Notes under the pieces: generated by a model
What the model was told of the DNA's origin: nothing
The model's database searches: none
The model's input: the letters and a program-made list of their open reading frames with translations, nothing else
Shown: positions 1 through 43,301 of the stretch, piece after piece
Position numbering within the stretch: position 1 is the stretch's first letter
Layout: every line of letters begins with the position of its first letter
From: Bacteroidota bacterium
GTDB lineage: Bacteria; Bacteroidota; Ignavibacteria; Ignavibacteriales; SURF-24
Length of the DNA: 43,301 nucleotides
Direction of reading: 5' to 3'
Assembly: GCA_030706145.1 (NCBI GenBank)
Contig: JAUZPB010000026.1
Span: 1-43,301, forward strand
Program-made: the position numbers and the translations under genes

Positions 1-75
1 TGCGCTGCTAAAACTTGCGCTGCTAAAACTTGCGCTGCTAAAACTTGCACTGCTAAAACTTGCACTGCTAAGGTC
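1..75. repeat. 15-bp tandem repeat, five copies at the window edge
   Basis: Five head-to-tail copies of a 15-bp unit (tgcgctgctaaaact and close variants) begin at base 1. The array probably continues to the left of the window. Units 4 and 5 carry G-to-A changes and the last ends differently (aaggtc). The unit length is a multiple of three, so copy-number change would keep the reading frame on either strand. Confidence 0.9.
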
Positions 76-111
76 AACGCTGCTTAATGAAGCTGCAATA
101 GATGAATCCAT
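1..111 (-). CDS. N-terminal fragment of a pentapeptide-repeat protein (runs off the left edge)
   Basis: An ATG at 111 on the minus strand opens a frame that stays open to the window edge. After six residues it reads ASLSS, VDLSS and then repeated ASFSS units, matching the pentapeptide-repeat pattern (A or V, then D/N/S, then L or F, then two small polar residues) of right-handed quadrilateral beta-helix proteins. The DNA is a 15-bp tandem repeat. The difference between its units (AGC/AGT) is synonymous in this frame, and the odd unit changes A to V, S to D and F to L, all tolerated by the family consensus. It lies 20 bp downstream of the acyl carrier protein gene on the same strand and could be cotranscribed. 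No clear ribosome-binding site is visible. The opposite strand is also open (CAAKT repeats, stop at 85-87), so the strand is not certain. Function unknown. Confidence 0.45.
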   Translation of the reverse strand, partial: MDSSIAASLSSVDLSSASFSSASFSSASFSSASFSSA

Positions 112-131
112 CGTAATATTTCTGTCAGATA

Positions 132-374
132 CTATTTGTTTACATAGGAGGAAATACAATCGACAGCTTCCGATACTGTCTGTGCTTTTAAGGCCTGATC
201 CTGGTCCATTTCTACATTGAACTCTTCTTCCAGAGCTGCCACTAGTTCAAAACTCTGGAGCGAATCTGCCCCTAGATCAAAAATAAAATTAGCATTTGGG
301 GCAATTTCGCCATCGATCTTAAGAATTGCTTTTATTGTATTTTCAACACGATTTGAGATCTCTGACTTTTCCAT
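132..374 (-). CDS. acyl carrier protein
   Basis: An 80-residue four-helix carrier protein. The motif GADSLQS places the phosphopantetheine-attachment serine at residue 38, and the acidic surface (EEEFNVEMDQDQ) after it is the usual partner-binding helix. Acyl carrier proteins hold growing acyl or peptidyl chains as thioesters in the cytoplasm. It is separated from any visible fatty-acid synthesis (fab) genes, and 'DSLQSFELVAALEEEFNVEMDQD' differs from the canonical DSLDTVEL of housekeeping AcpP. It may therefore serve a specialised lipid, polyketide or modification pathway instead of bulk fatty-acid synthesis; that is inference. The start codon is preceded by a purine-rich AAAGGAGAAAAG ribosome-binding site. 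A possible pentapeptide-repeat gene follows at once on the same strand. Confidence 0.9.
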   Translation of the reverse strand: MEKSEISNRVENTIKAILKIDGEIAPNANFIFDLGADSLQSFELVAALEEEFNVEMDQDQALKAQTVSEAVDCISSYVNK

Positions 375-799
375 ATTCTTTTCTCCTTTATTATGAAAGC
401 ATTTTATTTGGCTGTTTTATGCACAAAAAGCTATCTTGATAAAATTATAATCAGTCGCTAAACTCTTAGCATTAGAACACCCTTTACATCAGAACACTCA
501 CAGCATAAGGAAAAAAACATTCTTTTGGCCTGATTTGCACTGTACGAAGAAAAACAAATGCTCCTCAGCCATGTGAGCAAAAATACTTTGCTCTTATAAA
601 AGCATCCGTTCTAAAGGGGAGGGACTCTAGACTGGAGTTGTTAATAATTTAAAAAGAAAAAAGTAATTTTGTCAATAACATGGGGCTATAAGGGAAATAT
701 AAATAACTGCTAAATTTTAATAGAACTTTTCTTAAAGCGCTCCGTCTTAATAATTGAACACAGAAAAATTTAATTACTTTTTTAAGATGGAGGTCTAAA
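375..799. other. 425-bp intergenic region between divergent genes
   Basis: This AT-rich stretch separates the divergent acyl carrier protein and TonB-domain genes and must hold promoters for both. I find no open frame of note, no strong hairpin and no known RNA in it. A GGAG-type ribosome-binding site for the gene at 800 lies at its right end. Confidence 0.5.
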
Positions 800-1228
800 A
801 TGAAGGCTTATTCAAAATGTTCTTTATTTGCTTTGCTTTCTGCTATTCTTCTCTTTGCTGCTTCGTCTGTTTTTGCAGCCCCTTATGAGAAAGCAGTAAC
901 ATCATATGAGATGAATCCCAATGTAATAAGTTATCTCGATCAGTTGCCGCAACCTGTTGGTGGTTACGAGGCTTTAATAAATAAGGTTGAATATCCGGAA
1001 CTGGCAGTTAAAGCTAATATGGAAGGCGATGTCCTTGCAAAAGTTACTATAGGCTATGATGGAAATGTTGAAAAAGTTGAACTACTTAAGTCTTTGGGCG
1101 GTGGTTGTGATGAAGCTGTAATTAATGCAATCAAGGATACTAAATTTAAGTATTCACCTGCTTCTGAAAATTCACCGATTATTAGACAGATATCAATATT
1201 ATTCAGGTTTTCAAAACACAACCAATAA
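800..1228 (+). CDS. secreted/anchored TonB C-terminal domain protein
   Basis: A 142-residue protein with an N-terminal signal sequence or uncleaved anchor (residues 1-27, hydrophobic run ending SSVFAA). Residues about 60-138 match the TonB C-terminal beta-alpha-beta domain: YPELAVKANMEGDVLAKVTI, then the GNVEKVELLKSLG segment and the helix with CDEAVINAIKDTKF. In energy transduction this domain contacts the TonB box of outer-membrane receptors. Here the proline-rich linker and conventional TonB architecture are missing, so it may be a periplasmic TonB-like or BlaR-associated single-domain protein instead of a full energy transducer. A good ribosome-binding site (ATGGAGGT) lies 7 bases before the ATG. 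It stands alone, with a 14-bp tandem repeat and a terminator hairpin downstream. Confidence 0.8.
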   Translation: MKAYSKCSLFALLSAILLFAASSVFAAPYEKAVTSYEMNPNVISYLDQLPQPVGGYEALINKVEYPELAVKANMEGDVLAKVTIGYDGNVEKVELLKSLGGGCDEAVINAIKDTKFKYSPASENSPIIRQISILFRFSKHNQ

Positions 1229-1238
1229 AAACAATCAA

Positions 1239-1280
1239 TGAGTAATAATCTTTGAGTAATAATTATTGAGTAATAAAGAT
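1239..1280. repeat. 14-bp tandem repeat, three copies
   Basis: Three units start with tgagtaataa at 1239, 1253 and 1267, exactly 14 bp apart, just after the TonB-domain gene. The last four bases of each unit differ (tctt, ttat, agat). The units contain stop codons, so the array is not coding in an obvious way. Confidence 0.8.
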
Positions 1281-1300
1281 GCATCAAAATAATAACTATA

Positions 1301-1350
1301 ATGAGAGATAGGTATAAGAAACAAACCTTCTCGCTTATCTCTCATTTTTT
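1301..1350 (+). terminator. intrinsic terminator after the TonB-domain gene
   Basis: The 10-bp arm atgagagata (1301-1310) pairs perfectly with tatctctcat (1336-1345) and is followed by a T run (1345-1350). The loop is long (25 bases) but contains further partial pairing. Confidence 0.7.
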
Positions 1351-1481
1351 CTTACTCTTTTGCCCTTTTCTCTTATGCTTCAAATCAACTAGCTGCGAGC
1401 TATCTGTTACATTTGAGCTTTTTATTTGTCGCCCCCTTTTCTATATTATGTTCTTAATGAATTCAATACTTGGATAATCAA

Positions 1482-2381
1482 ATGGAAAAATCTGAAAAGA
1501 AAAAAAATATACTCTCCATTGGTGAAATATTGTGGGATTCTTTCCCAAAAGGACTATTTCTTGGCGGGGCACCCTTTAATGTTGCTTGCCATCTGAATAT
1601 GCTAGGAGAGAATTGTACGATGATTAGCCGTATTGGCAACGATAGCTTGGGAAAACAAGTCTTAGCGAGTTTAGAACAAAAAAATATGTCTGCTGAATTC
1701 ATTCAGATCGATTCTGTTTATAAGACAGGGCTTGTTAATATTTATCTTGACACAAATGGCAATGCAACTTATGATATTGTTGAACCGGCGGCTTGGGATT
1801 TTATTGAATTAAATGAAAAGCTAGTGAAAATTGCCGAAGTAAGTGACATACTTATCTTCGGAAGCCTTGCACAGAGAAATTCCCACACAAGGTCTGCAAT
1901 TCGAAGCCTGAAGAAAATTGTCCCTCTGACTGTTTTTGACATTAACCTCAGACCTCCATATGATAATCCGGATATAGTTAAGGAGTCATTAAAACAAACA
2001 ACAATTGTCAAACTAAACGATACTGAACTCATGACTTTGGCAAAATGGTTCAATCTTCCTTCAAACTTAAAAAGCTTTGCTGAAGCTCTTTCCAATGAGT
2101 TTAATTGCAAAATTGTATGCGTAACAAAAGGGGGAAATGGTGCGGCTCTATGGCATTCAGGTACATGGTCTGAACATCCTGGATTTAAGGTCAAGGTAAA
2201 AGATACTGTAGGCTCTGGTGATGCTTTCCTATCTGCTCTGATTTCAGGAGTTGCTTTTGGAGACTTTGATAGTTATGAAGTCCTCAAAAAAGCAAATGCT
2301 GTTGGAGCTTTTGTCGCTTCCTCTGATGGTGCAACACCACTTCTTTCTGAAGATGAGATAAATGCAGTGATGAAAAACTAA
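1482..2381 (+). CDS. PfkB-family carbohydrate kinase (fructokinase-like)
   Basis: A cytoplasmic sugar kinase of about 299 residues, the usual size for the ribokinase/PfkB fold. From the ATG at 1482 the motifs are the N-terminal substrate region (GGAPFNVACHLNMLG, residues 28-42) and the C-terminal signature DTVGSGDAF (241-249), whose D247 is the catalytic base and whose GSG forms the anion hole. The opening ILSIGEILWDSFP resembles fructokinases. Fructose, or another ketose, is the likely substrate but cannot be fixed by sequence alone. The frame stays open upstream to a TTG at 1470, which would add four residues. No strong Shine-Dalgarno marks either start; I prefer the ATG. It stands alone, flanked by intergenic repeats. 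Confidence 0.88.
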   Translation: MEKSEKKKNILSIGEILWDSFPKGLFLGGAPFNVACHLNMLGENCTMISRIGNDSLGKQVLASLEQKNMSAEFIQIDSVYKTGLVNIYLDTNGNATYDIVEPAAWDFIELNEKLVKIAEVSDILIFGSLAQRNSHTRSAIRSLKKIVPLTVFDINLRPPYDNPDIVKESLKQTTIVKLNDTELMTLAKWFNLPSNLKSFAEALSNEFNCKIVCVTKGGNGAALWHSGTWSEHPGFKVKVKDTVGSGDAFLSALISGVAFGDFDSYEVLKKANAVGAFVASSDGATPLLSEDEINAVMKN

Positions 2382-2557
2382 TTTCAGAACTTATACTTTA
2401 GTTCTTTGTTTTGCATAATCCTGTTTTCAGAACTTATACTTTTATTATGCTTCATGATAAAATGAAACTTTGTGTGAGATTTGCAATATGAGCGTTGCCT
2501 CATAATTAAATGTAGCTCTTAGATATATGTAGTTTCATATCATGTAGTTTCATATCA
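2382..2557. repeat. two short direct-repeat pairs in the intergenic gap
   Basis: An 18-bp sequence (tttcagaacttatacttt) occurs at 2382-2399 and again at 2425-2442, right after the sugar kinase stop codon. Further on, the 15-bp unit tgtagtttcatatca is present twice in tandem at 2528-2557. Nothing else is recognisable before the kinase at 2646. Confidence 0.85.
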
Positions 2558-2645
2558 TCTTTTTTATATACTTTTATATTTTAGTGTATTATATTACCCC
2601 TCGAGCCGTAAATAATTTTCTACCAATTAAATTTCTACGTAGGCA

Positions 2646-3809
2646 ATGACCTCTAGAACCATATCAGATGAACTGTCTGAATATTTGAATGCATTACTAC
2701 AGTTTAACCCAGTATTCTTTTCTGTAGTTTTTGTGGCTGTTGTCATCTTGGTAATCCATGTAATCAACCAAAGAGTTATTATTCCTTCAAAGATAAAATA
2801 TATGGAGGATAAGAAAAAGCTTGAAAATGAGAACCTTAGACTTATGGCTTTGTTTGCTGAACTTGATCCTGACCCTGTCTTAAGAGTAAATAGCGATGGA
2901 GTAATTATTCACTATAATAAGTCTGCTGAAAATCTTCTGGACCCTGTCGTTTTAAGAACTGCCCATGTTTCAGATGTAATTCCAGGAATAACAAGTGTCT
3001 CAGAGGCTATAAAGAATGACTTATCTTCGACTTTCTTTTTGAAAATAAAGGACCACGACTATTCGACTCTCTTTAGAGGAATTGCGGACCTGGGATTTGC
3101 ACAAATCTATTTCCGTGATATTACTGAAAGAAAAAACTATGAAAGAAAGTTGAAACAATTCTCCAGAGATCTTCAGGATTCACTTGAAGAAGAAAGAAAA
3201 AGAATAGCCTTTGAATTGCACGATGGAATAGGCCAGAATTTGTCTCTGGTAAAACTTAAGATCCAAAGACTTTCATCATTGCCTGACTGCCCGGAGCGTT
3301 ATGCAGAATATACTTGTATAAATGATATTATTGTAAAAACAATTAAAGATATAAAAGATATTTCTTATAATCTGAAGCCAAGAATTCTTGATGAATTAGG
3401 ACTTGAGCCAGCTCTTATTTCTTTGTGTAATTCAGTAGCGAAAGAAACTTCTATGAAGCCGCAGATAAAACTTGATAATTTGTCAAAAAGATTAAACAGT
3501 AAACAGGAGCTATGCCTGTACCGAATTGCTCAGGAAGCTTTAAGCAATATTGCTAAACATTCCTTTGCCAGCGAATTTAATATGATGCTCCTTAATAATG
3601 GAGACAGTGTTAAGCTTTTGATATCAGATGACGGTAAAGGATTTGATTATGAAGTTATCAGTAAAAAAAGAAATGACCAGAAGAGTCTTGGAATGATTTC
3701 TATGGTGGAAAGAGCTGAAAGCCTATATGGAAAACTTTCTGTCGTATCTTATCCAAATGAAGGTACCGTTATTCTAGCTGAAATCCCCGTTGATGAATCT
3801 CATACATAG
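2646..3809 (+). CDS. membrane-bound sensor histidine kinase (PAS, NarL/DesK type)
   Basis: A 387-residue sensor kinase. One transmembrane helix lies at about residues 22-42, followed by a short linker coil, a PAS-like sensory domain (about 65-160) and a HisKA_3 dimerisation domain with phospho-acceptor H192 in ELHDGIGQNLS. The C-terminal HATPase_c domain has its G1 box at DDGKGFDYEV and a closing LGMISMVERAESLYG segment. HisKA_3 kinases normally partner a LuxR/NarL-type response regulator, but none is adjacent, so it is an orphan here. The ATG is preceded by GTAGG. It converges on the TIR gene with only 13 bp between the stops. The signal sensed cannot be inferred. Confidence 0.92.
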   Translation: MTSRTISDELSEYLNALLQFNPVFFSVVFVAVVILVIHVINQRVIIPSKIKYMEDKKKLENENLRLMALFAELDPDPVLRVNSDGVIIHYNKSAENLLDPVVLRTAHVSDVIPGITSVSEAIKNDLSSTFFLKIKDHDYSTLFRGIADLGFAQIYFRDITERKNYERKLKQFSRDLQDSLEEERKRIAFELHDGIGQNLSLVKLKIQRLSSLPDCPERYAEYTCINDIIVKTIKDIKDISYNLKPRILDELGLEPALISLCNSVAKETSMKPQIKLDNLSKRLNSKQELCLYRIAQEALSNIAKHSFASEFNMMLLNNGDSVKLLISDDGKGFDYEVISKKRNDQKSLGMISMVERAESLYGKLSVVSYPNEGTVILAEIPVDESHT

Positions 3810-3822
3810 ATGACCTTTTTTT

Positions 3823-4200
3823 TTATAGAGTGTCAATAAACTCTGCAATATCGCATAATCTCCAGTTTATTATTTTTATGTCCCCAAGCTCTGGCGGAAT
3901 ATTTTCTGGCTCATCTTTATGTATGCGAACACCTATTATGGGCTTGTTACTCTTTTTTGCACAGTCTATTTCCCACTTTGCTCCGGTAGCAGCATCGGTA
4001 TTATTGCTAATTAGTGCAATTACACCTTTGCACTGATTTATCCGGTCACTGCATTCAGCTCTCCACTTCTCATCCCATGGCTTTTTGTTAGACATGTCTA
4101 AAAACTTGAAATGAATTTTTGTATTTAAGTCCTGTTTTTTGATAAATTCACTATATACTATATCTCTGTTTGCATAACTAATATAGATTTTCATTATCAT
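3823..4200 (-). CDS. ThsB-like TIR-domain protein (MTH538/DUF1863 type)
   Basis: A compact 125-residue single-domain protein. It shows the first strand KIYISYANRD, the conserved KKPWDEKWRAEC segment, the helix DRINQCKGVIALISNNT, and KWEIDCAKKSNKPIIGVRI, with the likely catalytic glutamate at E77. This is the pattern of the MTH538-type TIR family that includes ThsB of Thoeris, whose members cleave NAD+ to make cyclic ADP-ribose-type signals on phage infection. It is the last gene of a three-gene minus-strand operon, 16 bp after a SLOG-domain gene. SLOG is the domain that senses such signals in ThsA. A second in-frame ATG at 4194 gives a more typical N-terminus (MKIYIS). Enzyme activity is inferred, not shown. 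Confidence 0.85.
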   Translation of the reverse strand: MIMKIYISYANRDIVYSEFIKKQDLNTKIHFKFLDMSNKKPWDEKWRAECSDRINQCKGVIALISNNTDAATGAKWEIDCAKKSNKPIIGVRIHKDEPENIPPELGDIKIINWRLCDIAEFIDTL

Positions 4201-4216
4201 TAATTCTTTTTGTGGT

Positions 4217-4702
4217 TTATACTATTTCTGCTTTTCTACACTCCGGACTAATATTAATAACTGTTTTTCCTAACAGGTGTGCATAAGAAATTACTTTATT
4301 TGCCATATCTTCCGATTCCTTTTGACCATTATCATTTACTGAAAGTATAATTTGTGAACTCCTGACCATAAATTTTCCCATTTCTAGCATTGATTGTTCT
4401 TCAATATCGTTTGAATGCGGAAGCTTAATTATATCTTTTGACTGCATCAGCAAGGCAAAGAATGATGCACGGAATGATGGGTCTTTAAAAGTATTGTGGT
4501 AATTATCAGCCGGGATTACAACCGTAAAAGGAATTCCTAATTCTGAAAGCACAGATGCAAATAGCTGGTCTGGGCCAGGGGATAAAGATGTAAAACCTTC
4601 AGTTATATGATATTGCAAAATGGCTTTGTGAAAACTATCTTTAAGCCAGCTTTTGTCTTCATTGTTCTCAAAATTTGTATCTGCTGTGATTCCCGCAATC
4701 AT
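4217..4702 (-). CDS. stand-alone SLOG-family nucleotide-binding protein
   Basis: A 161-residue Rossmann-like protein with no second domain. Features: GIT near the N-terminus, then GFTSLSPGPDQLFASVLSELG (residues 36-56), the strand VVIPADNY (61-68), the MLEMGKFMVRSSQIILSVND segment (105-124), and a closing YAHLLGKTVINISP. This matches the SLOG (Smf/DprA-LOG) superfamily, which binds nucleotides or NAD-derived ligands. The usual GG-T/S motif before the last helix is replaced by NGQKESEDM, so the pocket is altered or degenerate. An AGGAG ribosome-binding site lies 6-7 bases before the ATG. It is 16 bp upstream of the TIR gene. Unlike ThsA, no SIR2, macro or transmembrane effector is fused to it, so the output of any signal is unknown. 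Confidence 0.72.
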   Translation of the reverse strand: MIAGITADTNFENNEDKSWLKDSFHKAILQYHITEGFTSLSPGPDQLFASVLSELGIPFTVVIPADNYHNTFKDPSFRASFFALLMQSKDIIKLPHSNDIEEQSMLEMGKFMVRSSQIILSVNDNGQKESEDMANKVISYAHLLGKTVINISPECRKAEIV

Positions 4703-4728
4703 TGTATACTCCTAAATATACTTTTATA

Positions 4729-4944
4729 TTATCTTCGTCCTAAAGTTTTCAGGCCCGTTCTGAAAATTAACAGTGCTCCGGAGGCAAAAATAAAGTGAGG
4801 GGTAGTAGTTTCACCTCCGGGAACACCTATGGGGAGTAAATGTAGTTGGTTATAATATATCTCTTCTTTGGAAAATTTTTCTTTTCCCTTCGTGGTTACC
4901 TGTCTGGCATATGAGTGGACTGCTGATGCAGAAATTTGTTTCAT
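4729..4944 (-). CDS. small unknown protein heading the TIR/SLOG operon
   Basis: A 71-residue protein I cannot assign to a family. The first 38 residues are hydrophilic and basic. They are followed by GVPGGETTTP, a short hydrophobic stretch (FIFASGALLIF) and a basic tail (RTGLKTLGRR). That last part resembles a short membrane anchor or sorting tail, but the hydrophobic run is only 11 residues, marginal for a full transmembrane helix, and there is no N-terminal signal peptide. No ribosome-binding site is obvious. It ends 26 bp before the SLOG gene, same strand, so it is probably cotranscribed. It could be the missing effector, an accessory peptide or a non-gene. Confidence 0.45.
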   Translation of the reverse strand: MKQISASAVHSYARQVTTKGKEKFSKEEIYYNQLHLLPIGVPGGETTTPHFIFASGALLIFRTGLKTLGRR

Positions 4945-5320
4945 AAAAGTATTATGATATTAATTCTTTTATATTGAAAATCCTTTTGATGCAGATCAAA
5001 CTTATTATCTTTTCCAATTATTGTAAATACGTATTAATACCTGTTTTTGGGGAAAAATTTGGGCAAAAACCAGGTATTAATACCTGGTTTTTGGGCAAAA
5101 AATGGCAAAAAAATGGCCTAAAACCAGGTATTAATACGGGTATGTTTTCTGCGTTTTTAGCTCAAAATCGCAATAAATGGGCATAATTTGAAGAAAATTT
5201 TCAGGATCGTAATTATTTTTTTAAAAAATGAACAATATTTTCTGAAGAATTCAGCAATATTATGAATATATTTGTCAGGCCTAAAACAATATTTACTATT
5301 ACAGCATTGGCGAGTAATTT
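4945..5320. other. 376-bp divergent intergenic region
   Basis: This gap holds the triple palindrome and presumably divergent promoters for the TIR/SLOG operon and the membrane-protein gene. A 70-codon frame across it (4974-5186) exists only because the palindromic repeat lacks stops in that phase; I do not count it as a gene. The right part (5190-5320) is AT-rich with nothing recognisable. Confidence 0.6.
5031..5137. repeat. triple palindromic repeat upstream of the TIR/SLOG operon
   Basis: Three copies of the palindrome GTATTAATAC occur at 5031-5040, 5074-5083 and 5128-5137. The middle copy is the centre of a perfect 30-bp palindrome (5064-5093) with CAGG/CCTG and A5/T5 extensions. The outer copies keep the extension only on the side facing the middle one. 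The right arm of copy 1 can therefore pair with the left arm of copy 2, and the right arm of copy 2 with the left arm of copy 3, giving mutually exclusive hairpins or a cruciform. It lies between the operon start (4944) and the divergent membrane-protein gene (5321). It may be an operator array, a repeat element or an extrusion site. Confidence 0.85.
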
Positions 5321-5899
5321 ATGCTGATTGCAAGAATAATTGTATATTTAAGTGCTCTATTATGGCTGGCCGTTCCAATTAGACAGTGGAAAGAAAAATA
5401 CTTTCTTTATTTTTTTATTCTTTCTTTGACTGATCCTTTGGTCATGCTCTTAAGAATATATTTCTCTTCTGTCTATCCTTTCCAGATCTATATGATTTCT
5501 ACTATGCTGCTTGTTGTTTCATTACTTAATATTAATTCAAAAAAATTATTTCTATGGGGAGGAGCTATTCTAACAGGGACCGCACTGGCCGTGTTTGTCA
5601 ATGTTTTTAAACTGGCTATCCCTTTAACTATAGTCCATACTCTTATACTTTTAATTCTGGTAAGAAAAGTTACAATTAGAATAATTGAAAATTCAGGCAT
5701 AAAGATCTTCCATTGCCTGTTCCTTATGTACCAGATGACATTAACTTTGAAGTTTTTTATGGTAATTACAAATACCAGAACGGGTGTATTGTATTTTTAT
5801 GTGACATCTTTCTTCGAGATCTTAATTGCTCTTTACTTTAGCCTTTCTAAAGAAGGTTCGTCAAGAATAATCTTAAGATTCGAGCAAAATCTGGCGTGA
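5321..5899 (+). CDS. polytopic inner-membrane protein of unknown function
   Basis: A 192-residue, highly hydrophobic protein with about seven predicted membrane segments (roughly residues 1-20, 26-48, 54-70, 75-95, 98-115, 127-148, 155-173), short loops and a charged C-terminus (SKEGSSRIILRFEQNLA). I do not recognise the family. The layout resembles the membrane sensory half of some histidine kinases, but no kinase domain follows. A GGCGAG sequence lies upstream of the ATG. It is divergent from the TIR/SLOG operon and shares the palindromic intergenic region with it, so a link to that system is possible but unproven. A bidirectional terminator follows. Confidence 0.7.
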   Translation: MLIARIIVYLSALLWLAVPIRQWKEKYFLYFFILSLTDPLVMLLRIYFSSVYPFQIYMISTMLLVVSLLNINSKKLFLWGGAILTGTALAVFVNVFKLAIPLTIVHTLILLILVRKVTIRIIENSGIKIFHCLFLMYQMTLTLKFFMVITNTRTGVLYFYVTSFFEILIALYFSLSKEGSSRIILRFEQNLA

Positions 5900-5930
5900 T
5901 TTAAGCCTTTATCTATAAATTGTCTTTAGC

Positions 5931-5963
5931 AAAAAAAAAGCGGAACTTTGTCCGCTTTTTTTT
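5931..5963. terminator. bidirectional intrinsic terminator
   Basis: A-tract (5931-5939), stem GCGGA (5940-5944), loop, TCCGC (5951-5955) and T-tract (5956-5963). The A and T runs extend the stem and serve both strands. It lies between the convergent membrane-protein and galM genes. Confidence 0.85.
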
Positions 5964-5980
5964 ACCTCTTTTTGAAAAAA

Positions 5981-7132
5981 TTATTTCGTACTAAGCTTAA
6001 AGATCGTTGTCGACTTTAGTGTTTCTCCAGGCTTTAATATAGTGTTTGGAAAATTTGGGTGATTTGGCGAATCCGGGAAATGCTGCGTCTCAAGTGCAAA
6101 TCCATTTCTGAAGTTATATGGCTTTCCACTTTTGCCCTTTAAGCTTCCATCAAGGAAATTACCACAGTAGAATTGTATTCCAGGCTGAGTTGTGAAGACC
6201 TCTAAAAACCTTCCTGTTGTTGGCTCATAGACCGAGGCAGCAAGTGAAAGTTTGTTGCCTTTGTGATTTAATACCCAGTTATGGTCGTATCCCCTTGCAA
6301 TCTTTAACTGCTCATTGTTCTCTTCAACCCTTTCTCCTATCTTGTGTACACTCGTAAAATCAAATGGTGTCCCTTTTACACTTTCCAGTTTGCCAGTGGG
6401 AATAAGCCCTTTGTCTACAGGAGTAAATTTATCGGCATTTAAGATTAGTTCATGATCTAGAATATCTCCATTGCCTTCACCCTTTAGGTTAAAGTAGCTG
6501 TGATTTGTAAGATTAACTGGTGTTGGTTTGTCTGTCACTGCACTATAGTCGATTTTAACTTCATTTTTGTTTGTTAGCCAGTATGTAACTGTGACCTTGA
6601 GATTTCCAGGATATCCCTCTTCTCCATCTTTACTTAAGTATTCAAGTTTCAACCCTGCTGTGTTCTTAACTAACAGTGGCTCTGCTTTCCAGACTACCTT
6701 GTCAAAACCTTTTAATCCTCCATGCAGTGCGCAGGGTATCCCGTTTGGCTCATTGTTTTTTGCAAGTGTGTAGGTCTTGCCATTTAATGTAAATATCCCC
6801 TGCCCGATTCTGTTGCCATAACGGCCTATCAAGGCTCCGAAATATGGCGAGTTATCCTTTACATAGTCATCTAAACTATTAAAACCAAGAACAACATCCT
6901 CATACTTGCCGTTTTTATCAGGTGCTGTAAGCTTTACGATAATTCCACCATAATTTGTAATTTCCGCTGTCATACCATTACTGTTTTTAAGCGTGTAAAT
7001 AGATACTTCTTCACCCGATGGAGTTTTCCCAAATGGCTGCTTGCTAACTCCGGGTTTATCCTTAGCACTTGCAACAGTTGCAAATAAAAGTGCCCCTGCA
7101 AAAAGGGTGGTTATTGCAAAATTCATCTTCAT
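5981..7132 (-). CDS. galM: exported aldose 1-epimerase (galactose mutarotase)
   Basis: Interconverts alpha- and beta-anomers of galactose and other aldoses. The mature part (about 355 residues) carries GalM motifs: the TNYGGIIVKLTAPDKNG start, ALIGRYGNRIG, CALHGGLKGFDKVVW, VNLTNHSYFNLKGEGNGDILDH with a catalytic-type histidine, and GYDHNWVLN; the general-base glutamate region is ALETQHFPDSPNHPNFP. A signal peptide (hydrophobic run ending ATVASA) directs it to the periplasm, as in many Bacteroidetes-group GalM proteins. The frame extends to a TTG at 7141. The AAGGA site fits the ATG at 7126 best, while the ATG at 7132 gives a charged signal-peptide start (MKMNF), which I chose. It is the last gene of the galactose cluster and would supply the anomer used by GalK. 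Confidence 0.93.
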   Translation of the reverse strand: MKMNFAITTLFAGALLFATVASAKDKPGVSKQPFGKTPSGEEVSIYTLKNSNGMTAEITNYGGIIVKLTAPDKNGKYEDVVLGFNSLDDYVKDNSPYFGALIGRYGNRIGQGIFTLNGKTYTLAKNNEPNGIPCALHGGLKGFDKVVWKAEPLLVKNTAGLKLEYLSKDGEEGYPGNLKVTVTYWLTNKNEVKIDYSAVTDKPTPVNLTNHSYFNLKGEGNGDILDHELILNADKFTPVDKGLIPTGKLESVKGTPFDFTSVHKIGERVEENNEQLKIARGYDHNWVLNHKGNKLSLAASVYEPTTGRFLEVFTTQPGIQFYCGNFLDGSLKGKSGKPYNFRNGFALETQHFPDSPNHPNFPNTILKPGETLKSTTIFKLSTK

Positions 7133-7232
7133 TTCCTTCAATAATATAAATGTAGTTTAATAAATGATTTTTGTCTTAAAAAGTCTATAATAAAAATGAA
7201 AGTACATTTTGGATTTCTTATTATATTTTATT

Positions 7233-8507
7233 TTATAGCTTTACCCTGCACGATCCATATTCACGGACTGAAACCTTTAAGGCAGAGCTCTCAGAGAAAA
7301 TAGCGCTCATTAGTTTTATATACTTGTCTGCAAGAGCTTCCTCAATAAAAGTAAGTATTGTTCCAGCAAAACCGCCTCCATGGACTCTTGTTGCCCCACA
7401 ACTGGAATTTTCCTTCATAAAGTATTCTGTTATTTCCAGTGCAAGTGACATACTTTGTTGCTTGTTATCCTTTGTAGAATAGATATTCTGCAGCCACTTT
7501 GCCGATGAATTACCAGATTGCTTTACTAACTTCAGAAATTCTTCTGTCTTATTCTCTTTGAGTGAAGCAACTTCAAGTCCTACGCGCTCATTTTCTTCAA
7601 AGAAATGTAATGCTCTTAAGACTGCTCTGTCGCCAAATATTTCTCTTAACGTAAATATATTCTTAATTATATCATCTCGGCTTATTAAGCGAAGACGGCT
7701 TTTCCCGAAATATCCTGCTATATCTTTCATCTCTTTTGGGATCGATGCATAATCATCTGTCAGATCTGCATGCGTGCCTCCTGTATTAACAACAATTATT
7801 GAAAAACCACGAGTTGCAAAATCAACATTAAGTTTTTCAACTTTTGGATTTTCTTCATTCTTGAAGTCTACAGAAACTATTCCCCCTTCGGCAATTGCAA
7901 GTTGATCCATCAGCCCGCAAGGTTTACCAAAGTAATTGTTCTCTGCAAATTGTCCATACTTTGCTAGTTCAACTGGAGAGATCTCTGAATTATTATATAG
8001 TGAATTTAATATTGTAGCAATAAGCATTTCTATTGAAGCTGATGAACTTAAACCTGAACCGATCCCAATCATACTTTCAAGTATACAATCAAATCCGCCA
8101 ACATTATATCCATTTGTCCTGAATTTATATGCAAGACCGCGGATCAGTCCACTTGTCTTTGACTTTTCTTCCTGCTTTACTTCTAGATCATCTAACTCTA
8201 CAGAGTAAGTCTCCTTTAGATCCCTGGAGAAAAGATTTATTCGATTCTGAGAATTTTTAGATACAACAGCGCTACTGTCTATATTTATTGCAGCAGCAAG
8301 TATGCAGCCATTATTATGATCGGTATGATTACCTCCAATCTCAATTCGTCCTGGACTTGAGAAGAGAATGTGATTTTTGCTGTCAAACTTCTCATTGAAT
8401 TGGCTGATCAGTCTGCCAAAGCTTTCTGCTTTCTTATTCCTGAAATATTCTTCTATATATAACTCTTCGAGCTTTATTTCTTTTGTTAAATTTTCTTTTG
8501 TGGGCAT
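7233..8507 (-). CDS. galK: galactokinase
   Basis: Cytoplasmic GHMP-family kinase making galactose 1-phosphate from galactose and ATP, the first committed step of the Leloir pathway. At 424 residues it is slightly longer than the usual 380-390, with extra residues at the N-terminus. The galactokinase signature is seen at residues 53-67 (GRIEIGGNHTDHNNG), the ATP-binding GHMP motif at 148-158 (GIGSGLSSSAS), the CGLMDQLAIAEGG segment with the catalytic aspartate, and the C-terminal GATRVHGGGFAGTI motif. It lies in the galactose cluster between the small membrane protein and galM, on the same strand. Confidence 0.95.
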   Translation of the reverse strand: MPTKENLTKEIKLEELYIEEYFRNKKAESFGRLISQFNEKFDSKNHILFSSPGRIEIGGNHTDHNNGCILAAAINIDSSAVVSKNSQNRINLFSRDLKETYSVELDDLEVKQEEKSKTSGLIRGLAYKFRTNGYNVGGFDCILESMIGIGSGLSSSASIEMLIATILNSLYNNSEISPVELAKYGQFAENNYFGKPCGLMDQLAIAEGGIVSVDFKNEENPKVEKLNVDFATRGFSIIVVNTGGTHADLTDDYASIPKEMKDIAGYFGKSRLRLISRDDIIKNIFTLREIFGDRAVLRALHFFEENERVGLEVASLKENKTEEFLKLVKQSGNSSAKWLQNIYSTKDNKQQSMSLALEITEYFMKENSSCGATRVHGGGFAGTILTFIEEALADKYIKLMSAIFSESSALKVSVREYGSCRVKL

Positions 8508-8567
8508 ATTTATCTCAATTCTTTTTAATTTGTCCTATTCTTAATAAGCTGCTTTTAGTCCCCAGAC

Positions 8568-8768
8568 TTAAACACGTACGTTACGGTTTCTTATGACAAA
8601 TATTACACCTGCTATTGTCATCAGTCCACCCCACCAAATATTTGGACGCGTTGCCGATAAAACAGTATTTGTTGATGGTGGATTTATAAGTAAATATAAA
8701 CCCGTCAGAAAAATAATTGCTCCCATCGATAAAAGAATAAGTCCGACAAAATACCAGATTGGTTTCAT
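8568..8768 (-). CDS. small two-helix membrane protein in the galactose cluster
   Basis: A 66-residue protein with two transmembrane helices (about residues 5-27 and 44-60) joined by a hydrophilic loop (NPPSTNTVLSATRPN), ending in a basic tail (RNRNVRV). A strong ribosome-binding site (AAGGAGA, 7 bases before ATG) supports this frame over the overlapping frame starting at 8775. It lies 22 bp after the symporter gene and before galK, so it is likely cotranscribed. It may be an accessory subunit of the symporter, as small membrane partners are known for other SSS transporters. No family is recognised. Confidence 0.75.
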   Translation of the reverse strand: MKPIWYFVGLILLSMGAIIFLTGLYLLINPPSTNTVLSATRPNIWWGGLMTIAGVIFVIRNRNVRV

Positions 8769-8790
8769 TTTCCATTCTCCTTTGTATTTG

Positions 8791-10476
8791 TTACCAGAAA
8801 TAAATATTTATTGCAATAAAGATGGCTAAAGAGATTACTGCCCAGAAGCCCGGCTTCTTTAATAATGGCAGATCAACTTCTTCTTTTGTCTCAGCTGTTA
8901 ATCCTTTTACAAAACCTACTAGCTCTTCTTTTGGCCTCTTCTTTGTAAAAAGACTTACTAAAATTGTAACTAAGAAACATATAAGCCATGCCCACCATGC
9001 TCTCCAGAAATTGGTCGCCATTACACTAGGCTTGCTTGATAAGGTAATAAATGTTAGGTCCATCCACTTAAATTTATCTATAAAAAATAAAATAAATGAT
9101 GTAGCCATACCTGTAATCAGTCCAAAGAAAGCACCATTTGGTGTTATCCACCAAACAAACATTCCAAGAAGCATTGTTGCAAATAAAGGCGCATTTACCC
9201 ATGAGAATATTGCCTGCATGTAATCCATAATGCTTGGAAAACTCTTTGCCCAGTATGCTGTTCCAACGCTGAGTATGATTCCCACAATTGTAGCAGCCCT
9301 GCCCATCCAAAGCAAATGTGTGTCTGAGGCATTCTTGTTAATTACTGACTTATATATATCATATGTCCATACCGTATTAAATGCACTTATATTGCCTGCC
9401 TGCCCAGCCATGAATCCTGCTAATAGCGCCGTAACACCTAAACCTACTAAACCTGCCGGGTAATATCGCTTAATTAGAAGCGGCAAGGCTTGATCGTATT
9501 CACCAGCCTTTAACACTGGAAATCCACTGCTGGGATCGTGTGACAATACAAGAGCTATAAGACCTGCAAGTATTACTATAAATGGCAATGCCATCTTGAA
9601 GAATGATGCAAGTATTGGTGTCATTCGTGCCGAGCGTAAATCTTTTGCAGAAAAGGCCCTCTGAACTACTAGGAAATCCGTCGTCCAATAGCCAAATGAC
9701 AAAACAAATCCTAAACCAAGGACAATCCCTCCCCATGTGACTAACATACCATTTTGTGAAGGATCACCTGAAGTAGACCACAGTGTGTTCATCGATGTAT
9801 GCTGGAAAGTCTCTATCCTTGCAAATATTTCCTTTATGCCTCCAAGCTCCATCATTCCCATGATTGAAACAAGAAATAATCCGAACCATATGAGGAAAAA
9901 TTGTATAATCTCTGTGAATATTGCAGACATAAGACCACTTAAGGTTACGTATGCTGCTACTGTGAATGCAGATATCCACATGCTTAAGTCCCAGTTCCAG
10001 CCTAAGAAAGTATGAAGTACAAGCGCCATTGCATAAAGGTTAATCCCTGAAACTAACAGCGTCATGATTGCAAAAGCAATTCCATTAAGAACTCTTGTCT
10101 TTTCGTCAAACCTAACCTTTAAATAACCGGGTACAGAATTTATTTTGCTGCTATAGTAAAAAGGCATCATATAAATGCCTAGAAATAGCATAGCTGGAAT
10201 TGCTCCTATCCAATAGAAGTGAGCTACGTACATACCATATTCAAACGTATTGCCCGTCATTCCAAGCAGCTCCAGAGCTCCAAGGTTCGCAGATAAAAAT
10301 GCAAGCCCTGCAACCCATGCACTGTTCTTCCTCCCGGCTAAAAAGAAATCTTTTTCACTTGTGGTGAATTTCTTTAGATAGAGGCCGATGCCAAGTACAA
10401 AACCAAAGTAAATGACTATTATAAGCCAGTCAATATAGGTCAGACCGATTGAGCTTATAGCACTCATTGAATCCAT
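8791..10476 (-). CDS. Na+/galactose (SGLT-type) solute symporter
   Basis: A 561-residue inner-membrane protein of the sodium:solute symporter family, close to the 14-helix SGLT group typified by Vibrio vSGLT. The N-terminus DWLIIVIYFGFVLGIGLYLKK, the FFLAGRKNSAWVAGLAFLSANLGALELLGMTGN segment, the GYWTTDFLVVQRAFSAKDLRSAR signature and the GFMAGQAGNISAFNTVWTYDIYK region are all SSS landmarks. The genomic setting (galT upstream, galK and galM downstream) points to galactose or glucose as substrate. An AGAGG site precedes the ATG by about 8 bases. The C-terminal ~50 residues form a cytoplasmic loop and last helix, as in vSGLT. Confidence 0.93.
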   Translation of the reverse strand: MDSMSAISSIGLTYIDWLIIVIYFGFVLGIGLYLKKFTTSEKDFFLAGRKNSAWVAGLAFLSANLGALELLGMTGNTFEYGMYVAHFYWIGAIPAMLFLGIYMMPFYYSSKINSVPGYLKVRFDEKTRVLNGIAFAIMTLLVSGINLYAMALVLHTFLGWNWDLSMWISAFTVAAYVTLSGLMSAIFTEIIQFFLIWFGLFLVSIMGMMELGGIKEIFARIETFQHTSMNTLWSTSGDPSQNGMLVTWGGIVLGLGFVLSFGYWTTDFLVVQRAFSAKDLRSARMTPILASFFKMALPFIVILAGLIALVLSHDPSSGFPVLKAGEYDQALPLLIKRYYPAGLVGLGVTALLAGFMAGQAGNISAFNTVWTYDIYKSVINKNASDTHLLWMGRAATIVGIILSVGTAYWAKSFPSIMDYMQAIFSWVNAPLFATMLLGMFVWWITPNGAFFGLITGMATSFILFFIDKFKWMDLTFITLSSKPSVMATNFWRAWWAWLICFLVTILVSLFTKKRPKEELVGFVKGLTAETKEEVDLPLLKKPGFWAVISLAIFIAINIYFW

Positions 10477-10599
10477 AAGTTTACCTCTTAATAGAATTTG
10501 TTTTGAAATATATTGCTAAAAATTTATTCTTTATTTTAATGAATCCTTCAAAAGTATTATTGCAGATCTCTTTTCTGCTCCTTTTTGTTTTGCCTGTAC

Positions 10600-11637
10600 T
10601 TACTTTTTGCTCCTGTAATGCACTAAAGAAGCATCTCTTAATATCTTTGCACTCATCTCGGCTGTAATGTCCCTTTGCGGATTTGCAAGCATTTCATAAC
10701 CAACCATAAATTTCTTTATTGTAGCTGACCTTAATAATGGCGGATAAAAATGCATGTGCATGTGCCACTCACTGTGACTTAATCCGTCAGTGGGGGACTG
10801 ATGGATTCCTGCAGAATAGGGAAATGAGGTATTGAAGATGTTATCGTATTTTACTGTTACTGCTTTTAATATATCGGCAAAATGTGAGATATCTTCTTCG
10901 GTTAACTGATTTAGGTTTTGTACATGCCTTCTTGGAATTATCATCGTCTCAAAAGGCCAGACTGCCCAGAATGGAACAAGCAGCACGAAGCCATCGTTTT
11001 CATATACTATTCTCTCTTTCTTCTCTGTCTCAAGTTTCAGGTAGTCTGATAGTAGTGAGGTCCTATTCTTTTCATAATAGTCATGCTGCTTGCTTTGCTC
11101 TTTGAAAGGTTCTACAGGAATGGTCTCTTGTGCCCAGATCTGCCCGTGAGGATGAGGATTGCTGCAGCCCATTACCTGCCCTTTGTTTTCAAAGATCTGA
11201 ACATAGTTTATCTCTTCCTTACTACCTAAGGTTAAGTACTCGCTCTTCCAAGCCTTTACAATGTTTTTTATTTCATCTACTTCCATTTCTGCTATTGTAA
11301 GGTCATGCCTTGGCGAAAAACATACAACCCGGCAAGTTCCTTTTTCAGACTTTGCCACAATAAGACCTTTTTCATTAACTGAGTCTTCGGGCGTCTTTAG
11401 ATTTAATGCACTGAAGTCATTTGTGAAAACGAAGGTTGAATCATATTCAGTGTTAATTTCTCCGCTGGATCTTTTATTGCCTGGACATAGATAACACTCT
11501 GCCTCATATTGATTTCTTACTTCAATCGAAGCCTTTTCTACTTGCCCCTGCCATGGCCGCTTTGTCCTTTGCGAGGAAACAAGTATCCATTCTCCTGTTA
11601 AAATATTTAGCCTTCTGTGAACATTTTCGTTTAACAT
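10600..11637 (-). CDS. galT: galactose-1-phosphate uridylyltransferase
   Basis: Transfers UMP from UDP-glucose to galactose 1-phosphate (Leloir pathway). The length of 345 residues is normal. The active-site motif NPHPHGQIW gives the nucleophilic histidine H164 (with H162 and Q166). Zn ligands are present: C48 and C51 in CYLCPGN, and H111 in SPRHD. The C-terminal half has the second HIT-like repeat with SEWHMHMHFYPP. It sits between the LacI-type repressor and the symporter gene, all minus strand. No galE, needed to recycle UDP-galactose, is present in the window. Confidence 0.95.
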   Translation of the reverse strand: MLNENVHRRLNILTGEWILVSSQRTKRPWQGQVEKASIEVRNQYEAECYLCPGNKRSSGEINTEYDSTFVFTNDFSALNLKTPEDSVNEKGLIVAKSEKGTCRVVCFSPRHDLTIAEMEVDEIKNIVKAWKSEYLTLGSKEEINYVQIFENKGQVMGCSNPHPHGQIWAQETIPVEPFKEQSKQHDYYEKNRTSLLSDYLKLETEKKERIVYENDGFVLLVPFWAVWPFETMIIPRRHVQNLNQLTEEDISHFADILKAVTVKYDNIFNTSFPYSAGIHQSPTDGLSHSEWHMHMHFYPPLLRSATIKKFMVGYEMLANPQRDITAEMSAKILRDASLVHYRSKK

Positions 11638-11805
11638 ATCTCTTTCTTCTTTTTTACTTTATCTTAATTCTTTTTTATTCTTAGTCTTTCCTTTGTCCTG
11701 TTTATTTTTTCTTATATCCTCTTCTAAATGAATTCTCTCTATTCAAAAACTATTCTTGGTATTATTCTTAAATCTCACATATCATTCTTATCTTTTATAT
11801 TATTC

Positions 11806-12810
11806 TTATGCTGATCCTCTTATGATCAGTTTCGTATCAAGCTTTATTATTTTATCTTCTGACTTTAGTGGTCTTTCTTCTATCTGATCGATTAAAAGCT
11901 TTGCTGCCGCTTTCCCCATTTCAAAGGCTGGCTGCTCGATTGTTGTTAGCGGAGGATCAATTAGCTCGGTAATAGGATTGTTTGAAAATCCAACAATTGC
12001 TACTTCACCAGGTATCTTTATACCTTCTTCTCTTAATCGCTTAAATGCACCTATTGCAACTGGATCATTAACGGCAAAGATTGCCTCTGGAGTTTTTCCC
12101 TTGCTTAAGAGTTTGTGCATAGTTTTATATCCATCAGACTCATGCATGCCCCCTTCTTCTATATGCAGATAGGAAACTAAACCGGATTGTTTCATTGCTT
12201 CTTCATATCCTAATCTTCTATTTAGACAGGTGCTTAAGGTCTGTGGGCCGGCAAAGTGGATTATCTTCTTATAACCTTTTTCTATTAAAAAGTTAACTGC
12301 TTTAAGTGAGCTTTCGTAGTCATTAATTACAACTCTGTATGTATCGAGATCATCTAATGTTCGGTCAAAAAATACCATCTTTACGCCGCTTCTTAGAAGA
12401 TTCTTAAAATATTCACTCTTTGTCGTGCTTTGTGATACCGATATAATTATGCCGGAGACACGGTTAAGATATAATGAATTTAAATTTATTTTTTCACGCT
12501 TATAATCTTCATTCGATTGAGCTACAATTACTGTGTATCCATTCTGATAAGCAACCTCTTCAATCCCGCTTATTGCATTTGCAAAAAAATCATGACGTAT
12601 CTCAGGGACGATGACGCCTATCTGGTTCGATTTGCTCGACTTCAAATTGCGGGCGACAACATTAGGCCGGTATTTTAAAGCTACTGCCGTTTCTTTTATT
12701 AGCTCTTTCGTCTTTTGGTTTATATCGGGATGATCACTTAAGGCCCTCGAGACAGTAGATACAGATAGTCCAAGTTTTACTGCAATGTCTTTTATTGTAG
12801 TCTGTTTCAA
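11806..12810 (-). CDS. LacI/GalR-family transcriptional repressor of the lactose/galactose cluster
   Basis: A 334-residue repressor with the LacI helix-turn-helix at residues 4-23 (TIKDIAVKLGLSVSTVSRAL), the hinge helix (RPNVVARNLKSSKSN), and a periplasmic-binding-protein-like sugar domain from IGVIVPEIRHDFFANAISGIEE to the C-terminus. It starts with TTG (12810), supported by GAGGA 9-10 bases upstream and by the alignment of the HTH to the N-terminus. It is divergent from the beta-galactosidase gene, with a LacI-type palindrome between them, so it probably controls itself, the gal genes downstream and lacZ. The inducer is presumably galactose or a lactose derivative (inference). Confidence 0.94.
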   Translation of the reverse strand: MKQTTIKDIAVKLGLSVSTVSRALSDHPDINQKTKELIKETAVALKYRPNVVARNLKSSKSNQIGVIVPEIRHDFFANAISGIEEVAYQNGYTVIVAQSNEDYKREKINLNSLYLNRVSGIIISVSQSTTKSEYFKNLLRSGVKMVFFDRTLDDLDTYRVVINDYESSLKAVNFLIEKGYKKIIHFAGPQTLSTCLNRRLGYEEAMKQSGLVSYLHIEEGGMHESDGYKTMHKLLSKGKTPEAIFAVNDPVAIGAFKRLREEGIKIPGEVAIVGFSNNPITELIDPPLTTIEQPAFEMGKAAAKLLIDQIEERPLKSEDKIIKLDTKLIIRGSA

Positions 12811-12871
12811 GGCTTTTTATCCTCTTATTCTTTTCTTCTTAGATATTTATTTCTTTTTTTTGTAAATTTAC

Positions 12872-12897
12872 TGCAAACGTTCCCGCAAACGTTTGCA
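12872..12897. promoter_or_regulatory. LacI-family operator (one full palindrome and one half-overlapping site)
   Basis: The perfect 12-bp palindrome GCAAACGTTTGC (12885-12896) has the central CG of LacI/GalR-family operators. A second, imperfect copy (TGCAAACGTT, 12872-12881) lies 13 bp to the left. They stand 62 bp upstream of the repressor start and about 100 bp upstream of the beta-galactosidase start, so one repressor could control both divergent promoters. Confidence 0.8.
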
Positions 12898-12985
12898 ATA
12901 TACTTCCTGGATACTTTTTTGTCAATCTTGCAGCAGTAAAAAATTATAACTAGTTTGATGCCGTACTTTATTTTTTAGCTTATAG

Positions 12986-16321
<3,336 letters not shown>

Positions 16322-16368
16322 AAAATAATTAAATGGCCAAAAAAGATTATGTAGGCCGAAAAACGTAA

Positions 16369-16413
16369 TAAAAAAAGGGTACACGTTGTTTTGCACGTAT
16401 ACCCCTTTTTTTT
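16369..16413. terminator. bidirectional terminator between lacZ and the haem-motif gene
   Basis: A-rich arm plus GGGTACACGT (about 16377-16386) pairs with ACGTATACCC (16395-16404, one mismatch), followed by a run of T. It sits between two convergent genes, and the A/T tracts serve both directions. Confidence 0.8.
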
Positions 16414-16427
16414 TAGTCACATTTTTT

Positions 16428-17252
16428 TTATTTCAGAAGAGACATCTTTCTAATAAACTTAAAACTTTCTCCTCCATCTACAGGCTTTGCCTCTATTGAG
16501 CATAAGTAAATTCCGGCTGAAAGTTTACTTCCGTTAAAATTGATTTCATGGTTACCAGGCTCTTGAAAACCATCAACTAGTGTAGCTATATTTTGTCCTA
16601 TCGAATTATAAATAATCAGCTTTACTATGCTACCTACAGCAAGCGAATAACTGATCTTTGTCGAAGGATTAAATGGATTGGGATAGTTTTGGTTAAGTGA
16701 ATATGTCCCAACCATCTGGGATTTTCCTTCGGTAACATCTGTAGTATTTACTATGTTTACGGCGAAATTTGGTGCAAAATTCCAGTCGGGCTTTGAACTT
16801 ACTCCTGTTGCATATAATGTCTGCGCCCCTATGGTAGATGGGGCAGTGTACTTAAAATTAAATACATACTTGCCGCCTGAAAAGGCTTTCCTGCTTGGCT
16901 GCGTAAGTTCTCCATTTAGCACTTTTAAGTTATTATCAGCATTTACTAGAGTCCCATTTGAACTTGCAATATCAACTCCAACTGCGCTTCCTGCACCACC
17001 GGTTATTGTAACAGCATATGTGCCTGTCTCTCCTGTTTTTAGACTTGCTGGTCCTGTGATTTCAACTTTTACTGAAGTATTTGCACTTCCATGACAGTTC
17101 CCACAGCCAACCGTGCCGGATTTCTTTGTGTATCCGCTTACACCAGTTGGATATGAATATGTACTTTTGCTAGCCAGAATTATTATTAAAAATATAATAA
17201 AAAAAATAGCTCTGCTTGTTGTTAATATATTCACAGTAGATCTTAATTTCAT
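16428..17252 (-). CDS. secreted choice-of-anchor-V-like protein with one c-haem motif and a type IX sorting domain
   Basis: A 274-residue secreted protein. From the chosen ATG (17252) there is a signal peptide (about residues 13-32), then YPTGVSGYTKKSGTVGCGNCHGS with a single CXXCH haem-binding motif (C50, C53, H54). A Reeler-like beta-sandwich follows (VKVEITGPASLKTGETGTYAVTITGG onward), in the style of choice-of-anchor V proteins. The C-terminal 80 residues (from NQNYPNPFNPSTKISY) are a type A type IX secretion sorting domain. The frame extends to 17288, but AAGGA 8-9 bases before 17252 fixes the start there. It could be a surface-exposed redox or electron-transfer protein; whether haem is attached is not shown. 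Confidence 0.82.
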   Translation of the reverse strand: MKLRSTVNILTTSRAIFFIIFLIIILASKSTYSYPTGVSGYTKKSGTVGCGNCHGSANTSVKVEITGPASLKTGETGTYAVTITGGAGSAVGVDIASSNGTLVNADNNLKVLNGELTQPSRKAFSGGKYVFNFKYTAPSTIGAQTLYATGVSSKPDWNFAPNFAVNIVNTTDVTEGKSQMVGTYSLNQNYPNPFNPSTKISYSLAVGSIVKLIIYNSIGQNIATLVDGFQEPGNHEINFNGSKLSAGIYLCSIEAKPVDGGESFKFIRKMSLLK

Positions 17253-17345
17253 TGATATCCTTTTCTCATAGGTTAAATTTATGAGCAACCTATTTCATTA
17301 AATTTATAAAAACAATACTTAAAAAAATGCCCTTTGAAAAAACCT

Positions 17346-19373
17346 TTATATTGCTTTTTTATTTATATCAGAAGCTTTCTTAGGAATTGTAAATTTGAAT
17401 GTGCTGCCTTTATCAATTTCACTTTCAACCCAGATCTTTCCTCTGTTTTTCTCTACAAATTCTTTGCAGAGAATAAGTCCTAGACCTGTGCCCTTTTCCA
17501 TATCCGTCCCTTGCTTTATATAGCTCGAATCGAGCTTAAAGAGCTTCTCGAGATTTTCTTTGCTTATTCCTAGGCCAAAATCTTTAATACTTACTTCAAC
17601 ATCTTTGGAGTTGTCCGTTAAGAATACTTCAATTCTACTGTCACGATGAGAAAATTTGATCGCATTGCTTAAGAGATTTCTTAGGACAGTAGCTATGCTG
17701 TTTTTATCGGCATAAACACTTACAGTTGAGTTGTTCAGAAAACTAACCTTTATATTCTTTTTCGCAGAACTAACCTGGTTTACATCTATTACTTCAACAA
17801 TAAGCTCACATAAGTCAAAACCAGAGGGTGTAAATTCAAACTTCCCAGACTGCAGGCGTGACCAGTCTAGTAGATTTTCTACTAGCTTTAATACCTTTTT
17901 TAATGAGCTGTAAATCCTGCCTGAAAATTCTCTTATCTCATCTGTGCTCAGTTCCTCAATATTCTGAGATAAAAATTCTGAAAATCCAAGTAAAGAGGAA
18001 AATGGACTCCTAAGATCATGAGCTAAAATGGAAAATAATTTGTCTTTGCTTGCATTTAGCTCAGAGAGCTCTTTTGAATTCCTTTCAAGAATTTCTTTAT
18101 TTATCTGTAGCTCATACAGGTACTTTCGTATCTGCTCAATTGCTTTCCTTCTTTCTGTTACATCTGTAATAATGCTTAAAAGAGATGGTACTCCATTTAC
18201 ATTTATGATCCTTCCTGCAAAAAGACCCGTTATTGTATCGCCGGTCTTTCTGTGTATATTAAGTTCAAAATTACGAATTGCTCCGTGCGCAGTGACTTCT
18301 TTTATTATCCTGTTACGTATGACAGAATCTAGTATACCTAGTTGAACAGATGACCTGCCAATTACTTCTTCACGTTTATAACCTGTGATATGTTCAAAAG
18401 CATCGTTTATTTCTAGATATGTATCATTTTCAATTGAACTAATAGATAGAGCCGAAGGAATTTCCTTAAATATCATAGATAAACGTTCTGTGGATTCCTT
18501 TAAGAGAATTTCAACGCGTTTCCTTTCTGAGATATCTTCAATTATGGATATAAAGTATTTTGGGTTTCCGGAAAAATCCCTTATCAAACTCACCGTTAGA
18601 TTTCCCCAAACTATAGAGCCATCTTTCTTAATATATCTCTTCTCTAAAGAATAAGTCTGCCTCTTATTTTCAAGAACTTCATGCATTAACTTAAGGTCTT
18701 CTTCCAGATCTTCACTATATGTAATCTCTTGAAATGTTTTCCCTAAGAGCTCATCATACTTATATCCAAAAATATTGCAAAGTTTACTATTGGCCTTTAT
18801 CCATTTGCCATCTGGTAAAACCTGCGCCATTCCTACACCGGCTTGCTCAAAAATAGCACGAAACTGCGCTTCCCTTTCAATTAACCTGCTTTCATTTTTC
18901 TTTCTTTCAATCGAATATTTTATCGATTTTCTGAGAAGATTATCCTCAAAACCGCCTTTTATAAGATAATCCTGTGCTCCTAATTTTACAGCGCTGCTGA
19001 CAGCTTTTTTGTCTTCAAGTCCTGTCATTATTATTATTGGTATCTCTTTTACTTTTTCATATAGCTTTTCGAATGTACTTAACCCGAGACTGTCAGGCAA
19101 ACCTAAATCCAGCAATATAAGATCGGGCTTCAACTGCTCTACTGCTTTTATGCCATCATATAGTTTTGAGCTGTGGCTTACAATATACTCTGTGTCTTCA
19201 TCATCCTCTAGCATCTGCCGGATTAGTTCAACATCGCCAGGGTTGTCTTCAATGATTAATATTTTTATTCTTTCCCTTTCCAATAAATATTCTTCCTTTG
19301 ATTGGCTTTCTTTCGAAGAAAATTGTTGATGAAAATTCTTTCTCTTTAGCTCTATTTCTCTGGCTCTTGGCAC
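17346..19373 (-). CDS. REC-PAS-PAS sensor histidine kinase
   Basis: A 675-residue soluble kinase with an N-terminal receiver domain (residues 37-155; phospho-acceptor D89 in LILLDLGLPDS, conserved lysine in QDYLIKGG). Two PAS domains follow (about 165-285 and 290-412, each ending in a DISERKR/DVTERRK linker), then a coiled segment, a HisKA domain with H452 in LAHDLRSPFSSLLG, and HATPase_c (N570 in RNLLSNAIKFS, GLGI and GTGLGL boxes). No transmembrane segment, so it is cytoplasmic. The start is GTG at 19373; a TTG further in (just before the receiver domain, EERERIKILIIEDN) is an alternative. It may relay a phosphate received on D89. No separate response regulator is adjacent. Confidence 0.92.
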   Translation of the reverse strand: MPRAREIELKRKNFHQQFSSKESQSKEEYLLERERIKILIIEDNPGDVELIRQMLEDDEDTEYIVSHSSKLYDGIKAVEQLKPDLILLDLGLPDSLGLSTFEKLYEKVKEIPIIIMTGLEDKKAVSSAVKLGAQDYLIKGGFEDNLLRKSIKYSIERKKNESRLIEREAQFRAIFEQAGVGMAQVLPDGKWIKANSKLCNIFGYKYDELLGKTFQEITYSEDLEEDLKLMHEVLENKRQTYSLEKRYIKKDGSIVWGNLTVSLIRDFSGNPKYFISIIEDISERKRVEILLKESTERLSMIFKEIPSALSISSIENDTYLEINDAFEHITGYKREEVIGRSSVQLGILDSVIRNRIIKEVTAHGAIRNFELNIHRKTGDTITGLFAGRIINVNGVPSLLSIITDVTERRKAIEQIRKYLYELQINKEILERNSKELSELNASKDKLFSILAHDLRSPFSSLLGFSEFLSQNIEELSTDEIREFSGRIYSSLKKVLKLVENLLDWSRLQSGKFEFTPSGFDLCELIVEVIDVNQVSSAKKNIKVSFLNNSTVSVYADKNSIATVLRNLLSNAIKFSHRDSRIEVFLTDNSKDVEVSIKDFGLGISKENLEKLFKLDSSYIKQGTDMEKGTGLGLILCKEFVEKNRGKIWVESEIDKGSTFKFTIPKKASDINKKAI

Positions 19374-19617
19374 TGGTTCTCTTGCTTATTATAAGCAATT
19401 CTTTACAATTATGAAACTAAAATGACTCTTATGCTCTATCAATAGGTAAACTTATAAACCTTAATAATGTTTAATTGGTTCAAATATTTTCTTTGGGCTT
19501 TTGAGAATGGAAAATCGCAAAAAAATAGTGACTTTTCTTTTAGGGGAATTAATTTTATTTTTGTTTTTGTTTCGATTTTTTGCCAATTATTTTTGAATTG
19601 TCTCTGGAGATACCCTT

Positions 19618-20316
19618 TTGTTTGGAACTACTGTAAACGCCCTTGCTATTGCAAGCGGAAGTATATTAGGTCTTATATTTAAAAATAGTGTTCTTAAAAA
19701 GTATAATTCCACTGTAATGCACGCTCTTGGACTTGCCGTTATGCTTATCGGACTGAAAAGCGCATTTAAGACGGAAAATATATTGCTTTTAATTTCTAGT
19801 CTTGCAATAGGCAGTGTAATTGGAGAGCTTCTTAGGATTGAAGATAGACTCGAAAATATGGGTAAGTTTATAGAAACAAAATTTTCAAGAAATTCACAGG
19901 GTGTGGCAGAAGGCTTTGTTACTGCAAGTCTTGTCTACTGCGTTGGCTCCATGGCTGTTATTGGTTCTCTTGAAAGCGGCCTTACAGGTAATCATCAGAC
20001 ACTTTTTGCAAAATCCGTTATAGATGGAATCTCATCTGTTATCTTTGCTTCTTCTTTGGGAATAGGTGTTATCTTTTCTTCAGTCTCTGTTTTCTTATAT
20101 CAGGGCTTTATTACAATATCTTCTTCATCTATTAAGGACTACCTGACTCCTTCTGTGGTCACAGAAATGTCGGCAATTGGTGGATTACTTATTGCTGCTA
20201 TTGGACTGAAAATGCTCGAAATAAAAAGCTTGAAAATAGGGAATATGCTTCCTTCGATTATTATTCCTTTGGTTTACTATATTTTCAAGCTCCTTATATT
20301 CGGCTCGGGTGTATAA
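19618..20316 (+). CDS. DUF554-family membrane protein
   Basis: A 232-residue hydrophobic protein with six to seven transmembrane segments. The N-terminus FGTTVNALAIASGSILGLIF, the middle FVTASLVYCVGSMAVIGSLESGLTGN and the C-terminal IGGLLIAAIGLKMLEI are characteristic of the DUF554/YdfK family, whose function is not established; possible transport is inference. The start is TTG at 19618, preceded at 8 bases by GGAGA, and it gives the N-terminus usual for the family. It stands alone, with a near-18-bp tandem repeat at its stop codon. Confidence 0.88.
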   Translation: MFGTTVNALAIASGSILGLIFKNSVLKKYNSTVMHALGLAVMLIGLKSAFKTENILLLISSLAIGSVIGELLRIEDRLENMGKFIETKFSRNSQGVAEGFVTASLVYCVGSMAVIGSLESGLTGNHQTLFAKSVIDGISSVIFASSLGIGVIFSSVSVFLYQGFITISSSSIKDYLTPSVVTEMSAIGGLLIAAIGLKMLEIKSLKIGNMLPSIIIPLVYYIFKLLIFGSGV

Positions 20317-20360
20317 AAAAACTATAGGTGCATAAAAAGCTATAGGTGCATAAAACTATT
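20309..20360. repeat. 18/19-bp tandem repeat at the stop codon of the DUF554 gene
   Basis: Three units, gtgtataaaaaaactatag (20309-20327), gtgcataaaaagctatag (20328-20345) and gtgcataaaactatt (20346-20360), run through the stop codon (TAA at 20314-20316). Confidence 0.85.
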
Positions 20361-20394
20361 AAGTTGTATAATGTATTCTCTATAGCATAATGCT

Positions 20395-22320
20395 TTATTT
20401 AAATTTTCTGCTCCATTCAAGAATTGATGCTGCAAACTCTGCACTGCACCAGGATAGTGGTGAGGCTGGACTACAGTCTGTCTGATTTAAATAGATCCTT
20501 TCAGGCATAAGTCCATAAATGTTTGAATTTTCTATCATCCAGTCTATATGCTTTTTTGCTACCAGATTATTTCCATATAGCGACTGATACTGAGCTGCTG
20601 CTGATGTTGTAAAAAAGAATAAGTCTCCTCCGTAACTACTTAGCCCTGCATTGTCCTTGGCTTCAAAATACTGTACTCCACCACCCAACTTAACATTGTT
20701 TTCTTCAATGAATCTGTTTGTCTTCTCTAATAACTCTGTATTTGGGAATCCCCAGATTACTCCGAAATTAAGCGAAGTATCCCAAAGATAAAGCGTATCT
20801 TTTGTGGGCTCTGTTACACTTTTATTTCCTTCTGCCTTAATGCCATGAAACCTTAGATCACTTAGTGCCTGCCTGCTTGTATTAAATGTTTTTGAAATAG
20901 ATCTTGTGATAGTTTCTGATGCTTCCAGATATGACCTTGCCTTGCTTTTATCCCCAAGGCTCTCAGCTATCTCAGAAGCTGTCTTAAGAGCCGCTGCACA
21001 GGTCATATTTGTAGATGGAAGATATCCGGTCCATTCAACAATCCCTCCTTCATATAACAGTCCGCTTTTGTCAATGTGACTTACTAAAAAATCAGCCAGT
21101 TCATATATAAAGGATTTATCTACTAACCATGCTTTCTTTTCTTTATAGTACTGACTTACAAGCTGTATGAAGTATCCATTTGCATCCCATTCGGGCTCAT
21201 CATACCTGGCCCCGCTTCCGGCATCTACTGCATTTGCAAAGGCATCATAACGTGCATAGAATTCTCCTTTTGCCTTCTTTGGTATTCCAGGCTTTGCCCA
21301 AAACTCTATTATTTCCTTTGCTTCTTCACTATGACCTGTTAAAAGAAATACGCGGGCACACATCATTGCATCCCTTGGATAAAGCTGAGGCATATTGTTT
21401 GTCACAAATTGCCCTGTTATATCGGCAGGCACCATACCCCTTAGTGTGGCTGCTTTTACTGAATAAAGTGTCCTTCTGTAATAATCAGTGTATCGCGCGC
21501 TTTCCTCTGTGGGATCTTTGAATTTGGGCGAAAGACCACTACTTAGCCACTTATCCCAAAATTCTGAGGCCGAATTGTATAGATCCTGTTCTGACTTTAA
21601 TGCATTTATCCTTGAAAATATTTCTTCGGTCTTATTGCCTGCGGTAATTATTATCTCGGATTTGCCTTTTTGAACAGCCTTTCCATAAACAGTTACTACT
21701 GAATCATCTACTTCAAGAATATCTTTTGATGACCTGGGAGAGATGATTAGTATCGTTTTATTTGACCATTCAGCTACTGCTGAATTCCTTTGCTTCTTTA
21801 ATGAAACCAGTGCTATCTTCCTGTCTGTTACTATCTCTTTCCTTAAAAAAAGCTGAAACTTATAGGATGGCTGCTTGGAACTGCCCGTTGTGTTAAGCGT
21901 TAGTATTGCTGCATCTTTTGGATGAACAAAACATTTTGTTATACTAGTAAGCCCACTTTGAAACATCGTCTTTGTAAAAGCACAAAAAGAATTCTCAATT
22001 CCGATCTCAGTAGTATTCCCAGCATTTTTTGCCTTTGACAAAATTTCAGGCTTATCTGTGATTATTTCAAATTCACTTCCTTTTATGTAGTCGGCCGTAT
22101 AATCTTTATAGTAAAAATGCTGTATTCCTTTTGACTTTGTCTCAGAACTGATCCGCCTGTCATCTGAGTAAACTACACATATATTCCCGTTTCCAAGGAT
22201 TGCATTTCCCTTCCATGGTTTTGTAGACTTTGTTTGATCTAAAGTTTGGGGTGACATCTTTAATGATGAGATAACTATAAAGATAATGAGAAAAGCATTG
22301 CAGGATACTTTGTGTAACAT
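20395..22320 (-). CDS. secreted alpha/alpha-barrel glycoside hydrolase-like protein
   Basis: A 641-residue protein with a signal peptide (hydrophobic residues about 8-20). An N-terminal beta-sandwich (about 35-250) opens with WKGNAILGNGNICVVYSDDRR. It is followed by an (alpha/alpha)6 toroid (about 285-640) of the GH15/GH65-like superfamily: DAMMCARVFLLTGHSEEAKEIIEFWAK, EWDANGYFIQLVSQYYKEK, DTSLNFGVIWGFPNTELL and a C-terminal LSWCSAEFAASILEWSRKF. Likely acts on an oligosaccharide outside the cytoplasm; neither substrate nor exact CAZy family can be told from the sequence alone. AAGGAG lies 6 bases before the ATG. It is followed downstream only by the DUF554 gene end; upstream is an esterase gene in the same direction. 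Confidence 0.75.
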   Translation of the reverse strand: MLHKVSCNAFLIIFIVISSLKMSPQTLDQTKSTKPWKGNAILGNGNICVVYSDDRRISSETKSKGIQHFYYKDYTADYIKGSEFEIITDKPEILSKAKNAGNTTEIGIENSFCAFTKTMFQSGLTSITKCFVHPKDAAILTLNTTGSSKQPSYKFQLFLRKEIVTDRKIALVSLKKQRNSAVAEWSNKTILIISPRSSKDILEVDDSVVTVYGKAVQKGKSEIIITAGNKTEEIFSRINALKSEQDLYNSASEFWDKWLSSGLSPKFKDPTEESARYTDYYRRTLYSVKAATLRGMVPADITGQFVTNNMPQLYPRDAMMCARVFLLTGHSEEAKEIIEFWAKPGIPKKAKGEFYARYDAFANAVDAGSGARYDEPEWDANGYFIQLVSQYYKEKKAWLVDKSFIYELADFLVSHIDKSGLLYEGGIVEWTGYLPSTNMTCAAALKTASEIAESLGDKSKARSYLEASETITRSISKTFNTSRQALSDLRFHGIKAEGNKSVTEPTKDTLYLWDTSLNFGVIWGFPNTELLEKTNRFIEENNVKLGGGVQYFEAKDNAGLSSYGGDLFFFTTSAAAQYQSLYGNNLVAKKHIDWMIENSNIYGLMPERIYLNQTDCSPASPLSWCSAEFAASILEWSRKFK

Positions 22321-22503
22321 CTTTTACTCCTTAAAGAAAATAAACTTGAAAGAGAATAAGCTTGGATTAGGTCAAGCAAAAATAAGCTGTTGCAGCTTTA
22401 CAAACAACAGCTTATAATATCTTAATTCATCTTTAAAGAGCTCGGTTTATCTGGTCCATGATTATAAATTGTATCTATATCTCTTTTTAACTATCAATGA
22501 CAA

Positions 22504-23199
22504 CTATCTCTGTGTCAGTGAAGATGTATTATCCTTTCCTTCTTTCCTGTCTAAAGAGTTCTTTAGCATCCAGTCATAAAATTCCTGATTATTATATGTT
22601 TCTGTCCAGCTATCGTGTGCTGCATTGGGATATACTGTAAATTGTATATTTCCGCCGCATTTTTTTAAAGCTTTTACCAATACTTCGGATTTTTCAAATG
22701 GTACAATTCTATCTTTTTTACCGTGAAAAACCCAAATAGGTATATGTTTTAACTTGCAGACCGTTTCTAAATTGCTCCAGCCGCAGACAGGAGCAATAGC
22801 TGCAAAACGGTTTGGGTATCTCTCTGCCATCTTCCATGTCCCATTGCCTCCCATACTAAGGCCTGTAACATATTCGCGCTCTTTGTCAACGTTGTACTTT
22901 TTTTCTATCTCATCTAATAAAGATCCAAGTATATTAGTATACCAGACAGAATCATCAGGGCACTGCGGCGATACTAGTATGAAGGGAAATGACTTTCCCT
23001 GTTCTACAAGCTTTGGTGGTCCATGCCGTTTTACATAACTAAGATCTGAGCCCCTTTCACCTGCTCCGTGCAGAAAAAGCACTAGTGGCCACTTTTTGCC
23101 TGTCTTGCTGTATCCTTCGGGTAGGTACAGTAAATAATCCAGAGTTATCTGGGTCTTTATTTCTGTTGTAAAGTGCTTTGGCAGCTGCCTGCTTTTCAT
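22504..23199 (-). CDS. alpha/beta-hydrolase (dienelactone-hydrolase/PHB-depolymerase-like esterase)
   Basis: A 231-residue serine hydrolase. LYLPEGYSKTGKKWPLVLFLHGAGERG contains the HGAG oxyanion segment, the nucleophile elbow is GLSMGG (S115), the acid is D163 (HGKKDRIVP) and the histidine H195 (NAAHDSW), so the triad is complete. This pattern belongs to the prolyl-oligopeptidase/dienelactone hydrolase-like esterases, often linked to polysaccharide deacetylation. No signal peptide is evident, so I place it in the cytoplasm. It lies upstream of the alpha/alpha-barrel glycosidase and downstream of the sugar permease, all minus strand, consistent with sugar or glycoside use. Confidence 0.82.
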   Translation of the reverse strand: MKSRQLPKHFTTEIKTQITLDYLLYLPEGYSKTGKKWPLVLFLHGAGERGSDLSYVKRHGPPKLVEQGKSFPFILVSPQCPDDSVWYTNILGSLLDEIEKKYNVDKEREYVTGLSMGGNGTWKMAERYPNRFAAIAPVCGWSNLETVCKLKHIPIWVFHGKKDRIVPFEKSEVLVKALKKCGGNIQFTVYPNAAHDSWTETYNNQEFYDWMLKNSLDRKEGKDNTSSLTQR

Positions 23200-23319
23200 T
23201 GATATATTTCCCTTGGACTCCTAAAAGATCTGCTGGAGCTAATAATCTGCCCTGAATGATTTATCTCTCGGAATAATTTTCAATCTGCTAATAATTTCTT
23301 TTCTGCCAACTTTTATCTT

Positions 23320-24651
23320 TTATGCTTTTGATGCTCTTAAATGAGCTGGAACATGTCCCTTAAAACCGTAATATGCAATGAATAGATAACATAAAACCGG
23401 GAGAATAAATGCGTGATGAATTCCTATATTATCGGCAAAAAATCCCTGAAGTAATGGTATTAAAGCTCCTCCTACAATTGCCATGCAGAGTATGCCTGAG
23501 GCCTGGCCTGTATGTTTTCCTAAACCCTCAATTGCAAGTGTAAATATAGTTGGAAACATAATTGAATTAAATAAACCAACTGCTAGAATTGCCCACATTG
23601 CAACTCTGCCTTCTGTAAGCATTGTCGTTACAACCAAAGCTGCTGCAACAAAAGCATTGAAGGTAAGTGCCCTGCTAGGCTTTATTTTCCTCTGTGCTGC
23701 TGATCCAATAAACCTGCCTACCATTGCTCCTCCCCAGTAGAAACTGACAAACCTTCCAGCCTGTGACTCTGGCAGTCCTGCTATAAATGGCTGTCCTAAA
23801 TAGTTGACTAGAAAGCTTCCAATTGAAACCTCTGCTCCAACATAGACAAATATACCAATGGCTCCTAGGACCAGATGCTTGTAGTTCCAGGCACTTTCGT
23901 GCATATGCTCATAATTTCCACTTCCTTCTTTACCCTGGGAAGCTATTGATGAGGCTTCTACCTCTGGAAGTTTGAACATAGCAAATACGACTGCAATTAA
24001 AAATAGTGCTGCTGCAAGCCCTAGATATGGAACCTGCACGGCTGCTGCCTCAGTTGCCTGATATGCTGCAAGATCAGCTGGTGTAAGCCTTGCAATTTCT
24101 TCTGCACTTTTTACTGCTACAGACAGAATTAAAAGTGAGCCAAAATATGGTGCTATTGTAGTTCCAAGTGAATTAAATGCCTGTGTTAGGTTTAACCTGC
24201 TCGAGGCTGTCTCAGGTCTGCCTAAGATGGCAACATATGGATTTGCTGCTACCTGAAGTATAGTTATTCCAGAGGCAAGAACAAATAAGGCTAGAAGAAA
24301 CATGGGATAGGACCTAAGTGCAGCAGCAGGATAAAATAAAAGACATCCTATGGCTGCTGTCGATAAACCAATTATTATACCTTTCTTATATCCTGTCTTC
24401 TCTACAAGTATGCCTGAGGGCATTGAGATTATAAAATATGCCCCAAAAAAACAAAACTGTATGAGCATTGACTCTGTGTAGTTCAGTGAAAATACAGCCT
24501 TTAGATGTGGTATAATTATATCGTTTAAACATGTAAGAAAACCCCACATAAAAAATAAGGATGTCAGTACAACTAGTGCTGGTGTGTAATTCTGATCTGA
24601 TTGTGTAGCTACTGTGGTTGGACGGTTGACCGTCGGCCTGGAAACAGCCAT
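23320..24651 (-). CDS. FHS-family sugar:H+ symporter (fucose/glucose/galactose permease-like, MFS)
   Basis: A 443-residue 12-helix transporter of the major facilitator superfamily. Landmarks are [27 protein letters not shown] in helix 1, [82 protein letters not shown] and [16 protein letters not shown], typical of the FucP/GluP glucose-galactose permease subfamily. The frame runs further upstream to 24780, adding a basic 43-residue stretch, but AGGAGA about 7 bases before the ATG at 24651 supports the shorter start. Substrate (fucose, glucose or galactose) is not settled. It is upstream of, and codirectional with, the esterase gene. Confidence 0.9.
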
Positions 24652-24880
24652 TGTGTTCTCCTGTTTTGTGTGTTTTTTCTGTTTTTTTTTATGTCTTTTT
24701 GCTTTTTGTATTACACCTTCAATAAATAATTTATGGCCAAAACTATCAATTTTATATGGATAAACTTTTCCATAACTCAAAAATATGAATTTTATTCGAA
24801 AGTAGATCCAGGTGTAAATGAGTTGTTTATTAATTTAATTCATTTAGCTTGAAAATAATAGGAATTCATATAGGAGTAAA

Positions 24881-25312
24881 ATGAGAAAACTTTTACATTT
24901 TAATATAAGCAAGCTGCCCAAATTTATTCCTTTCATATTATTACTGCTGTTTTTCTTATTTAAAGATCTGATGCCACAGCCATTAGCAATGACCATGCAA
25001 GAAATACAAGGAAAGGGAAATAGCGCCCCGTCTGCCTTTTCTTTAGAAGCTGCTTACCCCAACCCTTTTAATGGATATATCATTATTCCTTTTACTGTAA
25101 TTGTAGAAGGGGAATATAGGCTTGAAATAAGAAATGTACTTGGTGAAAAGGTAAAAGAGTTGACAAGAATGGTTTATTCCCCAGGTAAATATTATATCGG
25201 TTGGAATGCAACTGATGAAAATAATAACCAGGTGCCTTCAGGTATCTATTTTGCAAGGCTTTCTTCGACTGAGGAAAAAGCAAAGTTACAGAAACTCATC
25301 TATTTGAAATAA
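24881..25312 (+). CDS. miniature secreted protein consisting almost only of a type IX sorting domain
   Basis: A 143-residue protein. An N-terminal hydrophobic signal (about residues 15-27) is followed by only about 25 residues before a type A type IX secretion C-terminal sorting domain (from EAAYPNPFNGYIII through VLGEKVKEL, GKYYIGWNATDENNNQVPSGIYFARL). GGAG is placed 6-7 bases before the ATG. Sorting domains normally tail large secreted enzymes; a nearly naked one is unusual and may be a remnant of a larger gene, a small surface peptide or an anchor. It converges with the GH15 gene, only 4 bp between stop codons. Confidence 0.8.
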   Translation: MRKLLHFNISKLPKFIPFILLLLFFLFKDLMPQPLAMTMQEIQGKGNSAPSAFSLEAAYPNPFNGYIIIPFTVIVEGEYRLEIRNVLGEKVKELTRMVYSPGKYYIGWNATDENNNQVPSGIYFARLSSTEEKAKLQKLIYLK

Positions 25313-25316
25313 ATGA

Positions 25317-27143
25317 TTATTTCTCGTCAATGTAGCTTCTGTTCCTTTCGTCATTAAGCTGTGAATTTAGGTTAAGGGCTGCACTTATAAGACCAAGGTG
25401 AGTGAAAGCCTGCGGAAAATTTCCAAGATGTTCACCCTGAAATCCTAACTGTTCAGAATATAGGCCAATATGATTTGCATAACCTACCATCTTCTCAAAA
25501 TATAGCCTGGCCTTCTGAAGTTGGCCAGAACGGCTTAGGCATTCTATGTACCAGAATGTGCACATTGAAAATGTCCCCTCTCCACTTTTAAGCCCATCTG
25601 AAGCAGCTTCTTTATTACGGTACCTGTAAACAAGTGAATCTGAAACTAACTCGCTTTCAATTGCCTTTAATGTCGAAAGCCACATCGGGTCTTTGGGACT
25701 TATAAATCTCATAAGAGGCATTAAGAGTGCTGCAGCATCAACAGTTTCTGCTCCTTTATATTGTACGAATGCCTTGAGCTTGTCGTTCCAGAAATCTTCA
25801 AAAATTGAACTAAATATCTTATCCCTTTCTCTTTTCCACATCTCCGGAAGAGGAAATGAACGCATCGCCCCTAGTTTGATCGTCCTGTCTAGTGCAACCC
25901 AGCACATGAGCCTTGAATATAGAAAGTGCCTCTTTCCTCCTCTTACTTCCCATATCCCTTCATCTTTCTGATGCCAGTTCTCACAAAGCCAGTTTATTTG
26001 CTCTGAAAGATTATTCCAGAAACCATATGAGATAGGCTCTCCATATTTATTGTATAGATAAACCGAATCCATCAACTCACCATAAATATCTAGCTGTATC
26101 TGGTCCTTGGCATTGTTGCCTATCCTTACAGGAGAGGATTTCTTATACCCTTCAAGATTGCTTAATATCGTCTCATCTGGAGTATTGCTTCCATCTATTG
26201 TCCGCATAAGGCCAAGATAGCCTACTTTTGATATGTCTTCACACTCCTTTTCAATCCATTTCATAAATGCTCCGGCTTCCTTCGTGTAGCCTAGATTTAT
26301 AAAAGTATATACCGTAAATGATGCATCCCTTATCCACGTGTAACGGTAATCCCAGTTCCTGTCCCCTCCAATCGATTCGGGAAGACTAAAGGTGGGGGAG
26401 GCTATTAAGGAGCCATATTTGTATGATGTCATAAGTTTTAAGACAAGTGCAGAACGGTTTACTATCTCTTGCCAGCGCCCTTTGTATTTTGATAACTCTA
26501 CCCATCCTTTCCAGTAATTCATTGTTTCATATAGTGTATCTGTTACAAAATTTTCAAGATTAGTTCGCGAGGCTTTCCCTTCGTTTACCTGCTCTAGTAT
26601 AAAGTCGACTGACTCTCCTGTTGAAAGAGTGAATTCAGCATATGCCTCACCGTTTTTTACACTTAGCTTTGTGTTGCTCTTTAGCTTTAGAACCATCGCA
26701 TCTTCACCAAGACTGGTAAAGATGATTTCGTTATCCTCTAGTTTTGCTTCGTGCTTTGACCTGGCATAGTTAAAGCGCGGAGAACAGATCATCTTGTATT
26801 TAATAGTTCCTCTTACGTTTGTGATGCGTCTGATGAGTATATTGCCGCCATGTAAATCCTCTACAGGCATAAAATCCGTGATCTCTCCTACACCCTCTGA
26901 TGAGAGAAATCTTGTAAGAAGAACATTTGTATCTGGAATATACATTTGCTTGTTTCTTACATGATCTAGAACTGGAGTTATTAGAAAATAGCCTCCTTTA
27001 TTCTCATCAAGCATAGAAGCAAAAACAGTGGGGGAGTCAAAATTAGGAAAACACATAAAATCAATCGAACCATTTAACCCTATAAGGGCCACTGTATTTA
27101 GATCTCCTATTATTCCATAGTTTTCAATTGGCTGATAACTCAT
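25317..27143 (-). CDS. GH15-family glycoside hydrolase (glucoamylase/trehalase-like)
   Basis: A 608-residue cytoplasmic enzyme, no signal peptide. The start PIENYGIIGDLNTVALIGLNGSIDFMCFPNFDSPTVF is typical of bacterial GH15 trehalase/glucoamylase-like proteins. An N-terminal beta domain (about 1-215) is followed by the (alpha/alpha)6 barrel with GGDRNWDYRYTWIRDASFTVY (catalytic acid region, about 268-288) and a C-terminal SEQLGFQGEHLGNFPQAFTHLG holding the second catalytic glutamate. Hydrolyses glucosidic linkages, possibly trehalose or maltose-type oligomers. AAAGG lies 6 bases before the ATG. Codirectional with nothing downstream; the next gene upstream is the zinc-ribbon gene across a 525-bp gap. 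Confidence 0.92.
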   Translation of the reverse strand: MSYQPIENYGIIGDLNTVALIGLNGSIDFMCFPNFDSPTVFASMLDENKGGYFLITPVLDHVRNKQMYIPDTNVLLTRFLSSEGVGEITDFMPVEDLHGGNILIRRITNVRGTIKYKMICSPRFNYARSKHEAKLEDNEIIFTSLGEDAMVLKLKSNTKLSVKNGEAYAEFTLSTGESVDFILEQVNEGKASRTNLENFVTDTLYETMNYWKGWVELSKYKGRWQEIVNRSALVLKLMTSYKYGSLIASPTFSLPESIGGDRNWDYRYTWIRDASFTVYTFINLGYTKEAGAFMKWIEKECEDISKVGYLGLMRTIDGSNTPDETILSNLEGYKKSSPVRIGNNAKDQIQLDIYGELMDSVYLYNKYGEPISYGFWNNLSEQINWLCENWHQKDEGIWEVRGGKRHFLYSRLMCWVALDRTIKLGAMRSFPLPEMWKRERDKIFSSIFEDFWNDKLKAFVQYKGAETVDAAALLMPLMRFISPKDPMWLSTLKAIESELVSDSLVYRYRNKEAASDGLKSGEGTFSMCTFWYIECLSRSGQLQKARLYFEKMVGYANHIGLYSEQLGFQGEHLGNFPQAFTHLGLISAALNLNSQLNDERNRSYIDEK

Positions 27144-27225
27144 CTTTTTCCCTTTATTTCTTTTTCTTTAGTCGATCATTACCTTATAATAATTAAAGAT
27201 ATCATCCCATCTCTTTGCAAGGCAA

Positions 27226-27393
27226 TTAATTGATTGTATTAAATATGGAAATTGGCGTTGTGATCTGCGCATTCTTCTCTAGCAAATGTGGAACTTCTAC
27301 TCTTATCCCAAATGGGTCTACCCTCTTCCTTTTGCTGATTGTCTTCACACCTCTTTGAAATGCCTTTGGCAGGATATGTCGGCTATTTGCCAT
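27226..27393 (-). CDS. possible small protein, 55 residues (low confidence)
   Basis: An ATG-initiated frame reading MANSRHILPKAFQRGVKTIS and continuing RVDPFGIRVEVPHLLEKNAQ to a TAA at 27226. The amino-acid mix looks protein-like, but codon use (AGG, AAG, CTG) differs from the neighbouring genes and no ribosome-binding site is seen. Other frames here are also open, so it may be chance or the shifted end of a broken gene. Confidence 0.22.
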   Translation of the reverse strand: MANSRHILPKAFQRGVKTISKRKRVDPFGIRVEVPHLLEKNAQITTPISIFNTIN

Positions 27394-27548
27394 TTTCTAT
27401 GGACTTGTATGCTCTCTATAATCTTATAAATGCTTCTTTGGGTAGCAAAACTCATAAGGACTTTATTCAGCTTGTTTGCCAGTAGAGGGTAGAGATTATG
27501 CAACTGTGAAATGGATCTTTTTTCTTGATCTGAATGCTTGAATGGTAA

Positions 27549-27622
27549 AGTTTTAACCGGAAGCTAACAGGCATTAAATTATTCAGGATGAATAACTTAA
27601 GCCTGTGCAAATTCCGGAAAAT
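27549..27622. other. long imperfect hairpin, possible small-RNA or terminator element
   Basis: Nested inverted pairs CCGGAA/TTCCGG, ACAGGC/GCCTGT, TTAA/TTAA and TTATTC/GAATAA around the loop AGGAT form a stem of more than 20 pairs. It lies downstream of the zinc-ribbon gene on the minus strand. Confidence 0.6.
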
Positions 27623-27633
27623 CTATATTAAAG

Positions 27634-27672
27634 CCTTGGGATCATGGTCCCCTTGGACCACGGCTTCCTTAG
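27634..27672 (-). terminator. terminator-like hairpin at the end of the zinc-ribbon gene
   Basis: On the minus strand AAGCC and TGGTCC pair with GGACCA and GGCTT across a short AAGG loop, followed by TTTAAT. One side has a seven-base bulge, so it is an imperfect terminator. It overlaps the last codon of the gene. Confidence 0.5.
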
Positions 27673-28403
27673 GCTACTTCTGTCTCAACAGACTCTGCTA
27701 TTTCTGCAGAAACTAATATTCTTCCGCAGTATTCGCAGTTGTATAACCTTTTGTTCTGACGAATCTCAAGTTGCCTTTGAGGTGGAACAACATTATGACA
27801 ACCTGAACAAGCTGAACGTTTTATCGTAGCAACTGCTTGTCCCCCTTTTGCTTTTCTGATTCTCATATATGCAGAATAATCGGGCTTCTTTACCAAGGTT
27901 TCAACCTGCTGACGCTTTGCCTGCAGTTTGACTTCCTCTTTCTCGTTTGCCTTAATGATTTCTTTGAGATCTGCATCTTTTATCTCAAGTTCACTCTTTA
28001 GAGAGTCAATCTGTGGAACTATTTCTTCAATCTCAATTTTAAGCTTCTGAATTATCTCTTCAAGTGCCTGATTTTGTGCTTCAAGCCTTGTAACTTCTTC
28101 ATCTAAATGATCAATCTCTTTTGTCAGGGCATCATATTCTTTATTGTTTCTAACCTGATAAAGCTGAGCTTTGAACTTCTTCTGGTTTGACTTAATGCGC
28201 TCGACTTCTTCTTCGTTGTGCATCCTTGTCTTTGTAGAATTTTCCTGCTCTTTTTTCTTTTCGTTTATCTGTGAATTGAAGTTCTCTATTCTTCCGCGTA
28301 ATTCATTTACTGCGGAGGGAAGATCGCCTCTAAGTTCTTCTAATTCATCCAACTGGTCATCGATCAGTTGGAGCTCGTAGAGCGTTTTTAATCGATTTAT
28401 CAA
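27669..28403 (-). CDS. coiled-coil, C4-type zinc-ribbon protein
   Basis: A 244-residue protein of the CT398/zf-RING_7 family. Residues about 1-180 form a long helical hairpin coiled coil (heptad-rich E/K/L/Q). Residues about 195-235 hold a zinc ribbon with CSGCH and CEYCG cysteine pairs. It is thought to act in envelope or ribosome-associated scaffolding in related bacteria; function here is uncertain. The start is TTG (28403), supported by GGAG 8-9 bases upstream and by overlap with the preceding Nif3-like gene, whose stop is one base away, so the two are translationally coupled. Confidence 0.88.
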   Translation of the reverse strand: MINRLKTLYELQLIDDQLDELEELRGDLPSAVNELRGRIENFNSQINEKKKEQENSTKTRMHNEEEVERIKSNQKKFKAQLYQVRNNKEYDALTKEIDHLDEEVTRLEAQNQALEEIIQKLKIEIEEIVPQIDSLKSELEIKDADLKEIIKANEKEEVKLQAKRQQVETLVKKPDYSAYMRIRKAKGGQAVATIKRSACSGCHNVVPPQRQLEIRQNKRLYNCEYCGRILVSAEIAESVETEVA

Positions 28404-28404
28404 T

Positions 28405-29532
28405 TTAGTACTCTCCTTTTTTATTAAAAAAATGTACCGGGTTTGTTGTTCCGTTGTATATATAAACTTTTATTTTTTCTCTGTTCTTTTTTATTAAATC
28501 CTCTAGCCTTCTTTTTACTTCCTTCAGCACAGGCACTTCTGTCTCATAATGTCCCGCATCTATAAGAAGCATTTTCCCCTCGGCATCCTGAAAACTATGG
28601 TATTTTACATCTGCAGTTACAAAAGCATCTGCTCCTTTTGCAATTGCTGAACCAATAAGTTCACTTCCACTTCCGCCGCAAAGCGCTACTTTCTTTATTT
28701 TTTTGCCGCTTCCTCTGCTAAAACGAACATTAGTGGTGGAAAGTGATTGACTTACATGTTGAAGAAATTCCTGCTCTGTCATTTCTTCTTCTAACTGGCC
28801 AATTGTTCCAAACCCAAAGTTCAGATTCTTGTTACTCAGAGGATAAATATCATATGCAGGCTCTTCATATGGATGAACCTTTAGCATTGATCCTAAGACT
28901 TTGTTGATCTTCCACTTATCGACTACTGCCTCAAGTCTAATTTCTTCTACATGCTCAAAACGCCCCTTTTGCCCAACTGCTGGATTTGTCCCTTCTGTGC
29001 CTAAAAAGCTCCCTTGACCTTTAAGGCTGAAACTGCAGTTTTCATATTGCCCTATTATTCCTCCTCCTGAGGTAAATATTGCATTTGAAACAGTTTCCAG
29101 ATTATTCTCCGGGACAAAAACTACCAGTTTATACTGGTTTGAATCCTGATTTTCCAGGAAATCTATATTTTTGAGATTTAATGCTTTTGCAAGTTGGAAG
29201 CTTACGCCGTTTTTTGTGAAATCCAGATTTGTGTGTGCTGAGTAAAGTGTGATGTTGTTTTTTATTAGTTCTTCGATGAGTTTTGAGATTCTATCGTTCT
29301 GTGTATCGATTCGTTTTAGCGGCTGAAAGATTAACGGGTGGTGTGTGAAAATAAAGTTGCTCTTTTTTTTGATCGCCTCTTTGAGTGCCTGTGTCGTAAG
29401 TTCCAGACAGAGAAAGATATTTTCAATCTCCCCTGAAAGGGACCCGACTTGTATTCCGGGGTTATCTTTTGCCCAGGCCGCATCTTTTGGGGCCCAATCT
29501 TCTATATACTTTGTTACTTCTTTTACAATCAT
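28405..29532 (-). CDS. Nif3-like dinuclear metal-centre protein
   Basis: A 375-residue protein of the Nif3/YbgI/YqfO family, which forms a toroidal hexamer with a di-metal centre. Motifs are FTHHPLIFQPLKRID, SAHTNLDFT, and the C-terminal VTADVKYHSFQDAEGKMLLIDAGHYETE with metal-ligand His and Glu. The middle (about 130-240) carries the PII-like insert of long-form family members. The function is uncertain; GTP cyclohydrolase I type 2-like activity is often annotated but poorly supported. It is followed by, and overlaps the start of, the zinc-ribbon gene, a common conserved pair. A terminator-like hairpin lies in its leader (29536-29577). Confidence 0.92.
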   Translation of the reverse strand: MIVKEVTKYIEDWAPKDAAWAKDNPGIQVGSLSGEIENIFLCLELTTQALKEAIKKKSNFIFTHHPLIFQPLKRIDTQNDRISKLIEELIKNNITLYSAHTNLDFTKNGVSFQLAKALNLKNIDFLENQDSNQYKLVVFVPENNLETVSNAIFTSGGGIIGQYENCSFSLKGQGSFLGTEGTNPAVGQKGRFEHVEEIRLEAVVDKWKINKVLGSMLKVHPYEEPAYDIYPLSNKNLNFGFGTIGQLEEEMTEQEFLQHVSQSLSTTNVRFSRGSGKKIKKVALCGGSGSELIGSAIAKGADAFVTADVKYHSFQDAEGKMLLIDAGHYETEVPVLKEVKRRLEDLIKKNREKIKVYIYNGTTNPVHFFNKKGEY

Positions 29533-29535
29533 ATG

Positions 29536-29577
29536 AAAAAAAAATGCACTCCTGGAAAAGTGCAGAAGTGCATTTTT
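29536..29577 (-). promoter_or_regulatory. hairpin in the leader of the Nif3-like gene (possible attenuator/terminator)
   Basis: An 11-bp stem (29540-29550 with 29567-29577, aaaaatgcact/agtgcattttt) ends in an uninterrupted T run on the minus strand only three bases before the Nif3 ATG. The middle copy of agtgca (29559-29564) can pair with the same arm, giving an alternative smaller hairpin. The AGGAG ribosome-binding site lies within this hairpin, so folding would hide it. Confidence 0.6.
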
Positions 29578-29821
29578 AATAAAACCTATTTATTATAGTT
29601 ATCTAAGCGACTTAATTTCTGTGGTAATATAACTGCTTTTGTCTTCATAATTCTACTATTCAAAGATAGTGCTTTGCAGAAATATTTTCAATATAAAAGA
29701 GTATAATTCTTACAAATGGAGGAATTTTTATTTATAGAAAATAGCTTATTGCATAAATATAAGCTATTTCCCCAAGTTAATTACCTCTATTTTTCTCCTC
29801 TATAAATATTTCTTCCATCTT

Positions 29822-31819
29822 TTAATCTGGATCTACCCAATTGTTATCTTCTTTTATAAGATCAATCAGCGCTTCAACAGCTTCTTCGGAACTTATATTC
29901 CTGCGCACAATTTCTTTGCCTCTGTATAAAGTTATTTTCCCTATGCCAGAACCTACATAGCCATAATCTGCATCTGCCATTTCTCCAGGACCATTAACAA
30001 TACATCCCATAATACCTATTTTAACTCCCTTAAGATGCTCTGTCTTGCGGCGTATTCTGGCTGTGACTTCCTGTAGATCAAATAAAGTTCTCCCACACGA
30101 AGGACAGGCTATGTATTCTGTCTTTGAAATCCTTAGCCTTGCCGCCTGCAGTATACCAAATAGTATTCTGTTGGTAAGCTTTTTATCTTCAAATGCCTCT
30201 TCCTCTGATTGGTTGCTCTTTAAGTTTATTACCCATACGGCATCTCCAAACCCATCTAGAAGAAGTGCTCCGAAATCTGTCGCACTGTAAAGTAGGAATT
30301 TTTCACCCTGATCTAGATCATTATAAGACATCTTTATGACAGCTGGATTTAAGAAAGTCTTTCTTTTTAGCTCAAGAAAGATCCTTCTTTGTTCAACCAT
30401 GGCTCGTGTTGTCGAAGCTTGAATGACAAAAACAACTGTGCTGAGCTCTTTTTCATTGCAGTTTTTTAACTCATCAAGCCTGACTTCAAGGTCTTCGATT
30501 CTTAGTGTTATAAAGTTTGCTATATCAGACTTTAGATGGGAAAGACTAAATTCAGATGGACTGCTAAATAATGGGTATGCCCTTAAAGCAGCTTTTTTGT
30601 CCTTCCATTTGCCATAATCATATACTACTGATAATGCGCCAGGAAGCTCAATCTCTGATTCTTTATCTCCAAGATAAATAAAATCACTAGCCTGATCAGT
30701 AATGTTCCACTTATCTAGTTCATAATCATACTTGTATCCGATAGCTTCAAGCTCACCTTTAGAGTTTATTCCATTTAGGCTGAAGTCCGAAAATACACGC
30801 GGAAGATTACTTCCTCCAATTGAGGCAACCTCAAATGTGCTCCTTTTGTGGTAGCAGTATGGATCAAAAATCTCTAAGCTGTCTTCTTTTATATCCACTT
30901 CCGGAATAAGTGAGTTATTACTCTTTCTGCCTTTATAGCGCTCAACTAACTTAAGTGCTACAGGCGCCTCAAATTCCGGATCTTCTGTAAGTGACACTCT
31001 AATTGTGTCTCCTAGGCCATCTTCAAGTAGTGTCCCTATGCCTGCTGCCGATTTTATCCTTGCATCTTCGCCGTTGCCTGCTTCTGTCACTCCAAGATGA
31101 AGCGGATAGTTCATTTCTTCTTTTTGCATCTTTTGTACAAGAAGTCTGTATGCCTGCACCATTACCTGTGGATTACTTGCCTTCATTGAAAGTACTATGT
31201 TCTGATAGTCCAGATCTTCACATATCCTTACAAATTCCAATGCAGATTCCACCATCCCTAAAGGCGTATCACCATAACGGCTCATTATTCTGTCTGAAAG
31301 GGAACCATGATTTGTCCCTATTCTCATTGCAGTCCCATATTCTTTGCAAATCTTTACAAGTGGGATGAACCTGTCTCTAATCCTTTCGAGCTCTGAGCTG
31401 TATTCGGCTTCAGTGTAATCAATTTTTTGAAATCGTTTTTTATCGGCATAGTTCCCAGGGTTGATCCTGACTTTTTCAACAATCCTTGCAGCTAGCTCTG
31501 CAGCATTTGGTGTAAAATGTATATCGGCAATTAATGGGACACTATAGCCTTGCCGGCGCAGCTCTTTCTTTATTTCTGATAGGTTTTCTGCTTCCTTTAT
31601 GCTTGGTGCTGTTATGCGCACATATTCGCAGCCTGAATTTACCATTCTGATCGTCTGCTCAACTGTAGCCTTAGTGTTCATTGTATCGGTTGTCGTCATT
31701 GATTGTATTCTAATCGGATTATTGCCTCCTAAGGGCAAGTCTCCTATAAATACTTCTCTGGTCAAATACCTATTGTATTGTGTTAAGCTTTTACAATAAA
31801 GTTCCAAAATCTTTCCCAT
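29822..31819 (-). CDS. ispG: 4-hydroxy-3-methylbut-2-en-1-yl diphosphate synthase (long form)
   Basis: Makes HMBPP from MEcPP in the non-mevalonate isoprenoid pathway, using a [4Fe-4S] cluster. The 665 residues correspond to the long IspG with a central insertion domain (about 290-550), as in Bacteroidetes-group bacteria, Chlamydia and plants. The TIM barrel (PLGGNNPIRIQSMTTTDTMN, VPLIADIHFTPNAA, MRIGTNHGSL, LGVTEAGNGEDARIKSAAGIGTLL) precedes the insert. The cluster-binding C-terminal domain has CPSCGRTLFD and GIMGCIVNGPGEM, giving the usual three cysteines and a glutamate. A 289-bp gap with the Nif3-leader hairpin follows downstream. Confidence 0.96.
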   Translation of the reverse strand: MGKILELYCKSLTQYNRYLTREVFIGDLPLGGNNPIRIQSMTTTDTMNTKATVEQTIRMVNSGCEYVRITAPSIKEAENLSEIKKELRRQGYSVPLIADIHFTPNAAELAARIVEKVRINPGNYADKKRFQKIDYTEAEYSSELERIRDRFIPLVKICKEYGTAMRIGTNHGSLSDRIMSRYGDTPLGMVESALEFVRICEDLDYQNIVLSMKASNPQVMVQAYRLLVQKMQKEEMNYPLHLGVTEAGNGEDARIKSAAGIGTLLEDGLGDTIRVSLTEDPEFEAPVALKLVERYKGRKSNNSLIPEVDIKEDSLEIFDPYCYHKRSTFEVASIGGSNLPRVFSDFSLNGINSKGELEAIGYKYDYELDKWNITDQASDFIYLGDKESEIELPGALSVVYDYGKWKDKKAALRAYPLFSSPSEFSLSHLKSDIANFITLRIEDLEVRLDELKNCNEKELSTVVFVIQASTTRAMVEQRRIFLELKRKTFLNPAVIKMSYNDLDQGEKFLLYSATDFGALLLDGFGDAVWVINLKSNQSEEEAFEDKKLTNRILFGILQAARLRISKTEYIACPSCGRTLFDLQEVTARIRRKTEHLKGVKIGIMGCIVNGPGEMADADYGYVGSGIGKITLYRGKEIVRRNISSEEAVEALIDLIKEDNNWVDPD

Positions 31820-31925
31820 ATTCCCTTTTTTTAATATTTCTGCAATAAACTACATTAAATGTGGTTTATTTTTTATATCTGTAAAATATTTCAAATTTAA
31901 CCCTAAATTAGCCTGTATTTCAAGT

Positions 31926-32444
31926 CTAATTTGATAGCGCATCTAGTATGCACTTTGCAAATTCCAATACTGATTCCTCATCTTTTGCTGTAATTATCTT
32001 TTTCCTTACTACAACTGAATGGTCTATATATTGAGCTCCTGACCTTTCAAGCTCTTTTTTGTAATCTGGAAGACATGTGGCTGTAAGGTTTTTAAGTAAC
32101 CCCGCTCTTGATAGTATTACAGGGGCACTGCTTATTGCAGCCAGAGTTTTTTTTGCTTCAAAAAACTTTTTAGCTATTTTGTGCAAAGTAGCATTATTCC
32201 AATATTCCCTTGTACCATTGCCTCCTGCAAAGACCAGAGCTGAAAAGTTGCTTTCATGAATGTTATAAAAATTCATATCGGCCTTTACCTTCATTCCCCC
32301 CGGCTCTCCTGTACAAAGGTTATTTGCATCTGAAGCTGTTAGGACACTTAACCCATTTTTTTCAAAACTGCTTTTCAAAGCTAGAAAACCTGCTCCACTG
32401 AAATTCTGGGCCGGAAGTATTAGAAGAATGCTTTTCTTTAACAT
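31926..32444 (-). CDS. DJ-1/PfpI-fold protein lacking the usual catalytic cysteine
   Basis: A 172-residue flavodoxin-like protein of the DJ-1/PfpI superfamily (LILPAQNFSGAGFLALKSSFEKNG, LVFAGGNGTREYW, TLAAISSAPVILSRAGLL, TATCLPDYKKELERSGA, IITAKDEESVLEFAKCILDAL). In the family the nucleophile elbow reads AAIC-, but here it is AAISS, so the cysteine is replaced by Ser at residue 105. The glutamate normally in the first helix (FEE-type) is also not obvious. Glyoxalase/deglycase or protease activity is therefore doubtful; it may be a non-catalytic or altered member. It is preceded by AGAGAAAG before the ATG. Confidence 0.82.
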   Translation of the reverse strand: MLKKSILLILPAQNFSGAGFLALKSSFEKNGLSVLTASDANNLCTGEPGGMKVKADMNFYNIHESNFSALVFAGGNGTREYWNNATLHKIAKKFFEAKKTLAAISSAPVILSRAGLLKNLTATCLPDYKKELERSGAQYIDHSVVVRKKIITAKDEESVLEFAKCILDALSN

Positions 32445-32862
32445 CTTTCTCTTTCTTTATTTATTAAGTTTTCTGCGTTCTTTGTACTCGCGAAAATTAG
32501 CTATTTGCAAATATAAGAAATTAACTATTTACCCCAACTGAAATTTCATTAAATATGTGTTGTATGGATTTTGTTGAAAATGAAATTCATAAAACAAAAA
32601 AAATTTACAAAAATAAAATAATAATATGATTCAAAACCTTGACAAAGGTTCTGAGAGAGTTTATTTTTAGCCAGGTAAGTACCATTTTTTCCCCCTTTAA
32701 GCCTCTGCTTCACCAGTCGATAATTAGCAGTATTTAAGGGGAAAAAGTTCTTGCACTTAAAGCGGATGATCTTTCTGAGGTCGCCAATTATCAGCAAAGA
32801 TCAATAATCATTTTTTTCCTGGCAGAATTTGTACAAGAAATTGTACCAGATCGAGGGGTCGC
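32445..32862. other. 418-bp intergenic region with an inverted repeat
   Basis: Divergent gap between the DJ-1 and DMF-ase-like genes. One inverted repeat (32685-32700 with 32734-32746, ccccctttaa / ttaagggg) could form a hairpin in the leader of the downstream gene. A minus-strand frame here (32549-32797) has biased, poorly protein-like composition and is rejected. Nothing else is recognised. Confidence 0.4.
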
Positions 32863-35334
32863 ATGGATAAACTCTACAAGTATGTCCTTTTATTTTCATT
32901 ATTATTTTTGTTTCAAATTGTATCATTTTCTCAAACATCTCTACCGCCGCATTTGGTTCATGTAAAAAAGACTGGAGAGCAAAGCTTTGGATGCGGATTT
33001 CTAGAGGGAGGATATGCCTCAAGGCACGGAGTATATCAGGGAGAAGAAATTTGCTTCTTCGTCTCGACATCCTCTGATACTTTTACACTAAATATTTATA
33101 GATATGGAAAAACAAAAGAAAAAGTCGCCAGCATCTGTGGCCTTAAAGGTGGAATCAGAGAAGTAAAAGAAGAAGATGAAGTTTACTTAAATGGATGCAA
33201 CTGGCCATTAACTTATAAACTTACAATACCTGCTGATTGGAGAGCCGGAGCCTATATTGCAGAATTTCCTGTACAAAGTGATTCAGTTAATCCAATCTTG
33301 TTTTTTGTAAAGGAAAAGGATCCTTCAAAAAGAAGTAAAGTTATTGTCTCTTGCGCACTTAGCGATTATCATGCCTATAATATGTTTGGCGGAAAAAGTG
33401 CTTATCCTGCCTTTAGCTCAGGATATAACGAAAACCCGGGGGCTAATTATTCTGTAAAGCTTTCTTTTAACCGCCCTTTTAATAGAAATAACCATAACGG
33501 TGTTAACCGCGGTAGCTTTTTTTCCTATGATGCAAAACTTATTAAATGGCTTGAGGAATTTGGCTATGGAAATGATGTCGATGTAATAGGAAATGTTGAC
33601 CTCGATGCGGACCCTGATTACCTGTATTCGCATAAGGTACTTCTTACCTGTGGGCATGATGAGTACTGGAGCCTTGGTATGAGAGACCACGTGCAGGAAT
33701 TTGTAAACCGCGGCGGTAATTTTATGTGTCTTAGCGGAAACACTTGCTGGTGGCAGGTTAGGTTTGAAAATAATTATAGAACAATGGTTTGCTATAAACA
33801 CCTCCAGGATCCTATTAAAGACCCTGCCTTAGCAACAGCTGAATGGTACAAGGAAAAGTGGGAGATACCCTTTCTTGGAACAAGTTACCTTTTTGGTGGA
33901 CAAACTAATTACTATTACATCGTTAACGGAAAACCCAAATTGCCTGGCTGCATGACATTTAAAGATGGATATGGTGGCTATATAGTATATAATTCACAAC
34001 ATTGGGCATTTAAGAATTCCGGACTTTTGGACGGTGATACTCTTGGCTTTAGAGGTGACTCTTCAATCGTCGGCTATGAAAGCGATGGTACACTCTTTAA
34101 GTTTAATAAATACGGAATTCCTGTCGTCTTAACTCCATCTGAAATTCCAGCTAAATTATCAGAAGTATATTTAAGAAGAACTGACGGAAATGGAACTAGT
34201 ATTCCTCAGATCCCGCAAAACTTTCGTATTTTGGGACTTTCTCCTGCTAATCATCACTCGGATGTAAAACCTGAGGATTGGGCTACAATGGGAATCTTTA
34301 AATACCCTGGCACTAATTCTGGGTTCGTCTTTAATGCTGCTGCTATCAGGTGGGTATGGGGACTTTATGCACACGAAAGTAAGGTCTCAATCTTGACTAA
34401 AAATGTACTCGACCACTTCCTTAATGGTAACTTCCCTCCAGAAATTACAAGCTGGAGTCCTAGTTGTGTAAGAAATGATTCAATGTTTTCACTTAAATGG
34501 CCATTTAACTTTAGAACTAAGGAATTGCAGTATGGGAAAAACCTTGCTTTCAGTATCTCTGCTTTAGATTATTATAATGGAAATGTAAAGTATGCCTGGG
34601 CTGTAAATGATTCTGTCGTTGCTGAAGCAGTAAATAATTCTTACATCTACCACTCACTAGATCATAGTTTTGGCACTAATAGCGTAACGGCATATGCCTT
34701 TAACGGCAAGGATACTGTCTCAATAAGCTGGAATATAATTTCGAAAGATGGCGCCCTTGCAATTACAAGCATTCCAGATACACTGATACATATTGGCCAG
34801 CCATATAAATATGCCCTCAGCTATTATAGCAAATATAATTCGAAAGTTAATTATACACTGGATTATAAACCTAAATGGGCTGAATTTGACACTGTGCACT
34901 TTGCTATTACTGGTATCCCAACTTGCGCTAAAGATAGCATTTGTGTTACAGCATGGGACCAGCTTGGTAATAAAGATACTCAAAGCTTCCTTTTAAGCGA
35001 CGGGGAGATTTCTCTTGTTAAAAATCAGCTTAGACCTGTATCAGAATTCTATTTGTTTCAGAACTTCCCAAATCCTTTTAATGGTTCAACCAGGATTCGC
35101 TTTAAGGTTAAAAGCCTTTCACAAACCGGGCTGGTAATAAGCGATGCTGTTGGTAGAAAGATAAAAAGCTATTCCTTAGGCCAAATACCCGAGGGATCTC
35201 ATGAGATCATCTGGGATGGTAATGACGATTTAGGTAAACCTGTTAGCTCTGGAGTATATTTCTACCAGGTAACATTCAATAATCAGAATAACGAATCAGT
35301 TAATTTTTCAAAGAAGATGGTTTATATGAAATGA
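32863..35334 (+). CDS. large secreted N,N-dimethylformamidase-beta-like protein with a type IX sorting domain
   Basis: An 823-residue protein with a signal peptide (residues 1-24). The middle (about 150-540) resembles the large subunit of dimethylformamidase (DMFA2 C-terminal type): SDYHAYNMFGGKSAYPAFSSG, SYDAKLIKWLEEFGYGNDVDVIGNVDLDADPDYLYSHKVLLTCGHDEYWSLGMRDHVQEFVNRGGN and LSGNTCWWQVRFE. This is followed by Ig/cadherin-like beta domains (about 545-725) and a C-terminal sorting domain from about 737 (FPNPFNGSTRIRFK ... GKPVSSGVYFYQV). A GAGGGG site is 6-8 bases before the ATG. True amidase activity is not established; similar secreted proteins occur in many environmental genomes. It is followed by a terminator. 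Confidence 0.72.
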   Translation: MDKLYKYVLLFSLLFLFQIVSFSQTSLPPHLVHVKKTGEQSFGCGFLEGGYASRHGVYQGEEICFFVSTSSDTFTLNIYRYGKTKEKVASICGLKGGIREVKEEDEVYLNGCNWPLTYKLTIPADWRAGAYIAEFPVQSDSVNPILFFVKEKDPSKRSKVIVSCALSDYHAYNMFGGKSAYPAFSSGYNENPGANYSVKLSFNRPFNRNNHNGVNRGSFFSYDAKLIKWLEEFGYGNDVDVIGNVDLDADPDYLYSHKVLLTCGHDEYWSLGMRDHVQEFVNRGGNFMCLSGNTCWWQVRFENNYRTMVCYKHLQDPIKDPALATAEWYKEKWEIPFLGTSYLFGGQTNYYYIVNGKPKLPGCMTFKDGYGGYIVYNSQHWAFKNSGLLDGDTLGFRGDSSIVGYESDGTLFKFNKYGIPVVLTPSEIPAKLSEVYLRRTDGNGTSIPQIPQNFRILGLSPANHHSDVKPEDWATMGIFKYPGTNSGFVFNAAAIRWVWGLYAHESKVSILTKNVLDHFLNGNFPPEITSWSPSCVRNDSMFSLKWPFNFRTKELQYGKNLAFSISALDYYNGNVKYAWAVNDSVVAEAVNNSYIYHSLDHSFGTNSVTAYAFNGKDTVSISWNIISKDGALAITSIPDTLIHIGQPYKYALSYYSKYNSKVNYTLDYKPKWAEFDTVHFAITGIPTCAKDSICVTAWDQLGNKDTQSFLLSDGEISLVKNQLRPVSEFYLFQNFPNPFNGSTRIRFKVKSLSQTGLVISDAVGRKIKSYSLGQIPEGSHEIIWDGNDDLGKPVSSGVYFYQVTFNNQNNESVNFSKKMVYMK

Positions 35335-35425
35335 AAAATTAATCTGACAATATTGAAATGCTTTCGCCAATATCATCTTTTAAGCATTATGTAAATGCAG
35401 TTTTCTGTTAGAAAATTAAAACTAT

Positions 35426-35467
35426 AAAAAAAAGAACCCTCTAAATACTAGACGGTTCTTTTTTTTT
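35426..35467. terminator. intrinsic terminator after the secreted DMF-ase-like gene
   Basis: aaaaagaacc (35429-35438) pairs with ggttcttttt (35454-35463), extended by A and T tracts. The loop is 15 bases. It sits about 90 bp after the stop. It overlaps the possible end of the frameshifted minus-strand frame at 35448. Confidence 0.85.
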
Positions 35468-35700
35468 GTCCTTCAACTTTATTCTTCCTGTAAAAATAAT
35501 TCCCATAAATATAATTGGGATGTTTTGCTTTTCTGAAAAATATATCATTTCCTATCTGCCACTGATCATTATAACCGAGAAATTTATAGGTTTTTGGAAT
35601 TAAGGTGTATTCTTTTACCTTTATTATCCTTATGGATATATTTCACAGACCCTAAAAAACATACTTGGCGACTAGAGTAATTTTCTGTAGTATCTTTCAA
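35448..35700 (-). pseudogene. possible frameshifted small gene, about 84 codons
   Basis: Two open stretches on the minus strand join across a one-base shift. The first (from a TTG at 35700) reads KDTTENYSSRQVCFLGSVKY and IHKDNKGK. The second, from about 35612, reads EYTLIPKTYKFLGYNDQWQI, GNDIFFRKAKHPNYIYGNYF and ends RKNKVEGQKKRTV with TAG at 35448-35450. Amino-acid mix, with tryptophan, glycines and histidines, is protein-like and codon use matches the neighbours. Dropping one A from the AAAA run at 35613-35616 makes one continuous frame. It may be a decayed gene, a sequencing error or chance. No family is recognised. Its end overlaps the terminator at 35426-35467. Confidence 0.3.
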
Positions 35701-35743
35701 ATATATGTTTTATATTATTATAAAATGCAGTCTTTAACAAACG
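35468..35743. other. intergenic region before the unknown 392-residue gene
   Basis: Apart from the possible broken minus-strand gene, this AT-rich gap holds only the presumed promoter of the gene at 35744. No hairpin or known motif is visible. Confidence 0.4.
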
Positions 35744-36922
35744 ATGAATCAAAAAGTGAAACTAAATTTTGATGTGAATCTTATGAAGAATAATAGAAAA
35801 GTATCAGAGGAGATACCTGGGTATATATTGGAAAACATTGAGAAAGAAAAGAAAATTGGGGCAATGATCAATGAAGCAAAAAAGGAGTTAAAGACAAATC
35901 CCATTTATAAGGAATTTTTTGAGAAATATAACCCTGCTAGCATTGATTCTTTTATAGAGAACTATGCTCTAAAGAAGACCCGCTATTTAACATTTGGAGA
36001 AATGTTAAAGGAAAATGAGGAAAATGCACTCATAAGAAGGCAGATGGAGGCCGAGGAGAGACTCTGGGAAGTCCAGAGAAAAAAACTCTTTAACCTTGAA
36101 TGCCAGTGGCGCGCAGAAATGATAAAAATCCCGGAAATAGAGATTACACTGGATTTCGAATACTGGGAAAAAAATATAGAGAATTGTCCCTTCTTAAACC
36201 CAATTTCACAGGATGAATTTGACCTTTATTATCAGTACCTCTTAAGTGATGAGTTTAATGACTTTAATCTTGATTTTTTGTGGATGGGGTATATGGAAAT
36301 AAAGGAGAGTATAAAGGAAAATGATAATATTCCTCCTTGGTACGATTATTTTGATAATCACATGGGAACAGGCTCTTTGCTTTGGCTTCCTGATGTACGT
36401 GGAGAAAGGGAAGAGTACTACCTGAAAGTTTGGAAAGATTATAACTCTCCAAAGGATAAAGCAAGTGCAAAGAGAAAAAAGAAAATTAAAAACAGCGACC
36501 CAAGACCTAACCTGTATGGACATGAGCTTTCCAATATTGAGGAGTTTATTAAAAGATTTGAAAATAATAAGATACTTGAGTACTTCTATCTTTATGAAAA
36601 GGAGTTAAATACTTCTAACAATGAATTGGAACGTGCCTTAAATATCCTAAAAGAAGCAGATGAAAAGGTTCCTATTGATCAGAGCGAAGACTGGAGAAGT
36701 GCTGTTATTCATGCTGCTAAAAGATTTGAACAGAGAAAACTTGCTTCTGCCTGCAGGCAGGCCTATAGCCAATATCTTTATAGAATAAAAGTCGGTATTG
36801 CTCACGAGGTCCATAGCAGCGATTCTAATATTACTTGGGCAAAAGAATGGTCCCAGCAGGTAAAAGAACGTATTATTCAGGCAAGAACTCTACTGGGAGA
36901 ACCTGCCGATTTAAATATCTGA
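35744..36922 (+). CDS. unknown 392-residue cytoplasmic protein
   Basis: I do not recognise this protein. It has no signal peptide or transmembrane segment and is rich in Glu, Lys, Asn, Trp and Tyr. The first ~120 residues are predicted helical and charged (IPGYILENIEKEKKIGAMINEAKKELK, FGEMLKENEENALIRRQMEAEERL). A middle part (about 130-240) has many aromatic residues (WEKNIENCPFLNPISQDEFDLYYQYLL, DDNIPPWYDYFDNHMGTGSLLWLPDVRG). A basic linker (KASAKRKKKIKNSDPRP) leads to a helical C-terminus (EFIKRFENNKILEYFYLYEKEL onward). An alternative ATG is at 35783. It stands alone, with a weak ribosome-binding site and a hairpin at the stop codon (36920-36973). Confidence 0.65.
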   Translation: MNQKVKLNFDVNLMKNNRKVSEEIPGYILENIEKEKKIGAMINEAKKELKTNPIYKEFFEKYNPASIDSFIENYALKKTRYLTFGEMLKENEENALIRRQMEAEERLWEVQRKKLFNLECQWRAEMIKIPEIEITLDFEYWEKNIENCPFLNPISQDEFDLYYQYLLSDEFNDFNLDFLWMGYMEIKESIKENDNIPPWYDYFDNHMGTGSLLWLPDVRGEREEYYLKVWKDYNSPKDKASAKRKKKIKNSDPRPNLYGHELSNIEEFIKRFENNKILEYFYLYEKELNTSNNELERALNILKEADEKVPIDQSEDWRSAVIHAAKRFEQRKLASACRQAYSQYLYRIKVGIAHEVHSSDSNITWAKEWSQQVKERIIQARTLLGEPADLNI

Positions 36923-36973
36923 TCCCGCAATCCTATTCTTGTTGTAACTTCTCTTTTTTGGATAACGGGATCA
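36920..36973 (+). terminator. hairpin at the stop codon of the unknown gene
   Basis: TGATCCCG (36920-36927, starting at the stop codon) pairs perfectly with CGGGATCA (36966-36973). The loop is long (38 bases) and only a weak T-rich tract follows. Confidence 0.4.
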
Positions 36974-37053
36974 CTTTATTTACTTGAAAAAATTCTAAAA
37001 AAAAGTCTTTTTCTCTTTTAGGCTAACTTTTAATTGTTTTCCTGAAAACTATA

Positions 37054-38535
37054 CTAAAGATATTTTTCATCAAAAATATTACCTATTCCAAATATATGCT
37101 TTGGGTCTAAAGAGCTTTTAAGTTTTGCCATTTTCTTTATGTTTTCTTCACCAAACATCATATGAAGATATTCTTTTTTTAGCTTTCCAATCCCATGCTC
37201 GGCCGAAATAGTTCCACTTAGTTCTACTGCTCTTTTACAGATCTGCATGTAAAGCTTTTTGGCAGCAACAAATTCTATCTGATCTTTTGGCAGCATATTT
37301 AAATGTGCATGAGAGTTGCCAAAATGACCATAGACAACATAATCAAGATTTTCTTTCTTGACACTCTGAACCATTTCTTTTAGAAAATCTCTGAACTTAT
37401 CATCCGGAACAGCTATATCAGTCCCAACTTTTGTTATGTTTCTGCGTGCAATAAATTCACTTATCTTCCATGAAATAGAATGCCTGAAATCCTTGAACTT
37501 TTCCCTGTCGGCATTATTTGAGGCAAACCATGCAGTTTCTTCATTTGCGTTAAACTTGGCAACTAGCTCTAACCATTTAGTAAAAATATCTTCCTCATTA
37601 CTGTCATTTATCTCCTGCTCAAACCATACACCAGATTTTGCCCCCTGGGGTATTTGTGGATAATCTTCCCGAAGCATATGAAGCGAATTTTCATCAAAAT
37701 ATTCGAGCCCGCGTGCATCTATCTCATTATTAGCTCCATTTAGCCTGGCTTCATAGGATAAATTTCTAGCTTCCTCAATAAAATTTAATCCATCTTCTTC
37801 GTTTTCAAAGAAAACCACTGCAGAGAGTATATTTTCAGGAAGATCTAAAAGTTTTACTTTTATCTCCGTTATTATGCCAAGTGTTCCTTCTGATCCAATA
37901 AAAAGATCTATTGCATCCATATCCTTGTGACAGTAATATCCGGCTGCATGCTTAGTCTGCGGCATCTTGTAATCTGGAATTTCAAAACTGTACTGCTTGC
38001 CGCCTTCAGACTGAAGAGAAATTACATAACCATTTGCCTTGCACTTTCCCCGCTCAAGCCTAAGAAGTTCACCATCTGCAAGAACAACATTTAACCCAAT
38101 TACGTAATTCCTTGTAGGTCCATACTTAAATGTTTTTGCTCCTGATGAATTCGTCGCAACCGTTGCTCCTATAAAACAGTTCCTTTCTGTTGGGTCAGGC
38201 GGATAGAAAAGTCCTTTGCTTTCTACTGTTTCCTGGAAGTCTTTTAATATTACTCCTGGTTCAACTATAGCATATCTGCCTTCTTTGCTGATCTCTTTTA
38301 TATTGTTTAACCTTTCAGTCGAAAGTACTATCCCTCCCTTTGGGACGCGCCCACCTGTCAGACCGGTTCCGTTTCCTGAAACTGTAAGAGATAAATGATC
38401 TCTTTCGGCTAGTTTAACTGCTTCAATTACTTCAGACTCGCTCTCAGGAAAATATACTGCATCACAGTATCCTTTTACATTTGCTGCATCTGTTAAAAAA
38501 TTTTCTATCTCATCGGGAGATGTTTTAATTATCAT
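37054..38535 (-). CDS. FAD-linked oxidase (GlcD/D-lactate dehydrogenase-like)
   Basis: Oxidises a 2-hydroxyacid such as glycolate or D-lactate using FAD. The N-terminal FAD-binding_4 domain (about 25-210) has the PP-loop LSGNGTGLTGGRVPKGGIVLS and FIGATVATNSSGAKTFKYGPTRNYV. The C-terminal FAD-oxidase_C domain (about 235-490) shows YVVYGHFGNSHAHLNM and GTISAEHGIGKLKKEYL. The length (493) is usual for GlcD-like single-subunit dehydrogenases. It is not beside glcE or glcF homologues, so the electron acceptor is unknown. The substrate is inferred only to the family level. Confidence 0.9.
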   Translation of the reverse strand: MIIKTSPDEIENFLTDAANVKGYCDAVYFPESESEVIEAVKLAERDHLSLTVSGNGTGLTGGRVPKGGIVLSTERLNNIKEISKEGRYAIVEPGVILKDFQETVESKGLFYPPDPTERNCFIGATVATNSSGAKTFKYGPTRNYVIGLNVVLADGELLRLERGKCKANGYVISLQSEGGKQYSFEIPDYKMPQTKHAAGYYCHKDMDAIDLFIGSEGTLGIITEIKVKLLDLPENILSAVVFFENEEDGLNFIEEARNLSYEARLNGANNEIDARGLEYFDENSLHMLREDYPQIPQGAKSGVWFEQEINDSNEEDIFTKWLELVAKFNANEETAWFASNNADREKFKDFRHSISWKISEFIARRNITKVGTDIAVPDDKFRDFLKEMVQSVKKENLDYVVYGHFGNSHAHLNMLPKDQIEFVAAKKLYMQICKRAVELSGTISAEHGIGKLKKEYLHMMFGEENIKKMAKLKSSLDPKHIFGIGNIFDEKYL

Positions 38536-38626
38536 ATTGTTTGTCTCTAACCATTTTTACTCAAAAAAATATCTTAAAACTGATACGTAATTTTCTGGAT
38601 TCTTCTTTGTCTGTCTTTCTCTTTAT

Positions 38627-38842
38627 TTAATCTGTTGCTTTCCCATGACGCTTCATTATCTCTTTCCAGCTCTCCATATCAAGCTGCTCTGATTCCTCAA
38701 TAAGCATTATTGGTATATCCTCCTCTATTCTATAGCGCCGGCGAGTTTGCTTATCAACTGAAACCAGGTAATTGCCATCAAGCACCAGATCAGCCTTTGT
38801 TTCAGGACAACATAGAATATCGAGTAATTCCTTACTAATCAT
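38627..38842 (-). CDS. Trm112-family small protein
   Basis: A 71-residue protein of the Trm112/YcaR family: start MISKELLDILCCPETKADLVLD, then VSVDKQTRRRYRIEEDIPIML, with the usual hydrophobic core. Members partner methyltransferases (Trm9, Trm11, Mtq2 in eukaryotes); bacterial copies are poorly studied. Only one cysteine pair (CC) is present, so the zinc site is incomplete. A GGAGT sequence 8-10 bases before the ATG supports the start. A 91-bp gap separates it from the FAD oxidase, same strand. Confidence 0.9.
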   Translation of the reverse strand: MISKELLDILCCPETKADLVLDGNYLVSVDKQTRRRYRIEEDIPIMLIEESEQLDMESWKEIMKRHGKATD

Positions 38843-39157
38843 TTAATTGACTCCATTTATTTGAATCGCTTTGATTAAATCAGTCTTTCTGTTTTACTAC
38901 TTTGCAAATTTAACAATTAATACATTCCAATAAAACCACTGCAATAATATATTTAAGATATATCTCTCAAATTCTACGCGAAATTCATATAAATTTATAA
39001 TTTTGTGATAATTCATTTCTTAAAACTTTTATCTTAAATTACGATTGGTTAATATTAAACTATTATTTTTTTTAATTATTCCTATTCTGCTGAACAAGTT
39101 GTTATTAAAAACTAATTTTGTATCTCATAATAAATTTAATCCCTGTTTCTATTAAAG
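38843..39157. other. 315-bp AT-rich intergenic region
   Basis: Divergent gap between the Trm112-like and AlkD-like genes, with long A/T runs. I see no open frame, hairpin or known RNA; it presumably carries both promoters. Confidence 0.5.
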
Positions 39158-39847
39158 ATGACAAAAGACGAAATAATTCTAAAGATCAAATCTCTTTATA
39201 ACCCTCTAAATATTAAAGGCATGGCACGCTTTGGCATTAACTCTGAAAATACCTTTGGGGTTTCAATGCCAGTGCTGCGCACTATTGCCAGGGAAAACCG
39301 TAAGAATCACACACTCGCACTTGAACTTTGGGAAACAGGTATACATGAGGCGAAAATACTGGCTGCTTTGATCGATAACCCAAAAGAAGTTACAGAAGAG
39401 CAAATGGAGCATTGGGTACTAGGATTTGATTCCTGGGACGTGTGTGATCAATGCTGTATGAATCTCTTTGATAAAACCCAATTCTCCTATGAAAAAGCTT
39501 TTCAGTGGAGTAAAAGAAAAGAGGAATTTGTCAAAAGAGCTGGCTTTGTTATTATGGCTTCACTTGCAATTCATGATAAAAAAGCTGAAGATAAAAAGCT
39601 TGAGGAATTCTTAACTGTAATTGAGCGCGAAGCCTATGATGAAAGAAACTTTGTTAAGAAAGCAGTCAACTGGGCTTTAAGACAAATAGGGAAAAGAAAC
39701 TTTTTCTTGAACAATTCTGCACTCTTAACTGCCGAAAGAATTCTTAAACAGGATTCGAAATCCGCTCGTTGGATCGCAAAAGATGCCATTAAAGAACTTT
39801 CGGGAGATAAAATTTCTGATTTGCTAAAAAGAAGATTAAAAGTGTAG
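39158..39847 (+). CDS. AlkD-like DNA alkylation repair protein
   Basis: A 229-residue all-helical HEAT-repeat protein of the DNA alkylation repair family, related to AlkD glycosylase, which removes bulky alkylated purines without base flipping. Motifs seen are FGVSMPVLRTIARENRKNH, ALELWETGIHEAKILAALI, LGFDSWDVCDQCCMNLFDKT (tryptophan and aspartate equivalent to the AlkD catalytic region) and KKAVNWALRQIGKRN. The ATG lies just after an AAAG; no stronger ribosome-binding site is seen. It stands alone. Confidence 0.9.
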   Translation: MTKDEIILKIKSLYNPLNIKGMARFGINSENTFGVSMPVLRTIARENRKNHTLALELWETGIHEAKILAALIDNPKEVTEEQMEHWVLGFDSWDVCDQCCMNLFDKTQFSYEKAFQWSKRKEEFVKRAGFVIMASLAIHDKKAEDKKLEEFLTVIEREAYDERNFVKKAVNWALRQIGKRNFFLNNSALLTAERILKQDSKSARWIAKDAIKELSGDKISDLLKRRLKV

Positions 39848-39988
39848 GCCCCCGTTGTAACATAAAAAATAAGTGCATTACTTTCTCTCCTGTAGGCTAA
39901 AATCCACCCCGTAAAATTTTACGTATTATATAGTTATAATCTGTTATTGTTTTTTTAAGAGTACAAGTAAACAATAAAAGGAGGAACT

Positions 39989-40426
39989 ATGTCTATTCAG
40001 GATAACATGTCAATTGTAAGAAAATATTACGATTCTTTTAATAACCGCAAATTTGATGAAGGCGATAAGATAATCGATCAAAATGCAGAGTTCTTTAACC
40101 CGGCTTTTAATACTAACCTTAAAGGTCCGGATGGATATCGCAAGGGATTTGATGTATGGCTAAAGGCTTTCCCCGATGGAAAAGTAAAAATTAATAATAT
40201 CATTGCAGGGGATAACTTTGTTACTGTTGAGTTTACCGGAAGTGGACAGAATATGGGAATACTTGATACCCCGATGGGAGAAATTAAACCGACCAGAAGA
40301 CAGGTAAGTCTTCCATTTTGCGAAACTCTCAGTATTCAAAACTCTAAAATTTCAAGATCGGTACTTTACTTTGACCTTTTAGCAATACTGCGCCAGTTGG
40401 GAGTTCTGGCCGAGGTTAAACATTAA
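39989..40426 (+). CDS. SnoaL-like (ester cyclase-type) protein, first paralogue
   Basis: A 145-residue cytoplasmic cone-shaped alpha+beta-barrel protein of the NTF2/SnoaL superfamily: MSIQDNMSIVRKYYDSFNNR, DQNAEFFNPAFNTN, GPDGYRKGFDVWLKAFPDGKVKINNIIAGDNFVTVEFTGSG and LPFCETLSI. It shares its N-terminal sequence and layout with the next gene (MSVQDN...), so the pair is a tandem duplication. Function of such proteins ranges from cyclase to unknown; no substrate can be named. A strong AAGGAGGAA ribosome-binding site precedes the ATG. Confidence 0.85.
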   Translation: MSIQDNMSIVRKYYDSFNNRKFDEGDKIIDQNAEFFNPAFNTNLKGPDGYRKGFDVWLKAFPDGKVKINNIIAGDNFVTVEFTGSGQNMGILDTPMGEIKPTRRQVSLPFCETLSIQNSKISRSVLYFDLLAILRQLGVLAEVKH

Positions 40427-40448
40427 TAATATTTCATTGGAGGAAACT

Positions 40449-40895
40449 ATGTCAGTTCAGGATAATATTAGACTGGTCAAATCTCATTATGAAGCCGTAA
40501 ACCATAATGATTTCGATGCTGGTGCAATGCTTGTTGATAAAAATTTCGAATGGACTAACGTACCTATGAATTTGAAGAAAAGAGGCCAGAATGGCTATAA
40601 GGAATTTCTTGGACTATGGTTTACTGCCCTGCCGGATGCTAAAGTTGATATAAAAAATATTCAGGCAAATGAGGAGTGGGTGATTGTTGAATTTTCTGGC
40701 AAAGGAACTAACTCAGGCCCATTTAATAGCCCAGATGGTCAGATCATGCCTACTGGTAAACATGTCGAGCTGCAGTTCTGTGAACTCTTCCAGATTAAAA
40801 ACGGAAAGATTGTCAAGGGAAAACTCTACTTTGATACAGCGTCCTTGATGAAACAACTTGGAATTGTTCCAGATCTTAAATCTCAGAATGCATAA
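40449..40895 (+). CDS. SnoaL-like protein, second paralogue
   Basis: A 148-residue paralogue of the preceding protein, 22 bp downstream: MSVQDNIRLVKSHYEAVNHN, DKNFEWTNVPMNL, NGYKEFLGLWFTALPDAKVDIKNIQANEEWVIVEFSGKG and LQFCELFQIKNGKI. The frame opens at a TTG at 40437 (METM...), but that TTG lies within the ribosome-binding site GGAGGAA, so the ATG at 40449 is the start. The two proteins probably form a cotranscribed pair, perhaps a heterodimer or functional variants. Confidence 0.85.
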   Translation: MSVQDNIRLVKSHYEAVNHNDFDAGAMLVDKNFEWTNVPMNLKKRGQNGYKEFLGLWFTALPDAKVDIKNIQANEEWVIVEFSGKGTNSGPFNSPDGQIMPTGKHVELQFCELFQIKNGKIVKGKLYFDTASLMKQLGIVPDLKSQNA

Positions 40896-40931
40896 ACCAG
40901 AATGCACAAGTCTATCATTTATTTTTCATAT

Positions 40932-40976
40932 ATACACTCTCTCACTCTTTATAATAAAAAGAGTGAGAGAGTGTAT
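40932..40976. terminator. strong bidirectional terminator
   Basis: A perfect 19-bp stem (40932-40950 with 40958-40976; atacactctctcactcttt) around a 7-base loop. It lies between the convergent SnoaL pair and the P-type ATPase, and its right arm touches the ATPase stop codon. Confidence 0.85.
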
Positions 40977-43066
40977 TATTTCAATACTCTGAGTGAGTTT
41001 ACTATTGCAATTATTGCTACTCCCATATCACCAAAGACTGCTTCCCACATTGTTGCAATACCAAAAGAGCCAAGAAGAATAAAGAAAGCTTTTACTGTAA
41101 GTGCAAAGATTATATTCTGCCATACAATCTTATGTGTCTTTCTGGCAATTCTGATAGCTGTACCAAGCTTTGATGGTGTATCTGTCATAATTACAACATC
41201 AGCTGTCTCAATTGCTACATCGCTTCCAAGAGCCCCCATAGCAATACCTACATCAGCTCTGGCAATAACAGGAGCATCATTTATGCCATCTCCAACAAAG
41301 GCAATCTTTTTCTTAAGATCTCTTCCTTTTATTGTCTCAAGAGTTTTTACTTTGTCTTCAGGTAAGAGATCTGCAAAAAATCCATCAAGCTTAAGTTCTT
41401 TCGAAATCTTTTCTGCCGCATTCCGGTTATCTCCCGTAAGCATGTAAAGCTTTTCTACTCCGGCTTTCCTTAAATATCTTACCGTATCAGAAGCATCTTC
41501 TTTTAGTTCATCTGAAATTATTATGTAACCTGCATACTTATTGTCTATTGCAAGATGAACAACTGTGCTCTCTGAGTTGCACACATTATGCTCAATTTCC
41601 TCTTTGTGCAAAAGTCTATCGTTTCCTGCAATTACTATCCTGCCTTTTACTCTGGACTTTACGCCATAGCCTGCAATCTCCTTGTAATCTTCAATGTCAA
41701 GTTCATGAATCTCTCTTCCATAGGCCCGCCTGATTGAATGTGCAACCGGGTGATTAGAGTGGTATTCGGCTTCGGCTGCAAAGCGTAACAGATCTTCTTT
41801 GTTATATCCATTCTTTGCTACTATCTCTGTTACCTTGAATATTCCCTTGGTCAAGGTTCCAGTCTTATCAAATACAACAGTCTTTACATCTGTAAGCACA
41901 TCAAGAAAGTTTGAACCTTTTACTAGTATTCCCTTTCTTGAGGCTCCCCCAATTCCTCCGAAATATCCTAATGGGATGCTTATTACAAGAGCACATGGAC
42001 ATGAAATAACTAAAATGACAAGTGCTCTGTATATCCAGATGCTTAAAGATGCACCAAATAATACAGGTGGAATAAATGCGATCAGAAGAGCAATACCTAC
42101 TACTATGGGCGTATAGTATCTCGAAAATTTTGAAATAAACTTTTCTGTCTCGGCTTTCTTACTCGTAGCACTTTCAACAAGTTCAAGCATCCTTGCAATT
42201 GAGGAATTTTCAAATGTTCGCGTGACTTCAACTGTTAATGAACCTGTAATATTTATCATCCCTGCAAGTACACTTTCTCCTTGTGAGACTACTTTGGGCA
42301 CTGATTCTCCTGTAAGAGGTGAAGTATCGACGTTTGAATTGCCTTCAGTTATAATGCCATCTAATGGAATCTTCTCTCCTGGCTTTACAATTATAATATC
42401 GCCTGCTCCGACTTCCTCAGGAGTTGTTTTAATTATTGCTCCCTCTTTTTTCAGATTGGCATAATTGGGTTTTATCTCAAGAAGTGACTTTACTGAATTC
42501 CTTGACCTTTTTAGCGACAGTTGCTGGAGAAATTCACCTATCTGATAAAATATCATTACTCCCACAGCCTCTGGAAACTGACCAATTGCAATTGCTCCTA
42601 TAGTGGCTAACGACATAAGGAAATGTTCATCAAATAGCTTACCTTTAACTATTTTCTTTGCTGCACTGTAAAGTACATTATATCCTGATACTAGATATAG
42701 AAAAAGAAAAATTAGGTGTTCTGCAATATTGTTTGGTGTGGAACGGAGCTCTTTAAGAAAAATTATCCCTGAAAGATATGTTAGAACTAAAAGGCTTAGT
42801 CCTATAAATTCTTTCTTTATCTTTCCCTTTTCTGAAGAATCAAGCTTTCTTTTTTTTATTACTTCTGATACATCTACAATTTCGACTTCTGGCTCTGTAT
42901 CCTTTATTACTTTGCGCACTTTTTCTATGTCATCGGTATCAATGAACATAGTTGATTCGGCAAAGTTAACCGAGATGTATTTTACCTCTTTTAATTTTGA
43001 TATGTTGCTTTCAATCTTGGCTGCACAGTTTGCGCAGTCAAGATTACTTACTTTGAATTTCTGCAT
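40976..43066 (-). CDS. P1B-type ATPase exporting Zn2+/Cd2+/Pb2+
   Basis: A 696-residue heavy-metal efflux pump in the inner membrane. An N-terminal HMA domain carries CANC (C11, C14). The transmembrane core has the metal motif SCPCAL (C356-P-C358), the phosphorylation motif DKTGTLTKG with D400, MLTGDNRNAAEKISKEL and GDGINDAPVIARADVGIAMG. The last membrane segments hold NIIFALTVKAFFILLG and VFGDMGVA, i.e. the conserved Lys and Asp-Gly pair of the P1B-2 (ZntA/CadA) subgroup, which points to Zn, Cd or Pb over copper. It stands alone, with no regulator in the window. No clear ribosome-binding site precedes the ATG. Confidence 0.94.
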   Translation of the reverse strand: MQKFKVSNLDCANCAAKIESNISKLKEVKYISVNFAESTMFIDTDDIEKVRKVIKDTEPEVEIVDVSEVIKKRKLDSSEKGKIKKEFIGLSLLVLTYLSGIIFLKELRSTPNNIAEHLIFLFLYLVSGYNVLYSAAKKIVKGKLFDEHFLMSLATIGAIAIGQFPEAVGVMIFYQIGEFLQQLSLKRSRNSVKSLLEIKPNYANLKKEGAIIKTTPEEVGAGDIIIVKPGEKIPLDGIITEGNSNVDTSPLTGESVPKVVSQGESVLAGMINITGSLTVEVTRTFENSSIARMLELVESATSKKAETEKFISKFSRYYTPIVVGIALLIAFIPPVLFGASLSIWIYRALVILVISCPCALVISIPLGYFGGIGGASRKGILVKGSNFLDVLTDVKTVVFDKTGTLTKGIFKVTEIVAKNGYNKEDLLRFAAEAEYHSNHPVAHSIRRAYGREIHELDIEDYKEIAGYGVKSRVKGRIVIAGNDRLLHKEEIEHNVCNSESTVVHLAIDNKYAGYIIISDELKEDASDTVRYLRKAGVEKLYMLTGDNRNAAEKISKELKLDGFFADLLPEDKVKTLETIKGRDLKKKIAFVGDGINDAPVIARADVGIAMGALGSDVAIETADVVIMTDTPSKLGTAIRIARKTHKIVWQNIIFALTVKAFFILLGSFGIATMWEAVFGDMGVAIIAIVNSLRVLK

Positions 43067-43301
43067 TAACGAAAACTATATGCCTTTATATTTATTAACT
43101 TTTATGTTTATTAGCTTTTATGTTTATTAACTTTTTGAAAATGATAGCTCTAGTCTGCTGCTAATTTAAGGATTGTGATTGAATAAATAAACAGCTATCT
43201 CTGGCCTATAGTTTCTATAAAATTTATTAAAAAAAGGTGTTTCGCTTAGTTACACTATTTTAGTAAGACAATATGTTTATCTGAAATCGGTTTATCTGAA
43301 A
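43067..43301. other. right-edge intergenic sequence with a 16-bp tandem repeat
   Basis: Units tttattaacttttatg (43091-43106), tttattagcttttatg (43107-43122) and tttattaactttttg (43123-43137) are in tandem right after the ATPase start. The window ends with two close copies of tttatctgaaa. No gene is seen. Confidence 0.8.

Follow-up and report, generated by a model that had tools for sequence, protein, structure and literature searches.

Three phased palindromes next to a TIR/SLOG gene pair form a probable operator array of a lineage-specific NarL/LuxR-type signalling module

In a window of 43,301 nucleotides (the whole stretch of DNA that was analysed, from an Ignavibacteriales genome), three palindromes were found which very probably serve as DNA operators for dimers of a NarL/LuxR-type response regulator family, judging by the comparisons presented below. 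The regulator belongs to a signalling module that is conserved in the order. This odd palindrome exposes a module with two proteins that fall into no Pfam or NCBIfam family, and a locus where a TIR/SLOG gene pair lies inside such a module. It also exposes a lineage code, in which three recognition-helix residues go with three outer operator bases. The novelty is in the lineage-specific module and the readable helix-operator code, the mechanism itself being of a known kind.

Results

Sequence and geometry of the array

The sequence GTATTAATAC is present at 5031-5040, 5074-5083 and 5128-5137 and nowhere else in the 43.3-kb window, where it is expected 0.04 times; three copies were reached in 0 of 100 shuffles. 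The second copy is at the centre of a perfect 30-bp palindrome, CAAAAACCAGGTATTAATACCTGGTTTTTG, at 5064-5093. Both the triple repeat and the palindrome had been reported in an initial annotation of this DNA, and both were confirmed. The features of the locus are as follows.

2646..3809, + strand: orphan HisKA_3-type histidine kinase of the module, 39-40% identical to module kinases
3823..4200, - strand: TIR-domain gene, ThsB-like, standing where the response regulator gene would be
4217..4702, - strand: SLOG-like gene paired with the TIR gene (label from the initial annotation; no Pfam or PADLOC match)
5028..5043, no strand: putative operator copy 1, TACGTAT-TA-ATACCTG, a hybrid of TAC and CAG half-sites; its equivalent in the C137 array is TACGTATTAGTACGTA
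5064..5093, no strand: perfect 30-bp palindrome around copy 2
5071..5086, no strand: putative operator copy 2, CAGGTAT-TA-ATACCTG, core perfectly symmetric; identical sites on C137
5125..5140, no strand: putative operator copy 3, CAGGTAT-TA-ATACGGG
5141..5186, no strand: companion element TATGTTTTCTGCGTTTTTAGCTCAAAATCGCAATAAATGGGCAT, partly conserved beside the C137 array and inverted between sites on C75
5321..5899, + strand: seven-helix membrane protein of the module, 192 aa, the nearest gene downstream of the array

Copy 2 has the full arrangement of two inverted heptamers with a 2-bp spacer, giving a 16-bp symmetric core. Copies 1 and 3 are symmetric over 10 bp and have hybrid ends, with TAC on the left and CTG on the right of copy 1, and CAG on the left and GGG on the right of copy 3. 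The outer copies had been described as carrying arms only on the side facing the middle one; however, their outer sides are not bare, and copy 1 (TAC-GTATTAATAC-CTG), with its outer side, is one half of another version of the site, TACGTATTARTACGTA, which is found in full in the paralogous array on contig C137. Inverted-repeat pairs were detected at 5031-5048/5066-5083 and 5030-5051/5117-5138.

The array is 184 bp from the start codon of the membrane-protein gene and 329 bp from that of the SLOG gene. The former distance exceeds that of several relatives, in which the nearest site is roughly 30-90 bp from the start. A sigma-70 promoter scan gave scores at shuffle level. The companion element (ATGCCCATTTATTgcgATTttgaGCTaAAAACGCA in one orientation) was seen beside all three arrays of the genome (window 5141-5186, L019 about 4718-4739, L101 3397-3434), and it is possibly a site for another DNA-binding protein.

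A conserved module and its incomplete copy in the window

The module consists of a histidine kinase, a NarL/LuxR-type response regulator, a small exported protein ending in CPPxC and a seven-helix membrane protein. In the relative G001, the order is kinase, regulator, palindrome, a 143-aa exported protein ending in NCPPICF and a 192-aa membrane protein, and a single palindrome, AAATACGTATTAATACGTATT, lies exactly between the response regulator gene and the next operon. The full set (CPPxC protein, membrane protein, kinase and regulator) is also present on contig C75 of the same genome as the window. Of the 164 genomes of the order, 97 encode the CPPxC exported protein, and the family of the seven-helix membrane protein is essentially confined to this order.

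Neither the CPPxC protein nor the membrane protein matched a Pfam or NCBIfam family. AlphaFold2 models of both were confident (pLDDT 92 for the membrane protein and 92 for the globular CPPxC protein), and a PDB fold search with these models returned nothing significant, the best matches being GPCR-like seven-helix bundles and sliding-clamp domains (E 0.13 and 0.005). The module was absent from the literature searched. In the CPPxC protein (L103:6780-7211, L101:7232-7699 and relatives) the C-terminal CPPxC is invariant, and the seven-helix membrane protein is usually encoded after it. One CPPxC protein (L131:408-1220) is made of two tandem domain repeats, the first of which also ends in CPPYC, and in some genomes (G036, G055 and G011; L118, L107 and L120) at least three membrane-protein genes of the module family follow one another in tandem.

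The window membrane protein is 30-34% identical to module members; compared with the G001 proteins specifically, the window kinase is 40% and the window membrane protein 34% identical. Regulator and CPPxC genes are missing from this copy, and no remnants of either were found by tblastn between the window kinase and the array; the gap holds the TIR/SLOG pair on the other strand. From its gene content, the window can be read as a second, incomplete copy of the module, comprising kinase, operators and membrane protein. The array, between kinase and membrane protein, thus stands where it does in the relatives, with TIR/SLOG as an accessory. The two-gene pair at 3823-4702 (TIR, ThsB-like, and SLOG) as a whole matches no PADLOC system, and could be a stand-alone defence pair.

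Arrays elsewhere in the same genome

The GTATTAATAC 10-mer occurs 18 times in the 5.34-Mb genome, against 13 times for a reversed control. Six of these copies are in arrays, and the other 12 are single and at chance level. Arrays were found at three loci only, namely the window, C137:4556-4704 and C75:3378-3524. The C137 array has three sites with spacings of 42 and 85 bp and matches the window with a blastn E of 7e-12. The C75 array, also of three sites (spacings 93 and 32 bp), is directly upstream of a 76-aa gene, the kinase and the regulator. A sequence model of the nine sites, run on the genome that holds the sites it was trained on, found no fourth cluster. The homology between the window and C137 extends past the repeat ends on both sides, rightward side included, which points to related promoter regions and not to a repeat insertion. 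An exact 18-mer also matched two Bacillota records in GTDB contigs, and this was taken as chance.

Sites across the order

When TACGTATWARTACGTA was searched across the order with one mismatch allowed, 12 exact sites were found outside the genome of the window, and for nine of these a CPPxC gene was no more than 3 kb away. The general form of the site is NNN-GTA-N4-TAC-N'N'N', and it occurs at two positions of the module, upstream of the kinase and in the gap that separates the regulator from the CPPxC gene. With a site filter that made no demand of inner symmetry, and thus included TACGTATAAGTACGTA, sites were present in 17 of 62 regions upstream of module kinase or CPPxC genes, whereas 200 shuffles gave 0.1 on average and never more than 2; the control, 96 kb of module coding DNA, contained one site. 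In the other 45 of the 62 regions the strict pattern gave no site, which means that the operators have diverged there or that some modules do without them. The outer triplet is mostly constant within a genome and different between genomes, as in TACGTACTTGTACGTA (G442), TTAGTACTTGTACTAA (G460) and TCAGTATTTATACTGA (G003). In G465 (TCCGTAGAACTACGGA) the outer triplet is the same at both positions.

Helical phasing

The sites in the window are 43 and 54 bp apart, about four and five helical turns. The spacings between neighbours are, in bp, 43, 54 (window); 42, 85; 93, 32; 147, 10, 10; 32, 31; 31, 132, 31, 31; 105; 104; 149; 206, 92, 33; and 31, 33, 31. These 24 values gather around multiples of 10.5 bp (R 0.68, phase -0.01 turns, p about 1e-5), and the phasing was still seen with the 15 distinct spacings above 10 bp (p 0.013). 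The exceptions are two out-of-phase spacings, 132 and 206. Such a pattern would be expected from dimers on one face of the DNA.

Co-variation of the recognition helix and the operator

In the regulator's recognition helix, the three residues that precede the arginine were compared with the outer triplet of the operator. Helices with D[YF]Y-R (DYY or DFY) go with TTA operators in 8 of 8 genomes, and DTH-R helices go with TAC in all five that have a detected site, two more DTH loci showing none. The other pairings are DSH with TAC, ETH with TCA or TCC, and DAH with TAG. In the genome of the window itself, the DGH helix of the C75 regulator goes with the CAG operator. Helix and operator switch together within genera g4, g6 (G442 versus five others) and g10. 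When operators were permuted among genomes, the observed concordance was reached in 0 of 20,000 permutations, and in 1 of 20,000 after dereplication by genus and helix, for a table that was assembled by hand and in which related genomes are not independent. The operator class is thus linked to a receiver-GerE regulator which is encoded on C75 and in relatives, is absent from the window, and whose helix co-varies with the triplet. With such a code, regulons would be predictable from sequence.

Discussion

The initial annotation had offered an operator array for a dimeric regulator as one of three readings of the palindromes, and the phasing, the placement beside module genes and the co-variation with the recognition helix strongly support it. 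The NarL DNA-binding domain binds as a dimer to inverted heptamers 2 bp apart (PMC4549865), and as the geometry of the sites is the same, dimer binding by the module regulator can be proposed. In this model, the module kinase family would phosphorylate the regulator, and a phosphorylated regulator dimer would sit on each palindrome (7-bp half-site, 2-bp spacer, 7-bp half-site). Spacings of 43 and 54 bp, about four and five turns, would place the three dimers on one face of the DNA, so that cooperative binding is possible. The dimers may then activate or repress the membrane-protein gene at 5321 through its promoter, and with arrays of two or three sites the module would switch its own genes cooperatively and so regulate itself.

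As the response regulator gene is absent from the window, the binder would act in trans. The likely one in this genome is the regulator on contig C75 (1221-1904), which has sites of its own next to it. Sites are found upstream of kinase and regulator on C75 and in relatives, which is the placement of autoregulation, and since the C75 kinase-regulator operon has three sites of the same sequence as the window, its autoregulation is probable.

The similarities to the NarL 7-2-7 operators of E. coli (PMC4549865) are the 16-bp palindrome of two inverted heptamers with a 2-bp spacer, and the TAC/GTA ends of many relatives' sites, as in the engineered NarL site TACCCCTAAAGGGGTA. As in the NarL system, the module regulator has the receiver-GerE architecture and its partner is a HisKA_3 kinase. 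However, the inner bases are GTAT/ATAC here and CCCT/AGGG in NarL sites, the outer triplet varies between genera, the sites occur in helically phased arrays of two to three, and no nitrate link is known for the module. The half-sites TACGTAT and CAGGTAT agree with the NarL half-site TACCCCT in TAC and the last T only. Therefore, these are not NarL sites proper but operators of the wider family.

Short-spaced operator arrays act cooperatively on one DNA face, and the spacings here are likewise at multiples of the helical repeat. Autoregulated two-component systems may include an auxiliary membrane or exported protein. The module resembles them in that kinase and regulator are clustered with extra proteins and operators lie upstream of the system's own genes, and differs in its CPPxC and seven-helix proteins, for which Pfam and NCBIfam hold no family and solved folds gave no significant match.

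The array could instead be the control region of TIR/SLOG, with a leftward promoter through which the regulator would turn this putative immune pair on or off. To the left, the SLOG start codon (4702, - strand) is reached after 329 bp that hold no other clear gene, and on C137 a leftward lipoprotein gene likewise has the array slightly more than 220 bp upstream of it, so control of TIR/SLOG by the array is possible. As the main role of the array it is, however, doubtful. A search for the SLOG protein in the 163 other genomes of the order returned one weak match only, whereas the operators and the module are widespread; the rightward sides of the window and C137 arrays are homologous too; and the relatives' operator is just upstream of the CPPxC-membrane protein genes. 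The emphasis first placed on the TIR/SLOG promoter looks misplaced, as the array belongs to the kinase/membrane-protein module around it. It is also nearer the membrane-protein start (184 versus 329 bp). The membrane-protein gene is thus the closer, syntenic candidate for control by the window array.

A bolder proposal, to which we give little credence, is that the module is an undescribed envelope or cell-cell signalling system of the order, and that the window is a rewired copy in which the immune-like TIR/SLOG pair was captured between kinase and operators and brought under module control. In such a system, the CPPxC protein would be the signal or signal carrier and the seven-helix protein a receptor partner, working with the kinase and regulator.

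The sites might also be operators for a different dimeric regulator encoded outside the module, as the genome has other NarL-type regulators (17 GerE matches). This is unlikely, since site and recognition helix change together for the regulator that the module itself encodes, within genera too, and sites are placed beside the regulator gene on C75.

An RNA switch, in which alternative transcript hairpins sharing the middle copy control the downstream gene, had also been suggested, and folding of both strands did give structures far better than shuffles (z -7.4 and -7.9). However, any set of identical palindromes folds well, so that palindromy explains the strength of the folds. The hairpins proposed for either neighbouring pair were not recovered in the window, where the best RNA fold pairs copy 1 with copy 3 around a copy-2 hairpin; on C137, copies 2 and 3 pair. 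Related arrays do not conserve the arms that join one copy to the next, single sites exist in relatives (G001), an Rfam scan gave chance-level matches only, far below gathering scores, and no terminator was found. Such a switch would also leave the helical phasing and the helix co-variation unexplained, and is very improbable. A mobile palindromic repeat of the REP or MITE kind, suggested by 22-nt terminal inverted repeats (91% complementary) and the second related array on C137, is contradicted, because arrays are found at three loci in 5.3 Mb and not at dozens of unrelated intergenic sites, the 10-mer is at background elsewhere, the two closest copies share both flanks with no sharp end of homology at the repeat ends, and module genes of many genera have sites upstream.

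Returning to the putative operators of the module regulator, further sites were observed at other genes. On contig C102 of the window's genome (L102:5003-5192, G000), overlapping TACGTATNNNTACGTA sites 10 bp apart and TCAGTATTTATACTGA lie upstream of a 1200-aa subtilase with a secretion-tail domain; this array consists of overlapping TACGTA sites and is separate from the three GTATTAATAC arrays, and the subtilase gene could be a further target, either of this regulator or of a sister. In G001, contig C6 carries three further operator copies (L103:8089, 11136 and 17301) near MauE-like and beta-propeller lipoprotein genes; for two of the copies the leader DNA is nearly identical, which suggests a local regulon with duplicated promoters. 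Upstream of an outer-membrane-protein-like gene on contig C24 of G048 (L104:1693-1765) there is a triple CAGTATTAATACTG array with spacings of 32 and 31 bp, and as this array is away from the module, the regulon may reach other genes.
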